Origin: Chelatococcus sambhunathii
GTDB lineage: Bacteria > Pseudomonadota > Alphaproteobacteria > Rhizobiales > Beijerinckiaceae
Length of the DNA: 64,000 bases
Direction: 5' to 3'
NCBI RefSeq assembly: GCF_001418005.1
Contig: NZ_LIOL01000001.1
Location: forward strand, 372,001 to 436,000
Shown here: positions 1-64,000 of the stretch, one piece after another
How the letters are laid out: the number at the start of each line of letters is the position of its first letter
Numbering within the stretch: position 1 is the stretch's first letter
Translations under genes and position numbers: made by a program
The notes under the pieces: generated by a model
Told to the model about the DNA's origin: nothing
Database searches by the model: none
What the model saw: the letters and a program-made list of their open reading frames with translations, nothing else

Positions 1-550
1 TATCGCCCGACCCGTAGGCCGCATGGAAGCGGAAGAAGCGCAGAATGCGCAGATAGTCCTCGGCGATGCGCTGGCCGGGATCGCCGATGAAGCGCACGTG
101 CCGCGCCGCAAGGTCCGCGAGCCCGCCGACGAAGTCGTGCACCTGCCCCGTGCGATCCGCATAGAGCGCGTTCATCGTGAAGTCGCGCCGGCGCGCATCG
201 GCCGCGAAGTCGCGGCCGAAGGCGACCTTCGCCCGCCGCCCATCGGTCTCGACGTCCTCGCGCAGGCTCGTCACCTCGAAGGGCGTGCCCTCGACGATGA
301 CGGTCACGGTGCCGTGGTCGATGCCCGTCGGCACCACGCGGAATCCCGCCTCTGCCGCGCGGCGCATGGTCTCCTCGGGTGTCGCGGTCGTCGCGCAATC
401 GACGTCGCTGACGGGGCGGCCGATGAGCACGTCGCGCACGGCGCCGCCGACGATCCAGGTCGTTTCGCCGCCACCGTCGAGCACGGCGAGCAGCCGCTGC
501 AGCGCGGGCCGCGCGACGAGCGAGGCGACGGCCGCCCGGTCGATGGTCAT
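1..550 (-). CDS. cca: CCA tRNA nucleotidyltransferase (C-terminus cut by window edge)
   Basis: The protein read from the ATG at 550 is the nucleotidyltransferase head of the CCA-adding enzyme/poly(A) polymerase family, which builds or repairs the 3' CCA end of tRNAs in the cytoplasm. Visible motifs are GGAVRD at residues 35-40, the metal-binding DVD pair at 49-51, RRDFTMNALY near 121-130, and the start of the neck domain with GDPGQRIAEDYLRILRFFRF. The reading frame stays open to base 1, so the C-terminal part lies outside the window. Its ATG overlaps the stop of the DUF6111 gene by 4 bp (ATGA), which implies translational coupling in the DUF1285-NUDIX-DUF6111-cca operon. Confidence 0.93.
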   Translation of the reverse strand, partial: MTIDRAAVASLVARPALQRLLAVLDGGGETTWIVGGAVRDVLIGRPVSDVDCATTATPEETMRRAAEAGFRVVPTGIDHGTVTVIVEGTPFEVTSLREDVETDGRRAKVAFGRDFAADARRRDFTMNALYADRTGQVHDFVGGLADLAARHVRFIGDPGQRIAEDYLRILRFFRFHAAYGSGD

Positions 551-804
551 TGGAACTGTCCCGGCACGAGGCGGCCGTTTTCCAGATGCGTCGGCACATA
601 GGCGCCCGAGTGCCGCTCGGCCGTGATGCCGAGATAGACGAAGGCACCGATCGCCAGCAGCAGCCCGGCGATGACGAGCCACGGCACATGCCCGTCCCAC
701 TCGTGCCGGGTGAAGGGATTGCGCCTGCGCAGCAGCAGATAGACCCCGAACAGGAGGAAGGGAACGAAGAAGAGGACCAGTTGCTGGAGGATCGCCCGCG
801 TCAT
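547..804 (-). CDS. Small DUF6111-like membrane protein
   Basis: This encodes an 85-residue protein with two membrane helices: one directly after the start (LVLFFVPFLLFGVYLLL) and one in the middle (PWLVIAGLLLAIGAFVYLG). They are separated by a basic loop, and the tail ends in VPTHLENGRLVPGQF. The size and tail resemble the alphaproteobacterial DUF6111 family, whose function is unknown. The start at 804 overlaps the NUDIX stop by 4 bp and its own stop overlaps the cca start by 4 bp, so it is embedded in one operon. The longer open frame upstream of 804 merely shadows the NUDIX gene. Confidence 0.75.
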   Translation of the reverse strand: MTRAILQQLVLFFVPFLLFGVYLLLRRRNPFTRHEWDGHVPWLVIAGLLLAIGAFVYLGITAERHSGAYVPTHLENGRLVPGQFQ

Positions 805-1490
805 GGACCGTAGAGCCTCTCGTAGAGGTTGCGGATGATGCCGGCCGTCACGCCCCAGATGTAGCGCTCGCCGAAGGGCATGGCGTAGTAGTGGCGCAAC
901 GTGCCGCGCCACTCGCGCGAATGGCGCTGGTGGTTGGCCGCATCCATGAGGAAGTCGAGCGGCACCTCGAAGGCCTCATCCACCTCCTCCCGGTTGACGG
1001 TGAGGGTGAAGCCGGGCGTCACGTGGCCGACCACAGGCACGATGCGATAGCCGGTCGCGGACAGATATTCGTCGAGATAGCCGAGCGGGCGCACATGGTC
1101 CCGGTCGAGACCGATCTCCTCCTGCGCCTCGCGCAGAGCCGTCGTCAGCGGCGTCGCGTCCTCCGGGTCCATCTTGCCGCCGGGAAAGGCGATCTGCGCT
1201 GAGTGCTGGCGCAGGTGCGCCGCCCGCTGGGTCAGGAGCAGGTTGACGCCGGTGGAACGGGTGACGATGGGCACCAGTACCGCCGCCGGCCGGGCGATAT
1301 CGGCGGCAACGTCAGGACGGACGCCGGCAAGGTCGTGGTCGCCACGCAGACGCACCGCCCCGACGGCCCCGTGCGGCTGCGGATAGAGGCACCGGCGCGC
1401 CCGGTCGAGAAACGTCTCTTCGTCCACGAATGTCTCTTGATCCACCAATGTCTCTCGGTCCACGCGAGCCTTGTCGATCGTCGCCGTCAC
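801..1490 (-). CDS. NUDIX hydrolase, CoA-pyrophosphatase type
   Basis: This encodes a cytoplasmic NUDIX hydrolase of 229 residues. The Nudix box is complete (GGKMDPEDATPLTTALREAQEEIG). It is preceded by LLTQRAAHLRQHSAQIAFPGG, the NuCoA signature of enzymes that cleave CoA and derivatives to 3',5'-ADP and 4'-phosphopantetheine. The CoA assignment rests on that family motif. The start is GTG at 1490, overlapping the DUF1285 stop (GTGA). The longer open frame upstream is a shadow of DUF1285. The first 30 residues contain an imperfect VDRETLVDQETFVDEETF repeat, which is unusual for the family and may be a linker. Confidence 0.85.
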   Translation of the reverse strand: MTATIDKARVDRETLVDQETFVDEETFLDRARRCLYPQPHGAVGAVRLRGDHDLAGVRPDVAADIARPAAVLVPIVTRSTGVNLLLTQRAAHLRQHSAQIAFPGGKMDPEDATPLTTALREAQEEIGLDRDHVRPLGYLDEYLSATGYRIVPVVGHVTPGFTLTVNREEVDEAFEVPLDFLMDAANHQRHSREWRGTLRHYYAMPFGERYIWGVTAGIIRNLYERLYGP

Positions 1491-2146
1491 GTCCCGCCGT
1501 CCTCTCCATCGCCTGCGGCCGCGATGGCGAAGAAGGCACCGGCCGAGGCGACGCCCATGATCTGTCCGCCCGCGGCATCCGGGCGCACCTCGACGAGATC
1601 GGCGAGGTCGAGCGCCAGGGCGCGCGTCAGCCGCGCCCACAGGCCGCCGCGTATATGGACATAAGGCTTCATCCCGCCTTTCGCATCCGTCTCGAACCGC
1701 AGGGGATGGTTCGGCCCCGCCTGCACGATGTCGTCGACATTGGTGCGGAAGGTGAGCACGCGCCCGCCCGCGGCCTCGCTCGCCGCCATCTCGACGGCTA
1801 TAAAGGGCACGTCCTCGACCGTGATGCCGACACGCTCCACCGGCGTCACCAGCACGTAACCCTCCGGGTCGCGCCGCAGGATGGAGGCGAACAGCTTCAC
1901 GAGCGCCGGCCGGCCGATGGGCGAGCCGCGGTAGTGCCAGGAGCCGTCGGCCGTGATTCGCATGTCGATCATGCCGCAATGCGGCGGGTTCCACTTCTCC
2001 ACCGGCCGCGCCTTCGCCGCCGGGCCGGCGGAGGCGAAGAGCGCGGCGAGGCCAGATGGGAGGCTCTCGGGCGTGGCATGGGTCCCGACGCCCGCCGTTC
2101 CGCGCTTTTTGCCCTGCTCGCCGCTCACGTGTTTGTGTCCTCGCAA
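1487..2146 (-). CDS. DUF1285 domain protein
   Basis: This encodes a 219-residue soluble protein. The central part (PPHCGMIDMRITADGSWHY, then FASILRRDPEGYVLVTPVE and NHPLRF) matches the DUF1285 family, a conserved proteobacterial fold of unknown function. It is the first gene of the minus-strand operon leading to cca and is divergent from the moxR operon. The first 15-20 residues are basic and poorly conserved; an in-frame GTG at the eighth codon is an alternative start. The C-terminal GDGEDGGT is low-complexity and overlaps the NUDIX start. Confidence 0.8.
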   Translation of the reverse strand: MRGHKHVSGEQGKKRGTAGVGTHATPESLPSGLAALFASAGPAAKARPVEKWNPPHCGMIDMRITADGSWHYRGSPIGRPALVKLFASILRRDPEGYVLVTPVERVGITVEDVPFIAVEMAASEAAGGRVLTFRTNVDDIVQAGPNHPLRFETDAKGGMKPYVHIRGGLWARLTRALALDLADLVEVRPDAAGGQIMGVASAGAFFAIAAAGDGEDGGT

Positions 2147-2313
2147 CCTTGGCAGCCGATTTCGGCGCGCGCCGCTTGTAATCTGGGTCCCGGCACCACT
2201 ATCGCAAGAATGGGCACGCTGGGGAACCGAAGGTGTCCGGCCTCAAGCGGCTTGAATAAGACATGATCACCGATGCAGACTGCTCCGACGGGGGCACAGA
2301 AGGAGAGTTGCCG

Positions 2314-3339
2314 ATGACGAGCGGCACTGACCGTACCGCTGTGGCCCAGACGCCGACGACCATCGACGATGCCGTCATCAAGGCGGCCGAGGCGGCGCTC
2401 GACCATGTGGCCAGAGCGCGCAGTGCCATCGGCTCCGTCATCTTCGGCCAGGCGCACGTCGTCGAGCTCGCCCTCGTCACGGTGCTCGCCGGCGGGCACG
2501 GCCTGCTCGTGGGCGTGCCCGGCCTCGCCAAGACCAAGCTCGTCGAGGCGATGGGCACGGTGCTCGGTCTCGACGGCCAGCGCATCCAGTTCACGCCCGA
2601 CCTGATGCCCTCGGACATTCTCGGCACCGAGATCCTCGACGAGAGCGCCGATCGGCAACGCAGCTTCCGCTTCATCAAGGGGCCGATTTTCGCCCAGCTG
2701 TTGATGGCGGACGAGATCAACCGCGCCAGCCCGCGCACCCAGTCCGCTCTCCTGCAGGCCATGCAGGAGTATCACGTGACGGTGGCCGGTGTGCGCTACG
2801 ACCTGCCGCGCCCATTCCACGTACTCGCAACCCAGAACCCTATCGAGCAGGAGGGTACCTATCCGCTGCCCGAGGCGCAGCTCGACCGCTTCCTTCTCGA
2901 AATCGACATCGGCTATCCCGACCGCGATGCGGAGCGCCGCATCGTCCTTGAGACGACAGGTCTTGAGGAGCATCGCCCGTCAGCTGCCATGAACGCGGAA
3001 ACGCTCATGGGCATCCAGCGTCTCGTGCGCCGCCTGCCGATGGGTGAGAGCGTGCTCGAGGCCATCGTCTCGCTGGTGCGCTCGGGCCGTCCCGGCGAGG
3101 GGCCGGAGGAATTGACGCGAGACCTGTCCTGGGGCCCCGGCCCCCGCGCCAGCCAGGCACTGGCACTTGCCGTGCGTGCCCGGGCCCTCATCGAGGGGCG
3201 CCTCGCGCCCTCGCTCGACGACGTGGCGGCCCTCGCCGAACCGGTGCTGAAGCACCGCATGGCGCTGACCTTCGCGGCGCGCGCGGACGGCCGCACCATG
3301 CCCGACGTCATCGCTCGCCTCGTGGAGCGGCTCGGCTAG
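2314..3339 (+). CDS. MoxR-family AAA+ ATPase
   Basis: This encodes a 341-residue MoxR-type AAA+ ATPase, a chaperone-like family that works with von Willebrand-type partner proteins. Visible are the Walker A variant GVPGLAKTK (residues 67-75), Walker B LMADEINRA, sensor 1 ATQNP followed by IEQEGTYPLPEAQLDRF, and the C-terminal lid. The ATG at 2314 is preceded by AGGAGAG at 2301-2307 with good spacing. An ATG at 2263 in the same frame lacks such a site. It begins the plus-strand operon with DUF58 (8 bp gap) and two large membrane proteins, an arrangement common in Hyphomicrobiales whose task is not established. Confidence 0.93.
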   Translation: MTSGTDRTAVAQTPTTIDDAVIKAAEAALDHVARARSAIGSVIFGQAHVVELALVTVLAGGHGLLVGVPGLAKTKLVEAMGTVLGLDGQRIQFTPDLMPSDILGTEILDESADRQRSFRFIKGPIFAQLLMADEINRASPRTQSALLQAMQEYHVTVAGVRYDLPRPFHVLATQNPIEQEGTYPLPEAQLDRFLLEIDIGYPDRDAERRIVLETTGLEEHRPSAAMNAETLMGIQRLVRRLPMGESVLEAIVSLVRSGRPGEGPEELTRDLSWGPGPRASQALALAVRARALIEGRLAPSLDDVAALAEPVLKHRMALTFAARADGRTMPDVIARLVERLG

Positions 3340-3347
3340 GAGCGTCC

Positions 3348-4289
3348 ATGGCCCGCGTTCAAACCCTTTCCGAGGCCGAGCGCTCCCCTGGTATTCCGCA
3401 CGCCCTGGCGGCTCAGGAACTGACGGCCCGGTTGCCGCATATCGTGCTGGAAGCAAGGCGCGTTGCCGCCTCCGTCAGCCACGGCATCCATGGACGCCGG
3501 CGTGCCGGCCCGGGCGAGAGCTTCTGGCAGTTCCGTCCCTTCATGTCGGGCGAATCGGCGACGCGCGTCGACTGGCGGCGCTCGGCGCGTGACGGGCGCC
3601 TCTACGTGCGCGAGCGCGAATGGGAAGCGGCGCACAGTATTTATCTTTGGGCCGACCGTTCGGCCTCCATGGGCTTCGTCTCCTCCCTCGCCGCGCAGTC
3701 GAAGGTGGAGCGCGCCCTCGTCCTCACCCTCGCCTTGTCGGAAACCCTCGTCGATGCCGGCGAGCGTGTCGGCCTCATGGGCCTGGTGCCGCCGCGCGCC
3801 AGCCGCAACATCGTCGAGCGTTTCGTGGAGCTCATCGCCAAGGACGCCGCGGGGCACAACGCCGACCTGCCGGCTGCCGAGGCGCTGCCGCCGCTGAGCG
3901 AGGCCGTGCTCGTCAGCGACTTTCTCGTGGAACCGCCCGCCTTCGATGCCGTTGTGGGCCAGCTTGCCGCCCGCGGCGCCCGGGGCCATGCGATCATGAT
4001 CATCGATCCCGTCGAGGAGACCTTCCCGTTCACGGGCCAGGCGGAGCTGGAAGATCCTGAGGCGGGCCTGCGCCTGCGCATCGGCGATGCCGTCCTGTGG
4101 GGCGAGGACTATCGCCGACGCATCGCCATCCACCGCGACGCCATCGGCGCGGCGCTCAAGCGTCGCGGCTGGACGCTGACGCTCCATCACACCGATCGCC
4201 CGGCGAGCGAGGCGGCGCTGCGCGTCCTGACGCAGCTCTCGGCCGCGCGCGGCGGCCGCAGCGGCCTCATCGGGGCACGGGGAGGCTGA
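3348..4289 (+). CDS. DUF58 domain protein (VWA-like partner of MoxR)
   Basis: This encodes 313 residues of the DUF58 family. The diagnostic stretch GESATRVDWRRSARDGRLYV lies near residues 65-85. A MIDAS-like DRSASM follows, pointing to a von Willebrand A-type metal-binding fold. No clear membrane helix is visible, unlike many DUF58 proteins. It follows moxR by 8 bp with TAGGAGC as ribosome site and is followed 1 bp later by the DUF4159 gene. MoxR-DUF58 pairs are thought to assemble or activate other proteins; the client here is unknown. Confidence 0.9.
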   Translation: MARVQTLSEAERSPGIPHALAAQELTARLPHIVLEARRVAASVSHGIHGRRRAGPGESFWQFRPFMSGESATRVDWRRSARDGRLYVREREWEAAHSIYLWADRSASMGFVSSLAAQSKVERALVLTLALSETLVDAGERVGLMGLVPPRASRNIVERFVELIAKDAAGHNADLPAAEALPPLSEAVLVSDFLVEPPAFDAVVGQLAARGARGHAIMIIDPVEETFPFTGQAELEDPEAGLRLRIGDAVLWGEDYRRRIAIHRDAIGAALKRRGWTLTLHHTDRPASEAALRVLTQLSAARGGRSGLIGARGG

Positions 4290-4290
4290 C

Positions 4291-7143
4291 ATGTTCGCTG
4301 GCCTCGGCTTCGGAGCTCCCCTCGTTCTCATCGCCCTCGCCGCCTTGCCGGCGATCTGGCTCATCTTGCGCATCACGCCGCCGCAGCCACGCCGCATCCC
4401 CTTCCCGCCGCTGCGCGTCATCGCCGACCTCATGCCCCGGCGCGAGACGCCGGCACGCACGCCCTGGTGGCTGCTCGCCCTGCGCCTGGCGCTCGCCGCG
4501 GCCCTCATTCTCGCCGTCGCCGGGCCTGTTTGGAACCCGATCACCGGCGGCGTATCCGCCCCAGGCCCACTCGTCATTGCGATCGACAACGGCTTCGCCG
4601 CCGCGCGCGACTGGGACGAGCGCACGGCGCTCGCCGAAGAGCGCATCATGTCGGCCGAGCGCCAGAACCGGCCCGTAGCCATCGTTGGCCTCGCCGACCG
4701 GCCGGACACCGTCGAGGCTCTGGCCCCCGGCGCCGCCATGGACCGGCTGCGCGCCCTCGCGCCTCAGCCGCACGTGCCCGACCGCGCGAGCCATCTTGCC
4801 ACGCTCGGCGCCTTCCTCTCGCAGCATGGTGAGGCCGAGATCGCCTGGATCAGCGACGGCATCGCCTTCGGCGCAGACGGCTTCGCGGACAGCCTCGGCG
4901 AGGCGTTCGCGGGGCGCACGGGCGCCGTTACCATCTATCGCAATCCTGTGGCCGAGCCGCTCATGATCGCCGATGCCCACAACGGCCCGAGCGGCATCGA
5001 GGTGCGGCTGGTACGCGCAGGCCCGAACGGCCGCGACACCGGCACGCTGCGCGCCCTCGACACCAAGGGCCTGCTCCTCGCCGAGATGCCCTTCAGCTTC
5101 TCCGCCGGCGCCAGCGAGACGACAGCGCGCTTCGACCTGCCGGTCGAGCTCGACAATGCCGTGGCGCGGCTCGAGATCGCGGGCGAGACTTCCGCCGGCG
5201 CCGTCGGCCTCATCGACGAGAGCGGCAAGCGCCGGCGGGTCGGCCTCGTCTCCGGCGGCACGGTCGACACGGCTCAGCCGCTCCTGTCGCCGACCTACTA
5301 TGTGTCGCGGGCGCTCGCCCCCTACGCCGAGCTGCGTGAGGCGCGGCGCGGCATCCCCGATCCCGTCGGCGACCTCGTCGACCAGGGCGTCAACGTCCTC
5401 GTGCTCGCGGATGTCGGCTCGCTCGACAGCGAGACGGAAACGAAGCTCGCCCGCTTCGTCGAGGAGGGCGGCCTGCTCATCCGCTTCGCCGGTACGCGCC
5501 TCGCCGCCGGCAACGACGAACTGGTGCCGGTGCGCCTCAGGCGCGGCGGGCGCAGCCTCGGCGGCTCGCTCTCCTGGGATGCTCCGAAGACCTTCGCCCC
5601 TTTCCCGGAGACGAGCCCCTTCGCTGGTCTGCCGGTCCCTGACGAGATCACCGTCTCGCGCCAGATCCTGGCCGAGCCGGACGGCGAGCTCTCGCGCCGC
5701 ACCTGGGCGGCGCTGGCAGACGGCACGCCGGTCGTTACCGCCGCCAAGCGGGGCGAGGGGCTGATCGTTCTCTTCCACGTCACTGCCGATCCGGGCTGGT
5801 CGAGCCTGCCGCTCTCCGGAGTCTTCGTCGACATGATGCGGCGCACGATCGCGCTCGCCGGCCGGAGCGTCGCGGCCAACGCCGGCGAAGGGAAGAACGG
5901 CGCCGACATGGCCGCGCCCCAGCGCACGCTCGACGGCTTCGGCATCTGGCGCTCGCCGCCGGCGACGGCCAAGCCCATCCCCCGCAACCACACCAGCCGC
6001 GCCACGCTCGACCACCCGCCCGGCTTCTACGGGCCGAGCGAGGCGAGCATCGCGCTCAACACGCTGTTGCCGGACGACCGGCCGATGGCGCTCGACTACG
6101 GCCCGTTCGCCGGCAGCCTCGTTCCCATCGCGCGGGCCGCGACCGTCGACCTGAGGCCGTTTCTTCTCCTCATCGCGGCCCTCCTCCTCATCGCCGACAC
6201 CATCGCCTCGCTCCTCCTCGGGGGGCATCTCGGGGGACTCGGCGGCTTGCGCCGGCGCCCGAGGCCGCGCGGCGCCACCGCGGCGATCCTTGCCCTCGCC
6301 ACCCTCGCCGCCATTGCCCTGCCGGCCGGACAGGTGCGCGCCCAGGGGGCGACGGGAGAAGCGCCGCAGGAGACCGCACGCGAGCTGCCGCCAATCTCGG
6401 CCGAAGAGGTGGAGCGCGCGGCGATCACCCGCCTCGCCTACGTCGTCACCGGCAATCCCGACATCGACGGCACGAGCCGCGCCGGGCTCGACGGCCTGAC
6501 GCGCGCCCTCGTCATGCGCACCGCGCTGGAGCCGGGCGAGCCCGTGGGCGTCGACGTGGAGCGCGACGAACTCGCCTTCTATCCCCTGCTCTACTGGCCC
6601 GTGGTGGCTGGCAATGCGCTGCCCTCGCCGGCGGCCTTGCGCCGGCTCGACGCCTACATGAAGGGTGGCGGCACGGTCATCTTCGACACCCGCGACGCCA
6701 TGGCGCTGCGCTTCGACGGCGCGGTGACGCCGGAGGGGCAGCAGCTGCGCCGCATGCTCGCGACGCTCGACATTCCCGAGCTCGAGCCGGTGCCGCGCGA
6801 CCATGTGTTGAGCCGGGCTTTCTACATCCTCGACTATTTCCCGGGCCGCTATGCCACGGGCGAGACCTGGGTGGAGGCGCTGCCGCCGGAGGACGAGGCG
6901 AGCCGCCGCCCGGCACGCGCCGGCGACGGCGTGAGCCCGCTCATCATCACCAGCAACGACCTGGCCGCGGCCTGGGCCGTCGGCGGCCGGGGCGAGCCGC
7001 TCTTTCCCGTCGTCGGCCCCGATCCGCACCAGCGCGAGATCGCCTATCGCGTCGGCATCAACATCACGATGTATGCGCTGACCGGCAACTACAAGGCCGA
7101 CCAGGTGCATGTCCCGGCGCTGCTCGAGCGGCTGGGGCAATAG
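4291..7143 (+). CDS. BatA/DUF4159 membrane protein
   Basis: This encodes a 950-residue membrane protein. An N-terminal BatA-like region carries two helices (LVLIALAALPAIWLIL near residue 10, LALRLALAAALILAVAGPVW near 65) around a basic loop. A long periplasmic-type region follows, then two helices around residues 615-690. The C-terminal 240 residues, starting about VERAAITRLAYVVTGNPDID, correspond to DUF4159, a ThuA/GATase-like fold (LLYWPVVAGNALP; MKGGGTVIFDTRD). It starts 1 bp after the DUF58 stop and is followed by a 9 bp gap, so the four genes are one transcription unit. Its role is unknown; context suggests a complex with MoxR and DUF58. Confidence 0.85.
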   Translation: MFAGLGFGAPLVLIALAALPAIWLILRITPPQPRRIPFPPLRVIADLMPRRETPARTPWWLLALRLALAAALILAVAGPVWNPITGGVSAPGPLVIAIDNGFAAARDWDERTALAEERIMSAERQNRPVAIVGLADRPDTVEALAPGAAMDRLRALAPQPHVPDRASHLATLGAFLSQHGEAEIAWISDGIAFGADGFADSLGEAFAGRTGAVTIYRNPVAEPLMIADAHNGPSGIEVRLVRAGPNGRDTGTLRALDTKGLLLAEMPFSFSAGASETTARFDLPVELDNAVARLEIAGETSAGAVGLIDESGKRRRVGLVSGGTVDTAQPLLSPTYYVSRALAPYAELREARRGIPDPVGDLVDQGVNVLVLADVGSLDSETETKLARFVEEGGLLIRFAGTRLAAGNDELVPVRLRRGGRSLGGSLSWDAPKTFAPFPETSPFAGLPVPDEITVSRQILAEPDGELSRRTWAALADGTPVVTAAKRGEGLIVLFHVTADPGWSSLPLSGVFVDMMRRTIALAGRSVAANAGEGKNGADMAAPQRTLDGFGIWRSPPATAKPIPRNHTSRATLDHPPGFYGPSEASIALNTLLPDDRPMALDYGPFAGSLVPIARAATVDLRPFLLLIAALLLIADTIASLLLGGHLGGLGGLRRRPRPRGATAAILALATLAAIALPAGQVRAQGATGEAPQETARELPPISAEEVERAAITRLAYVVTGNPDIDGTSRAGLDGLTRALVMRTALEPGEPVGVDVERDELAFYPLLYWPVVAGNALPSPAALRRLDAYMKGGGTVIFDTRDAMALRFDGAVTPEGQQLRRMLATLDIPELEPVPRDHVLSRAFYILDYFPGRYATGETWVEALPPEDEASRRPARAGDGVSPLIITSNDLAAAWAVGGRGEPLFPVVGPDPHQREIAYRVGINITMYALTGNYKADQVHVPALLERLGQ

Positions 7144-7152
7144 GGTCACGGC

Positions 7153-9255
7153 ATGCTGAGCCTCTCCTTCACCCCGCTGGTTCCGACCCTCGTGCTCGCG
7201 GCCGTCGCCGTGCTCGCGGCGGTGGCGGCCCTCGTCTCCATCCTGACCCGCGGCGTCACCGGCATCGTGCGCACCCTCGCGCTTGCCTGCCTCGTCATCG
7301 CCCTTGCCAATCCCTCGCTCGTGCGCGAGGAGCGCGAGCCGATGAAGGACATCGTCGCCGTCGTCATAGATCGTTCCACCTCGCAGACGCTGGGCCCCCG
7401 CGCCACGCAAACAAACGCCGCGGTGGAGGAGTTGCGGAACCGCCTCGGCGCCATGGACCGGCAGATCGAGGCGCGTTTTGCCACGGTGACCGACAATGCC
7501 GGCGGCGGCGACGGAACCCGTCTCTTCTCCGCCCTCTCCGACCTGCTCGCCGACGTGCCGAGCGAGCGCGTCGCCGGCGCCCTCCTCGTTACCGACGGCG
7601 TGGTGCATGACATCCCGGGCTCGACCGCCCTCCTCGGCTTCAATGCGCCGCTGCACGCCCTCGTCACCGGCCATGAAGGCGAACGCGATCGGCGCATCGC
7701 CCTCCTTGAGGCGCCGCGCTTCGGCCTCGTCGGCAAGGACCAGACCATCCGCCTCATGGTCGAGGAGCGCGGCGGCACGGGCGATGCGACGCTCACCGTG
7801 CGCCGCGACGGCCAGCTCTTGCGCACGCTCACCGTCGCGACCGGCCGCCCCTTCGCCTTGCCGATCACCATCGACCACGGCGGACCGAACGTCGTCGAGC
7901 TCGAGGTCGACGGCCTCGACGGTGAACTGACCAACGCCAACAACCGCGCCGTCCTTACCATCGAGGGCATCCGCGAGAAGCTGCGCGTGCTGCTGATCTC
8001 GGGCGAGCCGCACGCGGGCGAGCGCACCTGGCGCAACCTCCTGAAGTCGGACGCCAATGTCGATCTCGTCCACTTCACCATCCTGCGTCCGCCGGAGAAG
8101 CAGGACGGCACGCCGATCAACGAACTGTCGCTTATCGCCTTCCCGACGCGCGAGCTCTTCCAGCAGAAGATCAGCGAGTTCGACCTGATCATCTTCGACC
8201 GCTACGCCAACCAGAGCATCCTGCCCAACATCTATTACGACAACATCGCCCGCTATGTGCGCGAGGGCGGCGCGCTACTCGTTGCCGCGGGGCCAGAGTT
8301 TGCCACCGCCGGCAGCATCGCCCGCACCGCACTCGGCCCGGTCCTGCCCGCGGCGCCCGACGGGCGGGTTCTGGAGGCGCCCTACAAGGCCGAGGTGACG
8401 GAAACGGGCCACCGCCATCCGGTCACGCGCGCCCTGCCCGGCAGCGAGACCAACCCGCCTTCCTGGGGCGAATGGCTGCGCCTCGTCGGCGCCCATGTGG
8501 ACACCGGCTCGGTGCTGCTGTCCGGCTCGGAGGAGCGCCCACTCCTCGTGCTGTTGCGCGAAGGCGAGGGCCGCGTCGGCATGCTGCTGTCGGACCACGC
8601 CTGGCTGTGGGCGCGCGGCTACCGCAACGGCGGCCCGCATCTCGACCTGCTGCGCCGCCTCGCCCACTGGCTGATGAAGGAGCCTGCTCTCGAGGAGGAG
8701 GCGCTCAGGGCCAACGCCCGCGGCGGCGAGATCCTCATCGAGCGCCAGACCATGTCGGACGCGCCCGGCCCGGTTGTCGTGACGAGCCCGGACGGCACAA
8801 CGCGCGAGGTCACGCTCTCCGGCGGCGAGCCGGGCCTGTTCAACGCCGTCACACCCGCGGAACAGCACGGCCTCTATCGCCTGACGAGCGGCGACCTCGC
8901 GGCCTTCGTCAATGTGGGGCCGGAGAACCCGCGCGAGTTGACTGACGTCTTCAGCGACACGGAGCGTTTGCGCCCGCTGGCGGAGGCGACGCGCGGCTCC
9001 GTGCGCCGCATCGCCTCCGGCATGACGGACGCCGTCGACCTGCCGCGCCTGACACTGGTCTCGAGCGGTTCGCGCTTCTCGGGCGGCGACTGGATCGGTC
9101 TTCGGGCCAGCGGCAGCGCCTTGGTGCGCGGCGTCTCGGTGATGCCGCTCGGCTACGGCTTCCTTGGCCTTGCACTCCTGCTCGGCGCCGTGCTCGTCGT
9201 CTGGCTCGTCGAGGGCCGGCGGCGCGGCCTCAGCGAGCCGGACGCAGCGCGGTGA
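7153..9255 (+). CDS. Large membrane protein with glutamine amidotransferase-like domain
   Basis: This encodes a 700-residue protein. Two N-terminal helices (residues 8-32 and 37-53) precede a VWA-like region (VAVVIDRSTSQTLG; ALLVTDGVVHDIPG) and a domain of about 220 residues resembling the class I amidotransferase-like fold (LRVLLISGEP; LIIFDRY; YVREGGALLVAAGPEF). One C-terminal helix is near 665-685. No catalytic Cys is obvious in the GATase-like part, so enzymatic activity is doubtful. It is last in the moxR operon, and its 3' end overlaps the convergent GNAT gene by 26 bp. Confidence 0.8.
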   Translation: MLSLSFTPLVPTLVLAAVAVLAAVAALVSILTRGVTGIVRTLALACLVIALANPSLVREEREPMKDIVAVVIDRSTSQTLGPRATQTNAAVEELRNRLGAMDRQIEARFATVTDNAGGGDGTRLFSALSDLLADVPSERVAGALLVTDGVVHDIPGSTALLGFNAPLHALVTGHEGERDRRIALLEAPRFGLVGKDQTIRLMVEERGGTGDATLTVRRDGQLLRTLTVATGRPFALPITIDHGGPNVVELEVDGLDGELTNANNRAVLTIEGIREKLRVLLISGEPHAGERTWRNLLKSDANVDLVHFTILRPPEKQDGTPINELSLIAFPTRELFQQKISEFDLIIFDRYANQSILPNIYYDNIARYVREGGALLVAAGPEFATAGSIARTALGPVLPAAPDGRVLEAPYKAEVTETGHRHPVTRALPGSETNPPSWGEWLRLVGAHVDTGSVLLSGSEERPLLVLLREGEGRVGMLLSDHAWLWARGYRNGGPHLDLLRRLAHWLMKEPALEEEALRANARGGEILIERQTMSDAPGPVVVTSPDGTTREVTLSGGEPGLFNAVTPAEQHGLYRLTSGDLAAFVNVGPENPRELTDVFSDTERLRPLAEATRGSVRRIASGMTDAVDLPRLTLVSSGSRFSGGDWIGLRASGSALVRGVSVMPLGYGFLGLALLLGAVLVVWLVEGRRRGLSEPDAAR

Positions 9256-9739
9256 CAGGCCCCCGCGCACGCTCCATCACCCCGTCCTGCAGCGGGCAGG
9301 CGAGGAAGCGGCGCGGATCGACCGGCCCCGGCAGCGTGAACTGCCCCGGGGGCACGGGCGCGAAGCCGAAGCGCGCATAATAGGGCGCATCCCCGACGAG
9401 GAGGACGAGGCTGTGGCCGGCCTTGCGGGCCGCGTCGAGCGAGGCGTTCATCAGCGCCGCGCCGATGCCGCGGTTCTCGAAGGCGGGATCGACCGTGAGC
9501 GGGCCGAGCACGAGCGCCGGCTCCTCGCCCGCCATCACCGGCGAGACGCGCACGGAGCCGACGATGAGCGTGCCGACGAGGGCGGTGAAGGAGAGGTCCG
9601 CGAGCGGGGGCACGCCCTCGCGCAGGCGGAAGGCGGTGCGGGAGAAGCGCCCGGGCCCGAAGGCGCGCTCGTGCAGCTTTTCCACGGCCTCGGCATCGGC
9701 GGGCAACTCACGCCGGATGGTGAGCTTGAGATCGGTCAT
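9230..9739 (-). CDS. GNAT family N-acetyltransferase
   Basis: This encodes a 169-residue GNAT acetyltransferase of the YhbS-like type. The acetyl-CoA loop is seen as LTVDPAFENRGIGAALMNAS (motif A, about residues 80-99). The later YYARFGFAPV is the usual C-terminal motif of this subgroup. The substrate cannot be inferred. No good ribosome site precedes the ATG at 9739. Its last 26 bp overlap the convergent gene ending at 9255, so both 3' ends share coding sequence. Confidence 0.88.
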   Translation of the reverse strand: MTDLKLTIRRELPADAEAVEKLHERAFGPGRFSRTAFRLREGVPPLADLSFTALVGTLIVGSVRVSPVMAGEEPALVLGPLTVDPAFENRGIGAALMNASLDAARKAGHSLVLLVGDAPYYARFGFAPVPPGQFTLPGPVDPRRFLACPLQDGVMERARGPVTALRPAR

Positions 9740-10046
9740 GACGGGTCTTGCGGAAGGATGTTTCCATCGAAGCCGCTCCCGGGGGGAGCGGCGGCGCGCA
9801 TGATGCTGCGGCCGCTTTGCGCGGCCGTGCCGTTATCGTCGTCGCTGGGCAGCAAAGATGCGCACGTCGCCATCCGCTCTCGTGAGGATTGCCGCTCTAC
9901 CACAGACCTCGCCGCACCGTCCATGGCCTTGGTAGGGCCGCCCTGCTTCTTCCCATCCGTGCAAGACCGGTCTTGCACGCCTGCCCCTCCCGCCCGGTGC
10001 CGCCTATGTCATGGTGGAAGCGAAGGACACGCGAAAGGAAGACGTC
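9740..10046. other. Intergenic region of about 300 bp between divergent genes
   Basis: This stretch separates the GNAT gene (minus) from the glutathionyl-hydroquinone reductase gene (plus). It holds two GC-rich stem-loops (CCGCTCCC/GGAGCGG near 9770-9790 and CGGCCGC/GCGGCCG near 9812-9832) and the perfect 20-bp palindrome at 9959-9978. Open frames here have no ribosome site or recognisable protein. It probably carries the promoters of both genes. Confidence 0.5.
9959..9978. promoter_or_regulatory. Perfect 20-bp palindrome, candidate operator
   Basis: GTGCAAGACCGGTCTTGCAC is fully self-complementary and lies about 70 bp before the start at 10047. Size and symmetry fit a site for a dimeric repressor or activator of the downstream GST-family gene. 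No U-tract follows, so a terminator is unlikely. The regulator is unknown and no regulator gene is adjacent. Confidence 0.4.
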
Positions 10047-11033
10047 ATGGGTCTGCTCGTCGATGGGGTGTGGCACGACGAATGGTACGACACGAAGAGC
10101 ACCGGCGGGCGCTTCGTGCGCAAGGATTCGGCCTTCCGCCACTGGGTGACGCCGGACGGCGCGCCGGGGCCGAGCGGCGAGGGCGGCTTCAGGGCCGAGG
10201 CCGGGCGCTACCATCTCTATGTCTCGCTCGCCTGCCCCTGGGCGCACCGCACGCTCATCTTCCGCAAGCTGAAGAAGCTCGAGGACGTCATCTCCGTCTC
10301 GGTCGTCGATCCCTGCATGGGCTCGCAAGGCTGGGTCTTCGGCGACAGCCCGGGCACCGTGCCCGATACCGTTAACGGCGCCAGTCGCCTCTATGAGATC
10401 TATCTCAAGGCCGACCCGCACTACAGCGGCCGCGTCACCGTGCCGGTGCTGTGGGACAAGCAGCGCGGGACGATCGTCAACAACGAATCGAGCGAGATCA
10501 TCCGCATGTTCAACGCGGCCTTCGCGGCCTTCACCGACGTTGCGGACGACTATTATCCCGAGCCGCTGCGGAAGGAGATCGACCGCGTCAACGAGCGCGT
10601 CTATCACGCTGTCAACAACGGGGTGTACAAGGCCGGCTTCGCCACAACGCAGGAGGCCTATGACGAGGCCTTCGACACCCTCTTCGGCGCGCTCGACGAA
10701 CTCGACACCCGGTTGGCGAGGAGCCGCTATCTCCTCGGCGACCGTCTGACGGAGGCGGATTGGCGGCTGTTCACGACCCTGGTGCGCTTCGATGCCGTCT
10801 ATGTCGGCCACTTCAAGTGCAACCTGCGCCGCATCGCCGACTATCCCAACCTAGGCCCCTATCTGCGCGACCTCTACCAGGTGCCAGGCGTCGCCGGGAC
10901 GGTGAACATGGAGCACATCAAGCGGCACTATTACGAGAGCCACAAGACCATCAACCCGGCGGGCATTGTGCCGCGCGGCCCGGCGCTCGACCTCGATGCA
11001 CCGCATGGCCGCGAGCAGTTCGGGGCCGGCTGA
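10047..11033 (+). CDS. Glutathionyl-hydroquinone reductase (Xi-class GST)
   Basis: This encodes 328 residues, the same length as E. coli YqjG. The active-site SLACPWAHRT (Cys-Pro-Trp-Ala, about residues 57-66) is the hallmark of glutathionyl-hydroquinone reductases, which use glutathione to reduce glutathionyl-(hydro)quinones. IVNNESSEIIRMFN and the all-alpha C-terminal domain also match. The ATG at 10047 is preceded by AAAGGAAG five bases upstream, so it is preferred over the upstream in-frame ATG at 10011. The perfect palindrome at 9959-9978 lies just upstream and may control it. Confidence 0.9.
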   Translation: MGLLVDGVWHDEWYDTKSTGGRFVRKDSAFRHWVTPDGAPGPSGEGGFRAEAGRYHLYVSLACPWAHRTLIFRKLKKLEDVISVSVVDPCMGSQGWVFGDSPGTVPDTVNGASRLYEIYLKADPHYSGRVTVPVLWDKQRGTIVNNESSEIIRMFNAAFAAFTDVADDYYPEPLRKEIDRVNERVYHAVNNGVYKAGFATTQEAYDEAFDTLFGALDELDTRLARSRYLLGDRLTEADWRLFTTLVRFDAVYVGHFKCNLRRIADYPNLGPYLRDLYQVPGVAGTVNMEHIKRHYYESHKTINPAGIVPRGPALDLDAPHGREQFGAG

Positions 11034-11036
11034 GCC

Positions 11037-11525
11037 TCACCAGTCGGCGGACGGCGGCCGTTCCTCGACGATCTCGACGATACGGGCGCGCGTGCCGGGC
11101 GTGACGCCCTCGGGCAGCGCTGCAACCGGAAAGAAGCCCGTCTCCACGATTTCCTTGTCGGGCGGGCGCGGGCCGGCCACAAACTCGCGCACGACGTAGA
11201 TGGCGACGTGGTCGCGCCGCGACACCTTGCGGTTGAAGAAGATGCCGTGCAGCACGATTTCGCCGCTCGGCACGATGTTGCCCTCCTCCGCAAGCTCGCG
11301 GCAAAGCGCTTCGAGCATGCTCTCGCCGGCCTCCACCCCGCCGCCGGGCAGGTGCCAGCCGGGCGTGTAGCTGTGGCGCACGAGAAAGACGCGCTCGTCG
11401 TGGTCGATGACGGCGGCCCGTACGCCGAGTGTCATCGGCCGCGAGAAGCGCCACCAGGTGTGCATCATGCGTCGGGTCACGGGCTCCAGCCCGTTCATCC
11501 GCCGCGGAAGCGCGATGCCGCCCAT
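11037..11525 (-). CDS. NUDIX hydrolase
   Basis: This encodes a 162-residue NUDIX protein with an intact Nudix box (GGGVEAGESMLEALCRELAEEGNI, about residues 62-85). Upstream are VRAAVIDHDERVFLVRHSY and PGWHLPGG. The substrate is not predictable from the motif. The ATG at 11525 has AGGAGAT eight bases upstream; internal Met codons at positions 10, 20 and 21 are alternatives. It converges with the GST gene, with 3 bp between the stops. Confidence 0.85.
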   Translation of the reverse strand: MGGIALPRRMNGLEPVTRRMMHTWWRFSRPMTLGVRAAVIDHDERVFLVRHSYTPGWHLPGGGVEAGESMLEALCRELAEEGNIVPSGEIVLHGIFFNRKVSRRDHVAIYVVREFVAGPRPPDKEIVETGFFPVAALPEGVTPGTRARIVEIVEERPPSADW

Positions 11526-11881
11526 CGGAAGGATCTCCTGAACAAGTCGTTAACGCCGCCCGCTATCCTCATGCGTCCGACGCATATCTCTGTTGCTGCT
11601 TTGCCCGACGATATGACGTGCAGACACGAAAGAGAATCGCCATATGAGACAGGAAGCCATACGGCAAGGACAGGACAGATGCTTCTCACCTTCATTCTCG
11701 CGCGGCTCTCCCGGCTCCACGGTTATGCTTGGCAGCCTGCGGTCGAACTCGACGATCCCCAGCTCATCTCGACCCTCATTCCCGACGCGCAGCACTGACG
11801 GCGGGTCACAACCACGCTTTGTCGGCCCCTGCGGCTTGACGCGCGGGCTCTGAGCGGCGATGCCTTGGCAATCCACCTGGA
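11526..11881. other. Intergenic region of about 356 bp
   Basis: This region lies between a minus-strand NUDIX gene and a plus-strand metallophosphoesterase gene. It contains a 15-bp near-perfect dyad at 11571-11585 (ATGCGTC-C-GACGCAT) and a 39-codon open frame from 11679 to 11798 preceded by AGGACAGGACAG. The frame is too short to judge. No RNA gene is recognisable. Confidence 0.4.
11571..11585. promoter_or_regulatory. Short dyad ATGCGTC-C-GACGCAT
   Basis: Seven-base arms separated by one base lie about 45 bp upstream of the NUDIX start at 11525. The position fits an operator, but a 15-bp dyad can arise by chance in GC-rich DNA. Confidence 0.2.
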
Positions 11882-12778
11882 ATGCCAATGTATCTCATCG
11901 CCCACCTGTCCGATCCGCATATCGGCCCCATTCCACAACCCAGGCTGCGCGAGCTCGTCGGCAAGCGCATGACGGGCTACGTCAACTGGCGCCGTGGCCG
12001 CAAGGTCGCGCATGACATGACGGTGCTGGAGCGGCTGATCGAGGACATGCGGGCGCACCGGCCGGACCACATCGCCTTCACCGGCGACATCGCCAACATC
12101 GGCCTCGCCTCGGAATTCCCCATCGCGCGCGCTTTCCTCGAACGTCTCGGCGCGCCGGATTTCGTCTCCTTCGTCCCCGGCAATCACGATGCCTATGTGC
12201 GCGGCTCGCTGAAGCCGCTGGCCAATGCCCTGTGGCCGTGGATGGCGAGCGACGGCGCCTCCTCCAGCGCCTTCCCCTATCTGCGCCGTCGCGACGGCAT
12301 CGCCTTCGTGGGCCTGTCGTCGGCCGTGCCGACCATGCCTTTCGTCGCCAGCGGCACGCTGGGCAAGCCGCAATTGGCCGCCTTCGAGGCGATGATGAAC
12401 GAACTCGACCGTGAGGGCCTGTGCCGCGTCGTCATGCTGCACCACCCGCCCCTGCGCAGCGGCACCGCCGTCGGTCGCAGCCTCACCGACGCCGGCGCCT
12501 TCGAGAAGGTCATCGCCCGGGTGGGCGCGGAACTCGTGCTGCACGGCCACAATCACCGCACGTCCCTCACTCACATCCCCGGCAAGCACGGGCCAGTGCC
12601 CATCCTCGGCGTGCCATCCTGCTCGGCGATCAAGGGCACGTGGACGCACCGTGCCGGATACCACCTTCTCAGCATCGAGCCGGACGGCGCCCGTTCGCGC
12701 ATCACCGGCGTGACCCGCGGCCTGACGCGCGAAGGTGCCATCGCGGAAATCGGCAGCCTCGACTTCACGCCGGTCTGA
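11882..12778 (+). CDS. Metallophosphoesterase
   Basis: This encodes 298 residues of the calcineurin-like metallophosphoesterase family. The metal-binding motifs are in order: DPHIG (D-x-H), FTGDIAN (GD), VPGNHDAY (GNHD), MLHHPP (H), and HGHNH (GHxH). It resembles the cyclic-nucleotide phosphodiesterase/3',5'-cAMP-type subgroup, but the substrate is unproven. The starts at 11882 and 11888 differ by two codons and neither has a strong ribosome site. Confidence 0.9.
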   Translation: MPMYLIAHLSDPHIGPIPQPRLRELVGKRMTGYVNWRRGRKVAHDMTVLERLIEDMRAHRPDHIAFTGDIANIGLASEFPIARAFLERLGAPDFVSFVPGNHDAYVRGSLKPLANALWPWMASDGASSSAFPYLRRRDGIAFVGLSSAVPTMPFVASGTLGKPQLAAFEAMMNELDREGLCRVVMLHHPPLRSGTAVGRSLTDAGAFEKVIARVGAELVLHGHNHRTSLTHIPGKHGPVPILGVPSCSAIKGTWTHRAGYHLLSIEPDGARSRITGVTRGLTREGAIAEIGSLDFTPV

Positions 12779-12914
12779 CGAGCAGCCTCGCGCCGACAGC
12801 CCTGCACAAGCGCGGCGATCTAGATTTCGTTCGTTTTCCAGTCGCGTCACGCTTTAGAAATGTCCAGCGCGCCATCCGGCGGGCCGGCCTGTCGTCGGAC
12901 AACGGGAACACGTC

Positions 12915-13961
12915 ATGGCGGAAGTCAACGGCGAGAGCTTCGTCCGTCTCAGCGACATCGCGACGCGCACGGCAACCGCGCGCGACCTTACCAACGCGAA
13001 GGTGGGGCAGATCCGCTCCGTGACGCAACGCTTGCGCATCCTTGCCCTCAACGCGCTCGTCGAGAGCGCCCGGGCGGGTGATGCCGGACGCGGTTTCTCC
13101 GTGGTGGCGCAGGAGGTGCGCGGCACCTCCTCGCAGGTCGAAGGCATCGCAAGCTCGCTCGAACGGGAACTTGCTGGCGAGATCGCTGCCCTCGAGCAGC
13201 TCACGCGGCTGATGGCTGGCGAGGCTCAGGGCCAGCGCCTCGTCGATCTCGCCTTCAACGCCATCGAGATCATCGACCGCAATCTCTATGAGCGCACCTG
13301 CGACGTGCGCTGGTGGGCGACCGATTCCGCCATCGTCGATGCCGCCGGGCAGCCGACCGATGCGGGCTGCCGCCACGCCGGCAAGCGCATGGGCGTGATC
13401 CTCTCGGCCTACACCGTCTATCTCGACCTGTGGCTCTGCGACCTCGACGGACGCATCCTCGCCTCCGGCCGGCCGGATCGTTTCGCCGTCGCCGGACGTG
13501 AGGTGCGCGACCGCGACTGGTTTGTCCGCGGCAAGGCGCTCGCCAGCGGCAACGACTATTATGCCGGCGACATCGCTGTCGAGCCGCTGCTCGGCGGCGC
13601 CCGCACCGCGACCTATGCGGCGAGCGTGCGCGAGGGCGGCGCTGCAAAGGGCCGGCCGCTCGGCCTCCTCGCCATCCATTTCGACTGGGAACCCCAGGCG
13701 CGCACCGTCGTCGAGGGCGTGCGCCTGCGCCCCGCGGAGCGCCAGCGCTCGCGCGTCCTGCTGCTCGATGCACACAACAGGGTGATCGCCGCCAGCGACG
13801 GCAAGGGCGTGTTGAGCGAGCGCTTCAACCTCGCCACAGGTGATCGGGAATCGGGCTTCTACAAGGAGCCGGACGGGGCCATGGTCGCCTTCCACAAGAC
13901 CTCCGGTTACGAGACCTATGCCGGCCTCGGCTGGCACGGCGTCATCCGCCAGGAGCCCTGA
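12915..13961 (+). CDS. Soluble MCP-like signalling protein with C-terminal sensor domain
   Basis: This encodes 348 residues with no signal peptide or membrane helix. Residues 1-95 are an abbreviated MCP signalling segment: the hairpin tip is readable as RILALNALVESARAGDAGRG followed by FSVVAQEVRG. Residues 110-345 form a sensor of the double Cache/PDC type (LYERTCDVRWWATDSAIVDA; ASGRPDRFAV; DRDWFVRGKAL; GNDYYAGDI). The order is reversed relative to classical chemoreceptors. Related proteins exist in alphaproteobacteria, but the ligand is unknown. No che genes are nearby. The ribosome site (GGGAA) is weak. Confidence 0.78.
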   Translation: MAEVNGESFVRLSDIATRTATARDLTNAKVGQIRSVTQRLRILALNALVESARAGDAGRGFSVVAQEVRGTSSQVEGIASSLERELAGEIAALEQLTRLMAGEAQGQRLVDLAFNAIEIIDRNLYERTCDVRWWATDSAIVDAAGQPTDAGCRHAGKRMGVILSAYTVYLDLWLCDLDGRILASGRPDRFAVAGREVRDRDWFVRGKALASGNDYYAGDIAVEPLLGGARTATYAASVREGGAAKGRPLGLLAIHFDWEPQARTVVEGVRLRPAERQRSRVLLLDAHNRVIAASDGKGVLSERFNLATGDRESGFYKEPDGAMVAFHKTSGYETYAGLGWHGVIRQEP

Positions 13962-13974
13962 TCCTGCTTCGCCC

Positions 13975-14523
13975 TTATCCCAGAACCTTCCACCACAGCG
14001 CCAGGTAGAACAGCGTCGCCCCCACGATGGCGCCCATGACGAAGGCGAAGAGGAGACTGCCGCCCTGGCCGTCGGCCGCCTGCGGCCGGGGCCTTGCCGC
14101 AAGTTCGCCGTCGGCGGCCAGCGCCTTCTCACGTTCGACGAGGCGCCGCGCCACATAATCGGTCACCGCCCGCCGGATGGTGTCGACATCCTCGCTGGCG
14201 GCCAGCACCTGGCGGCCATGGCGCGTATCGACAAGGAAGCGGTAGGTGCGCCGGTCACGATCGACTTCGACGAAGGCGAGCACGTCGACATAGAAGCGCG
14301 GCTGCTCGCCCGCGACGAGGCCGTGATCGAAGAGATCGACGTCCTCGGGCAGTTCTGCAAGAACCGGCGCCAGTGCCGCCGCGACGAGTTCGAGGCGTAC
14401 CAACGCCCTGCTTCTCAGCTCCGCAATGACGTCGGAGCGCTCGGCATCCTCTAGACGTGCCCGGCGCACGGCCTCTCTGAGGTCGCTTTTCTCCTCTTGC
14501 CTTGACGGCGGGTGGTCGTTCAT
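13975..14523 (-). CDS. Hypothetical tail-anchored membrane protein
   Basis: This encodes 182 residues not assigned to a named family. The N-terminus is charged and probably helical (residues 1-45). A middle part (PRFYVDVLAFVEVDRDRRTY, then FLVDTRHGRQVL) looks like a beta-rich globular domain. A single helix near the C-terminus (LLFAFVMGAIVGATLFYLAL) would anchor it with the N-terminus in the cytoplasm. The ATG at 14523 has GAGAG just upstream. It converges with the MCP-like gene with a 13 bp gap. Confidence 0.7.
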   Translation of the reverse strand: MNDHPPSRQEEKSDLREAVRRARLEDAERSDVIAELRSRALVRLELVAAALAPVLAELPEDVDLFDHGLVAGEQPRFYVDVLAFVEVDRDRRTYRFLVDTRHGRQVLAASEDVDTIRRAVTDYVARRLVEREKALAADGELAARPRPQAADGQGGSLLFAFVMGAIVGATLFYLALWWKVLG

Positions 14524-14629
14524 CTCTCGTCCATGCGCGGCGTCGGGCTGCCCGGCGACCATGGTAGACCATCCCCCCGCCGCTGCGAATGCGGCAGAAA
14601 GCCGAGACGGGGCAAAGGAGGCGACGGGA

Positions 14630-15118
14630 ATGAGCGAGACGACGCGGGAACTGCCGGCGAGTTCGGCACGCGTGGCCGAGGCGGCCCGCAGGCTGGGGCT
14701 CACCATCAGCATCGCCGTGCATGACCGGCCGACGCGCACGGCGGAAGAAGCTGCGGCGGCCTGCGGCACGGGCGTCGAGCGCATCATCAAGTCGCTGGTC
14801 TTCGAGGGCGCCGACACCGGTCGGCCCTACCTTCTCCTCGTCGCCGGCAACAACCGTGTCGACGAGAAAAAGGCGGCCGCAACTCTCGGCGAGGCGCTGC
14901 GCCGGCCGGATGCCGGCAAGGTACGGGCCCTGACGGGCTATGCCATCGGCGGCATCCCGCCGTTTGGCCATGCCGAGACGCTGCAGACCTTCATTGACGC
15001 GGATCTCCTCGCCCATGACCTGGTCTGGGCGGCCGCCGGCACGCCGACGACCGTCTTCCCCGTCGATCCGCGGCGCCTCGCCGAAGCGACCGGCGCCACG
15101 GCCATCACGGTCGCCTGA
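14630..15118 (+). CDS. YbaK/EbsC-family aminoacyl-tRNA editing protein
   Basis: This encodes 162 residues of the YbaK/ProX deacylase family, which hydrolyses mischarged tRNAs (typically Cys-tRNA-Pro) in trans. Visible are IIKSLVFEGADTGRPYLLLVAGNNRVD, containing the conserved Lys of the family, and GYAIGGIPPFGH, the GGxxP-type substrate loop. The ATG at 14630 has a strong AAAGGAGG about nine bases upstream. Which mischarged tRNA it clears cannot be told from sequence. Confidence 0.88.
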   Translation: MSETTRELPASSARVAEAARRLGLTISIAVHDRPTRTAEEAAAACGTGVERIIKSLVFEGADTGRPYLLLVAGNNRVDEKKAAATLGEALRRPDAGKVRALTGYAIGGIPPFGHAETLQTFIDADLLAHDLVWAAAGTPTTVFPVDPRRLAEATGATAITVA

Positions 15119-15121
15119 TCC

Positions 15122-15868
15122 TCAAACGCAGCGCCCGCCGTCGACCTCGAGCACCGAGCCGGTGATCATCGACGCCTCGTCCGAGCACAGGAACAGCGCC
15201 GCATTGGCGATGTCCTGCGGCGTCGACAGCCGGCCGAGCGGGATCGAGGCACGAAAGGCGGCCCGCTTCTCAGGCGTGTCCTCGCCCATGAAGGTGGCGA
15301 GCAGCGGCGTCTCGCCGGCGACGGGGGCGAGCGCATTGACACGTATGCCCTCGGGCGCGAGTTCGACGGCCATCGACTTCGACAGGAGATTCACGGCGCC
15401 CTTGGAGGCGTTGTACCACGCAAGGCCGGGCCGCGGCCGGATGCCCGCCGTCGAGCCGATATTGAGGATGACGCCGCCGCCCTGCGCCCGGAATTGCGGC
15501 ACGAAGGCCTTCGCCATCAGATAGATGGACTTGACGTTAACGGCGAAGACCTTGTCGAACTCCGCCTCGCTCACATCGAGCATCGGCTGGTTGCGGTGGC
15601 TGACGCCGGCATTGTTGACGAGAATGTCGAGCCGGCCGAAGGCGGCGAGAACCGTCCTTGCCGCGGCCTCGACCTGATCCCACCGCGACACGTCGGCCGC
15701 GACGCCGATGGCGCCGCCACCGATCTCGGCCGCAGTCGCTTCGGCCGACGCCAGATCGAGGTCGAGCACGGCGACGCGCGCGCCCTCACGCGCGAAGGTG
15801 GCCGCAATGCCCTTGCCGAAGCCCGATGCGGCGCCCGTTACCAGCGCCGTCTTGCCGTTCAGTCTCAT
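15122..15868 (-). CDS. SDR family oxidoreductase
   Basis: This encodes a 248-residue classical short-chain dehydrogenase. It has TGAASGFGKG (nucleotide binding, residues 11-20), LVNNAG (about 83-88), and the catalytic Ser of IGSTAG with Tyr-Lys in YNASKG. The acidic residue after beta-2 (VLDLDLA) suggests NAD(H) preference. The substrate is unknown. It ends 3 bp from the convergent ybaK-like gene. Upstream lies the hairpin-rich repeat at 15967-16104. Confidence 0.88.
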   Translation of the reverse strand: MRLNGKTALVTGAASGFGKGIAATFAREGARVAVLDLDLASAEATAAEIGGGAIGVAADVSRWDQVEAAARTVLAAFGRLDILVNNAGVSHRNQPMLDVSEAEFDKVFAVNVKSIYLMAKAFVPQFRAQGGGVILNIGSTAGIRPRPGLAWYNASKGAVNLLSKSMAVELAPEGIRVNALAPVAGETPLLATFMGEDTPEKRAAFRASIPLGRLSTPQDIANAALFLCSDEASMITGSVLEVDGGRCV

Positions 15869-15966
15869 GACGCCTCCGTTTGAGCACGAATGAATCGCTG
15901 CTGGCTAGCATTTTGCGACCGGCTTGTCTCGCCGCAGCGGTGATGCGCCGCTCAAGCGGCGTCGAT

Positions 15967-16104
15967 CCTCCCCCACATGGGGGAGGTGGCGCTGCGAAGC
16001 AGCGACGGAGGGGGCTACGCGTTCAACATCAAGGCGTCGATCCCGGCCTCGGCCCCACCCGTCTCGGTCCTTCGGACCGATCCACCCTCCCCTGAAGGGG
16101 AGGG
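15967..16104. repeat. Hairpin-rich intergenic element
   Basis: About 140 bp contain four consecutive stem-loops: CCTCCCCC-ACAT-GGGGGAGG (15967-15986), GCTGC-GAA-GCAGC (15991-16003), TCGGTCC-TTC-GGACCGA (16064-16080) and CCCTCCCCT-GA-AGGGGAGGG (16085-16104). Modules of this kind are dispersed palindromic repeats in many Hyphomicrobiales genomes. It lies between the ABC ATPase stop (16129) and the SDR start (15868). No second full copy occurs in this window, so the repeat claim rests on known genome habits. Confidence 0.6.
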
Positions 16105-16128
16105 ATCAGGACCGCTCGCGTATCGTTC

Positions 16129-16923
16129 TCAGCTCGTCAGCAGCCGGTCCTCAGCCAGTTCTTCGCCGCGTGCCTTGCGGAAGGCGTCGATGAGATCCTC
16201 CACCGACAGCTTGCTGCGATGCTCGCCGGAGACGTCGAGCAGGATCTGACCTTCGTGCAGCATGATGGTGCGCGTGCCAAGGTCGAGCGCCTGGCGCATG
16301 GAATGGGTCACCATGAGCACGGTGAGCACGAACCGCTCCGCAAGCATGCGCGTGAGGTCGAGCACAAAATCGGCGTTGCGCGGGTCGAGCGCGGCTGTGT
16401 GCTCGTCGAGCAGCAGGACACTCGAGGGGGCGAGCGTCGCCATGACGAGCGACAATGCCTGCCGCTGCCCGCCCGAGAGCGAGCCCATCGGCTGGTCAAG
16501 CCTGTCCTCGAGGCCGAGCGCCAGTTCCCTGATGCGCGTGACGAGCATCTCGGCACGCTCGCGGCGCAGGGCATTGCCGAAGCCGCGCCGGCTGCCGCGG
16601 CCCGCGGCGAGCGCAAGGTTCTCGGCGATCGAGAGATTGCCGCAGCTGCCGGCGAGCGGATCCTGAAACACGCGGGCGACATGCTGCGCCCGCGCCTCCG
16701 CGGGCTGGCGCGTCACGTCCCGGCCGGCAACGAGGATGCGGCCCGCCGCGGCCGACACGTCGCCGGCAATGGCGCCAAGCAGCGTCGACTTGCCAGCGCC
16801 GTTCGAGCCGATGACACAGACGAATTCGCCATTGGCAAGGGCCAGTGACACGCCCCGCAGGGCCCGCCGCTCCAGCGGCGTGCCAGCATTGAAGACGACG
16901 GAGAGATTCTCGACGGCGATCAT
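16129..16923 (-). CDS. ABC transporter ATP-binding protein (TrpXYZ/BMP-like importer)
   Basis: This encodes a 264-residue ATPase with Walker A GSNGAGKST, signature LSGGQRQALS, Walker B VLLLDEHTAALDP and H-loop MVTHSM. It would power the permease encoded just upstream: its ATG at 16923 overlaps the permease stop by 4 bp. DEHTAALDP (His after Glu) is typical of this subgroup, which pairs with LivH-like permeases and PF04392 binding proteins. The open frame extends upstream of 16923, but that extension is a shadow of the permease. Confidence 0.9.
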   Translation of the reverse strand: MIAVENLSVVFNAGTPLERRALRGVSLALANGEFVCVIGSNGAGKSTLLGAIAGDVSAAAGRILVAGRDVTRQPAEARAQHVARVFQDPLAGSCGNLSIAENLALAAGRGSRRGFGNALRRERAEMLVTRIRELALGLEDRLDQPMGSLSGGQRQALSLVMATLAPSSVLLLDEHTAALDPRNADFVLDLTRMLAERFVLTVLMVTHSMRQALDLGTRTIMLHEGQILLDVSGEHRSKLSVEDLIDAFRKARGEELAEDRLLTS

Positions 16924-17825
16924 GCCCCGGCCCTCCGACCAAGGGTCCGGCCAAGCGCGCGCCCGCGCAGCTTCGGCAGCACCAGCGCGACGAGCACCAG
17001 GAGGGCGGTCGCGAGATTGAGGTCGGAGGCCTGCAGGCCGAGGAAATCGGCGCTGAGCGCAAGCTGTACCGCAAGGCGATAGATGACCGCGCCGACGATG
17101 CAGGAGACGAGCGCCACCCAAAGGCGCCGCGACGGCATCACCGTTTCGCCCACGATGACCGCGGCAAGGCCGACGACAATGGTGCCGACGCCGGACGTGA
17201 CATCGGCGAAGCCGTTTGTCTGTGCAAAGAGCGCCCCGGCGAGACTGACGAGCGCGTTCGACAGCATGACGCCGGCGATGACCTGTGCACCGACGCGCAC
17301 CCCCTGGGCGCGCGCCATGCGCGGATTGGCGCCGGTGGCGCGCATGGCAAGCCCTGTTTCACTGCGCAGGAACCAAGCAAGGCCGATGAGCGCAACGAGA
17401 ACGATCACGGCGAGGAATAGCGGGCGCACCCATAGGTCGTCGAGCCCAAGGCCGACGAAGGGCGTCAGCACCGTCTCCTGCGTCAGGAGCGCCACGTTCG
17501 GCCGCCCCATGATACGCAGATTCACCGAGAACAGCGCGATCATGGTGAGGATCGACGCGAGCAGGTGCAGCACGCCGAAGCGCACGCTGACGAAGGCCGT
17601 GGCAAAACCTGCGAGCGCGCCGGCGACGATAGCGACGAAGGTCGCGAGCCAGGGATCGAAGCCAGACACGATCATCGTCGCGGCCACGGCAGCGCCAAGC
17701 GGGAACGAGCCGTCGACCGTCAGATCGGGAAAATCGAGGACCCGGAAGGAAAGATAGACGCCGAGGGCGACGAGCGCATAGACGAGCCCCAGCTCGACGG
17801 CACCCACGAGGGCGATTTGACTCAT
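16920..17825 (-). CDS. ABC transporter permease (TrpXYZ/BMP-like importer)
   Basis: This encodes a 301-residue permease with about eight to nine membrane helices, starting MSQIALVGAVELGLVYALVA. FPDLTVDGSFPLGAAVAA near residue 33 is characteristic of permeases that pair with PF04392 binding proteins, the TrpXYZ class implicated in aromatic amino acid uptake in other bacteria. It lies downstream of the binding-protein gene by 175 bp and is coupled to the ATPase. Confidence 0.9.
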   Translation of the reverse strand: MSQIALVGAVELGLVYALVALGVYLSFRVLDFPDLTVDGSFPLGAAVAATMIVSGFDPWLATFVAIVAGALAGFATAFVSVRFGVLHLLASILTMIALFSVNLRIMGRPNVALLTQETVLTPFVGLGLDDLWVRPLFLAVIVLVALIGLAWFLRSETGLAMRATGANPRMARAQGVRVGAQVIAGVMLSNALVSLAGALFAQTNGFADVTSGVGTIVVGLAAVIVGETVMPSRRLWVALVSCIVGAVIYRLAVQLALSADFLGLQASDLNLATALLVLVALVLPKLRGRALGRTLGRRAGA

Positions 17826-17896
17826 GCGACGACCTGTTCAACCTGCGCCGGTGCGCCGGGACCGTCCCCGGCCTCTCGCCCCCGCAGGGCTCCTGA

Positions 17897-17956
17897 CTGT
17901 GGCGTGCCGGGCGTCGCCCCGCAACGCTTTCTCGCAAATCGGGGCGCACGCCACAG
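17897..17956. repeat. Long imperfect hairpin between binding-protein and permease genes
   Basis: The outer arms CTGTGGCGTGC (17897-17907) and GCACGCCACAG (17946-17956) are perfect. The inner arms CGCCCCG (17915-17921) and CGGGGCG (17940-17946) pair too. In the mRNA this would form a strong structure after the binding-protein stop, able to stabilise that message or limit read-through into the permease gene. It may also be a dispersed element; only one copy is in the window. Confidence 0.5.
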
Positions 17957-18000
17957 CCGCGGCATGCGCCCCCGTTGAATTTGGCTGATGCTCCGCTTCG

Positions 18001-18960
18001 TCAGTCGACGACCTTGGCGGCCTTGGCGACGAGCGCCTCCGGCAGCGTGATGCCGAGCTTGGCAGCCATCCCCTTGTTGAGGTGGAGGTCAGTGCCCTGG
18101 GCGAAGACCACCGGCAGATCGCCCGGATTCGCGCCCTTCAACACCTTTGCGACGAGTTCTGCTGTCTCGAGACCGATCTGCTTGTAGTTGAAGCCGACGG
18201 AGGCGAGCGCCCCGCGGGCCACGCTGTCGGTATCGGCGGCATAGACCGGGATCTTGCCCTGCTGGGCCGCGCCCACCGCCGCCTCGAAGGCCGAGACGAT
18301 GGTGTTGTCGGTCGGCACGAAGAGGGCGTCGGCCTTGCCGATGAGCCCACGCGCCGCTGCCTGCACCTCGGCCGACTTGGTCGCCGGCCCCTCGACGACG
18401 GCAAGGTCGAGCTTCTCGGCGGCAGCCTTGATCATGGCGAGCGAGGTGACGGAATTGGCTTCGCCCGGGTTGAACAGCACACCGATCGTCTTCACGTTCG
18501 GCGTGATCTCCTTGACGAGGGCGAGTTGGTCGGCGAAGGGGGCCATGTCCGATACGCCGGTGACGTTGCCGCCCGGCTTCTCGGTGGATTTCACGAGTTG
18601 GGCGCCCACCGGGTCGGTGACGGCGCTGAAGATCACCGGGATCGACTTCGTCGCCGACGCCACCGCCTGAGCCGAGGGAGTCGAGATGGCAACGATGACG
18701 GACGCCTTGTCACCCACGAACTGACGCGCGATCTGCACCGCGGTCGGCGCTTGGCCCTGAGCGCTCTCATAGACGAAGGTGACGTCCTTGCCCTCGGCAT
18801 AGCCGGCCTTGGCGAGGCCTTCCTTCACGCCATCGCGCACCGCCTCGAGCGCGGGATGGTCGACGATCGCCGTGATGGCTACCTTCGGCGTCTGGGCCTG
18901 GGCCAGACCGGCGCCCAGCAGCAAGCCGGCCAATGTGCCGACAACGGTTCTCTTGTGCAT
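18001..18960 (-). CDS. ABC transporter substrate-binding protein (PF04392, TrpX-like)
   Basis: This encodes a 319-residue periplasmic binding protein. A signal peptide (MHKRTVVGTLAGLLLGAGLAQA) precedes VAITAIVDHPALEAVRDGVK. Other family motifs are VIVAISTPSAQAVASATK, IPVIFSAVTDPVGAQLV and the late LFVPTDNTIVSAFEA. These mark the ABC_sub_bind family; aromatic amino acids are the likely but unproven ligand. The ATG at 18960 has GGGAGGGGAGA directly upstream. It follows the leucine dehydrogenase-type gene by 29 bp and may be co-transcribed. Confidence 0.9.
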   Translation of the reverse strand: MHKRTVVGTLAGLLLGAGLAQAQTPKVAITAIVDHPALEAVRDGVKEGLAKAGYAEGKDVTFVYESAQGQAPTAVQIARQFVGDKASVIVAISTPSAQAVASATKSIPVIFSAVTDPVGAQLVKSTEKPGGNVTGVSDMAPFADQLALVKEITPNVKTIGVLFNPGEANSVTSLAMIKAAAEKLDLAVVEGPATKSAEVQAAARGLIGKADALFVPTDNTIVSAFEAAVGAAQQGKIPVYAADTDSVARGALASVGFNYKQIGLETAELVAKVLKGANPGDLPVVFAQGTDLHLNKGMAAKLGITLPEALVAKAAKVVD

Positions 18961-18989
18961 TCTCTCCCCTCCCGGTTCCGGAATGATCC

Positions 18990-20054
18990 TCACCGCGTTT
19001 GCTGCCGTGCCGCGCGTGCCGCGTCAAGACGCTCCTGCGCGAGATCGACGGCGACGAAATGCGGGGAGCGTCCTTCCCGCGCCGCGCGCAAGAAGATCTC
19101 GTCGAGCGTGTCACCAATCCGGTCCACCCGACGCATCACCGCGGCCCGGTCGTAATTGCCGGCGATCTCGGCGGCTACATTGACGATGCCGCCGGCATTG
19201 ATGGCAAAATCCGGTGCATAGAGGATGCCACGCGCGTGGAGCGCATCAGCAATCGTCTCATCGGCCAGTTGATTGTTCGCCGCACCCGCGACCACCGGCG
19301 CCTCGAGCTGCCCGACGGTCTCGGCATTGAGGATGCCGCCGAGCGCGCAAGGGGCAAAGACATCGAGCCGCTCGCCGACGAGCACATCGACATCGACGAT
19401 GCGCGCCCCGCACCGGTCCGCAACGGTCCGGCACCGCTCCTCGGCGATATCCGCCACGACGAGCCTAGCGCCGGCATCGCTCAGGAGGCCGGCCAGAGCA
19501 CCGCCGACATGGCCGAGGCCGAGCACGCCGACCGTGATCCCCTCGAGCGTGTTGCGGCCGAGACGGTGGCGCACCGCCACCTCGATGCCACGCCACACCC
19601 CGCGCGCCGTGACGGGCGAAGGATCGCCGCTCGCCGCCGGGCCCTGGTCGAGACCGGCCACATGGCGCGTCTCGCCGCCGACAATGGCAATGTCCGACGG
19701 GCTCATGCCCACGTCCTCGGCGGCGATGTAGCGCCCGCCGAGGCACTCCACCGCACGCCCGAAGTCGGCGAGCAGCGCCGGCGTCTTGTCTTTTCCCGGA
19801 TCACCGATGATGACGGACTTGCCGCCGCCCAGCGGCAGGCCGGCGAGCGCGCTCTTGAGACTCATGGCGGCGCTGAGGCGCAGGACGTCGTCGATCGCCT
19901 CCTGCTCGTTGCCATAGGCATGGAAGCGCACACCGCCGCACGCCGGCCCGAGCGCCGTCGAATGCACTGCTATGATCGCCTTGAGCCCGCTGTGCGGGTC
20001 GCGGAAAAACGCGACTTCTTCGTGATCGCGGAATGCAGTCGATGTCATCAGCAC
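18990..20054 (-). CDS. Leucine/glutamate/phenylalanine/valine dehydrogenase family enzyme
   Basis: This encodes about 354 residues. ALGPACGGVRFHAY and LPLGGGKSVIIGDP (catalytic Lys) belong to the amino-acid dehydrogenase catalytic domain. GVLGLGHVGGALAGLL is the NAD-binding Rossmann loop. The length fits leucine/phenylalanine dehydrogenases, which reversibly deaminate branched or aromatic amino acids to 2-oxo acids. GTG at 20054 lies eight bases after GGAGG; the ATG at 20048 is an alternative with poorer spacing. Flanking Liv-type and TrpX-type importer genes suggest use of imported amino acids. Confidence 0.85.
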   Translation of the reverse strand: MLMTSTAFRDHEEVAFFRDPHSGLKAIIAVHSTALGPACGGVRFHAYGNEQEAIDDVLRLSAAMSLKSALAGLPLGGGKSVIIGDPGKDKTPALLADFGRAVECLGGRYIAAEDVGMSPSDIAIVGGETRHVAGLDQGPAASGDPSPVTARGVWRGIEVAVRHRLGRNTLEGITVGVLGLGHVGGALAGLLSDAGARLVVADIAEERCRTVADRCGARIVDVDVLVGERLDVFAPCALGGILNAETVGQLEAPVVAGAANNQLADETIADALHARGILYAPDFAINAGGIVNVAAEIAGNYDRAAVMRRVDRIGDTLDEIFLRAAREGRSPHFVAVDLAQERLDAARAARQQTR

Positions 20055-20295
20055 GATATTTTCCTCCCGATTGGTCGGAATAATAGCGCGCGACGGCGCG
20101 GAAGAACACAAAAAGAAGAAATAAAGCCGTTATATCTCAATAATTTACGGAAAATCGCGATCGAGCAATGATCGTACTTGGAAGCCGCCCGGCCCGACTT
20201 CATCGCTGCCGGCACGCTCTTGTTACAGCAATTTTATGACATGCCCGGCAGCTCGGCACTTCACAACATCACGACAATTGATGAATGGCACTCGC
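20055..20295 (-). promoter_or_regulatory. AT-rich upstream region of the amino-acid dehydrogenase gene
   Basis: About 240 bp without a gene. Bases 20105-20165 are markedly AT-rich against a GC-rich background (runs such as ACAAAAAGAAGAAATAAAG and ATCTCAATAATTTACGG). This is the most likely promoter and regulator-binding zone for the minus-strand dehydrogenase-TrpX unit. An Lrp-type site is conceivable from context, but no defined motif can be called. Confidence 0.4.
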
Positions 20296-21591
20296 TCAAC
20301 TCGTGAAGCGCGCGAGCGTCACGCTCGGCCGGCGCGTGCCGATGAGGCCGCGCGGGCGCCACACCATGACGAGCACCATGGCCGCGCCGAAGAGCAGCAT
20401 GCGCAGTTCGGCGAATTCGCGCGTCATCTCCGGCAGCGCGACGACGATGATGGCGGCCAACGCGACTCCGAGTTGGCTGCCCATGCCGCCGAGGACGACG
20501 ATGGCGAGCACGAGGGCGGATTCGATGAAAGTGAAGCTCTCCGGGCTGATGAATCCCTGGCGCGTGGCGAAGAACGTGCCCGCGAAGCCGCCGAACATCG
20601 CCCCGATGGCGAAGGCGGAGAGCTTGACGCGCGTCGCATTCACGCCGAGTGCCCGGCAGGCCACCTCATCCTCGCGCAGCGCCTCCCAGGCGCGGCCGAT
20701 GGGCAGGCGCCGCAGGCGCGCCGCGATCACCGCCGTCAGCACCACCAGCACCAGGATGAGATAGTAGAGGAACAGGACCCGGTGCATGGAGGAGAAGGAG
20801 AGGCCGAACAGTTCGTGGAAGGGCACCTCGCCCTCCGCCGCCGTACGGGTGAAGGGCGCGCCGAAGAAGCTCGGCCGCGGAATGTTGGTGATGCCGTTCG
20901 GCCCGCCGGTCAGGGCGCCCCAATTGATGAGGATGATGCGGATGATCTCGCCGAAGCCGAGCGTCACGATGGCGAGATAGTCGCCGCGTAGGCGCAGCAC
21001 CGGAAAGCCGAGGATGATGCCGAGAAACGCCGCCATGACGCCGGCAATCGGCAGGCACATCCAGAACGAGAAATCGTAATGCGTTGCAAGGAGAGCGAAG
21101 GAATAGGCACCGATGGCGTAAAAGGCGACATAGCCGAGATCGAGCAGCCCGGCGAGGCCTACGACGATGTTCAGCCCTAGGCCGAGCATCGTATAGATGA
21201 GCACCGTCGTCGCTGTATCGACGATGTAGCGGTCGGCGATTGGCAGGAAGGGGAGCGCGAAGGCCAGCAGGCAGGCCGCGATCCCGATGGCCGTCTGCGA
21301 CACGCGCCCGCCACGCACCGTGCGCGCGCCCCCCTGGGCGAGGCGCCCGCGCAATTGCTGAAGCTCGGGCCGGAAGAGCGCGACCAGGAAGCGGCCGATC
21401 GCCACGACGACCCCGGCGATCACCACCTGATCGAAACGGTAGGCGATGCCGAGTCCCTGCCCCGGCGTCTCCTGCAGGCGAAAGCCGACAAGCGGGAGCG
21501 CGATGCCGATCATGATGATGCCGGCGATCGCCGCCTCGCGCAGCGCTGCGCGCAGCCTGTCGGTGACCGGGGAAGCGGAGGAGGCTTGCAT
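20296..21591 (-). CDS. livM: Branched-chain amino acid ABC permease LivM (long form)
   Basis: This encodes a 431-residue permease. An N-terminal extension with extra helices (residues 20-75) precedes the core, as in E. coli LivM. The core begins TVLIYTMLGLGLNIVVGLAG and includes the EAA-like loop GRAWEALREDEVACRALGVN and the ending PEMTREF...WRPRGLIG. It follows the livK terminator (21637-21666), so it may be expressed by read-through or from its own promoter. No livG or livF lies in this set. Confidence 0.92.
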   Translation of the reverse strand: MQASSASPVTDRLRAALREAAIAGIIMIGIALPLVGFRLQETPGQGLGIAYRFDQVVIAGVVVAIGRFLVALFRPELQQLRGRLAQGGARTVRGGRVSQTAIGIAACLLAFALPFLPIADRYIVDTATTVLIYTMLGLGLNIVVGLAGLLDLGYVAFYAIGAYSFALLATHYDFSFWMCLPIAGVMAAFLGIILGFPVLRLRGDYLAIVTLGFGEIIRIILINWGALTGGPNGITNIPRPSFFGAPFTRTAAEGEVPFHELFGLSFSSMHRVLFLYYLILVLVVLTAVIAARLRRLPIGRAWEALREDEVACRALGVNATRVKLSAFAIGAMFGGFAGTFFATRQGFISPESFTFIESALVLAIVVLGGMGSQLGVALAAIIVVALPEMTREFAELRMLLFGAAMVLVMVWRPRGLIGTRRPSVTLARFTS

Positions 21592-21636
21592 CGCGGGCTC
21601 TCGATGCCGACGGATTTGGGAAGGCGGCAGATGACG

Positions 21637-21666
21637 GAAAAATGGAGCGGGCCGCCGGCCCGCTCC
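21637..21666 (-). terminator. Rho-independent terminator after livK
   Basis: A perfect stem (GGAGCGGGCCG-C-CGGCCCGCTCC, 21644-21666) is followed in the minus direction by ATTTTTCC. It sits directly after the livK stop at 21676 and before livM. It should cut most transcripts there, leaving livH-livK more abundant than livM. Confidence 0.8.
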
Positions 21667-21675
21667 GGCAAAGGA

Positions 21676-22779
21676 TCAGAGCTTCGTCGGCGCATAGGCG
21701 CCGTCGCGCCACTCGAAGATGACATATTCGGGGTCGATGAGATCGCCCTTGGCGTCGAAGCGGAAGGTGCCGACCACCGTCTCGAAGCCATTGGCGCGCA
21801 GGTCTGCGGCCACCGCCTCAGGCTCCTTGCCGGCCCGTGCGACGGCGTCGGCCAGCGTCTGCACCGCCGCATAGTAGTAGAAGGCAAAGTTGTCCGGCTC
21901 GCCCTTCTTTTTCAGTTCCTCGTAGACGCTCTGGGCCGAAGGCTTCGCCTTCACGTCGGCGCTGAAGGTGAAGAGCGTGCCCGCCCCGCCCTCGCCGGCA
22001 ATGGACCAGAACTCGTTGGTGGCGAGGCCGTCCGCGCCGACGAAGCGCGTCTCGAGGCCGGCTTGGCGCGCCTGGCGCACGATGAGGCCGAGTTCGGTAT
22101 GATAGCCGCCGTAATAGACGATATCGATGCCCTCCTGCTTGAGGCGAGCGACGAGCGCCGAAAAATCACGCTCGCCGGCATTGACGGAGCCCTCATAGGC
22201 CGGCGTCACGCCCGCGTCGGCGAGGGTCTTCTTGGCCGCCTCGGCCAGGCCCTGGCCATAGACCTGCTTGTCGTGGACGATGGCGACTTTCTTGCCCTTG
22301 AACTTGTCGGCGATGAACTTGGCTGCGACGACGCCCTGCTGGTCGTCACGCCCGCAGGCCCGGAAGACGAGCTTCATGCCGCGCTCGGTCAGCTCCGGCG
22401 AGGTGGCCGAGGCGGTCATCATCAAGATGCCTTCCTCGTCATAGACGCCGGAGGCCGCGATCGAAGCGCCGGAGCACAGGTGGCCGACGACGAAGCGGAT
22501 GCCCTTCGACACCACCTGGTTGGCGGCGCTCACCGCGCTCTTGGGGTCACACTGGTCGTCAGCGATCTCGAGCACGAGCTTCTCGCCCTTGATGCCGCCC
22601 TTGTCGTTGATGGCCTTTACCGCGGCTTCGGCGCCGAGCCGCGCCTGGGCGCCGATGGCGGCGATCTGCCCGCCGGTGGCGGGGATGCCGAGGGCGAAGG
22701 TCACATCCGCCCGTGCGGGCGCCGCCGCCAGAAGCGCGGCGGCACAGGCGGACAGCATCAGTTTCGTCATCGCATTCAT
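21676..22779 (-). CDS. livK: Branched-chain amino acid ABC substrate-binding protein
   Basis: This encodes a 367-residue type I periplasmic binding protein of the HAAT/Liv family. A signal peptide (MNAMTKLMLSACAAALLAAAPARA) precedes DVTFALGIPATGGQIAAIG. Family features are VVSKGIRFVVGHLCSGASIA (ligand loop), AIVHDKQVYGQG and YYGGYHTELGLIVRQ. The ATG at 22779 has AGGGAGGAAAG upstream. A strong terminator follows. Branched-chain amino acids are the default ligand assumption; the adjacent amino-acid dehydrogenase supports it. Confidence 0.9.
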   Translation of the reverse strand: MNAMTKLMLSACAAALLAAAPARADVTFALGIPATGGQIAAIGAQARLGAEAAVKAINDKGGIKGEKLVLEIADDQCDPKSAVSAANQVVSKGIRFVVGHLCSGASIAASGVYDEEGILMMTASATSPELTERGMKLVFRACGRDDQQGVVAAKFIADKFKGKKVAIVHDKQVYGQGLAEAAKKTLADAGVTPAYEGSVNAGERDFSALVARLKQEGIDIVYYGGYHTELGLIVRQARQAGLETRFVGADGLATNEFWSIAGEGGAGTLFTFSADVKAKPSAQSVYEELKKKGEPDNFAFYYYAAVQTLADAVARAGKEPEAVAADLRANGFETVVGTFRFDAKGDLIDPEYVIFEWRDGAYAPTKL

Positions 22780-22838
22780 GGTCTTTCCTCCCTTATCCGC
22801 CCCGTCCGGCAGTACCGGCGGTGCGATAGGTCTCGCGC

Positions 22839-23753
<915 letters not shown>

Positions 23754-23948
23754 GGCATTCCCCCCTTTTATTATGCGGCCTTATGAGCTGCCACGAGACT
23801 ACTCGCGGCCCGCGCTTTTGCAAGGGGATAGGTCAGTGCAACTGACCAACACCGCATGTGCAAGGCACCGGCCGGTTCCCTAAAGGAGCACTCCCGCCGT
23901 CACGAGGCAATGGGCGCAGGTGCCTGGCGCCGCCTTCGCCGATCGTCC

Positions 23949-24659
23949 TCAGGCTCCATCAGGCGAAGATGGCTGGGTGATCCTCACTGCCAGCGGCGTG
24001 AGGCCAGCAATGGTCGCCTCGATGACGTCCCCCGGCACCACCGCCCCGACGCCGGCCGGCGTCCCCGTCATGACGAGGTCACCAGGCTCCAGCCGGTAGA
24101 AACGCGAGAGGAGGGACAGCATGGGCGCCACCGGCCAGATCATGTCCGCGATATCGCCGCGCTGGCGGGTCGTGCCATTGACCTTGAGCTCCATTGCGGC
24201 ACGATCGAACGGTCCGGTCTCGGCGGCCGGCGTGATGGCGCCGACCGGCGCCGACTGCTCAACGTTCTTGGCGAAGTCCCACGGCCGTGCCAGATCCTTC
24301 GCCGCCGCCTGCAGGTCGCGCCGCGTCATGTCGAGGCCGACGGCATAGCCGAAGACGATCCTTGCCGCCGCTTCCTCGTCGAGGTCCTGCCCCGCCCCGT
24401 CGATGGCGACGACCATCTCGAGCTCGAAGTGGTAATTCTTCGTCTGCCGCGGATAGGTGATCTCGCCGCCCCCAGGCATCACCGTCTCGGCCCATTTGGT
24501 GAAGAAGAAAGGCGGCTCGCGGTCCGGATCCCGCCCCATCTCGCGCGCGTGCTCGGCGTAGTTGCGCCCGACACAGAACACGCGGCGCACCGGGAAGCCG
24601 GCCTCGCGGCCGACCACGGGAATGACGGGCGTCGGCGGCAGGGCGAACAGCGTCTTCAT
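23949..24659 (-). CDS. Fumarylacetoacetate hydrolase (FAH) family protein
   Basis: This encodes 236 residues, the size of single-domain FAH enzymes such as fumarylpyruvate hydrolase. RVFCVGRNYAEHAREMG, the acidic metal-site pattern YHFELEMVVAIDG (E-x-E), VFGYAVGLDMTRRDLQ and PGDLVMTGTPAGVG are all present. Such enzymes cleave 3-acylpyruvates or decarboxylate oxaloacetate; the exact substrate is unresolved. It stands alone on the minus strand, 195 bp before livH. Confidence 0.9.
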   Translation of the reverse strand: MKTLFALPPTPVIPVVGREAGFPVRRVFCVGRNYAEHAREMGRDPDREPPFFFTKWAETVMPGGGEITYPRQTKNYHFELEMVVAIDGAGQDLDEEAAARIVFGYAVGLDMTRRDLQAAAKDLARPWDFAKNVEQSAPVGAITPAAETGPFDRAAMELKVNGTTRQRGDIADMIWPVAPMLSLLSRFYRLEPGDLVMTGTPAGVGAVVPGDVIEATIAGLTPLAVRITQPSSPDGA

Positions 24660-24811
24660 CGGCGGCCTCTCGAAATCGTCGCAACGCCCCTGCTATAGGC
24701 CATGGACAAGAGCGCGTCGACGCCAGACGGCGGCCGTCCTGCCCGCAACCAAGAACACTGGCAGGCCGTGGGCCGTCGGCCCCGTTGCTCCCGGCGAAGT
24801 GCCCTTCCCGA

Positions 24812-25921
24812 TCAGTCGCGCGGCGGCAGATGCGCCGACAGCGCATCGATGTCGATGAAGTGGCCAGCACGCTCGCGCTTGGCCGCGAGATAGCGGATGT
24901 TCTCGCTGGTCGGCCGGCCAATGACGCGCTGCTCGTCGACGACGGCAAGCCCCGCCGCCTTCAGCGCCGCGATCTTCTCCGGGTTGTTGGTCATGATGCT
25001 GACGCTGGCGACACCGAGCTGGCGCAGCATCTCGGCGGCAAAGTCGAACCGGCGCTGGTCGAGCCCGAAGCCGAGGATCTCGTCCGCGTCATAGGTGTCG
25101 AAGCCCTGCGCCTGCAGCTTGTAGGCGCGCATCTTGTTGGCGATGCCGTTGCCGCGCCCTTCCTGGTCGAGATAGAGCAGGATGCCGCCGCCGTTCTCCG
25201 CCATCCACTGCACGGTATTGCGCAACTGGTCGCCGCAGTCGCATTTGAGGCTGCCGAAGAGGTCGCCAGTGAGGCAGGCCGAGTGCAGGCGCACCGGCAC
25301 CGTCTGCGCGAGGTCCGGCCGGCCGACGACGATGGCCACCTGGTCGCGCAGCCCCTCGCCGCCGCGGAAGACGACGAACTCCGTCTCGCTGGCCCCCTCG
25401 AGCGGCACCGGCGCGCGCCCGACGATGCGCAGCGAGCGCACCTGGCTCAGGCGAAAGGCGGCGATGTCGTCTTCAGAGACGGCCACCACATCGGCTAGCG
25501 CCGGGTCTTGCGGCGAGACCGACACGGTGACGACCGCCGGCAGGACAAGCGACAGGCGCGCCAGCTCGAGCGCCGCCTCGTCGAGCGGCTGCAGGCAGCC
25601 GACGGGCGCGTCGAGCCGCGCATCGCTGGCGAGCGACAGGTGCATGACCCGGCGCAGGTCGATCTCCGGCAGGGCGATGATGCCGGCGCTCGCCCGTTCC
25701 GCCCCGAGACGCCGCAGGCGCGCCGTCGGCAGCACCAGCCGGGCCCGATCGGCCGCCTTGCGCTCCAGCGCCGCCGCGAGTTCCTCGTCGAGGCCCTCGA
25801 TCCCCACGGCCAGCACGGAGACCCCGCGTCCGGTAATGCGGACGGGGCGGCCTGCACGGAACTCCGCCAGCGCCCGTTCGACGCTGATCTGGCCGCGATC
25901 CTTGATAAAATCTGAACTCAT
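24812..25921 (-). CDS. GTP cyclohydrolase II (variant)
   Basis: This encodes about 369 residues. The C-terminal 200 residues are GTP cyclohydrolase II, which opens GTP to a 2,5-diamino-6-ribosylamino-pyrimidinone phosphate. The zinc site is ACLTGDLFGSLKCDCGDQL, followed by LLYLDQEGRGNGIANKMRAY and LGFGLDQRRF. The usual YLRQEGRGIGL reads YLDQEGRGNGI here, so an Arg is replaced by Asp. The N-terminal 165 residues resemble a degenerate DHBP synthase-like domain. An in-frame ATG at 25945 is an alternative start. It is divergent from the RibD-like gene, and context suggests a cluster-specific paralogue rather than the main riboflavin enzyme. Confidence 0.85.
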   Translation of the reverse strand: MSSDFIKDRGQISVERALAEFRAGRPVRITGRGVSVLAVGIEGLDEELAAALERKAADRARLVLPTARLRRLGAERASAGIIALPEIDLRRVMHLSLASDARLDAPVGCLQPLDEAALELARLSLVLPAVVTVSVSPQDPALADVVAVSEDDIAAFRLSQVRSLRIVGRAPVPLEGASETEFVVFRGGEGLRDQVAIVVGRPDLAQTVPVRLHSACLTGDLFGSLKCDCGDQLRNTVQWMAENGGGILLYLDQEGRGNGIANKMRAYKLQAQGFDTYDADEILGFGLDQRRFDFAAEMLRQLGVASVSIMTNNPEKIAALKAAGLAVVDEQRVIGRPTSENIRYLAAKRERAGHFIDIDALSAHLPPRD

Positions 25922-26155
25922 CAGCGGTGAACTCTCGTGGGCCATAGTTCTGTGGCCGTGAAACCTGCCGGTCCCCACGAACCGCAAAACATGCGACACA
26001 TGTGTATCGAAACGATGTCCGGCAAGGCTCTTCCTGTGGCGCGACGGCTGATATGTCTCCTGCGGCGCCGGCCATGCCATGGCGGCACGCCCGTTGCCGA
26101 TGTATGAACAGGGCATGCCTTCGACGAATGACGATGCCCTACCCGGCGGGAAACC

Positions 26156-26956
26156 ATGCAGCAGCAAGAGGGCCCTGTGACCACACCCGACGAGATGGAC
26201 GGGCGTTCCACGCCGGTGGATTGCTTAACACATCGTGCGCTGGCGCGCATAGCCGATGTGCCGCAGGGCAGCACCCTCGTGGTCGCACAGCTCGGACAGT
26301 CGCTTGACGGGCGTATCGCCACGCCCACCGGTGATTCCCGTTACATCAACCGGGCGGCGGCGCTCGACCATCTCCATCACCTGCGAGCGGCCGTCGATGC
26401 GGTCGTCGTGGGTGTCGGCACGGTCATCGCGGACGATCCGCAACTCACCGTGCGGCGCGTTGCCGGGTCGAACCCGGCCCGGGTCGTGCTCGACCCGCGC
26501 GGGCGCCTGCCGCCGGACGCCCGCTGCATGACGGGCCCTAATGCGCGGCGCCTCGTAGTGAGCGGCGCCTCCGTCCCACGCCCGGCGGGGGTCGAGGAGG
26601 TTGTCCTGCCGCTCGCCGGCGGCCGGCTCGATCCGCATGCCATCATCGCGGCTCTGGCAGCCCGCGGGATGCGCCGCCTGCTGATCGAGGGGGGCGCGCG
26701 CACCATCTCGGCCTTCCTCGATGCCGGCTGCATCGACCGGCTGCATCTCCTCGTCGCGCCCATCATCATCGGCTCGGGACGGGCCGGGCTCGAGCTAGCG
26801 CCGATCGGCCCTCTAAGCGAGGCGCTCAGGCCGGCGACCGACATCTATCCGCTTGCTGACGGCGACATTCTGTTCGACTGTGACATGAGGCGCCGCAACG
26901 GGGAGGCCAGCCTTGTCGCCGAGACCGATGCACGAGGGCTACGGCCCCACGGCTAA
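26156..26956 (+). CDS. RibD-type pyrimidine reductase, stand-alone
   Basis: This encodes 266 residues equivalent to the C-terminal reductase domain of RibD only; no deaminase zinc motif is present. Motifs are VVAQLGQSLDGRIATPTGDS, VDAVVVGVGTVIADDPQLTVR, and MRRLLIEGGARTISAFLDAG with DRLHLLVAPIIIGSG. The family reduces the ribosyl side chain of the GTP cyclohydrolase II product to ribityl using NADPH. Divergent pairing with the GCH II gene links the two. Its 3' end overlaps the cytochrome b561 gene. Confidence 0.88.
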   Translation: MQQQEGPVTTPDEMDGRSTPVDCLTHRALARIADVPQGSTLVVAQLGQSLDGRIATPTGDSRYINRAAALDHLHHLRAAVDAVVVGVGTVIADDPQLTVRRVAGSNPARVVLDPRGRLPPDARCMTGPNARRLVVSGASVPRPAGVEEVVLPLAGGRLDPHAIIAALAARGMRRLLIEGGARTISAFLDAGCIDRLHLLVAPIIIGSGRAGLELAPIGPLSEALRPATDIYPLADGDILFDCDMRRRNGEASLVAETDARGLRPHG

Positions 26957-27464
26957 GTGGCTGCACTGGCTCATGGCGCTCGCCATCCTGACCACGATCC
27001 CGCTCGGCATCGCCATGGTCAATGCGACGCCGGGGCCAACCCAGAACGCCCTCTACGACCTGCACCGCTCCTTCGGCGTCACGGTGCTCGCCCTGGCGGC
27101 CGTGCGCCTTTCGGTCCGCCTCGTGCGCGGAGCGCCGGCGCCCCATCCCTCGCTCGGCCGCCTGCTGCAGGCGCTATCCGTCACGGTGCACCGGGCGCTC
27201 TACGTGCTCATCTTCCTGGTACCGCTGCTCGGCTGGGCCGGGACTTCGGCCTTCGGGGCGCAGATCACGGTCTTCGGCCTCTTCGTGCTGCCGCCGATCC
27301 TCCCCAAGGACGAGGCCCTGTCGGAGACGCTGCTCGGCCTGCACAAGCTCGCCGCCTTCACGCTGGCGGCGCTCGCGACCCTGCATATCGGCGCCGGCCT
27401 CTGGCACGGCTTCGTGCGCCGCGACGGGGTGCTGGAGCGGATGCTGCCCGCCCGCCGCTACTGA
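26913..27464 (+). CDS. Cytochrome b561 family protein
   Basis: This encodes a four-helix membrane cytochrome b of 178-183 residues. Candidate haem ligands are His in KWLHWLM, YDLHRSFG, VHRALYVLIF and TLHIGAGLWH. The family passes electrons between the quinone pool and periplasmic partners. TTG at 26913 is six bases after GGGGAGG, so it is better supported than ATG at 26928. Either way the gene overlaps the RibD-like gene by 29-44 bp in another frame, which implies co-translation. Confidence 0.85.
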   Translation: MSPRPMHEGYGPTAKWLHWLMALAILTTIPLGIAMVNATPGPTQNALYDLHRSFGVTVLALAAVRLSVRLVRGAPAPHPSLGRLLQALSVTVHRALYVLIFLVPLLGWAGTSAFGAQITVFGLFVLPPILPKDEALSETLLGLHKLAAFTLAALATLHIGAGLWHGFVRRDGVLERMLPARRY

Positions 27465-28312
27465 TCGCCTGTCGTCGGCACGGCGAGGAGATCGGCGTGA
27501 CCGACAAGGCAGCGCGATGCCTGAGCACGTGCAGCGCGCCAGGCGGCGAGCCGGTCCGCCGCCACCTGTCCGGTCTCGCCCACCGCGGCAGCCGTGCCGT
27601 CGGCGAGCATCGCGACGAGCGCCCGTTCGCGCTCGGTCAGTCGCCAGGGGCTCGCCGCCTCGCTGACGGTATAGCCCGCACCACGAAAGCCGTCCGCGAG
27701 AAGCCCGGTTGCACGCGGCCCGGCCGCCGGACCGAAGCCCTTGTCGCGCTGCTGGTGGGCGAGGAAAGCGCCGTGCACCGCCTCATCGTCCGAGTGCGGC
27801 GGCTCCCAAGCCTCCCGGCCGTCGTATGTCAGCGCCGTATAGAAGGGCAGCCTTGCCACCGCGACCGCTTGCACGAAGGTCTCGATCCACGCCGCCGATA
27901 CGAGATCGAACAAGGCGGCCGCCGTCACGAGATCGGTCGGCGCCGCGAGGAGCGGCCCGATACCGCCGGAGAGGTCATGCGCGATGAAGGAAACCCCGAT
28001 GCGGCGCCCGGCGGCGGACAGCACAAGGCCGCCGGTGTCCTCGGCGAAGGTCGCATCGGCCCAGCGGCGCAGCTCCTCGCGCGCCTTCGCGAGCAGGAGG
28101 GCATCGTGATCGACGAGCCGCCAGTACTGCTCCGGGCCGAGCTGTGGCGCCATCGCCCGGAGGTTGGAGCCGGTGCCGCAGCCGAGATCGAGGACATGCA
28201 CCGGCTGCCGGTCCGCCACCGCCGCGGCGGTCGCAGCCAGGAGATCGCGGTTGCGCGCCGCATGGTCGGCCGGCTCGCGCAGGGCGAGCCATTCGGCGGA
28301 AAAGCCGCTCAC
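27458..28312 (-). CDS. Class I SAM-dependent methyltransferase
   Basis: This encodes 284 residues. VHVLDLGCGTGSNLRAMAP (residues 38-56) is the SAM-binding motif I, with RLVDHDALLLAKA as the acidic post-motif. The rest is less conserved, so the acceptor is unknown. Its ATG overlaps the glycosyltransferase stop by 4 bp (ATGA), making it the last gene of the dehydrogenase-PTPS-glycosyltransferase-methyltransferase operon. The stop overlaps the convergent cytochrome b561 stop by 7 bp. Confidence 0.85.
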   Translation of the reverse strand: MSGFSAEWLALREPADHAARNRDLLAATAAAVADRQPVHVLDLGCGTGSNLRAMAPQLGPEQYWRLVDHDALLLAKAREELRRWADATFAEDTGGLVLSAAGRRIGVSFIAHDLSGGIGPLLAAPTDLVTAAALFDLVSAAWIETFVQAVAVARLPFYTALTYDGREAWEPPHSDDEAVHGAFLAHQQRDKGFGPAAGPRATGLLADGFRGAGYTVSEAASPWRLTERERALVAMLADGTAAAVGETGQVAADRLAAWRAARAQASRCLVGHADLLAVPTTGDQ

Positions 28313-29370
28313 GCCGCCCTCCCCCGTCCGGCCAGCGAGCGGACGACGCCGGCGATCGCGGCCGCGGCATCGTCCCAGCGCGGCAGCGCCTGTCCCGCAT
28401 GCCAGGCGGCATCCGCCATCGCCGAACGCCTCTCCCGGTCGCCGAGGACCGTCTCGAGCGCTGCGGCAAGGGCAGCCGTATCGCCCGGCGGCACCTTGAG
28501 CGCGGCGGCATCGGGTACGCGCTCGTCCGCCGCCCCGACGCGGGTCGTCACGATGGGCAGGCCACGCGCCAGCGCCTCCGTGAGGACCATGCCGTAACCT
28601 TCATAGTGCGAGGCCATCACGAAGAGGTCGGCCGATGCATAGGTGCGCTCCAGCGCCGCATCGTCACAGGCGCCTGCCAGCGCGACGCGACCGGCAAGCC
28701 CCGCCCCGGCGATCAGCGCCCGCAGCCGCGCCGCCTCCTCCGGCGCACGGTCGAGGCTGCCGACGATGGTGGCGCGCCACGACAGCGTGGAAAGGCGTGC
28801 GAGTGCCGCGACAAGAACGTCATAGCCCTTGCGCGGCGAGACGGCCCCGACGGCGATGAGATGCGGCGGCTCGCCATCGGCGGGCGCGCGAGAGGCCGGA
28901 TCGGTGCCCGGTTCCGCGATCGTCAGCCGATCGGCGGCAACACAGAATTCGCACGCGAGCACCCGGCCCGTCGGCACGCTCGTCGCGACGACGGCATCGA
29001 CCGCCGCAAGCGCCGCACGCTCGCTGGCGAGGAGCTGCCGCCGCGCCGCGTCGGAAAGGCCGGTCTCATGGCCGAGCGGATGGTGCACCAGCGCCACGCA
29101 CCGCCTGCCGCAGCCGCGCAGCAGGGAGGCCGGCAGGGCGCCGCAGGCGAGCCCGTCGATGAGGAGCACGGCATCGCGCGGCATCGCCGCGAAGGCCGCC
29201 GCGGTTGCCGCAAGCTCGGCCTCGGTCGGAAAGGGAAAGCCCGCCGCCAGCGGCAGGTGGACGATGTCGACGCCCTGCGCCGGCAGGTCGTTGAGCATCC
29301 GTCGCGCATAGGCATAGCCGCCCGTCGGGCTGGCGAGGTCGCCCGGAATGGCGAAGACGACGTCAGGCAC
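28309..29370 (-). CDS. Glycosyltransferase family 4
   Basis: This encodes a 353-residue GT-B fold glycosyltransferase. The C-terminal half has YASADLFVMASHYEGYGMVLTEALARGLPIVTT, the EX7E nucleotide-sugar motif of family 4, and PHLIAVGAVSPRKGYDVLVAALARL. No membrane helix is seen, so it likely acts in the cytoplasm on a soluble or membrane-face acceptor. The 5' end overlaps the PTPS-like gene by 8 bp and the 3' end overlaps the methyltransferase by 4 bp. This tight coupling suggests it decorates the same product. Confidence 0.9.
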   Translation of the reverse strand: MPDVVFAIPGDLASPTGGYAYARRMLNDLPAQGVDIVHLPLAAGFPFPTEAELAATAAAFAAMPRDAVLLIDGLACGALPASLLRGCGRRCVALVHHPLGHETGLSDAARRQLLASERAALAAVDAVVATSVPTGRVLACEFCVAADRLTIAEPGTDPASRAPADGEPPHLIAVGAVSPRKGYDVLVAALARLSTLSWRATIVGSLDRAPEEAARLRALIAGAGLAGRVALAGACDDAALERTYASADLFVMASHYEGYGMVLTEALARGLPIVTTRVGAADERVPDAAALKVPPGDTAALAAALETVLGDRERRSAMADAAWHAGQALPRWDDAAAAIAGVVRSLAGRGRAA

Positions 29371-29770
29371 GGGCCACCGGCCCCTCGAACCACGCCCGGG
29401 CCACGTGGCTCTCGTGCAGCGTCACGCGGATGTGATCGATGCCCTCCCCGCCCGGCCCGAGCGCGCCGCCGCGAGCCGCCTTTGCCATCGCATCGAAGAT
29501 GTGACGGCTCAGAAATTCCGTCGTTGTATTGCAGCCGGCAAACTGCGGCAGGTCGTCGAGATTGCGGTAGTTGAGCGGCGAGAGCACCGTCTTCAGCGCC
29601 TCGTGGGCGCGGCCGATGTCGACGACCACCCCCTCGGCCGTCAGTTCCTTCCGGAAAAAAGCCACATCGACGATGAAGGTCGCCCCGTGCAGGGCCTGCG
29701 CCGGCCCGAACAGATCACCGCGGAAACTGTGGGCGATCATGACGTGGTCACGAACCTCAACGGCATACAT
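29363..29770 (-). CDS. PTPS/QueD-fold protein lacking canonical catalytic residues
   Basis: This encodes 135 residues of the 6-pyruvoyl-tetrahydropterin synthase/6-carboxytetrahydropterin synthase fold. VVDIGRAHEALKTVLSPLNY and NTTTEFLSRHIFDAMAKAA are family features. Compared with QueD, zinc ligands H14 and H28 remain, but the second His of HGH is A30, the catalytic Cys position (four before H28) is A24, and the Asp-His pair is replaced (LNYRNLDD where QueD has LDHHYLND). The C-terminal Glu (LHES) remains. It is therefore probably not a standard PTPS or QueD. It lies 24 bp after the dehydrogenase gene. Confidence 0.85.
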   Translation of the reverse strand: MYAVEVRDHVMIAHSFRGDLFGPAQALHGATFIVDVAFFRKELTAEGVVVDIGRAHEALKTVLSPLNYRNLDDLPQFAGCNTTTEFLSRHIFDAMAKAARGGALGPGGEGIDHIRVTLHESHVARAWFEGPVARA

Positions 29771-29794
29771 GGCACCCTCCCTCGATCGGGCCTG

Positions 29795-30793
29795 TCATTG
29801 ATAGCGCACCGCAGTCATCAGCCCGCCCGCCTGCTCGTCGAGGATCGCGGGCAGCGCCTCCGGCAGATCGGTGAAGGCGACCTCGCCGGTGATCAGGTCG
29901 TCGAGCCGCGCGTCGGCGAGCAGCGAGAGCGCCTTGGCGAGGCGCCGCCCCGCCTCCCAGCGCGGGCGGCGCGAGGCCGCGACCTGCCCGACCTGCGAGG
30001 ACACGAGCCTGAGGCGGCGGGCGTGGAACTCGCCGCCGAGATGAACCGGCACCGCCTCGTCGCCGTACCAGCTCAGTTCGACGAGCATGGCCTCGTCGCC
30101 GCACAGCGACAGCGCTGTCGCGAGGCCGGCCGCCGTGCCGCTGGCGTGAATGACGACATCCGCCTCCCCCGGGGCCGCGCCCGGCAGGGCGAAACCGGCG
30201 CCGAAACGCCGCACCACCGCCGCGCGCGACGGGTCGGTATCGACGACGGTCACCTCCGCGCCGGGCAGGCCGGCACACAGGAACGTGACCAGGAGGCCGA
30301 CGACGCCGGCCCCCACCACCGCAATCCTGTCCCCCGGTCCCGCCCCGGCGTCCCAGACGGCGTTGAGCGCCGTCTCCATATTGGCGGCGAGCACGGCGCG
30401 GCGGGCGGGCACGGCTTCCGGCACCGCGGCGACGGCGGCGGCCGGCGCCGCGAACATCTGCTGGTGCGGGTGCAGCACAAAGACCGTGCGGCCGACGAGA
30501 TTTGCCGGCCCGGCCTCCACCAGGCCGACGGCGCAATAGCCGTATTTCACCGGGAACGGAAAGGTCCCCTCCTGCATCGGCGCGCACATGCGCCGGCGAT
30601 GGCTCCGGCGGCACAGGCCGTTGAAGACGAGGCGCTCCGTGCCGCGGCTGATGCCGCTGAACAGGGTGCGGACCATGACGTCTCCGGGCCCGGGCTCGAT
30701 CGGCGCGACGGGACGCAGTTCGGTGCGGCGCGGCTCCACGTACCACAGTGCGAAAATGCCGGAACCCTCGCGGTTCCTTGCGTTAATGCCCAT
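29795..30793 (-). CDS. BchC-like medium-chain dehydrogenase
   Basis: This encodes a 332-residue MDR-superfamily oxidoreductase. LFSGISRGTERLVFNG replaces the usual zinc-ligand region of alcohol dehydrogenases and resembles the YSGIS-GTE motif of BchC-type dehydrogenases. The Rossmann loop is VVGAGVVGLLV with acidic VVDTD, suggesting NAD. No catalytic-zinc Cys is in the usual place. It is the first gene of a four-gene operon. No other photosynthesis genes are nearby, so true BchC function is unlikely; oxidation of the cluster's intermediate is the better guess. Confidence 0.8.
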   Translation of the reverse strand: MGINARNREGSGIFALWYVEPRRTELRPVAPIEPGPGDVMVRTLFSGISRGTERLVFNGLCRRSHRRRMCAPMQEGTFPFPVKYGYCAVGLVEAGPANLVGRTVFVLHPHQQMFAAPAAAVAAVPEAVPARRAVLAANMETALNAVWDAGAGPGDRIAVVGAGVVGLLVTFLCAGLPGAEVTVVDTDPSRAAVVRRFGAGFALPGAAPGEADVVIHASGTAAGLATALSLCGDEAMLVELSWYGDEAVPVHLGGEFHARRLRLVSSQVGQVAASRRPRWEAGRRLAKALSLLADARLDDLITGEVAFTDLPEALPAILDEQAGGLMTAVRYQ

Positions 30794-30849
30794 CGCACTT
30801 CTCTTCGTTTTGCTCTATATCGCCGCGGCGCGACAGCGGACGGTGCCAG

Positions 30850-32679
30850 ATGACGGAACGGCTCGATCCTGTGACCCTCACCCTCATCGAGGGGGCACCC
30901 TCCTCATCTACGACACCGAGCGGAATGCAGTCCACCACGACGCTGCGGCGGCGACGGACCGTGGTCGGTGCGCTGAACCTCGCCACATGCGGCGCTCTCG
31001 CCGCGGCCATGGCATGGATCCTCTCCGCCGGCGGATGGAGCCTTCTCGACGGCCTCCTCCTCACCTGCTTTCTGCTCGTCACGCCCTGGACCGTGCTCGG
31101 CTTCTGGAATGCCATCATCGGCCTGTGGCTGCTGCACGGCCGACGCGAGGGACTTGCCGAGGTCGCGCCCTTCGCCAGCGCCGGCAACTCGGGCGAGGCC
31201 GTATTCCTGCGTACCGCCGTGCTTATGACGTTGCGCAACGAGGATCCGGCGCGCGCCTTCTCGCGCCTCTCGGCTGTCGCCGAGAGCATCGCCCGCACCG
31301 GTCACGGGCACCACTTCGCCTATTTCGTCCTGAGCGATACCTCCCGTCCCGAGATCGCCGCCGCCGAGGAGGAGGCCTTCGCGGCCTTCCGCGCCACGCT
31401 CGCGGATGGTGCCAGGGCCGTCTATCGCCGGCGAGAGGACAATGTGGGCTACAAGGCCGGCAACCTGCGCGATTTCTGCGCCCGCTGGGGCGGCGAGTAC
31501 GAGCTGATGCTGCCGCTCGATGCCGACAGCCTGATGGCGGGCGAGACGATCGTCTCCATGGTGCGCATGATGCAGGCCTACCCCCGCCTCGGCATCCTGC
31601 AGAGCCTCGTCACGGGCATGCCGGCCGCGAGCGGCTTCGCGCGCATCTTCCAGTTCGGCATGCGCCACGGCATGCGGCCCTACACCATGGGAAGCGCCTG
31701 GTGGGCTGGCGATTGCGGGCCCTTCTGGGGTCACAACGCACTCGTGCGCATCGCGCCCTTTCGCGACGACTGCCATCTGCCGGTGCTTCGCGCTCGCCCC
31801 CCGCTCGGCGGCCCCATCCTGTCACATGACCAGGTGGAGGCTGCGCTCATGCGCCGCGCCGGCTACGAGGTACGCGTCCTGCCGGTCGAGGGCGGCACTT
31901 GGGAGGAAAACCCGCCCACGGTCGTGGATTTCGTCCGCCGTGACCTGCGCTGGTGTCTCGGCAACCTGCAATACATCAGGCTTCTCGGCCTGCCGGGCCT
32001 GCACCCCATGAGCCGCTTCCAGCTCCTGTGGGCCATCCTGATGTTCGTTGGCCTGCCGGCCATGACGGCGATGATCGCGCTGTCGCCCTTCGCGGTGCGC
32101 GAGGCACAGGCGGCGGGCGCCTTCCCGACGGCCCTGGCGGCTGGCCTCTACAGCCTTTTCCTGTTCATCTGCCTCTTCCCCAAGCTCGCCGGCCTCGCCG
32201 ACATCGCGCTGACGCGTGACGGGCTCACCCGCTACGGCGGCGGGGCGCGCTTTGCCCTTTCGGCCTTCATCGAGATCGTCTTCGCCTTCCTGCAGGGGGC
32301 GGTGTCCTCCTTCCGCACCAGCCTCTTCATGCTCGGCCTCCTCGCCGGGCGGGCACATGTGGGCTGGAACGGCCAGGAGCGGGATGCCCATGCTCTCTCC
32401 TGGGCAACCGCAGCGGCCGGGCTGTGGCCGCAGACCCTGTTCGGCCTCCTCGTCTGCGGCGCGCTGGCCTGGGCCTCGCCGGCCGCCCTCCTGTGGAGCC
32501 TGCCGCTCACGGCGGGCTATCTTCTCGCCATCCCCTTCGCCGTCGTCACCGCGCGGCCGGCCCTCGGTGCATTCCTCGCGCGGCATCGGCTCTGCGCCAT
32601 CCCCGAGGAATTCGACGAGCCTGCCGAGATCGCGGCCCTCGCACGCCCGGCGCCGCAGCCGGTGGCCGTCGCCGCATGA
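30850..32679 (+). CDS. mdoH: Glucans biosynthesis glucosyltransferase MdoH
   Basis: This encodes a 609-residue membrane glycosyltransferase of the MdoH/OpgH family, which polymerises glucose from UDP-glucose into osmoregulated periplasmic glucans at the inner membrane. Two N-terminal helices precede the family-2 catalytic region: VLMTLRNEDPARAF, FVLSDTSRPE, ELMLPLDADSLM, WGHNALVRI and VRRDLRWCLGNLQY. Several helices follow, from about residue 385. It is shorter than E. coli OpgH, mainly at the N-terminus. No mdoG is adjacent. Only 56 bp separate it from the divergent dehydrogenase gene. Confidence 0.92.
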   Translation: MTERLDPVTLTLIEGAPSSSTTPSGMQSTTTLRRRRTVVGALNLATCGALAAAMAWILSAGGWSLLDGLLLTCFLLVTPWTVLGFWNAIIGLWLLHGRREGLAEVAPFASAGNSGEAVFLRTAVLMTLRNEDPARAFSRLSAVAESIARTGHGHHFAYFVLSDTSRPEIAAAEEEAFAAFRATLADGARAVYRRREDNVGYKAGNLRDFCARWGGEYELMLPLDADSLMAGETIVSMVRMMQAYPRLGILQSLVTGMPAASGFARIFQFGMRHGMRPYTMGSAWWAGDCGPFWGHNALVRIAPFRDDCHLPVLRARPPLGGPILSHDQVEAALMRRAGYEVRVLPVEGGTWEENPPTVVDFVRRDLRWCLGNLQYIRLLGLPGLHPMSRFQLLWAILMFVGLPAMTAMIALSPFAVREAQAAGAFPTALAAGLYSLFLFICLFPKLAGLADIALTRDGLTRYGGGARFALSAFIEIVFAFLQGAVSSFRTSLFMLGLLAGRAHVGWNGQERDAHALSWATAAAGLWPQTLFGLLVCGALAWASPAALLWSLPLTAGYLLAIPFAVVTARPALGAFLARHRLCAIPEEFDEPAEIAALARPAPQPVAVAA

Positions 32680-33443
32680 GCAGGCTCGGCGCCACCTTGA
32701 CCGAATGGCGCGGGCTCGTCCGCTCCCTCGTCCTCTATCATGGCAACCGCGCCCGCCATCGCGCCATGGATGCGCTCCATCGCCGCTTCCTCGCCCCCGG
32801 GGACCTTGCCTTCGACATCGGCGCCCATGTCGGCGACCGGACCTCGTCGTTCCGCCGCATCGGTGCGCGTGTCGTCGCGGTCGAGCCGCAGCCGGGGCCG
32901 ATGCGCCTCCTGCGTCTCGTCCATGGCCGCGACCGGGACGTGACCCTCGTCGAAGCCGCCGTCGGCGCGGCGGAGGGGACCGTCGAACTCCACGTCAACA
33001 GCGCCAATCCCACCGTCACCACCGCCTCCGGCGCGTTCCTCGCCGCCGCGCGCGACGCCGATGGCTGGCGCGAGCAGCGCTGGGACCGCACCCTGTCGGT
33101 GCCGATGACGAGCCTCGATGCGCTGATCGCCCGCCATGGCTTGCCGGCCTTCGTCAAGATCGACGTCGAGGGCTTCGAGGACGCGGTCCTTGCCGGGCTG
33201 TCGCAGCCGCTGCCCGCGCTGTCCTTCGAGTTCACCACCATCGCCCGCGACGTAGCCGGCCGCTGCCTCGACCGGCTCGCCGATCTCGGCCGCTACCGCT
33301 TCAACCTGTCGCTCGGCGAGGAGCAGCGCCTCGCCTTCGCTGAGCCCATTGTCGCCGGGGCGATGCGGGACCATCTCGCCGCATTGCCCCAACGCGCCAA
33401 CTCGGGCGATGTCTATGCGACGCTCGCTGCAACGAGGCCCTGA
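32676..33443 (+). CDS. FkbM family methyltransferase
   Basis: This encodes 255 residues. FDIGAHVGDRTSSFRRIGARVVAVEPQP is motif I and post-I of FkbM methyltransferases, and FVKIDVEGFEDAVLAGL is the family's second motif. These enzymes usually O-methylate sugars or polyketides. The ATG at 32676 overlaps the mdoH stop by 4 bp, so the two are co-translated. Modification of the periplasmic glucan is a reasonable inference but unproven. Confidence 0.9.
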   Translation: MSRLGATLTEWRGLVRSLVLYHGNRARHRAMDALHRRFLAPGDLAFDIGAHVGDRTSSFRRIGARVVAVEPQPGPMRLLRLVHGRDRDVTLVEAAVGAAEGTVELHVNSANPTVTTASGAFLAAARDADGWREQRWDRTLSVPMTSLDALIARHGLPAFVKIDVEGFEDAVLAGLSQPLPALSFEFTTIARDVAGRCLDRLADLGRYRFNLSLGEEQRLAFAEPIVAGAMRDHLAALPQRANSGDVYATLAATRP

Positions 33444-33477
33444 GCGGCAGGAGACCGCCTTTTTCACAGGACAACGC

Positions 33478-34479
33478 ATGTCGAGAACCATTTGGGGCCT
33501 GCTCGCCGCAGGCCTTCTTGCCGCCGCCATACCATACGCCAGCGCCGCCGAACTCGCCGCCCGTGTCGACAACGACAGCGAGCCCGTGCTGTGCGCCGAA
33601 AAGGACAACGTCAGCCTCACCTTCGCCAATCCGGCCGTGAAGCACTTCCGTATCCAGGCGGTCCACCCAGTCTATCTCGGCATGCTCGACACCGACCGCT
33701 GGGCAGCCGACTGGACGAGCTGCGACATGACGGGCGACCCCGTGCATGTGGCCGAGCCGCGCCGGGTCACCTTCTATGAGGCGCCCGACCTTTGGCTGGT
33801 CGGCTATACCTATCCGTCCTTCTGGCGGCCCAACGATGTGCCGGTGCGCGTCGGCAATCGTGTCGAGCACGGCCTGCATCTCATCCAGGTCTGGGTGCGC
33901 TACAAGGAACGGGCCGAGGAAGTGCTCGTGCTCTACCCGCCGGACGGCTACTGGCGGGCTCGCCCGATACCGCCCGGCGACATGCGCTGGACGGCCTACG
34001 GCAGTTCCTTCCTCGTCGGCCCCGTCAAGGACGAGGGGCGCCCGGTGGTGGCGCTGAAGGACATTGCCTTCGATCCCGCGACGCGGACCTTCACGCTCGC
34101 CTTCGCCGACGGCGGCGAGGGCAAGGTCCGGCTCGCGGCCCTCGACGAGGAGCATCTCGCGCTCGATGTCTCCTTCTCCGGCGCCCTGCCGCAAGAAAGG
34201 CCTTTCGCAGCCTTGCGCTCCATGTATGTGATGGAGGCCAATGCCGACACGGCGCGCGTCGCCTGGCGCGCGCCCGGCGCCAAGGGGTGGGACGAATCCC
34301 CCGTCATGACCTTCCCGGGCGGCGAGGCGACGGAGCTGTGGACCGGACGCGTCGTGCCTTCGCGCCACAATACCAGCGCGCCGGACCTGATCTTCGGGCG
34401 CTTCTCGGACGTCCCGCCCAAGCCGGACAAGCGGGATACTGCTCCCAGGGAGGCCACGAGCACGCCGCTCGCTCAGTAG
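33478..34479 (+). CDS. Secreted protein of unknown function
   Basis: This encodes 333 residues. A Sec signal peptide (MSRTIWGLLAAGLLAAAIPYASA) is clear. The mature part is beta-rich in appearance and carries two Cys (VLCAEKD, TSCDMTG) that could form a disulfide, plus PPDGYWRARPIPPGDMRWTAYG. I do not recognise the family. AGGA lies before the ATG at 33478. It follows the FkbM gene by 34 bp and is probably in the mdoH operon, which suggests a periplasmic role in glucan handling. The last 7 bp overlap the convergent tamB. Confidence 0.65.
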   Translation: MSRTIWGLLAAGLLAAAIPYASAAELAARVDNDSEPVLCAEKDNVSLTFANPAVKHFRIQAVHPVYLGMLDTDRWAADWTSCDMTGDPVHVAEPRRVTFYEAPDLWLVGYTYPSFWRPNDVPVRVGNRVEHGLHLIQVWVRYKERAEEVLVLYPPDGYWRARPIPPGDMRWTAYGSSFLVGPVKDEGRPVVALKDIAFDPATRTFTLAFADGGEGKVRLAALDEEHLALDVSFSGALPQERPFAALRSMYVMEANADTARVAWRAPGAKGWDESPVMTFPGGEATELWTGRVVPSRHNTSAPDLIFGRFSDVPPKPDKRDTAPREATSTPLAQ

Positions 34480-37400
34480 TCCCATTCCATGCCGATGCCG
34501 ACGGCGCTCGAGCCGTCGGCTCCCGCCTCGCCCTGCAGCTTGATGCGGTCGGTGATGTCGATGTCGACGGTCACACGGCTCGAGTCCGGCGTCGCGCCCT
34601 GCTTGACGCCGAGATAGATGTTGTCGTCGATGCGCTTGCCGATGCCAACGGCCACATTGCCGCGAACGTCGGTGTCGATGTCGACCGCATCAACGCCGAG
34701 CGAGCGGCTGAGGTCGTCGAGCACCCGGTTGCCGCCGGCGAACTGCGCCACCGCCTGCGCCAGTTGCAGCGCCTGACCGGCCGTCAGGTTGCCTGACGGC
34801 TTGCCGAAGAGAAGCCGGGCCAGTACCTCGTCCTGCGGCAGCTCGGGCGAGGAGGAGAAGCGCAGGTCCGGACGCGAGGCGATGCCGTCGACGGCGACAC
34901 GCGCCGTCACGTCACCTGCCGGCGCCTCGGCCACGAAGTCGATCTGCGGATCGAGCGTGCCGGGGAAGGTGACGTTGCCGCGCGTGAAGGTGAGGCGCCG
35001 GCCGAGAACCTGGAAGGTGCCGCGGCGCATGGTGAAGCCGCCGTCGACGATCGGGTTCGACGACGTGCCGCGGATCGTGAGCGTGCCGCCGAGTTCGGCA
35101 TTGATGCCCTGGCCGCGCACCAACACGCGCCCCGACGAGGCGTCCACCGTGATGTCGAGTGCGGCGTTGAAGGCCCCGCCCGCGGCGCGCGCCCGCCGCT
35201 CCCGCTCGGCCCTGGCACGCTCGGCGACGCGCGGCGGCGCATTCCTGTGGCGCACCTCGATCGGCGTCACGGACGGCGGCAGGCGGTCCGGCACGAAGAT
35301 CTGCAGGTTCTCGACCGTCACGCGGCCTGAAACACGTGGGGTCGTGGCCATGGGGCCGGAGACCGCGAGGTCGAGGCCGACGACGGCATTGGTCGTATCG
35401 TTGGAGATGAGCTGGGCATTCGTCGCCCGCAGGGTGATGTTGCCCGGAAAGCCTGCGGCCGGATCGAGCGCGATGCGCCCGCTGCCGGTGATCGCGCCGC
35501 CGTTGCGCGCCCGCGCCGTGAGGCTCTGGATGACGAGCTCGCGCTCGGAGCCGGTGATCGTCGCATTGATGTCGGCGAGGAGGACGCCGTTGACGACGTC
35601 CTCGAAACGGCCGCCGACGAGGCGCACCGTGCCCTGCGCCCGCGGCGCGGCCATGGTACCGGTGAGGCGCAGGTCCGCCGTGGCCGAGCCGGCATAGCGC
35701 TGCCCGTCCGCCGCCGCGAGACGGTTGGCGACGGCCAGGTCGATGCGGCCCGCGATGGTGAGGTCGAGGTTGCCGTCAGGCGTCGTCGGCAGCGAGCCGG
35801 TGATGCGGATCGGCGCCTCTGAAATGCCGCGCACCGAGGCGTCGATCCCCGCCCGGCCGTCCGCCAGCGTCCCGCTCGCCTCGATGGCGAGCGGCGTCAG
35901 GCCCGCATCGCGGATCTGAGGCATGGTGAAGCCGCCGACCGACAGTCGGTAGCGCCCGTCCGGCCGCGCCGCGGTGCCGGCGATCTGCGCCTCGCCCGAC
36001 AGTTGGCCGGCGAGGCCGAGGCCCGGCTTGGCGAGTTCGGCGACGGTGAGCGGCAGGTTGCGGGCCGTGACGGCAAGATCGAGCCGCTCGCCGGCCGAGC
36101 CGGAGACCGCGAACGAGCCGCCGTCGGCATTGACCACGAGATCACGGATCGTGACCGCGCCCCCGCGCAGGGCGAACGCCGCCCCGCGGGCGACGGTGAC
36201 GCGCTGAGCGCCGCGCGAGGCGCTGGCGCTGTCCAGCGTCACGACCGTCTCGTCCGGGCGCATGGCGACCTGCGCGGTGGCGGCGACATCAACCCCGCGC
36301 ACGACGCCGTTAAGGACGAGGCGCGTCGCCTCGCGCGTCCCTTCCGCCGAGATCTCCGCCCGCGGCACGTCCACGCCCGATACCGCGAGCCTCTCGAGCG
36401 CGACCTTGCCGTCGGCCACGAACTGGCCGAGCAGGTCGCGCACGCGCACGTCGACGTCGGCCACGGCAAGCGATGCGCCGAAGCCCGCGAAATCGGACAC
36501 GCGCCCCTTGGCGGCGAGGTTCTGACGGCCGGCCTCGGCGGACAGGGTCAGGTCGAGGTCGACCGCGCCGGCCATCTCCATCAGCAGCAGCGGCGCGACA
36601 TCGCCGAGGTCGCCGGCCCGGAGCGTCAGCCGCCCGCTCGCCAGCGAAGCCGGCGAGATGGCGAGCGCGCCCTGCGCGCGGACGGAGCCGAGGCCGATGT
36701 CGAGATCCGATACCGCCACCGCCCCCGCCGCATCGCGTGCGAAGCGGCCGCTGCCCGCCGCCGGCTTGCCGTCGACGCTGCCCGACAGCGTGAGCTGGCC
36801 TGTGGCAGCGCCCGTGACATCCTGGGCCTCGATGTCAGCCGTCAGCCGCTCGATCGGCCGGCCGAGGGCGCTCGCCTCGTCGATGGTCAGGCGCAGGCGC
36901 GCATCGAGCGCATCGAGCGAGCCGGTCAGCGTCGCATCCACATTGCCGCGTCCGGTAACGCGCGCATCGAGCTGCGAGAGGTCCGGCAGGTCGAGCTTGG
37001 CCGTGACATTGGCCCGGTCCGCCGTCGCCGAGCCGTCGGCGATGAGGCCGACATGGGCGCCCGAGACGGAGAAGCGCTCGAAGCCGAAGCTGCCGTCCGC
37101 ATTGCGGCGGAAACCGCCGGACAGCCGGACATTGCGGCCGAGAAGGCCGTCGGCCTGCGCGACACCCGTCGCGAGGTCGCGCGCCATGCCGTTGAGCGTC
37201 ACCGCGAGCCGCGTCAGGTCGAAGCTTGCGGAGACATCCCCGGTGAGCGCCACGACGCCGGCGAGCGGCTGGTCCGTGAAGGCGCGCAGCGCCGCAAGGT
37301 CCGCCCGCTCCACATTGACCTTGCCGTCCACCGCATCGCTCGTGACGGTGCCGGAGAAGGTCGCGGCCAGCGGCGCCAGATCGAGCCGAAGGGCGGCGAT

Positions 37401-38780
37401 ATCGGCGCCGCCCAGTGTGGCGGTGCCGTTCGCGGTCAGGCGCGCCTCATCGCCGATGACTCCGGCCAGCTCGGGCGCCTGCGGCGAGAGCCCCGAGAGA
37501 TCGGCCGTGGCGTCGAAGGCAAAGCGCGTGTCCGGCTGCAACGGCGGTCCCAGCGCCTCGGCCTTGAGACCGATGACGGCGCGGCCGATGGCGTTCCCCA
37601 CAATCGACAGGGCGTTGCCGGTGGCGGACAGGTCGAGCCTGGGTCGCGACAGCGGCCCCTCCACCGTGGCCGTCACCTCGAGGCCCTGCCAGGACAGCGC
37701 GACCGGCGCGAGCGCCGCATAGGGCATGGCCGACGGCAGGGAGAGGACGAGGCGGCCGCTCACGGCATCGCGGGCCTCGTCGAGGGCACCGGAGCCCCTC
37801 ACGCGGCCGCCGGCGCCTTCGGCGAAGATCTCGCCGATCTCGATGCGCCCGTTGTCGAATCGTTTTCCCCGTGCCCGCAGCGTGGCCTCGCCGGTGGCGA
37901 GGGGTGCATAGCGGTCCGGCAGCAAGGCGGCGATGTCGGCCATGCCGTCGAGGGCGAGCACACGGCCGTCGTCGTCGCGCGTGATCGTCGCGGTGGCCCG
38001 TGCTTCGGCGCTCGCGCCGAGCGTCAGCACGAGGTCTCCGCGCCAGTCGTCGAGCGGGCCGTCGCCGCGCAGGGTGAAGTCGAGCGGCGGCAACTCCGGC
38101 AGGTTCGCAAGGCGCGAGACGATGCCGCCGGCTGGCTCCGCCGCCCTGAGGTCGACGACGAGCTGCTGGGTGTCAGGCACGAAGCGCAGAGTGCCGTCGA
38201 CGGTGGCGGCGATCCCGTCCGTTCGCCGGACAGCGATCTCGCCGGACAGCCCGTCGGCCGGATCGACGAGCCGCGCGTTGCCGCTGACGGCGAGTTGCAC
38301 CGGCTCCCCGATGAGCGCCTCGCCGAGGGCGATCTCATCGACGGCGAGCTGCTCGACGATGACGCCGACCGGCAGCCGCGGCAGGCCGGCGCTTTCGGCC
38401 GCCGGCTCGGTGCCGGGAACGGGCGTGCGGGTCACGGCGAGGCGCCCGGCCTCCATCGCCGTCACTTCGACCACCCCCGAGAGCAGCGACAGCGGCCGCC
38501 AGGCGAGACGCGCGCGGTCCAGCGTCAGCCACACACCGTCGCGATCGGCGACAGAGACGTCGCTCACGGTCATGTCGAAAGGCACCGGGCCGTCGAGTCG
38601 GCCAATCGCGAGACGCATGTCGGGGCTGCTCGCCAGGGTCTCGACGAGCCGCACGAGTTGCGCGCGGCCGGCATCGGTGCGCGTCAGGAGCACGGCAGCC
38701 AGGACGACGAGGGCGACCGCCCCGACGATGGTGAGGAGAATGGCGCGGGCGACGCGGCCCGCCTTGTTCGAGCGGCGCAT
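34473..38780 (-). CDS. tamB: Translocation and assembly module protein TamB
   Basis: This encodes about 1435 residues, within the size range of TamB. An N-terminal signal anchor (ARAILLTIVGAVALVVLAAVLL) is followed by a very long stretch of repetitive beta-strand sequence. The C-terminal TamB/DUF490 domain follows (MRRGTFQVLGRRLTFTRGNV; LPQDEVLARLLFGK; SAVGIGMEWDY). TamB spans the periplasm from the inner membrane to TamA and helps deliver outer-membrane proteins or lipids. The start overlaps the tamA stop by one base. Upstream extension of the frame is a tamA shadow. Confidence 0.93.
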   Translation of the reverse strand: MRRSNKAGRVARAILLTIVGAVALVVLAAVLLTRTDAGRAQLVRLVETLASSPDMRLAIGRLDGPVPFDMTVSDVSVADRDGVWLTLDRARLAWRPLSLLSGVVEVTAMEAGRLAVTRTPVPGTEPAAESAGLPRLPVGVIVEQLAVDEIALGEALIGEPVQLAVSGNARLVDPADGLSGEIAVRRTDGIAATVDGTLRFVPDTQQLVVDLRAAEPAGGIVSRLANLPELPPLDFTLRGDGPLDDWRGDLVLTLGASAEARATATITRDDDGRVLALDGMADIAALLPDRYAPLATGEATLRARGKRFDNGRIEIGEIFAEGAGGRVRGSGALDEARDAVSGRLVLSLPSAMPYAALAPVALSWQGLEVTATVEGPLSRPRLDLSATGNALSIVGNAIGRAVIGLKAEALGPPLQPDTRFAFDATADLSGLSPQAPELAGVIGDEARLTANGTATLGGADIAALRLDLAPLAATFSGTVTSDAVDGKVNVERADLAALRAFTDQPLAGVVALTGDVSASFDLTRLAVTLNGMARDLATGVAQADGLLGRNVRLSGGFRRNADGSFGFERFSVSGAHVGLIADGSATADRANVTAKLDLPDLSQLDARVTGRGNVDATLTGSLDALDARLRLTIDEASALGRPIERLTADIEAQDVTGAATGQLTLSGSVDGKPAAGSGRFARDAAGAVAVSDLDIGLGSVRAQGALAISPASLASGRLTLRAGDLGDVAPLLLMEMAGAVDLDLTLSAEAGRQNLAAKGRVSDFAGFGASLAVADVDVRVRDLLGQFVADGKVALERLAVSGVDVPRAEISAEGTREATRLVLNGVVRGVDVAATAQVAMRPDETVVTLDSASASRGAQRVTVARGAAFALRGGAVTIRDLVVNADGGSFAVSGSAGERLDLAVTARNLPLTVAELAKPGLGLAGQLSGEAQIAGTAARPDGRYRLSVGGFTMPQIRDAGLTPLAIEASGTLADGRAGIDASVRGISEAPIRITGSLPTTPDGNLDLTIAGRIDLAVANRLAAADGQRYAGSATADLRLTGTMAAPRAQGTVRLVGGRFEDVVNGVLLADINATITGSERELVIQSLTARARNGGAITGSGRIALDPAAGFPGNITLRATNAQLISNDTTNAVVGLDLAVSGPMATTPRVSGRVTVENLQIFVPDRLPPSVTPIEVRHRNAPPRVAERARAERERRARAAGGAFNAALDITVDASSGRVLVRGQGINAELGGTLTIRGTSSNPIVDGGFTMRRGTFQVLGRRLTFTRGNVTFPGTLDPQIDFVAEAPAGDVTARVAVDGIASRPDLRFSSSPELPQDEVLARLLFGKPSGNLTAGQALQLAQAVAQFAGGNRVLDDLSRSLGVDAVDIDTDVRGNVAVGIGKRIDDNIYLGVKQGATPDSSRVTVDIDITDRIKLQGEAGADGSSAVGIGMEWDY

Positions 38781-40759
38781 CAGAAAGCCTGCCCCAGGCT
38801 GATGTAGAGGCCGAAGGGCGGGTCGCCCCTCTCCCTGTTGAGGCCACGGGCGATGTCGAGCCTCAGCGGCCCGATGGCGGTATAGTAGCGCAGGCCGATG
38901 CCCGCCGAATAGCGCATGGGTTCGTCGAAATCGGGATAGCTCGAGCGATAGGCCATGCCCGCATCGACGAAGGGCACGATGCCGATCGTGTCCGTCACCT
39001 TCATGCGCAGCTCGGCCGAGGCCTCCAGCAGGCTGCGCCCGCCGATGGGTTGGCCGAAGACGTTCTTCGGCCCGAGGCTCTGGTAGTCGTAGCCGCGCAC
39101 CGACCCGCCGCCGCCGGCATAGAACCGGCGTGGCGGCGGGATGTCGCCGAGATCGGCCCCGATGAGGCTGCCGAACCCGACACGTCCCGCGAGCACGAAG
39201 CGCTCTTCGGCGTCGATCGGCCAGTAGCCGGAGAGGCTGGCCTTGACCATGGTCATATCGACGGTCGAGCCGAGGAAACTGGTGAACGGTTCCACCGTGA
39301 CCGAGGCGCGGATGCCACGCTTCGGGTCGAGCTTGTCGTTGGTGTTGTCGTAGTCGACCTGCACAGGCACGCCGACGAGCGTGTACCAGCGGCCGGTATC
39401 GAAATCGGTATCGTAGCCGCGCAGGTATTTGGCACGCTCGATATCGAGGCCGATCTGACCCGACCATTCCCTAGTGAAACGCCGCTTGAGGGCGATGGCG
39501 CCGAGGAAGCCTTGGCGGGAATAGCTCTCCGTCACCTCGCGCAGGTAGGCCGCCTGCACGACGAGGTCGTCCTTCGCCGTGATGATGCCCGGCTTGGTGA
39601 AGGTGGCGCCGAAGCGGTAGCCGAGCTTGTCCTGCCACTCGGCCTTCTTGCCGGTCACGCCGATCGTGTTGATGTCGGTACCCGACACCTGGGCGTCGAG
39701 GCGCAGCCGCTCGGCTCCGCCGAAGAGGTTGCGGTGCCCCCAATAGGCGTTGATGCCCGGCCCCTCGGTCGTCGAATATTTCGCGCCGAAGCCGATGAAG
39801 CGCCGCGCCCGCTCCTGCACCTCGATGATGATGGGCAGGGTGCCGTCGGAATCGAGCGCATCGCCCTCGCGGATGCGCACCGAGCTGAAGACGTCGTATT
39901 CGCCGAGGTCGCGCCTCAGATCGGCCAGCGGCTCGGGCGAGAAGAGGTCGCCGGTCTTGAACGGCACCCGGTCCTCGACGAAGGAGGGGTCGAGCCGCTC
40001 GGTGCCCTGGACCGTCACCCGGCCGAAACGCGCCTTGCGCCCGGGCGCGACGAAGAAGGTCACGTCCATCGTGCGCGTCGCGTGGTCGACCACGGCCTCC
40101 CGCCGCGGCACGGCGGCGAAGGCGTAGCCTTCTTCGCGCAGGGCCGCGACGATGGCCCGCTCGCCGGCGAGCACGGCCGCGCTCTGGGCCGGCTCTCCCG
40201 GCACGAGCTTGGCCGGGGCCCAGCCGGCGGGCGGCGCGAGGGGCCGCCCCGTCGCTTCATCGACGACGGCAAGGCGCGAGAAGGTGAAGCGCGGCCCGAA
40301 GGTGATCGTGACCCGCACCGGCACCGAGCCGCGGGTGCGGATGGCATCGATGCGCTGCGGGGCCTGCGGCGAGGATACGTCGACGCCCGCCACGGTGATG
40401 TCGACGCGCGGCTGGTAATAGCCGAAGGCCGACAGCGCGCCGAGGAGCTGCTGCTTGTCGCCCTCGGCGCGCCTTTGCAGGCCGACGCCGCCCGAGGGCG
40501 GGTCGTTCTTCAGCTTCTCGAGGTTGGACAGTTCCTTCAGCCGGTCGCCGAGATCCTCGGTGTCGCCGCGGAAATCGAAGGTGACGTCGTAGGTGACCGG
40601 GTCGGGAACGGGAAAGGCCGGCCCCTCCTCCTTCTCCTCAGTACCGAAGAGGCGCGCGAAGAAGCCGGGCCGTTCACCGGCCTGCGCCTCGGCCACCGTG
40701 AGGACGAGCACGATCGCAGTGCCGGCGGCGAACCAGCCGCACCACGGCGAACGGCCCAT
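38780..40759 (-). CDS. tamA: Outer membrane assembly factor TamA (Omp85 family)
   Basis: This encodes 659 residues with a signal peptide (WCGWFAAGTAIVLVLTVAEAQA). POTRA-type repeats run from about residue 65 to 300 (VTYDVTFDF; PVRVTITFGPRF; RFGRVTVQGTERLDPSFVE). The Omp85 beta-barrel follows, with GVPVQVDYDNTNDKLDPKRG and the RRFYAGGGGSVRGYDYQSLG loop, which contains the conserved VRGY. The protein ends in Phe, as expected for an outer-membrane barrel. The ATG at 40759 is preferred because the signal peptide starts there. It heads the tamA-tamB operon; a 24-bp dyad lies 155 bp upstream. Confidence 0.93.
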   Translation of the reverse strand: MGRSPWCGWFAAGTAIVLVLTVAEAQAGERPGFFARLFGTEEKEEGPAFPVPDPVTYDVTFDFRGDTEDLGDRLKELSNLEKLKNDPPSGGVGLQRRAEGDKQQLLGALSAFGYYQPRVDITVAGVDVSSPQAPQRIDAIRTRGSVPVRVTITFGPRFTFSRLAVVDEATGRPLAPPAGWAPAKLVPGEPAQSAAVLAGERAIVAALREEGYAFAAVPRREAVVDHATRTMDVTFFVAPGRKARFGRVTVQGTERLDPSFVEDRVPFKTGDLFSPEPLADLRRDLGEYDVFSSVRIREGDALDSDGTLPIIIEVQERARRFIGFGAKYSTTEGPGINAYWGHRNLFGGAERLRLDAQVSGTDINTIGVTGKKAEWQDKLGYRFGATFTKPGIITAKDDLVVQAAYLREVTESYSRQGFLGAIALKRRFTREWSGQIGLDIERAKYLRGYDTDFDTGRWYTLVGVPVQVDYDNTNDKLDPKRGIRASVTVEPFTSFLGSTVDMTMVKASLSGYWPIDAEERFVLAGRVGFGSLIGADLGDIPPPRRFYAGGGGSVRGYDYQSLGPKNVFGQPIGGRSLLEASAELRMKVTDTIGIVPFVDAGMAYRSSYPDFDEPMRYSAGIGLRYYTAIGPLRLDIARGLNRERGDPPFGLYISLGQAF

Positions 40760-40913
40760 GCCGCCCCTCTCGTCCTGTGGCAACCGGATAAGCAATACGT
40801 CGCAGCCGCTTCGGCAGCCTCCTTCGCCTCCCTCAGTCCGCTATACCCGCCGGATTGCGCCGTTATCGAGGCATAAAGCCCGGCTGGACGGCAGCACGCG
40901 CATATTCCAGGGT

Positions 40914-40937
40914 ATTCTGCACAATATCGTGCAGAAT
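40914..40937. promoter_or_regulatory. 24-bp dyad ATTCTGCAC-N6-GTGCAGAAT
   Basis: Perfect nine-base arms flank a six-base spacer (AATATC) in a local AT-rich island between the rraA-like stop (40963) and the tamA start (40759). No U-run follows on either strand. Geometry and AT content fit an operator of a dimeric helix-turn-helix regulator in the tamA upstream region. Confidence 0.45.
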
Positions 40938-40962
40938 TCGCTAACGATGCTGGGCGCTCAGT

Positions 40963-41679
40963 TCACCCCTCGCCGCCGTTCGCCGCCAGAAAGGCCTCAT
41001 AGCGGGCCTTGTTGGCCTCGTTCGGCGGATAGAGGCCCGGCAGCGCGGCGCCGCTCTCGACCTCCCGCATGATCCAGCCTTCCAGCCGCTCCTGTGCCAC
41101 GGCGGCCTTGACCACGTCGTCGAGCAGCGCGCGGGGAATGAGCACCGCCCCGTCGTCGTCCGCCACCACCACATCGTCGGGGAAGACGGCGACGCCGCCG
41201 CAGGCGACCGGCTCCTGCCAGCCGACGAAGGTGAGGCCTGCGACGGACGGTGGCGCGGCCGCGCCCTGGCACCACACCTTGAGGCCTGTGCCGAGCACTC
41301 CGGCCAGATCGCGGACGACACCGTCGGTGACGAGGGCGGCGACGCCCCGCTTCTGCATGCGCGCGCACAGGATATCGCCGAAGATGCCGGCATCGGTGAC
41401 GCCCATGGCATCGACCACGGCCACCGCTCCTTCCGGCATCGCCTCGATGGCGGCGCGGGTGGAGGTGGGGGAGGACCAGGATTCCGGCGTCGCGAGATCC
41501 TCCCGCGCCGGCACGAAGCGCAGCGTGAAGGCGGGGCCGACGACGCGCTTCTGGCCCGGCACGAGCGGACGCGTGCCGCGCATCCACACATTGCGCAGCC
41601 CCTTCTTGAGGAGAACGGTGGTCAGCGTGGCGGTGGAGACTTCGGCGAGGGCGGCGGCAACGGCGGGGTCGAGGCTCAT
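40963..41679 (-). CDS. RraA-family protein (aldolase/decarboxylase-like)
   Basis: This encodes 238 residues of the RraA/HMG-aldolase fold. FGDILCARMQKRGVAALVTD followed by GVVRDLAGV supplies the G-X20-R-D metal/substrate motif of class II pyruvate aldolases in this family. PGQKRVVGPAFTLRFV and VFPDDVVVADDDGAVLIPR are further family segments. RraA proper inhibits RNase E and is shorter (about 160 residues), so an aldolase or oxaloacetate decarboxylase-type enzyme is more likely. ATG 41679 is followed by the conserved family N-terminus. Confidence 0.85.
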   Translation of the reverse strand: MSLDPAVAAALAEVSTATLTTVLLKKGLRNVWMRGTRPLVPGQKRVVGPAFTLRFVPAREDLATPESWSSPTSTRAAIEAMPEGAVAVVDAMGVTDAGIFGDILCARMQKRGVAALVTDGVVRDLAGVLGTGLKVWCQGAAAPPSVAGLTFVGWQEPVACGGVAVFPDDVVVADDDGAVLIPRALLDDVVKAAVAQERLEGWIMREVESGAALPGLYPPNEANKARYEAFLAANGGEG

Positions 41680-41903
41680 GGCGGTCCTGTGCAGCTTCGC
41701 GAGGCCCGGCGTGCGGCGGGCGGGAGCGCGAGTCATAGGCCGGGCAGGAGCCTCCAGGCAACCACCGCAGCTCCGCACCGGATGCAGGGCGATCCACGCA
41801 CGCCCGGCGTCGGAGGCAACGGAACCGCGCTTGCCGAGCTGGCATGCCCCATGCAGGCTGATGCCCCCCGCCGGACGGGCGGGCGATTCACCGGGAGCTG
41901 GGC

Positions 41904-43115
41904 ATGGGGGCAATCGTCTGGGAATGGCTCAATTTCGGCGTGCGCTGGCTGCACGTCATCGCCGGCATCGCCTGGATCGGCTCGTCATTCTATTTCGTGC
42001 ACCTCGACCTCAGCCTCAAGCCACGTGAGGGCCTGCCGAAGGAAGCCTATGGCGAGGCCTGGCAGGTGCACGGCGGCGGCTTCTACAACATGGTGAAATA
42101 TCTCGTCGCGCCGCAATCGATGCCGGACGAGCTGACCTGGTTCAAATGGGAGGCCTATACCACCTGGCTCTCCGGCGCAGCGCTGATGGTGCTCGTCTAT
42201 TACATGGGCGCCGAGCTCTATCTCATCGATGCCGACGTCCTGCCCCTGCCCGCCTGGGCGGCAATCGCCCTCTCCGTGGGCGGCCTCGCGCTCGGCTGGC
42301 TCATCTATGACGGCCTGTGCCGCTCGCCACTCGGCCGCAACGACACCCATCTCGCCCTCGCCGGCTTCGTCTTCCTCGTCGCGCTCGCCTACGGCTTCGG
42401 CCTCGTCTTCTCCGGGCGCGGCGCCTTCATGCAGATGGGCGCGCTCATCGGCACGATGATGGTGGCGAACGTCTTCCTCGTCATCATCCCCAACCAGCGC
42501 AAGGTGGTGGCGGCGCTGATCGTCGGCGAGACGCCGGACCCCGCCCTCGGCGCCAAGGGCAAGCAGCGCTCGCTGCACAACAACTACCTGACGCTGCCGG
42601 TCGTCTTCGTCATGATCGGCAATCACTATCCGCTCGCCTTCGCCACGCAATATGCCTGGGCCATCCTCGCCTCAGTCATCGTCATGGGCGCGCTCATCCG
42701 CCATTTCTTCAACACCATGCACAAGACAGGCGAGATGAAGACGTGGCCGTGGTTCGCCTCCGCCCTGCTCCTCCTCCTCGTCATGTTCCTGAGCGCGCTC
42801 GGGCCGAAGGGGCCCGTGCGCGGCACCATGGATGCCGCCGCGCCGGCCGGCCCGGTCACCTTCGCCCGCGTGGAGGAGATCGTCACCAGCCGCTGCAGCA
42901 TGTGCCACGCGATGGAGCCGGTGTGGGACGGCGTCGTCGTGCCGCCGAAGAACGTGCTCCTGGAAACGGGTGACGAGATCCGCCTGCGCGCCCACGACAT
43001 CGCCATGCAGGCCGCCTTCACCGGCGCCATGCCGCCCGGCAACGTCACGCAGATGACGCCCGAAGAACGTGCGGTGCTGGCGCGCTGGTTCGAGGGTGGT
43101 GCGGCGGGGCAGTAA
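41904..43115 (+). CDS. puuD: Membrane urate hydroxylase PuuD
   Basis: This encodes 403 residues. Eight or nine membrane helices start at VRWLHVIAGIAWIGSSFYFV. HGGGFYNMVKYLVAPQSMPDE and NHYPLAFATQYAW are hallmarks of the integral membrane urate oxidase. A C-terminal cytochrome c domain carries CSMCHA near residue 333. PuuD converts urate to 5-hydroxyisourate and passes electrons to a cytochrome. No other purine-catabolism gene is adjacent. It is divergent from the RraA-like gene. Confidence 0.93.
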   Translation: MGAIVWEWLNFGVRWLHVIAGIAWIGSSFYFVHLDLSLKPREGLPKEAYGEAWQVHGGGFYNMVKYLVAPQSMPDELTWFKWEAYTTWLSGAALMVLVYYMGAELYLIDADVLPLPAWAAIALSVGGLALGWLIYDGLCRSPLGRNDTHLALAGFVFLVALAYGFGLVFSGRGAFMQMGALIGTMMVANVFLVIIPNQRKVVAALIVGETPDPALGAKGKQRSLHNNYLTLPVVFVMIGNHYPLAFATQYAWAILASVIVMGALIRHFFNTMHKTGEMKTWPWFASALLLLLVMFLSALGPKGPVRGTMDAAAPAGPVTFARVEEIVTSRCSMCHAMEPVWDGVVVPPKNVLLETGDEIRLRAHDIAMQAAFTGAMPPGNVTQMTPEERAVLARWFEGGAAGQ

Positions 43116-43161
43116 GACCGGCGGCAATCACGCACGGCTGTCTCGCATGCACACACCAGTT

Positions 43162-43188
43162 CCCTCGCCCCGCCTGCGGCGGAGAGGG
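43162..43188. repeat. Short imperfect GC-rich hairpin
   Basis: CCCTCGCCCCGCC-TGC-GGCGGAGAGGG pairs imperfectly downstream of puuD, in the 80-bp gap before the convergent EEP gene. Similar short hairpins occur as dispersed repeats in Hyphomicrobiales. It lacks a U-tract, so I do not call it a terminator. Confidence 0.35.
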
Positions 43189-43195
43189 TGGAAAT

Positions 43196-44245
43196 TCACC
43201 CCTGCCGCGGGCGGACGTCGGCCACGACGAGGTCGTGGTCGGAGATGGCGTTGCCGGCCGCATCGACCGCCGGCACCGTTGCTGGATCGGCCACGGCGAC
43301 GCCGCGGCAGAACAGCCAGTCGAGCCGGGTAAACGGCGCCTCGGGCGTGCCGTCCGGCCGCGTGCGCAGGCTGACATGGCGCGTGTTGCAGGTCTCCCAG
43401 GCAAAGCCTGCGGCCCGCATCTCGGCAAAGAGCGGCTCGGCCTCCTCGACGGCTTCGAGCGGCAGTTCCGCGCCGGCCGGGCCGACGGGCAGCGCATTGG
43501 TGTTGAGGTCCCCGCCGATGACGACGGGCACCCCCAGCGCCATATCCTCCAACGCGGCGAGCAGCCGCCGCACCTGGGCTGCGCGGTCCGCGGCGTCGCT
43601 GTTGCTTTCGAGGTGGACGGACACGGCGAGCAACTCGCCCGCCGCCCCCGCGACGCGGGCCGCGATCGCCATGCGCCCACCGAGCCGCCGCTGCCCGACC
43701 TCGGCCCCCGCGAACCACCGCCCGCCCTCGTCGAGGCGGATAACCGCCACGTCACGGAACGGCAGCCGCGACAGGATGGCATTGCCGTGCAGGCCGACCG
43801 CATTGGTCTGCCCCGCGTGCCAGACGCGCTCGCGCGTGTCGCCGAGCCCGAGTTCGACGAATTCCGTACCGAAGACGTAGCCCATGCCGAGCGCATCGGC
43901 TAGGAGCCGCACGGTGTGGACATTGCCCGAGCGCGCCATGCCGATGTCCATCTCCGACAGGAGGACGACATCGGCATCGACCTGCCGGAGCAGCACGACG
44001 GACGCCTCGTGATACTTGCAGCGCTCCGCATTCCAGGCCGCGATGCGCAGCGTCGCGGCGCCCCCCGTGACCGCCGCCACGGGCCGCATCTCGATGGCGT
44101 TGAGCGCCTGCAGGTTCGCGGCGATTCGGTCATGCTCCGCCTGGACGGCCGGCACGCGCCGGGCCTCGTCCAGGATGCCGTAGCCCGGCCCGCGCAGTTC
44201 GGCGGTCGTCGCGGTGACGAGACGCTCAAGGGTGGTGATGGTCAT
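43196..44245 (-). CDS. Endonuclease/exonuclease/phosphatase (EEP) family hydrolase
   Basis: This encodes 349 residues of the DNase I-like fold. AAWNAERCKY (Asn motif), DVVLLSEMDIGMARSG (metal Glu), SVHLESNS (His), GGDLNTNA (D-x-N) and AISDHDLVVADV (Asp-His) are the catalytic motifs in the right order. The substrate could be DNA, a phosphoinositide or another phosphoester and cannot be decided. No signal peptide is seen. It converges with puuD. Confidence 0.85.
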   Translation of the reverse strand: MTITTLERLVTATTAELRGPGYGILDEARRVPAVQAEHDRIAANLQALNAIEMRPVAAVTGGAATLRIAAWNAERCKYHEASVVLLRQVDADVVLLSEMDIGMARSGNVHTVRLLADALGMGYVFGTEFVELGLGDTRERVWHAGQTNAVGLHGNAILSRLPFRDVAVIRLDEGGRWFAGAEVGQRRLGGRMAIAARVAGAAGELLAVSVHLESNSDAADRAAQVRRLLAALEDMALGVPVVIGGDLNTNALPVGPAGAELPLEAVEEAEPLFAEMRAAGFAWETCNTRHVSLRTRPDGTPEAPFTRLDWLFCRGVAVADPATVPAVDAAGNAISDHDLVVADVRPRQG

Positions 44246-44381
44246 GATGGGATCACTTTCGGCGAGCTGTTACCGCAAAGCGCGGCACACCGGCTGATAT
44301 CGGCTCTGGCGCGTCCTTATCGTCCGAGCGCATGCGTCGCACGGTATTTCCCAAAAGCAGACGCCATGGCAAGCGAACCGC

Positions 44382-44473
44382 CCGTCATGGCCGGGCTCGT
44401 CCTGGCCATCCACGCCTGGCGACTTGCGCGGCTTTCAAGGCGGGGATGCCCGCGAGGAGCGCGGGCATGACGG
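44382..44473 (+). repeat. Dispersed Hyphomicrobiales palindromic repeat, copy 1
   Basis: CGTCATGGCCGGGCTCGTCC is followed by GGCCATCCACGCC and closes with GATGCCCGCG...GCGGGCATGACGG. A near-identical arrangement recurs at 53959-54048 in the same orientation. The ends are inverted repeats (CGTCATG/CATGACG). This element is widespread in intergenic regions of the order; here it lies in the 252-bp gap upstream of the EEP gene. Confidence 0.8.
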
Positions 44474-44497
44474 CAGGTGGTACCGCCCCTCACCACT

Positions 44498-45421
44498 TCA
44501 CGCGGCGACGGCGGCCTTCTCGTCGGCGAGGGCGGCAAGGCCGCGGGCGCGGGCGAGGCAGGCCGGCAGTTCCGGTTCGAAGCGCTCGGTGATCTCCATG
44601 ATCATGGTCGTGCCCGCCGGAAAAGTAAGTTCCGCGAAGATCTCCTCCCACGGGATGTCGCCCCAGCCAAGCGGCATGTGCAGGTCGCCGATGCCGAGCG
44701 CCATCGCCTCGCCCGGGTGGAAGAAGCGCGTCATCGTATAGGGGCGGCCGAAGGAATCGTGCACGTGCAGGTGGCCGGCCACGGGCGCCATGGCGCGGAT
44801 CTCCGCCCGCCAGTCGAGGCCGCGGCGCTTCGATTCGATATAGGCGTGGCTGAAGTCGATCAGCGCGCAGAGGTTCGGATGGCCGATGGCGGCCACCGTC
44901 GCGGCAACCTCGGACGGCGTCTGGCGGTATTCGTCGTCGCCCATGGCGAAGATGTTCTCGAGCGCGATGCGCACGCCATAGCCGCGGGCAACCTCGGCCA
45001 TCTCGGCGAGCGCCTCGCGCTCCATGGCATCGACGAGACCCATCTCGCCGCGCGTCTTCATGGGCGCCATGCCGGAGTGGTGCACGAGGACGCTCGCCCC
45101 GACGCGGTCGCACAGCTCGAGCATCGCCCGCATCGCCGCCTTCTGGTACGGCAGGTTGACCATATCCATGAAGTTCGAGCAGACGAGGCCGTGCACCGTA
45201 TAGCCGAGCTTGTAGCGCTTGGTGATCTCGACGAGCCTGCCGATCCGCTCGGGCAGCACGCGCCCGCCGGAGACGAGGTCCTCGCTGTAGAGCGACAGTT
45301 CGGCGATGTCGGCGCCGAGGTCCGCATGGCGGGCGAGCGCCCGCTCCAGCACGGAAAGGTCGCCGGTGCCGTTGCCCGTGCAGAAGCCGACGCCGGCGAT
45401 GATGTTGCTTGCTTGCGACAT
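44498..45421 (-). CDS. Sugar phosphate isomerase/epimerase (TIM barrel)
   Basis: This encodes 307 residues of the xylose isomerase-like AP-endonuclease-2 fold. Metal-site residues are suggested by VRIALENIFAMG (Glu), LCALIDFSHAYIES (Asp-His), GHLHVHDSFG (His-Asp-His) and the final TTMIMEITERF (Glu). The substrate is unknown. It follows ugpC by 27 bp, so it probably processes something taken up by the ugp transporter, where some relatives carry a glycerophosphodiesterase (ugpQ) instead. ATG 45433 is possible but sits too close to the GAGGAGG site. Confidence 0.8.
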   Translation of the reverse strand: MSQASNIIAGVGFCTGNGTGDLSVLERALARHADLGADIAELSLYSEDLVSGGRVLPERIGRLVEITKRYKLGYTVHGLVCSNFMDMVNLPYQKAAMRAMLELCDRVGASVLVHHSGMAPMKTRGEMGLVDAMEREALAEMAEVARGYGVRIALENIFAMGDDEYRQTPSEVAATVAAIGHPNLCALIDFSHAYIESKRRGLDWRAEIRAMAPVAGHLHVHDSFGRPYTMTRFFHPGEAMALGIGDLHMPLGWGDIPWEEIFAELTFPAGTTMIMEITERFEPELPACLARARGLAALADEKAAVAA

Positions 45422-45448
45422 GATGCGTTCCATCCTCCTCGCGAATTG

Positions 45449-46561
<1,113 letters not shown>

Positions 46562-46575
46562 GTCCTTGAGCTCCG

Positions 46576-47496
46576 TCACTTCTCGGTGGCGATGAGGCCG
46601 CGCACGAACCAGCGCTGCATCAGCGCCACGACCACGACCGGCGGCAGCATGACGATGAGCGCCGCCGCCATGGCGACGTTCCAGTCCGGCAGGCCGCCGT
46701 AGGGGTTGGGCACCATCTGCTTGAGCGCGATGATGGCGGTGCCGTAGGTGCCCCGGTCCGTGGTGACGAGCAGCGGCCACAGGTACTGATTCCAGGCGTA
46801 GACGAACATGATGGTGGCGAGCGCCAGCATGTTGGTGCGCGACAGCGGCATCAGGATCTCGACGAAGAAGCGGAAGGCCCCTGCCCCATCCATCTTCGCG
46901 GCTTCCGCGAGTTCGTCCGGCACCGTCATGAAGAACTGGCGATAGAGGAAGGTGCCGGTGGCAGTAGCGACCAGCGGCAGGATGAGCCCGACATAGGAGT
47001 TGAGCAGGTTCCACTGCAGCGACACCTGGACGCCGGACAGGACGGCGATGAGCGCGCTGATGCCAGTGACATCGAGGATCGCCTGCAGCGGCGCGAGCGC
47101 GTTGGCCGCGATCGCATAGGTCGGCACGATGCGCACCTCGAGCGGCAGCATGAGCGTGACGAAGATGACCCAGAAGAAGATCGTCCTCAGGCGGTAGTTG
47201 AAATAGACGATGGAGAAGGCGCTGAGCGCCGCGATCATCACCTTGCCCAGGGTGACGCCCGTCGCAAGAATGAAGCTGTTGGCGAGCTTGGTGCCGAAGT
47301 CTCCCCGCTGCCAGGCCGCGCCGAGATTGGTAAGAAGCTCGTCGCCGAGGGCGAAGCTGAAGGGAATGCGGTTGACCGCCTCGACAGTCTGCGTCGCCGC
47401 CGTGAAGGCCATCCACACCGGCAAGAGCACGACGAGGAGCCCGCCGAGCATGATGGCGTAAGTGACGGCATTGAAGATGGGGGTGCGCTCGATCAT
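46576..47496 (-). CDS. ugpE: sn-Glycerol-3-phosphate ABC permease UgpE
   Basis: This encodes a 306-residue inner-membrane permease with six helices, starting [20 protein letters not shown]. The EAA loop [20 protein letters not shown] contacts the ATPase. [20 protein letters not shown] and the C-terminal [12 protein letters not shown] are typical of UgpE. It lies 10 bp after ugpA and before ugpC in the operon. Confidence 0.92.
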
Positions 47497-47506
47497 CTCG
47501 CCCGCC

Positions 47507-48397
47507 TCACTTGTAGTGCACGCGCCGCTCCACCCAGCGAAACTGGATGAAGGTGAGCACCATGACGAGCAGCATGAGGATGATGCTCTGGGCCGCGGCG
47601 CCGGAATAGTCGAGGCCTTTGAAGCCGTCGGAATAGATCTTGTAGACGAGGAGGTTGGTCGCGTTGGCCGGCCCGCCCTCGGTGAGGATGTCGACGATGC
47701 CGAAGCTGTCTGCGCCGACGAAGCTCTCGGTGAGGTTGATGACGAGCAGGAAGAAGAAGGTCGGCGTCAGCAGCGGCAGCTGGATGTCGAGCATGCGCCT
47801 GAGCGGCCCGGCGCCGTCCATGGCGCTCGCCTCCGTCAGTGCCCGCGGGATCGACTGCAGCGCCGCAAGCAGGAAGATGAAGTTGTAGCCGATCCACTTC
47901 CACGCGAAGCACAGGACGACGAGCGTCATCGCCTGGGCGCCGTTGATCGACGGATTCCAGAGCCCCGGCCACCACTGGTTGACGAAGGCGACGAGCCCCG
48001 TCTCGGGCGCGAAGATGAAGCGGAAGGCGAGGCTCACGGCCGGCGCCGCAACGGCATAGGGCCACACGTAGAAGGAGCGAAAGCTCTTCGAGCCGCGCAG
48101 CTGCCGGTCGACGAAGAGGGCGAGCACCAGAGCCTGGGCGAGCGCCAGCGCCGTGGCCGCAAAGGCGAAGACGCAGCTCGCCGCGACCGACGACCAGTAT
48201 TTGGCGTCGTTCAGCACGGCGCTGAAATTCTCGAGGCCAACCCACTGGTTGCCGCCGCCCCAGGGCATCTCCAGCGTGAAGGCCCAGTAGAGCGCGGCAC
48301 CCGTCGGCCAGTAGAAGAAGACGAAGACGAGCAGCAGCTGCGGCAGAATGAGCAGGTAGGCGAGGCTGCCGGCCCTGAAGACGGCGCGCTTTTCCAT
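47507..48397 (-). CDS. ugpA: sn-Glycerol-3-phosphate ABC permease UgpA
   Basis: This encodes a 296-residue permease with six helices. YLLILPQLLLVFVFFYWPTG opens the first helix, NFSAVLNDAKYW follows, and the EAA loop is PRALTEASAMDGAGPLRRML. It pairs with UgpE to form the membrane channel. A strong hairpin (48428-48454) separates it from ugpB upstream. Confidence 0.92.
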   Translation of the reverse strand: MEKRAVFRAGSLAYLLILPQLLLVFVFFYWPTGAALYWAFTLEMPWGGGNQWVGLENFSAVLNDAKYWSSVAASCVFAFAATALALAQALVLALFVDRQLRGSKSFRSFYVWPYAVAAPAVSLAFRFIFAPETGLVAFVNQWWPGLWNPSINGAQAMTLVVLCFAWKWIGYNFIFLLAALQSIPRALTEASAMDGAGPLRRMLDIQLPLLTPTFFFLLVINLTESFVGADSFGIVDILTEGGPANATNLLVYKIYSDGFKGLDYSGAAAQSIILMLLVMVLTFIQFRWVERRVHYK

Positions 48398-48427
48398 CGG
48401 ATCGGCTCCGGAGGCTCGACGCGGGAC

Positions 48428-48454
48428 GCCGCGGCGCCGGAAAGGCGCCGCGGC
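48428..48454 (-). promoter_or_regulatory. Intercistronic hairpin between ugpB and ugpA
   Basis: GCCGCGGCGCC-GGAAA-GGCGCCGCGGC forms an 11-bp GC stem right after the ugpB stop. No U-run follows, so it is likely an mRNA-stabilising or processing structure giving more binding protein than permease, a common pattern in ABC operons. Confidence 0.55.
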
Positions 48455-48467
48455 CGTTCAGATGGCC

Positions 48468-49814
48468 TCAGAGGAGGCTCTTGCCCGCGTAGGTCTTCTC
48501 GAAGCGGCGCAGCACGGCGTTGGAGCGCTCGGCGGCCTCGTTCAGCGCTTCCTCGACGCCGACCTTGCCGGCGAAGATGCCCTGCAGCGCGTCCGTCACC
48601 TCCTTGCGGATCTGCATGAAGCCACCGAGGCGGATGCCGCGGGTGATCGGCGTCGTCGGCGTATAGGTCAGGCTCTCGATGGCGAGCTCGCGGCCCTTAT
48701 AGGGCGCCTTGTCATAGAAACCCTTGGCCTTCATGGCCTCGAAGCCGGAGTTCGTCACCGGGATGTAGCCGGTGACCGTCGACCACCACTCAGCCGATTC
48801 CGGCGTGCCGATGAACTTGAGGAAAGCAGCGGCCCCCTTGTATTCCGGCTCCGACTTGCCGGCGAGGACCCACAACGAGGCGCCGCCGACGAGCGAGTTC
48901 CTGCGCTCGGTGCCCTTCCACACCGGCAGCATGGCAACGTCCCACCTCATGTCGGGAGCGGCCGTCTTGCCGATGGTGCCGTGGTCCGCGATCGAGGTCT
49001 GGATCATCTGGCAGGCGCCGGAGGCGAAGGACGGCACGATGTCCATGCCCGCCTCCTTCGTGCGCACCACGAAGACCCCTTCGTCCGCCATGCGCTTGAA
49101 GAACTTCACATGGTCGACGAACTTCGTCTTGTTGAACACGACTTCGGCGTCGAGCCCGTCATAGCCGTTGTTCTTGGTGGCGATCGGCTCGCCGTGGATG
49201 GCCGAGAACTGCTCCAGGATCTGCCAAGTGTCGAAGTTGAAGCCGAGCGGGCACTCGTAGCCGGCCTTCTTCAGTTCGCGCGCCACCTCTTCCACCTCCT
49301 CCCAAGTGGAGGGAGCCTTGTCGCGGCCGATCCTGGCGAAGGCGTCCCTGTTCCAGTAGAGCATCGCCGTCGAAGAATTGTAGGGGAAGGACAGAAGCTC
49401 GCCCTTCGCCGTCGCGTAGTAATTGGCGATGCCGGAGAAGTAGTCGCCCCACTTCACCTCGTAGCCGTTGTCCGCCATCAGCTTGCGCGCCGGCACATAG
49501 GCGCCGGAGAGCATAAGGTCGAGCGTGCCGCCGTCATAGACCTGCACGACGGTTGGCTGCTTGCCGGCGCGGTAGGCGGCGATGGCGTTCTGCACCGCGT
49601 TGGGATAGCCGCCCTGGCCGACGCAGACGGCCTCGAATTCCTGCTGCGAATCGTTGAAACGCTTGCAGGTTTCCTGCACGCGCTCGCCGAGGTCGCCCGT
49701 GAGGCCATACCAGAACTCGAAACGGGCGCGCTCGGCGGCGGCCGGCGAAACGGCGAATGCGGCGACGAGCGCACCCGCGGCCGCAGCCATCTGCAGCTTG
49801 CTGACGAAGGACAT
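48468..49814 (-). CDS. ugpB: sn-Glycerol-3-phosphate-binding protein UgpB
   Basis: This encodes a 448-residue periplasmic binding protein. A signal peptide (KLQMAAAAGALVAAFAVSPAAA) precedes RFEFWYGLTGDLGERVQ. The alignment with E. coli UgpB is visible in PYNSSTAMLYWNRDAF, EQFSAIHGEPIATKNNGYDG, VGGASLWVLAGK, ITRGIRLGGFMQIRK and NAVLRRFEK. It should deliver glycerol-3-phosphate or glycerophosphodiesters. It is the first gene of the ugpBAEC operon, and a PHO-box-like sequence lies 124-141 bp upstream. Confidence 0.9.
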   Translation of the reverse strand: MSFVSKLQMAAAAGALVAAFAVSPAAAERARFEFWYGLTGDLGERVQETCKRFNDSQQEFEAVCVGQGGYPNAVQNAIAAYRAGKQPTVVQVYDGGTLDLMLSGAYVPARKLMADNGYEVKWGDYFSGIANYYATAKGELLSFPYNSSTAMLYWNRDAFARIGRDKAPSTWEEVEEVARELKKAGYECPLGFNFDTWQILEQFSAIHGEPIATKNNGYDGLDAEVVFNKTKFVDHVKFFKRMADEGVFVVRTKEAGMDIVPSFASGACQMIQTSIADHGTIGKTAAPDMRWDVAMLPVWKGTERRNSLVGGASLWVLAGKSEPEYKGAAAFLKFIGTPESAEWWSTVTGYIPVTNSGFEAMKAKGFYDKAPYKGRELAIESLTYTPTTPITRGIRLGGFMQIRKEVTDALQGIFAGKVGVEEALNEAAERSNAVLRRFEKTYAGKSLL

Positions 49815-49937
49815 TCCGCAACTCCCTGATGCTGGCGGGCCAGGCGGCCGGCCCTCATGCCGAGAGGTTGCTACGCCCTGTGTCTGACAGTTTTATTTCA
49901 TTTCCACAGCGCTTAACTCAGCCGGCAAAGCGAACGA

Positions 49938-49955
49938 CTGTCATTATTCTGTCAG
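49938..49955 (+). promoter_or_regulatory. PHO-box-like direct repeat upstream of ugpB
   Basis: CTGTCAT-TATT-CTGTCAG matches the PhoB box pattern of two seven-base half-sites spaced by four bases. ugp operons of E. coli and rhizobia are PhoB-controlled. The box reads on the plus strand, whereas ugpB is on the minus strand, so its orientation is opposite to the usual one. Confidence 0.55.
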
Positions 49956-49981
49956 GCGACGCGGCGGGAGGTCGACATCTC

Positions 49982-50500
49982 TCAGCCTTCGGCCTTTTCG
50001 TATGTATAGCGGAAATCGCAGTGGCTCGCGCCCTGCATGATGGTCTGCGAACGGGCGAGCTTGAGCCTGTCGTCATAGCCCTCGCAGAAGGTGCCGTCCC
50101 GCTGGCACGACAGCAGGTGGCCGATCTCACCGAGGCCCATCTGCCGGTACATCTCCGCATAGCGGCAGCGGGTGACGTTGAAGGCGAAGGTCGTCTCGGT
50201 CTTCTCGATCACGTCGATCTCGAGCGCGTTCTCCATGGTCCACAGCGGCTGCAGCGCGGCAAAACCCTCGATGGAGGTCTCGCCGTTCTGCATGGCGGCG
50301 AATCGCGCGCCCTGCTCGATGGAGGAGCGGCGCACCGCATCGGCCACCGCCTTCTGCGCCACCGCGACGCCGTGGCTCTCCTTCAGCGTCTCGTAGACAT
50401 GCTTGAGGATCTCCGCCTCGATGCGCCGGCGCTCGATCATCGGCATCGGCGGGGCGGCCGCCGTCTCCTTGGCTGTCGTATCCTTGGCTGAAGCCATCAT
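49982..50500 (-). CDS. L-2-amino-thiazoline-4-carboxylate hydrolase family protein (1)
   Basis: This encodes 171-172 residues of the ATC hydrolase family. TRCRYAEMYRQMGLGEIGHL, LSCQRDGTFCEGYDDRLKLA and RSQTIMQGASHCDFRYTY are the family core with conserved Cys residues. The prototype in Pseudomonas opens the 2-aminothiazoline ring during cysteine formation. Two adjacent ATG codons (50500, 50497) follow GGAGAGG. It lies 8 bp after livF at the end of the operon. A second, divergent family member sits at 55241-55738 in the same operon. Confidence 0.85.
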   Translation of the reverse strand: MMASAKDTTAKETAAAPPMPMIERRRIEAEILKHVYETLKESHGVAVAQKAVADAVRRSSIEQGARFAAMQNGETSIEGFAALQPLWTMENALEIDVIEKTETTFAFNVTRCRYAEMYRQMGLGEIGHLLSCQRDGTFCEGYDDRLKLARSQTIMQGASHCDFRYTYEKAEG

Positions 50501-50508
50501 CCTCTCCT

Positions 50509-51216
50509 CTATCCGGCGACGTGGCCGCCGAGATAGGCCTCGACGATGCGCGGATCGTTAGCGAGTTCGGCCGCAGGCCCGGCAAGGACGACGCGCCCCC
50601 CTTCCATCACCGCGGCCCTGTCGGCGACCCTGAGCGCCCCGCGCGCATTTTGCTCGACGATCAGGATCGACACGCCCTGCTCGCGGATCCGCGCGACGAG
50701 ATCGAAGATAAGCTTGACGAGCTTGGGCGCAAGGCCGAGCGACGGCTCGTCCAGAAGCAGCACCCTGGGGCTGCGCATGAGGGCGCGGGCGATGCACAGC
50801 ATCTGCTGCTCGCCGCCCGAGAGCGACCCCGCCGCCTGCCCCATGCGCTCGCCGAGGATGGGGAAGAGCGGCAGCACCTCGTCGATGCGGGCAAGGCCCT
50901 GCGGGCCGCCGCCGAGGACGAGGTTCTCGCGCACGCTCATGGTGGCGAAGATCTGCCGCCCCTCGGGCGCCTGGCAGAGGCCGCGCGCCACGATGGTGTG
51001 CGAGGGCGCGTTTGTAATGTCCTCGCCGGCGAGCGTGATCGTGCCGCCCCTGACGCGGTAGATGCCCGAGAGCGCGCGCATCAGCGTCGTCTTGCCGACG
51101 CCATTGGCGCCCAGCATGGCGACGATCTCGCCTTCGCCGAGGTCGATGTCGATGCCGTGCAGGATCTCCTGCACGCCCATGGAGACGTGGAGGTCGCGGA
51201 CTTCGAGAAGCGCCAT
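50509..51216 (-). CDS. livF: HAAT-family ABC importer ATPase LivF
   Basis: This encodes a 235-residue ATPase with Walker A GANGVGKTTL, FATMSVRENL, signature LSGGEQQMLCIARA, Walker B VLLLDEPSLGLAP and the typical LivF C-terminus (PAAELANDPRIVEAYLGGH). With LivG it powers the LivH/LivM channel. It is 4 bp after livG. The true cargo of this importer is probably not leucine, given the operon partners. Confidence 0.92.
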   Translation of the reverse strand: MALLEVRDLHVSMGVQEILHGIDIDLGEGEIVAMLGANGVGKTTLMRALSGIYRVRGGTITLAGEDITNAPSHTIVARGLCQAPEGRQIFATMSVRENLVLGGGPQGLARIDEVLPLFPILGERMGQAAGSLSGGEQQMLCIARALMRSPRVLLLDEPSLGLAPKLVKLIFDLVARIREQGVSILIVEQNARGALRVADRAAVMEGGRVVLAGPAAELANDPRIVEAYLGGHVAG

Positions 51217-51220
51217 GGCC

Positions 51221-51976
51221 CTATTCCTCTACGCCGAGATAGGCCTCGAGCACGGCCGCGTCCTTGCGCACCACCTCCGGCGCGGCATCGGCGATCTTGC
51301 GGCCGCTGGCGAGCACCACCACCCGCTCGCAGATGCCCATGACGAGGCCCATGTCGTGCTCCACGAGGAGCACGGTCATGCCGTCGCCGTGCAGGCGCTT
51401 GATGAAGGCCGCGAGTTCGCGCGTCTCGGTGTCGTTGAGACCGGCCGCCGGCTCGTCGAGGATGATGAGCTCCGGCTCCATGGCGAGCGCGCGGGCGATC
51501 TCGAGATATTTGCGCCGGCCATAGGAGATGTTGGCCGCGAGCTCTCCGGCGAGGCCTTGCAGGCCCACCTGCTCGAGCGCTGCCCAGGCGCGCCGCGAGA
51601 TGGCCTCGCTCCGCGCCTTGCCGCCGAACACCGCCCCCGCCGCATTGACGCCGAGCATCCCCGCCGCCCCGACAGAGACGTTGTCGAAGACGCTCATGTT
51701 CGGGAAGATGCGGAGGTTCTGGAAGGTGCGGCCGATGCCGAGCCGGGCGATACGGAAGGGCTTCTGGCCGTCGATGCGCCGGCCCTTGAAATGCACCTTG
51801 CCCGCCGACAGCGGCGTGAAACCCGAGATGAGGTTGAACAGCGTCGTCTTGCCGGCACCGTTCGGGCCGATGACGCCGACGAGTTCGCCCTTGGCGACCG
51901 TGGTCGAGACGCCGTCGACCGCGGTGAGGCCGCCGAAGCGGCGCGTCGCGCCGTTGATGGTGAGAAGCGTCGTCAT
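51221..51976 (-). CDS. livG: HAAT-family ABC importer ATPase LivG
   Basis: This encodes 251 residues with Walker A GPNGAGKTTLFNLISGF, GIGRTFQNLRIFPNMSV, the signature region ISYGRRKYLEIARALAMEP and Walker B LIILDEPAAGLN, all LivG features. Its ATG overlaps the livM stop by 4 bp. The in-frame extension upstream is a livM shadow. Confidence 0.92.
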   Translation of the reverse strand: MTTLLTINGATRRFGGLTAVDGVSTTVAKGELVGVIGPNGAGKTTLFNLISGFTPLSAGKVHFKGRRIDGQKPFRIARLGIGRTFQNLRIFPNMSVFDNVSVGAAGMLGVNAAGAVFGGKARSEAISRRAWAALEQVGLQGLAGELAANISYGRRKYLEIARALAMEPELIILDEPAAGLNDTETRELAAFIKRLHGDGMTVLLVEHDMGLVMGICERVVVLASGRKIADAAPEVVRKDAAVLEAYLGVEE

Positions 51977-52986
51977 CGCCAGCCCACCTCCGAGCCCGCC
52001 TTCGTGCCTTCGCCGCGCCAGGCGCCGCCGAGCTGACGGCGCACGAGGTCGAGCGCCGAGACCTCGCCGATAATGCCCTTGGGCATCAGCAGGATGGAGA
52101 AGAACAGCACGCCGCCGACGATGATGTTGCGGAAGTCGCCGACCGGCCTGAGCACCTCCGGCAGGAGGATGAGGACGAGCGCCCCGATGACCGCCCCCGG
52201 CAGGCTGCCGAGCCCGCCCACCACCACCATCGCCAGGATGAGGATCGATTGCGGGAAGGAGAAATCGGCCGGCGAGATATAGCCGGCCGTGTGCGCCCAC
52301 AGCGCCCCGGCAATGCCGGCGAAGAAGCCGGAAACGGCAAAGCTCTCGATCTTCAGCCGCACGGTGTCGAGGCCCATCGCATCCGCGCACTGGTCGTCCT
52401 CGCGCAGCGAGCGCAGCGCGTTGCCGTAGTAGGAGTGCGACAGGCGATGGATCACCCACAGCGAGGCGAGCGTAACGACGGCCACGACGAAATAGGCCGA
52501 AGCCGGCCGCGACAGGTCGTAGCCGAAGAGCGTGAGGCCGCTGGTGACGAGGATGCCGTTCGGCCCCTTCGTCACCGGCACCCAGTTGAGCATGACGAGA
52601 TAGAGCATCTGCCCGATGCCGAGCGTCGCCACGGCGAAATAGATCGACACCAGCCGCATGGTCGGCAGCGCCACGAGGACGGCGACGAAGGCGGCGCCGA
52701 GCCCGGCGAGTGGCAGGGTCCAGCCGAAGGAGAGCCCGGCCTCCGTGGTAAGCAGCGCCGCCGTATAGGCGCCCACGCCGTAGAAGGCGGCATGGCCGAG
52801 CTGCAGGAGCCCCGCAACGCCGGTGACGAGGTGCATGGAGGCCGCGAGCAGCACGAAGATCAGCGCGAGATTGGCCACCTGGTAGAGATAGCTGCGGTCG
52901 AAGGCGCCGAGAACCGCCGGCACGACCCCAAGGACGAGGACGAGCACGGCCGCGACGACGAGAAGGGGGCGCAGACGGTCAGACAC
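51973..52986 (-). CDS. livM: HAAT-family ABC permease LivM
   Basis: This encodes a 337-343 residue permease with about nine helices (VANLALIFVLLAASMHLVTG; LQLGHAAFYGVGAYTAALL; EAA-like YGNALRSLREDDQCADAMGL; RPVGDFRNIIVGGVLFFSIL). GTG at 52986 has GGAG nine bases upstream. A TTG at 53004 is possible but has no ribosome site. Either start lies inside the 3' end of livH, so the two genes overlap. Confidence 0.9.
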   Translation of the reverse strand: MSDRLRPLLVVAAVLVLVLGVVPAVLGAFDRSYLYQVANLALIFVLLAASMHLVTGVAGLLQLGHAAFYGVGAYTAALLTTEAGLSFGWTLPLAGLGAAFVAVLVALPTMRLVSIYFAVATLGIGQMLYLVMLNWVPVTKGPNGILVTSGLTLFGYDLSRPASAYFVVAVVTLASLWVIHRLSHSYYGNALRSLREDDQCADAMGLDTVRLKIESFAVSGFFAGIAGALWAHTAGYISPADFSFPQSILILAMVVVGGLGSLPGAVIGALVLILLPEVLRPVGDFRNIIVGGVLFFSILLMPKGIIGEVSALDLVRRQLGGAWRGEGTKAGSEVGWR

Positions 52987-53887
52987 GGTCGCGAGCTCCG
53001 CCAAAGATGCCGCGCGGGAAGAAGATGAGCGTCACGATGAGGAAGCCGTAGGCCACCATGTCGGCCCAGACGGAGGGCACGAAGATGGTCGCGATGCTCT
53101 CGCTGAAGCCGAGGATGAGCGCGCAGATGACAGCGCCGGGGATGGACGAGAGCCCGCCCATGACCATGGCGACGAAGGCCTTGATGCCGGGGATGAAGCC
53201 CATGCTCGGGAAGATGGCCCCGTAGTAGAGCCCGACGAGGATGCCGGCCGCCGCCCCCATCATGGAGCCTACGGCAAAGGTCCAGATGATGGTGCGGTCG
53301 GTGTTGATGCCAACATATTTGGCACCGAGCGGATTGCTCGACACGGCGCGGATCGAGAGCCCGACATTGGTGCGCTTGAGGACATATTGCAGCCCGCCCA
53401 GCATCAGCGCCGCCACCACGAAGATGATGACGTCGCCCGAGACGATGGTGATCGGCCCGAGGCTGATCGGGCTGTTGAGCAGCCGGTCGAGCGGCACGGT
53501 CTGGAATTGCGAGCCGAAGCCGATCTCGACCGCCTCGCGCACGACGATGGACACCGCGAGCGACGACATCAGCGTCGCCTCGCGCATGGCGCGCGACTTG
53601 AGCGAGGCCTCGTCGCTGAAGCGCCGGAACGGCTTGAACGCTATGCGCTCCAGCCCGACGCCCGCGAGCGCCCCCACCGCCACCACGAGGAGCAGCACGA
53701 CGATGAGCGGCGGCGCGAAGGCGGAGATGACCACGAGCCCGGTAAAGGCGCCGATCGTGTAAACCTCGCCGTGGGCGAAGTTGACGACGTTGAGCACGCC
53801 GAAGATCAGCGTGAAGCCGATGGCCATCAGGGCATAGACCATGCCGAGGGAGAGGCCGATGGCGAGTTGCTGCAGGTAATAATCCAT
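52979..53887 (-). CDS. livH: HAAT-family ABC permease LivH
   Basis: This encodes a 302-residue permease. QQLAIGLSLGMVYALMAIGF and VLNVVNFAHGEVYTIGAF are LivH motifs; YGAIFPSMGFIPGIKAFVAM and VMGGLSSIPGAV follow near residue 230. The ATG at 53887 starts the conserved family N-terminus. A dispersed repeat (53959-54048) lies in the 202 bp between livK and livH. Confidence 0.92.
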   Translation of the reverse strand: MDYYLQQLAIGLSLGMVYALMAIGFTLIFGVLNVVNFAHGEVYTIGAFTGLVVISAFAPPLIVVLLLVVAVGALAGVGLERIAFKPFRRFSDEASLKSRAMREATLMSSLAVSIVVREAVEIGFGSQFQTVPLDRLLNSPISLGPITIVSGDVIIFVVAALMLGGLQYVLKRTNVGLSIRAVSSNPLGAKYVGINTDRTIIWTFAVGSMMGAAAGILVGLYYGAIFPSMGFIPGIKAFVAMVMGGLSSIPGAVICALILGFSESIATIFVPSVWADMVAYGFLIVTLIFFPRGIFGGARDRV

Positions 53888-53958
53888 CGCGACCGGGAGG
53901 TTGGGGCCGAAAAAGCCGCTGAACTCATGCCAATCGTCTTCGAGATCGACGCTCTCCA

Positions 53959-54048
53959 GCGTCATGGCCGGGCTCGTCCCGGCCATCCGCGCCTTTGACG
54001 CTGCGATCGTCTGAGGCGTGGATGCCAGCGACGGGCGCGGGCATGACG
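53959..54048 (+). repeat. Dispersed Hyphomicrobiales palindromic repeat, copy 2
   Basis: CGTCATGGCCGGGCTCGTCC, then GGCCATCCGCGCC, then GGCGTGGATGCC, and finally GCGGGCATGACGG. It matches the copy at 44382-44473 in sequence order and orientation. It is inserted inside an operon, between livK and livH, and probably forms a strong mRNA structure there. Confidence 0.8.
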
Positions 54049-54089
54049 GCTGTGGACCGGACCGCCTCACCGGCGGCCCGCAGCTGCGT

Positions 54090-55208
54090 TCAGTCGGCGA
54101 CCGCGACGAACTGGCCGCCCTTGACGACGGCCTTGGTCAGCTTCTTGGCCGGCTCGCGGTGGGCATCGAAGGTGGTGTCGCCGGTCACGCCGGGGAAGTC
54201 CTTGGTTGCGGCGAGCGCATCGCGCACCTTCTCGCGCGTCGGCTCCGGCCAGGCCTTCTCGAGCGCGGCGAGCATGATGTTGACGGCATCATAGGCCTGG
54301 GCCGGGAACTGGCCAGGCTCCGCCTGGCCTGTCTTCTCCTTCCAGGCCGCGACGAATTCCTGCACCTGCGGCGCCGGGTTCGACGGCAGGAAGGTCGCCG
54401 TCAGATGCATACCCTCCGCGTCGGCACCGGCGAGCTCGATGAGCTTCTGGTTGTAGGCGGCCGAGGTGGAATAGACCGGGATGGTGAGGCCGAGCTGCTT
54501 CATCTGCTTGAGGAACTGCGCCCCATCCTCGTAGAAGAAGCCGGTGTAGATCGCGTCCGGCTTCTCGCGCGCGATCTTGGTGATGATCGGGCGGAAGTCG
54601 GCCAGCCCGCGGTTGAAGAACTCGCTGAATACCACCTCGCCACCCTTCTTCTTCACCTCGTCGGCGAAGTTGGAGACGACGGTCTGGCCCCAGTCGGTCT
54701 GCTCGGCGATGACGGCAATCTTCTTGAAGCCCTGATCGACCATCCAGTCGGCATTATAGGGCCCTTCCTGCGCCTGGGTGGTGATGTTGCGGAACTGCCA
54801 TTCCGAGATCTTGGCATAATCCGGATGCGAGGCCGTCTGCGACAGCTGCGGCATGCCGGCACTCTTGTAGACCTGGGCCGAGGCCATGGACACGCCGGAG
54901 GTGAAGTCGCCCAGCACGCCGACGATCTCCTTGTCGTCGACGAACTTGCGCGCGATGGCGATGCCTTCCTTGGCGTCCGACCGCGAGTCCTCGAAGACGA
55001 TCTCCACCTTGAAGGGCCTGCCGGAGGCATTGAACTTGGCGAGCGCAATCTCGGCCGCGTTCTTGAAGTCCTGGCCGTATTGCGCCGTATTGCCCGTGAG
55101 CGGCAGCTGGTAGCCGATCTTGACGACCGGCTGCTGCGCGAGTGCCGCCCCGCCCGAGACGGCGAGCGCGGCAAGCCCCGCGCCGATCAAAAGATTACGT
55201 CTGTTCAT
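54090..55208 (-). CDS. HAAT-family ABC substrate-binding protein
   Basis: This encodes a 372-residue Liv-type periplasmic binding protein. A signal peptide (MNRRNLLIGAGLAALAVSGG, then AALA) precedes VVKIGYQLPLTGNTAQYGQ. IVFEDSRSDAKEGIAIARKF, VLGDFTSGVSMASAQVYKS and AIYTGFFYEDGAQFLKQMKQ are family segments. The first residues (NRRNLLIG) carry two consecutive Arg, but this is more likely a Sec than a Tat signal. Its neighbours (two ATC hydrolases, an FAD oxidase) point to a heterocyclic or modified amino acid as ligand. Confidence 0.88.
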   Translation of the reverse strand: MNRRNLLIGAGLAALAVSGGAALAQQPVVKIGYQLPLTGNTAQYGQDFKNAAEIALAKFNASGRPFKVEIVFEDSRSDAKEGIAIARKFVDDKEIVGVLGDFTSGVSMASAQVYKSAGMPQLSQTASHPDYAKISEWQFRNITTQAQEGPYNADWMVDQGFKKIAVIAEQTDWGQTVVSNFADEVKKKGGEVVFSEFFNRGLADFRPIITKIAREKPDAIYTGFFYEDGAQFLKQMKQLGLTIPVYSTSAAYNQKLIELAGADAEGMHLTATFLPSNPAPQVQEFVAAWKEKTGQAEPGQFPAQAYDAVNIMLAALEKAWPEPTREKVRDALAATKDFPGVTGDTTFDAHREPAKKLTKAVVKGGQFVAVAD

Positions 55209-55240
55209 CTCAGTCACTCTCCCCGATTGTCTTCGGCGCC

Positions 55241-55738
55241 TCAGGCCGCCGTGCCCGGCAGGACCCTGAGACGGCAGCAGCCGCTCTCGCCCGGCTTCCA
55301 TGTCTCGCCGGCGAAGGTGAAGCCGGCCGCGGTGAACAGGCCCGTGTCGATGGCGCCCGCCATGCGGCACAGCTTGCGCACGTCCTCATCGGAGCGGCCC
55401 ATCTCCTGCCAGGCTTCCTTCAGTGGGCAGCGGTGGAAGTAGATCTCCAGCTCCTCGCCGTCGCAGCGGCGTACCTCGGGCGAGAACATGCGCTCGCCCT
55501 CGATGATCCCGCCGAGGAAAGCGTCCTTCAGCCCGTTGAGGTCGCCCGGGCCGTAGTCCTTGAAATTGCGCCCCATGTCCTCGCCCATGCGGCGGGTCGC
55601 CTTCATGCCGAGCTCGAGCGCCTTCTCCTCGCCCAGCTCCTCGCGCAGCGTGTCGAACATGTAGGCATAGGCCGCCGCGCGCATGGCGAAGGCCCGGCGC
55701 AGGAGGTTGATGGTGTTGTCATCGGCTTTGTCCGCCAT
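55241..55738 (-). CDS. L-2-amino-thiazoline-4-carboxylate hydrolase family protein (2)
   Basis: This encodes 165 residues. The C-terminal half (FHRCPLKEAWQEMGRSDEDV; LCRMAGAIDTGLFTAAGF; GESGCCRLRVLPG) matches the ATC hydrolase family, with conserved CP and CC cysteines. The N-terminal half is helical (INLLRRAFAMRAAAYAYMFD). It differs clearly from the member at 49982-50500, so the pair may act on different steps or form a heteromer. It sits between the FAD oxidase gene and the binding-protein gene with gaps of 32 bp on each side. Confidence 0.82.
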   Translation of the reverse strand: MADKADDNTINLLRRAFAMRAAAYAYMFDTLREELGEEKALELGMKATRRMGEDMGRNFKDYGPGDLNGLKDAFLGGIIEGERMFSPEVRRCDGEELEIYFHRCPLKEAWQEMGRSDEDVRKLCRMAGAIDTGLFTAAGFTFAGETWKPGESGCCRLRVLPGTAA

Positions 55739-55770
55739 ATCGTCCTCTTCCACTGCAGCCTCAAACCGAT

Positions 55771-57057
55771 TCAAGCGATCTCGCGGGCATCGCGCCAGCG
55801 ATAAAGAACGAGGTTGAGCGGCGCGAGGCGCCGCAGCAACCCGTGCGCCGGCAGGGGCCGCGGCTCGCTGAACGGCAAAGCAACTTCCGCGCCATCGACG
55901 GCGCGCGCCAGTTCGCGGCCGATGCTGAGCGACAGCGCCACCGCCCGGCCGTTGCAGCCAGCCCAGGCATAGGCGTCCGGCCCGAGGCGATGGAAGCGCG
56001 GGAAATAGTCGGTCGTCATGCCGATATAGCCGTTCCACACATGGCTGAAACGCACCTCGCCGATCTGTGGGAAGATGCGCTTGAGCCGCTCGCCGATGCG
56101 CCGCCTGAGCCGCTCCGCGCCGTTGACCGGAGCGATGAGCGCCCCTCCGGTCACGAGCCGGTGGCGTGCGTCGTAGCGCATGAACCAGAGGTCGCCGTGG
56201 GTGTCCGACACGGCCTGCCGGCCGGGAATGATCGAGGCCCGCAGATTGTCGCCGAGGGGCTCGGTGGCCATCTGCCACGACAGCACCGGCACCACCTCCT
56301 GCGCGATGGCAGGCGCGAGTTCTGTGGCGAATTCCCCGGTATAGGCATTGGTGGCGAGCACCAGCGCCTTGGCCCGCACCTCACCGTGCGGCGTCGCGAC
56401 GCGCCAGCCGCCGCCCTCGCGGGCGAAGGAAAGGGCCGGCGTGCCGGCGAAGATGCTCACGCCCTTCGCCGCCACGGCGCGTGCGAGGCCGCGCGCGAGC
56501 GCCAGGGGATTGATGTGCCCGCCGCTGCGGTTCCAGAAGCCGCCGTGCCAGGCCTCGGAGCCGGTCATCTGACGCACGCGCTCCCGGTCGAGCAACTCGA
56601 CCGGCGCCCCGTAGCGACTCCACTGCGCGACGCGCGCCTCGGCAATCTTCATGCGCCCCGGCGTATGCACCGGCTGGATCCAGCCGGTCTGTTCCGCCTC
56701 CGCCGGGATATCGAGGCGACGCACCAGGTCGAACAGCACGGACGCGCTGTCGCGCAATAAGGCGACGAAGCGCTCGCCGTCAGCGCCGTGCCTTGCGACG
56801 ATGTCGTCGGGGTTCGGGCGCGTCAGGGTGGGAATGACCTGGCCGTTGTTGCGGCCCGAGGCGCCCCAGCCCGGAGCGGCAGCCTCGAGGAGCACGACGC
56901 GCTTGCCATCCTTGGCGAGATGGAGCGCCGTCGACAAGCCGGTGAAGCCGCCACCGATGACGACGACATCGCCGGTGGCCACACCCGCAAGCGACGGGTA
57001 ATCGCCTCCCGGAGGCGTTACGTCCGCCCACAGCGACGGCGGCCAGGCCGACTTCAT
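55771..57057 (-). CDS. FAD-dependent oxidoreductase (DAO family)
   Basis: This encodes about 428 residues of the D-amino-acid oxidase-like family, close in layout to gamma-glutamylputrescine oxidase. VVVIGGGFTGLSTALHLAKD is the FAD-binding loop, GWGASGRNNGQV is the second family motif, and HVWNGYIGMTTDYFPRFHRL with YAWAGCNGRAVALSLSIGRE lies near the C-terminus. It oxidises an amine or amino acid to an imine with release of peroxide. It heads the operon; GTG at 57066 after GGAGGGGG is an alternative start. The substrate is probably delivered by the downstream importer. Confidence 0.88.
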   Translation of the reverse strand: MKSAWPPSLWADVTPPGGDYPSLAGVATGDVVVIGGGFTGLSTALHLAKDGKRVVLLEAAAPGWGASGRNNGQVIPTLTRPNPDDIVARHGADGERFVALLRDSASVLFDLVRRLDIPAEAEQTGWIQPVHTPGRMKIAEARVAQWSRYGAPVELLDRERVRQMTGSEAWHGGFWNRSGGHINPLALARGLARAVAAKGVSIFAGTPALSFAREGGGWRVATPHGEVRAKALVLATNAYTGEFATELAPAIAQEVVPVLSWQMATEPLGDNLRASIIPGRQAVSDTHGDLWFMRYDARHRLVTGGALIAPVNGAERLRRRIGERLKRIFPQIGEVRFSHVWNGYIGMTTDYFPRFHRLGPDAYAWAGCNGRAVALSLSIGRELARAVDGAEVALPFSEPRPLPAHGLLRRLAPLNLVLYRWRDAREIA

Positions 57058-57226
57058 ATGCTCCACTGCCCCCTCCGATCCCACCACGGGCGACAGCCCG
57101 AAGCGTCTCAAAAACGTAACTTATTGATTATTTCGCGACAGTCGCAAGCCCCCCCAATTCCACAGCAGACAGGATAATATCCATAATTCCCGCATAAGAA
57201 CGGGCATTTTCCGGCCGGCGGCAAAT

Positions 57227-57261
57227 GAAAACGGCCGCCTGCGCAGTGCGCAGACGGCCGT
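57227..57261 (-). terminator. Rho-independent terminator of the outer membrane protein gene
   Basis: ACGGCCGCCTGCGCA (57231-57245) pairs with TGCGCAGACGGCCGT (57247-57261) with one wobble. The minus strand then reads TTTTCATTT. It lies 28 bp after the stop at 57290. It also insulates the DAO operon downstream. Confidence 0.75.
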
Positions 57262-57289
57262 GATGCCGCCTCGGAGAGGACCCGATCGA

Positions 57290-58072
57290 TCAGAACTTGT
57301 AATTGAGACCGGCGCGGACGACGCTGAACTGCGTGTCGCTCTTGACCGTGAGGGTGTCGCCGGCGAGCGCCGGGTCCGTTCCCGTGTAGCCGAGCCGCGT
57401 GTTCTTGTCGCCGAGATCGACGTAGAGATATTCGCCGCGCAGGGTCAGGTTGTTCGTGATGGCATATTCGAGGCCCGCACCGAGCGTCCAGCCCCACTGC
57501 GTGTGGTTGCCGCGGCCGGACCAGGAATCCTCGCCGATATCGTCCGCCACCGTCATACGATGCTTGACCTGGCCATAGGCGAGACCGCCGGTGGCATAGA
57601 CGAGGAGACGCTCGGTCGGGGTGAAGCCGACGCGCGCGCGCACGGTGCCGTACCAGTCCACCGTCGCCTTAGCGAAGACGGAGCCGCCGTCACCTTCGAA
57701 GTCGGCCACCACGCCGCTGATGCGACGGTTGACATTGAGATAGTTGAAGTCGGCTTCGGCGCCGAGGACGAATTGGCCAATCTGGTAATTGTAGCCGATC
57801 TGCGCACCGCCGGTGAAGCCGCCACTGTCCGACTCGCGCAGGCCGAGGGCCGCGCCGACGTTGATGGACTGGAACGTATCCTCGTCGCGGACGTGCAGAG
57901 AGCCATGCTCCCAGGCGCCGCCGACATTCACACCGGCGTAGAAGCCGGTCCAGGTGAAGATCGGCCCGACGGGCACGACCGGAGCCATCTGCCGGGATGG
58001 CAGATCGGCAGCGAGAACCGGGCCGGCGACGGCGAGCGCCAGGATTGAAATCGAAGTGCGAAGTGCACGCAT
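57290..58072 (-). CDS. Omp25/Omp31-type outer membrane beta-barrel protein
   Basis: This encodes 260 residues. A signal peptide (MRALRTSISILALAVAGPVLA) precedes ADLPSRQ, the typical start of mature Hyphomicrobiales Omp25/RopB-type proteins. WTGFYAGVNVGGAW is the family signature. Alternating strands run to the last one, VRAGLNYKF, which ends in Phe as an outer-membrane barrel should. FTPTERLLVYATGGLAYG and EYAITNNLTLRGEYLYVDLG are further family strands. The family is abundant in the outer membrane. Dyads upstream suggest regulated transcription. Confidence 0.9.
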   Translation of the reverse strand: MRALRTSISILALAVAGPVLAADLPSRQMAPVVPVGPIFTWTGFYAGVNVGGAWEHGSLHVRDEDTFQSINVGAALGLRESDSGGFTGGAQIGYNYQIGQFVLGAEADFNYLNVNRRISGVVADFEGDGGSVFAKATVDWYGTVRARVGFTPTERLLVYATGGLAYGQVKHRMTVADDIGEDSWSGRGNHTQWGWTLGAGLEYAITNNLTLRGEYLYVDLGDKNTRLGYTGTDPALAGDTLTVKSDTQFSVVRAGLNYKF

Positions 58073-58370
58073 CAGTACCCCCAGTGTAAGAGTAGCGACA
58101 CCTTACTCACTGTGGGTAATCAATCAATTAATATAGGCACAATGTGCCTCGAAAACAGGCGCAACGGAAGAATTTTAGATAAAATTCCGTAAAAATTGGC
58201 AAAAAACTCCCCCGACAGCCGACGTGAGGGCACGGCGCGCGCTCGCATGTGATGTTGCGCAGAGTCGCACGCGATTTTGCGCGCTACAGCTCTAAAGGTG
58301 AACATATGCTGTCCCACCGAGTGTCCCACCTTAGATTTTTTTGATGTTTTTCAGGCGCTTATGAGGCGGG
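58073..58370 (-). promoter_or_regulatory. AT-rich upstream region of the outer membrane protein gene
   Basis: About 300 bp with no gene. It holds AGGCAC-AAT-GTGCCT (58135-58149) and GAATTTT-AGAT-AAAATTC (58170-58187) in an AT-rich segment, and two copies of GTCCCACC near 58310-58330. The dyads lie 60-115 bp before the start at 58072, so they may be regulator sites or a 5' leader structure. Confidence 0.4.
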
Positions 58371-58446
58371 TGGCGCTCCCAAGGGGACTCGAACCCCTGT
58401 TTTCGCCGTGAGAGGGCGACGTCCTAGACCGCTAGACGATGGGAGC
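58371..58446 (-). tRNA. tRNA-Glu(CTC)
   Basis: The minus strand folds as a cloverleaf of 76 bases including an encoded CCA. The acceptor stem is GCTCCCA/TGGGAGC, the D-arm contains TCTAGCGGTCTAGGA, and the anticodon stem TCGCC/GGCGA encloses the loop CTCTCAC with anticodon CTC (Glu, codon GAG). The T-arm is AGGGGTTCGAGTCCCCT. The discriminator is G. It lies between the omp gene and the pseudouridine synthase gene. Confidence 0.95.
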
Positions 58447-58601
58447 GTCTTGCGTGAGGCCGCTTCTATATAAGCGCTTCGCCCCCTGTTCAAGTCCTGT
58501 CGCGGCACTTTGTGTCAAAAACCGTCCGTCTCCACAGTCTCAAGACGGTTCTGTTGCCGGGAGAGGCTTGACTGGACTGCCGCGACGGGCGACGAGCGCT
58601 C

Positions 58602-59621
58602 ATGAGCGACAAGATGGCGGATGCCGGCCGAACCATCCATCTGACCGCCGGGGCAGATGATGCCGGCGTGCGGCTCGACCGCGCGCTCGCGCTCAGGCTT
58701 CCGGACCTGTCGCGCAGCCGCATCCAAGAACTCATTAAGGATGGTCACGTCAGCGTCGGCGGAAAGCCCGAAACGAATGCATCGCGCAAGCTCGCCGCCG
58801 GCCTCCCTCTCGCCGTCACCGTGCCTCCGGCGGCGGCGGCGGAACCGTCCGGCGAGGATATCCCCCTCAGTGTGCTCTACGAGGACAACGCGCTCATCGT
58901 GATCGACAAGCCGGCGGGTCTTGTCGTGCACCCGGCCCCCGGCAACGAGACGGGCACGCTCGTCAACGCCCTCATCGCCCATTGCGGCGCGAGCCTCTCG
59001 GGCATCGGCGGCGTCCGGCGGCCGGGCATCGTGCATCGCCTCGACAAGGACACGTCCGGCGTCATGGTGGTGGCGAAGACCGACGAGGCGCACAAGGGGC
59101 TGAGCGCCCAGTTCGCCGACCACGGCCGCACCGGGCCGCTTCACCGGGCCTATGTGGCGGTGGTCTGGGGCGTGCCGCAGCCGCTGGCCGGCACGATCAG
59201 TGCGCCGATCGACCGCGCCCCGCACAACCGGGAGAAGATGGCGGTCGCCCGCGCCGGCCATGGACGCGAAGCGGTCACGCACTATATGGTGGAGGAGCGT
59301 TTCGCCGCCGGGCACGCGGCGGATGTGGCGAGCTTTGTGCGCTGCCGCCTTGAAACGGGGCGCACGCACCAGATCAGGGTGCATCTCGCCCACCGCGGCC
59401 ATCCGCTCCTCGGCGACGCAATCTACGGCAGCGGCTTCCGGACGAAGTCGGCCCTTCTCGGAGAGGCGGCGCGCCAGGCGTTGAGCGTGCTGTCTCGCCA
59501 GGCGCTTCATGCGGCCGAGTTGGGCTTCGCCCATCCAGTGACGGGCGAAGAAATGCGCTTTGCAAGCCCGCTGCCGCCAGAGCTACTGAGGCTCGTGAAC
59601 GCGCTGCGCGCGAACACCTGA
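58602..59621 (+). CDS. RluA/RluD-family 23S rRNA pseudouridine synthase
   Basis: This encodes 339 residues. An N-terminal S4 RNA-binding domain (VRLDRALALRLPDLSRSRIQ, then ELIKDGHVSVGG) is followed by the synthase domain with catalytic Asp in IVHRLDKDTSGVMVVAK. DKPAGLVVHPAPGN and CRLETGRTHQIRVHLAHRGH are the other conserved motifs. RluD is the best match from layout (it modifies 23S rRNA helix 69), but RluA/RluC-type members look similar. It is followed 191 bp later by rpoH, an order often seen in Hyphomicrobiales. Confidence 0.9.
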   Translation: MSDKMADAGRTIHLTAGADDAGVRLDRALALRLPDLSRSRIQELIKDGHVSVGGKPETNASRKLAAGLPLAVTVPPAAAAEPSGEDIPLSVLYEDNALIVIDKPAGLVVHPAPGNETGTLVNALIAHCGASLSGIGGVRRPGIVHRLDKDTSGVMVVAKTDEAHKGLSAQFADHGRTGPLHRAYVAVVWGVPQPLAGTISAPIDRAPHNREKMAVARAGHGREAVTHYMVEERFAAGHAADVASFVRCRLETGRTHQIRVHLAHRGHPLLGDAIYGSGFRTKSALLGEAARQALSVLSRQALHAAELGFAHPVTGEEMRFASPLPPELLRLVNALRANT

Positions 59622-59812
59622 AAGCGCGGGTGCGGAGTCCGATGTGTGCGCTAGCGCACATGCCGGACGAAACCAACGGCCGAAACTGCGGTTCTGAGAC
59701 AGTCGGATGCCCTCTTTCGGACAATGTGTTCCCGGATGTAGGGTGTTCAGGACGGCTGGCCAGGGGGCGGCCGTCACACGGCCTGCCGACAGGGGGCCGA
59801 AAGGAGGTGAAA

Positions 59813-60718
59813 ATGGCTACCGGCGCACTTCCCACGCTCGCCAGCGAGGGCGGGCTTTCGCGCTATCTCGAAGAGATCCGCCGTTTCCCGATGCTGAAGC
59901 CCGATGAGGAATTCATGCTCGCGAAGCAGTGGCGGGAACACGGAGACCGCGACGCGGCGCACAAGCTCGTGACGTCGCATCTGCGGCTCGTCGCGAAGAT
60001 TGCGATGGGCTACCGCGGCTATGGTCTGCCCATCGCCGAGGTGGTCTCGGAAGGCAACGTCGGCCTGATGCAGGCGGTCAAGCGCTTCGAGCCCGACAAG
60101 GGCTTCCGCCTCGCGACCTACGCGATGTGGTGGATCAAGGCTGCGATCCAGGAATACATCCTGCGCTCTTGGTCGCTCGTGAAGATGGGCACGACCGCGA
60201 GCCAGAAGAAGCTGTTCTTCAACCTGCGCAAGGCCAAGGGCCGCATATCCGCCTATGAGGAGGGCGACCTGCGACCGGAACAGGTCAGGGCCATTGCCAA
60301 GCGCCTGGGCGTGCCCGAGCAGGACGTGGTCGAGATGAATCGCCGCCTCGGCGGCGACACCTCGCTCAACGCTCCCCTGCGCCAGGACGGTGACGGGGAG
60401 TGGCAGGACTGGCTGGTCGACGAGAGCGACGACCAGGAAGCCAACCTCGTGGCCGAAGAGGAGGGGCGCAACCGGCTCGCTGCCCTGCGCCAGGCGCTCG
60501 GCGTGCTCAACGAGCGCGAGCGGCGCATCTTCGAGGCGCGTCGCCTGCGCGACGATCCGATCACGCTCGAGGATCTCTCCAGTGAATTCGGCGTCTCCCG
60601 CGAGCGCGTGCGCCAGATCGAGGTCCGCGCCTTCGAGAAGGTACAGGAGGCCGTCAAGCAGGGTCTCGCCCGCATTGAGGCGCCGAAGGGCGACGGTCAG
60701 GCGCTGAGCCCGGCCTGA
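59813..60718 (+). CDS. rpoH: RNA polymerase sigma-32 factor RpoH
   Basis: This encodes 301 residues, the usual alphaproteobacterial RpoH length. Region 2 reads HLRLVAKIAMGYRGYGLPIA, then RLATYAMWWIKAAIQEYIL. The RpoH box QKKLFFNLRKAKG is present, and region 4 ends VSRERVRQIEVRAFEKVQEA. It directs RNA polymerase to heat-shock promoters. The strong AAGGAGGTGAAA fixes the ATG at 59813; reading further upstream gives no family match. A terminator follows. Confidence 0.96.
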   Translation: MATGALPTLASEGGLSRYLEEIRRFPMLKPDEEFMLAKQWREHGDRDAAHKLVTSHLRLVAKIAMGYRGYGLPIAEVVSEGNVGLMQAVKRFEPDKGFRLATYAMWWIKAAIQEYILRSWSLVKMGTTASQKKLFFNLRKAKGRISAYEEGDLRPEQVRAIAKRLGVPEQDVVEMNRRLGGDTSLNAPLRQDGDGEWQDWLVDESDDQEANLVAEEEGRNRLAALRQALGVLNERERRIFEARRLRDDPITLEDLSSEFGVSRERVRQIEVRAFEKVQEAVKQGLARIEAPKGDGQALSPA

Positions 60719-60746
60719 CGTTGCGGCCGAATGGCCTCCGAAGAGC

Positions 60747-60776
60747 AACGGCGGCCGAGGGGCCGCCGTTTTGTTG
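60747..60776 (+). terminator. Rho-independent terminator of rpoH
   Basis: AACGGCGGCC (60747-60756), loop GAGG and GGCCGCCGTT (60761-60770) form a perfect ten-bp stem followed by TTGTTG, 29 bp after the rpoH stop. In the opposite direction the convergent gene ending at 60839 would see AACGGC..., so it is mainly a plus-strand terminator. Confidence 0.8.
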
Positions 60777-60838
60777 TGCGGGTCTGCCCGTCCGATGGGT
60801 GACGCGGGGGCTGCCTCACCGGCGCCCCACAAGGCTTG

Positions 60839-62098
60839 CTATTGCTGGCCTGCCCAGACGCGCAGGGCGGCCTCGAGCGCCTGCTCGCCCGACAATCCCT
60901 TCTCGAAGGCGAGCACGGCGCGCCGGCCGGATGCATAGCGCAGCGGAATGTCCATCCACGACCGCGACCGCAGCAGCTCGGTGTTGCGCTCCACATCGCT
61001 GGCGAGGTTGGAGAGCCCGACCAGGAAGAAGTTCGACGTCACCGGCACCGGCAGCCCGGCGAGCGGCGTGCCGCGCGCCCCTTCGTCCGTCTTGAGCTGC
61101 GGCACGCCGACTTCCCGGACCGCCCGTTGGGGATCCGTTTCCTCGAACGTCATCTCGACGGTATGGGATGCCGGCAGCGTCGCGTCGGTGTTGCGGCGGA
61201 AGGTCAGATTCAGCGTGAAGCCTGCCTCGGGCACGGCAACTTCGGCACGTACCACCGTTTCGAGCGGCTGCCCTTCGCCGGGGTTGACGGTGTCGAGCCG
61301 CCAGACCGCACGCCCGCCAGTGGCCCGCGGCGCCTGGTTGGCATCGCCGGTCTCCTCATAGAGGATGGCCCGCTGCGAGACCGCCACCGCGCCGCCGGGC
61401 GGCGTCGCCTGCTGCGGCGGCTGCGGCTGCGGCTGCGCCGGCGGGGCCTGGTCGGACGGCGGACCGCCGATGCGATCGTTGAACTTTGCCTCACCCTCCG
61501 TCGGCGTCTCGCCGGGCTCCGTCTGTGCCTGGTCCGGCACCGGTGCGGGCGCCTCCTGCCGCAGCCACAGGGCCGTGCCGGCTATTGCCGCAATGGCAAG
61601 GGCGAGGACGCCGGCAACGATCAGCGTGCGACGGCGCTCGCCACCGTCGCGAGCGCCGCGCGACGGAGACAGGCGCGGCCGCGCCGGGCGCTCGTCCTCG
61701 CCCCGGGGCAACGCTCCGTATCCGCCCGGCATACCGGGCGGCTCGGCCGACTGGTCGTCGCCCGGCCCGTAGCGGTCAATCTCGCCATAGCCCCCGCCGC
61801 TCCGGTAGGGATCCCGGTCATCGTCGTAGCCTGCCGTCGCCCCTACCGCCTCATCGAAACGCGGCTCCAGCGGATCGTCATAGAGAGGCGGCGCATATTC
61901 GTTCTCGATCCGCGCGATGACATCATCGAGCGCGATCTGTTCGCGCTCGATATCGGCCTCCGACAACGGCGGGTCCACCGCCCGCAACTGCTGCAGCAGC
62001 ACGACGCGCGCCCGGTCGTAGATCGCGCGCCGCGTCTCGGGGGTGTTGTCCGGCAGGCCGGCCACGGCCCGCGAGAGCAAAGGATAATAGTCCGCCAT
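60839..62098 (-). CDS. Conserved hypothetical membrane protein next to purA
   Basis: This encodes 419 residues. Residues 1-65 are a charged helical segment (PETRRAIYDRARVVLLQQLR; ALDDVIARIENEYAPP). Residues 75-155 are a Gly/Asp/Pro-rich disordered linker. One membrane helix (TLIVAGVLALAIAAIAGTAL) sits near 159-178, then a Pro/Gln-rich linker (PPAQPQPQPPQQATPP) and a C-terminal beta-rich domain of about 180 residues. It ends 120 bp from the rpoH stop. Function is unknown; similar genes occur beside purA in the order. It may link cytoplasm and periplasm through the single helix. Confidence 0.7.
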   Translation of the reverse strand: MADYYPLLSRAVAGLPDNTPETRRAIYDRARVVLLQQLRAVDPPLSEADIEREQIALDDVIARIENEYAPPLYDDPLEPRFDEAVGATAGYDDDRDPYRSGGGYGEIDRYGPGDDQSAEPPGMPGGYGALPRGEDERPARPRLSPSRGARDGGERRRTLIVAGVLALAIAAIAGTALWLRQEAPAPVPDQAQTEPGETPTEGEAKFNDRIGGPPSDQAPPAQPQPQPPQQATPPGGAVAVSQRAILYEETGDANQAPRATGGRAVWRLDTVNPGEGQPLETVVRAEVAVPEAGFTLNLTFRRNTDATLPASHTVEMTFEETDPQRAVREVGVPQLKTDEGARGTPLAGLPVPVTSNFFLVGLSNLASDVERNTELLRSRSWMDIPLRYASGRRAVLAFEKGLSGEQALEAALRVWAGQQ

Positions 62099-62131
62099 CG
62101 GCTCCCGAATGTCCCGAAAACGTGGGGCCCG

Positions 62132-63424
<1,293 letters not shown>

Positions 63425-63463
63425 TTACGTCCAGCCTCCGGCTGTTCCGGCCATCAACATGAT

Positions 63464-63497
63464 AAACCCCGGCGCAAGCTCACCTTGGCCGGGGTTT
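63464..63497 (-). terminator. Hairpin after the amidotransferase gene
   Basis: AAACCCCGGC (63464-63473) and GCCGGGGTTT (63488-63497) form a ten-bp stem with a 14-base loop, 83 bp after the stop at 63580 on the minus strand. The stem ends in TTT on the minus strand and is followed by ATCATG, so the U-tract is short. It separates this gene from purA. Confidence 0.6.
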
Positions 63498-63579
63498 CCT
63501 TGCACCCTCTCTTGGGCGATCGGGAGGCGAAAATCAAGCCCGGCGCATGCGCCCACTGCGATTTGCGACGGCTCCCGGG

Positions 63580-64000
63580 TCAATGCCGCATCGTGCCGCC
63601 GTTGCGGCAACGGGCGACGAAATTGCGGATTTCGAGCGTGCGCAACGCCTCCACGAGCACCTGCTCGTCGAGGCCGTGTCGCCAGGCGAGGTCGCGTCGG
63701 CTGCGGTCGGCATCGAGCGCCCTGAGGTCACCGACATAGCCGGCAACTTCGGCCGGGTCGCGGAAGAAGCCTTCGTCGGTCAGCGGCCCGGCCATGCGGT
63801 CCATGATCGCGGCGAGCTCGGTCAGCGAGAATTCCGGGTGATACTGCACGCCCCAGAAGACGCCTCGCCCGTGGCGGATCTCCGCCGCCTGCACGCCGGC
63901 CATGCCGTTGGACGCAAGCACGATGGCGTTCGCCGGCAGGCTGGCGACCACATCGAGATGCACGCAGGGCGCATCGAAGGCACCGGGGCGTCCTGCGAGC
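63580..64000 (-). CDS. Class I glutamine amidotransferase (N-terminus cut by window edge)
   Basis: The frame is open to the end of the window, so the N-terminal half, with the nucleophilic Cys, is outside. The visible part contains LASNGMAGVQAAEIRHGRGV and FWGVQYHPEFSL, whose His and Glu complete the GATase catalytic triad (HPE). A helical C-terminal tail of about 75 residues follows. The layout resembles GuaA-like stand-alone amidotransferases rather than full GMP synthase, because the ATP-pyrophosphatase domain is absent. The GTG at 63963 is not the true start. Confidence 0.85.
   Translation of the reverse strand, partial: LAGRPGAFDAPCVHLDVVASLPANAIVLASNGMAGVQAAEIRHGRGVFWGVQYHPEFSLTELAAIMDRMAGPLTDEGFFRDPAEVAGYVGDLRALDADRSRRDLAWRHGLDEQVLVEALRTLEIRNFVARCRNGGTMRH

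Follow-up and report, generated by a model that had tools for sequence, protein, structure and literature searches.

The window analyzed here, a 64,000-nucleotide stretch of the Chelatococcus sambhunathii genome, contains a core operon encoding a BchC-like dehydrogenase (ADH), a PTPS homolog, a GT4 glycosyltransferase and a methyltransferase (MT), and this operon is a true conserved cluster. We consider it probable (roughly 0.6) that these genes, together with the neighboring GTP cyclohydrolase II (GCH II) gene ribA and a gene for a RibD-type reductase, form one biosynthetic unit for a glycosylated, probably methylated small molecule that carries the 2-amino-4-oxopyrimidine ring of GTP, or for a pterin. 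The support comes from conservation, co-occurrence, the lineage of RibA and changes in the active site of the PTPS homolog; the substrate and the product are predicted only. The genes of the locus are listed in Table 1.

Table 1. Genes of the core operon and its surroundings, with positions in the window
Gene product	Position	Strand	Remarks
RibA	24812-25921	-	369 aa from ATG; canonical GTP cyclohydrolase II domain, cluster-associated lineage
RibD-type reductase, without deaminase domain	26156-26956	+	RibD_C 143.6 bits
Cytochrome b561	26913-27464	+	PF01292 (Ni_hydr_CYTB); frequent neighbor, 42/122 loci
MT, class I SAM methyltransferase, core operon	27458-28312	-	106/122 loci
GT4 glycosyltransferase, core operon	28309-29370	-	PF00534 103.7 bits; 114/122 loci
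PTPS homolog	29363-29770	-	PF01242; ortholog of SCO6650/3d7j
ADH, BchC-like MDR dehydrogenase	29795-30793	-	First gene of core operon
MdoH-type glucosyltransferase	30850-32679	+	NF003963 927.9 bits, cut-off 884; 68/122 loci
FkbM-domain methyltransferase, accessory	32676-33443	+	PF05050; 31/122 loci
Accessory conserved protein without NCBIfam match	33349-34479	+	22/122 loci

The coordinates of all seven genes in the original prediction were confirmed, and the junctions of 24, -8 and -4 bp within the core operon were exact on recheck. The reductase and cytochrome b561 genes overlap by 44 bp, and an in-frame ATG at 26928 is a possible alternative start for the latter. A longer ribA open reading frame starts with TTG and reaches 26167, so it would run into the reductase gene. 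The MdoH and FkbM genes, which adjoin the operon and lay outside the gene set first proposed, often travel with the cluster. A search for riboswitches gave no Rfam match between positions 22000 and 36000 of the window up to an E value of 0.5, and in six relatives the sole Rfam matches were to a group II intron and a tRNA, both located over 5 kb away from the PTPS gene.

A PTPS ortholog was present in 36 of 289 sampled Alphaproteobacteria. All 36 of these genomes and none of 36 PTPS-negative controls encoded an ADH ortholog (E value of 1e-20), the controls having been drawn from the 253 genomes without a PTPS match by taking low handle numbers and adding G070 and G283, skipping G002, G006, G008, G017 and G019 and including small genomes. 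A stand-alone RibD-type reductase was found in 30 PTPS-positive genomes, compared to 0 of the 36 controls; the six PTPS-positive genomes without a clear one were G064, G096, G175, G231, G233 and G271. The PTPS ortholog is also encoded on plasmids and on at least 587 stretches in genome_contigs. Gene order was compared across 122 loci, comprising the 36 of the class sample (window included), 6 of 20 plasmid matches and the best 80 of the at least 587 stretches, a selection biased to close relatives; 13 of the loci were shorter than 10 kb, and the set was not de-duplicated, with L047 and L154 looking like one genome. The order ADH, PTPS, GT4, MT on one strand was found in 87 of the 122 loci, and ADH, PTPS and GT4 followed one another in 104, indicating that the cluster is more than a chance arrangement. 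This gene order is shared across Pseudomonadota, including Beta- and Gammaproteobacteria, and the core operon extends to a plasmid of Streptomyces fungicidicus and to MAGs L148 and L151, whose titles name Acidobacteria and Gemmatimonadota. The predicted co-occurrence of the families was seen across many genera and several phyla. No reductase turned up in the stretch from S. fungicidicus. In the stretches of two Streptomyces plasmids that encode the PTPS homolog, L079 and L080, none of the window proteins ADH, GT4 and MT has a relative.

All six public records examined label the PTPS homolog as 6-carboxytetrahydropterin synthase, yet the cluster protein no longer has the residues that this reaction needs. 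Judging from its residues, the protein is neither QueD nor PTPS. In alignment A1, which comprised 29 of 42 PTPS sequences, these residues were alike in all 29, with Ala in place of the catalytic Cys of PTPS and QueD throughout. When the residue count was extended to the 122 loci, this position was Ala in 121 and Gly in one. The third Zn-binding His is Ala in every locus and the other two are kept in every locus, while the catalytic His is replaced by Tyr (111 loci), Phe (10) or Leu (1) and the Asp of the catalytic Asp-His pair is retained in 7. A Glu occupies the substrate-anchoring position of PTPS and QueD in 121 loci, with one gap; in these enzymes this residue holds the ring of the substrate.

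It is highly improbable that the PTPS homolog serves as the QueD of this genome in the queuosine route. It is the sole PF01242 match in the genome, and QueC is present with no QueD in the 11 kb around it. However, it scored only 36.9 bits against the QueD model TIGR03367 (cut-off, 89.25), the catalytic Cys and His are missing, and G283, a genome of the same family without the cluster, has QueC near a normal QueD. On the basis of the residues and the score below the cut-off, we rejected the assignment as QueD.

The cluster had been put forward as undescribed. This holds for the cluster as a whole in that we found no publication on it in the openly licensed literature, among the matches listed, but not for the PTPS family, since the ortholog SCO6650 of Streptomyces coelicolor (129 residues aligned, 157 bits) has a solved structure, PDB 3d7j, deposited as "Uncharacterized protein." Identifying the product would make sense of this structure, allow the 6-carboxytetrahydropterin synthase label to be corrected across many genomes and define a new class of glycosylated metabolites derived from GTP. 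In S. coelicolor, the GCH II SCO6655, which presumably makes a formylamino-pyrimidine, is five gene numbers away from SCO6650, nearness here being judged by gene number. SCO6655 is listed in a table of genes described as mostly upregulated in stationary phase in PMC2853524.

RibA matched PRK08815 with 526.7 bits (cut-off, 464), and the region ahead of its GCH II domain has no Pfam match. The window protein keeps the three Zn-binding Cys as well as the residues matching Tyr105, Asp126 and Arg128 of the E. coli enzyme. Its gene adjoins the core in 44 of the 122 loci and is not near it in 78. In a RibA tree, from which a 44-bit match of G034 was left out, the window protein fell into a 14-row group (100/99) consisting entirely of cluster-adjacent copies. 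The other side of the tree comprised 47 rows (95/99), including 14 of the 15 RibAs of PTPS-negative genomes, 20 of 21 copies located away from the cluster (RibA of G246 was scored as such, though its cluster sits at the contig start) and 13 of the 42 cluster-adjacent RibAs.

No canonical GCH II other than the window RibA was found in the genome. Of the two further homologs, one is a RibB protein whose GCH II domain has lost the Zn cysteines and the other a PRK07198-type protein encoded beside a DUF1688 gene. Bifunctional RibD, RibE and RibH are encoded in a separate riboflavin operon on contig C11, and there is no deaminase, RibE or RibH among the proteins of the locus. Of the separate full riboflavin set for which the original prediction proposed a check, RibD, RibE and RibH were thus located elsewhere, but no second canonical GCH II was found. 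For this reason the original claim that riboflavin is not the product cannot be upheld for RibA, and the protein, though of the cluster-associated lineage, may also serve riboflavin. We rejected the reading of the cluster itself as a riboflavin operon, because ribD, ribE and ribH lie elsewhere. The window RibA had no match in seven PTPS-positive genomes that are 90 to 100% complete (G095, G096, G128, G184, G205, G229 and G231). The seven GCH II domains aligned from these genomes, a set that does not include three further weak matches (L186 to L188), lack the Zn cysteines, suggesting that the pathway may not always begin with a canonical GCH II.

The best PDB match of the reductase was 6p8c, annotated as a DARPP reductase. 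ADH matched BchC weakly (44.2 bits against a cut-off of 291.25), and an assignment as BchC was rejected on this score. The solved structures that GT4 matched include some of MshA and PimA type, and the MT model (pLDDT 96.2) matched generic class I methyltransferases only. For the accessory protein, the start was set at 33391 for alignment and modeling; the model of 33391-34479 (pLDDT 71.7) gave no match at an E value of 0.001 or better.

From its intact active site, RibA would convert GTP to a diamino-ribosylamino-pyrimidinone phosphate, and by homology the stand-alone reductase would turn the ribose into a ribityl chain. The PTPS homolog could bind the pyrimidinone ring, or a pterin formed from it, and act together with the BchC-like dehydrogenase to remodel the polyol side chain. 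GT4 may then glycosylate the compound and MT methylate it. The cluster resembles the early riboflavin and archaeal DARPP route (GCH, ArfB, RED) in its GCH II, its stand-alone reductase, which matches the archaeal-type RED, and, in some loci, a creatininase-family gene, but it lacks deaminase, lumazine synthase and riboflavin synthase and adds PTPS, ADH, GT4 and MT. Toxoflavin-type clusters, likened here by description, likewise combine GCH II, a RibD-type protein and a methyltransferase, but are not known to include a PTPS homolog, ADH or GT4.

The cyanobacterial pteridine glycosides likewise join a pterin, a sugar and a methyl group through a dedicated glycosyltransferase (BGluT/PgtA), cyanopterin being a methylated pterin glycoside, but the passages of PMC3546692 describing them include neither GCH II nor a RibD-type reductase. 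The core operon might, as in cyanobacteria, make a pterin glycoside from the dihydroneopterin triphosphate of GTP cyclohydrolase I (FolE), with RibA and the reductase as riboflavin-type neighbors or merely as a backup GCH II and a pterin reductase. FolE is present in the genome, RibA is the sole canonical GCH II found here and is absent from the vicinity in those 78 loci, and the PTPS fold, the kept Glu and the glycosyl/methyl pair recall cyanopterin (PMC3546692). Still, we regard this explanation as unlikely: the PTPS homolog of the cluster is catalytically altered and no longer has the residues needed for a reaction on dihydroneopterin triphosphate, the stand-alone reductase goes with the cluster, and the RibA lineage is cluster-associated. 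A more speculative and doubtful form of the GCH II-based pathway is a pterin route that bypasses GTP cyclohydrolase I. A ribityl-diaminopyrimidinone would come from GCH II and the reductase, and the dehydrogenase would reoxidize its chain at C2'. The PTPS homolog, without its old catalytic residues, would then help the ketone to react with the 5-amino group, closing the ring of a dihydropterin. Decoration by GT4 and MT would give an envelope-linked pigment or redox compound.

The cluster is often linked to periplasmic-glucan genes. MdoH, divergent from the core operon in the window, adjoins it in 68 of the 122 loci, and a ChvA/NdvA-type glucan exporter family, one member of which scored 835.7 bits (cut-off, 733), was found in 13. 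Six Beta-titled loci have an MT match together with ChvA and MdoH, and CDP-alcohol transferase and flippase-like genes occur in other loci. Since such genes often flank the set, the GTP-derived pathway probably either assembles its product on the cell envelope or sends it there. The same neighbors would suit genes that chiefly modify a periplasmic glucan or an envelope lipid, with a minor or absent GTP-derived part and a PTPS fold serving another ligand. This seems improbable, as 54 of the 122 loci, including some truncated at a contig end, have no MdoH within approximately 8 kb, and ADH, PTPS and GT4 remain together without it.

The cluster-adjacent RibA of S. fungicidicus has Met at the Tyr105 position, which is Tyr in the other 44 loci read, and its locus also contains a creatininase-family gene; this combination fits a GCH II-derived pyrimidine precursor. 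Another creatininase-family member gave a weak ArfB match. The archaeal formylamino-pyrimidine deformylase belongs to the creatininase superfamily.

Seven genes had been assigned by the original prediction to the GTP-derived synthesis of a compound other than riboflavin, and their positions and orientations were confirmed, as were the junctions within the four-gene operon (24, −8 and −4 bp). This core operon encodes, in order, an MDR-family dehydrogenase (ADH) that matches BchC weakly, a PTPS-domain protein, a GT4 glycosyltransferase and a class I methyltransferase (MT). The remaining three genes encode a GTP cyclohydrolase II (GCH II; RibA), scoring 526.7 bits against the PRK08815 cut-off of 464, a stand-alone reductase with a RibD_C domain and no deaminase, and a cytochrome b561. 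Divergent from the operon lie genes for an MdoH-type glucosyltransferase, an FkbM methyltransferase and then a conserved protein, which yielded neither an NCBIfam match nor a confident fold match.

Orthologs of the PTPS homolog were detected in 36 of 289 sampled Alphaproteobacteria (E 1e-10), 27 of 398 Pseudomonadota genomes (E 1e-20) and 5 of the 13 genomes listed for the family to which the window belongs, and relatives are encoded by at least 587 stretches in genome_contigs. We compared 122 loci, comprising the 36 of the class sample (window included), 6 of 20 plasmid matches and the best 80 of the genome_contigs stretches. Near the PTPS homolog were found GT4 (114 loci), ADH (111) and MT (106), and the four core genes shared one order and one strand in 87 of 122. 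Also nearby were the reductase (77), MdoH (68), RibA (44), b561 (42) and FkbM (31) and, more rarely, a creatininase-family gene (13), a ChvA-like exporter (13) or a CDP-alcohol transferase (9). According to record titles, the set occurs in Hyphomicrobiales, Rhodospirillales, Burkholderiaceae, Alcaligenaceae, Xanthomonas and Thiodictyon and, beyond Proteobacteria, in Gemmatimonadota and Acidobacteria MAGs and one Streptomyces plasmid. In six Betaproteobacteria-titled loci (L128, L129, L139, L125, L118 and L112), an MT match is found beyond ADH, adjoining MdoH and an exporter of the ChvA type. Two of the six plasmid loci, both from Streptomyces, encode a PTPS homolog, but no gene related to ADH, GT4 or MT of the window lies in the stretch; nearby are genes for an MBL-fold hydrolase, a cupin, a sigma factor and a BTAD regulator.

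When 36 PTPS-positive genomes were set against 36 PTPS-negative controls, an ADH ortholog (E 1e-20) was present in 36/36 versus 0/36, and a stand-alone reductase ortholog in 30/36 versus 0/36. The reductase query did match something in 24 controls, in all but one within frames of at least 366 aa, the size of bifunctional RibD; the exception, in G032, matched weakly (36.9 bits) and its frame spans 288 aa. The predicted cluster is borne out: this gene set is a genuine biosynthetic unit that occurs widely and includes a repurposed PTPS fold.

RibA matches (E 1e-10) occurred in 28 PTPS-positive and 16 PTPS-negative genomes, so having a GCH II is not in itself specific to the cluster. Unlike its presence, its lineage is informative on cluster association. 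In a 78-row tree, window RibA falls inside a 14-row group (support 100/99) whose members are all cluster-adjacent, although the wider 25-row group around it is weakly supported (86/60). Another branch (95/99) separates 47 rows, which include 14 of the 15 from PTPS-negative genomes, 20 of the 21 lying away from the cluster and also 13 of the 42 next to it. On this tree the cluster label changes 10 times, versus 26.2 in shuffles, with 0 of 500 shuffles that low.

Alignment of the 122 PTPS homologs with the canonical QueD of a same-family genome revealed an altered active site. The catalytic Cys is replaced by Ala (121) or Gly (1), the catalytic His by Tyr (111), Phe (10) or Leu (1), and the third zinc His by Ala in all 122. 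Two zinc His residues are kept in 122/122, and the ring-anchoring Glu in 121, with one gap; a 29-row PTPS alignment agreed with this pattern. We rejected the window protein as QueD, given its QueD model score of 36.9 bits, against a cut-off of 89.25, and the loss of the catalytic Cys and His. No second PTPS-domain match was found in the window genome, although QueC is present. SCO6650, an ortholog, has a structure (3d7j) deposited as "Uncharacterized protein".

The window genome carries a riboflavin operon, glyA-nrdR-ribD-ribE-ribH-nusB, on contig C11, in which glyA, nrdR and nusB are our assignments by eye. Its second GCH II homolog is a RibB protein in which the GCH II domain has no zinc cysteines. 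The third, of the PRK07198 type, scored 760.7 bits against a cut-off of 403; a DUF1688 gene comes after it, and the pair probably acts in uracil catabolism. Window RibA is therefore the sole canonical GCH II found in the genome. The original prediction would fail if RibA and the RibD-like protein were the genome's only riboflavin enzymes; this applies in part, since no other canonical GCH II was found, whereas ribD, ribE and ribH lie elsewhere. The proposed exclusion of RibA from riboflavin synthesis is not secured. Six genomes with ribH, among them G070 and G283 of the window genome's family, have the Cys-less RibB-fused domain as their only GCH II match, so that riboflavin synthesis in this group may, judging by gene content, be independent of canonical GCH II. 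Window RibA may serve the cluster, riboflavin or both.

Coordinates and loci of features outside the seven-gene set
Feature	Location	Remark
PTPS homolog without core operon, Streptomyces plasmid	L079:10001-10426	
PTPS homolog without core operon, Streptomyces plasmid	L080:8001-8399	
QueC of window genome	G000:C1:466867-467541 (L233)	
Conserved protein beside MdoH	window 33349-34479	33391-34479 as modelled, about 360 aa; in 22/122 loci
PRK07198-type GCH II homolog and DUF1688 gene	L163:5524-8177	
ribH with only Cys-less GCH II, G070	L181	
ribH with only Cys-less GCH II, G283	L182	
ribH with only Cys-less GCH II, G014	L174	
ribH with only Cys-less GCH II, G009	L177	
ribH with only Cys-less GCH II, G040	L179	
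ribH with only Cys-less GCH II, G016	L172	

Window RibA retains three zinc cysteines, as well as the residues corresponding to Tyr105, Asp126 and Arg128 of the E. coli enzyme, and these six are identical in 44 of 45 loci with a RibA match. The lone deviant, from S. fungicidicus, has Met at Tyr105, and its locus contains a creatininase-family gene. The Tyr105-to-Met change in S. coelicolor GCH II gives a formylamino product, and the archaeal deformylase ArfB belongs to the creatininase superfamily; a creatininase-family protein from another cluster locus gave a weak ArfB match. RibAs beside the other creatininase genes keep Tyr, making the pairing a single case. The best solved-structure match of the reductase was to archaeal-type DARPP reductases (6p8c).

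In the pathway we propose, RibA would convert GTP to diamino-ribosylamino-pyrimidinone phosphate, which the reductase would turn into its ribityl derivative; the side chain would then be remodelled by the PTPS homolog together with the BchC-like dehydrogenase, before glycosylation and methylation. In the part of the literature covered, the described compounds that come closest are glycosides of pterins, cyanopterin among them (PMC3546692). By term search, a review on pterins in bacteria from 2026 (PMC13259868) lacks the terms "glycosyl", "6-pyruvoyl", "cyclohydrolase II" and "Streptomyces", and has "glucosyl" and "cyanopterin" in the reference list only. The frequency of MdoH, the exporters next to MdoH and MT in Betaproteobacteria-titled loci, and flippase-like and CDP-alcohol transferase genes on Agrobacterium and Streptomyces plasmids suggest that the product is destined for the cell envelope.
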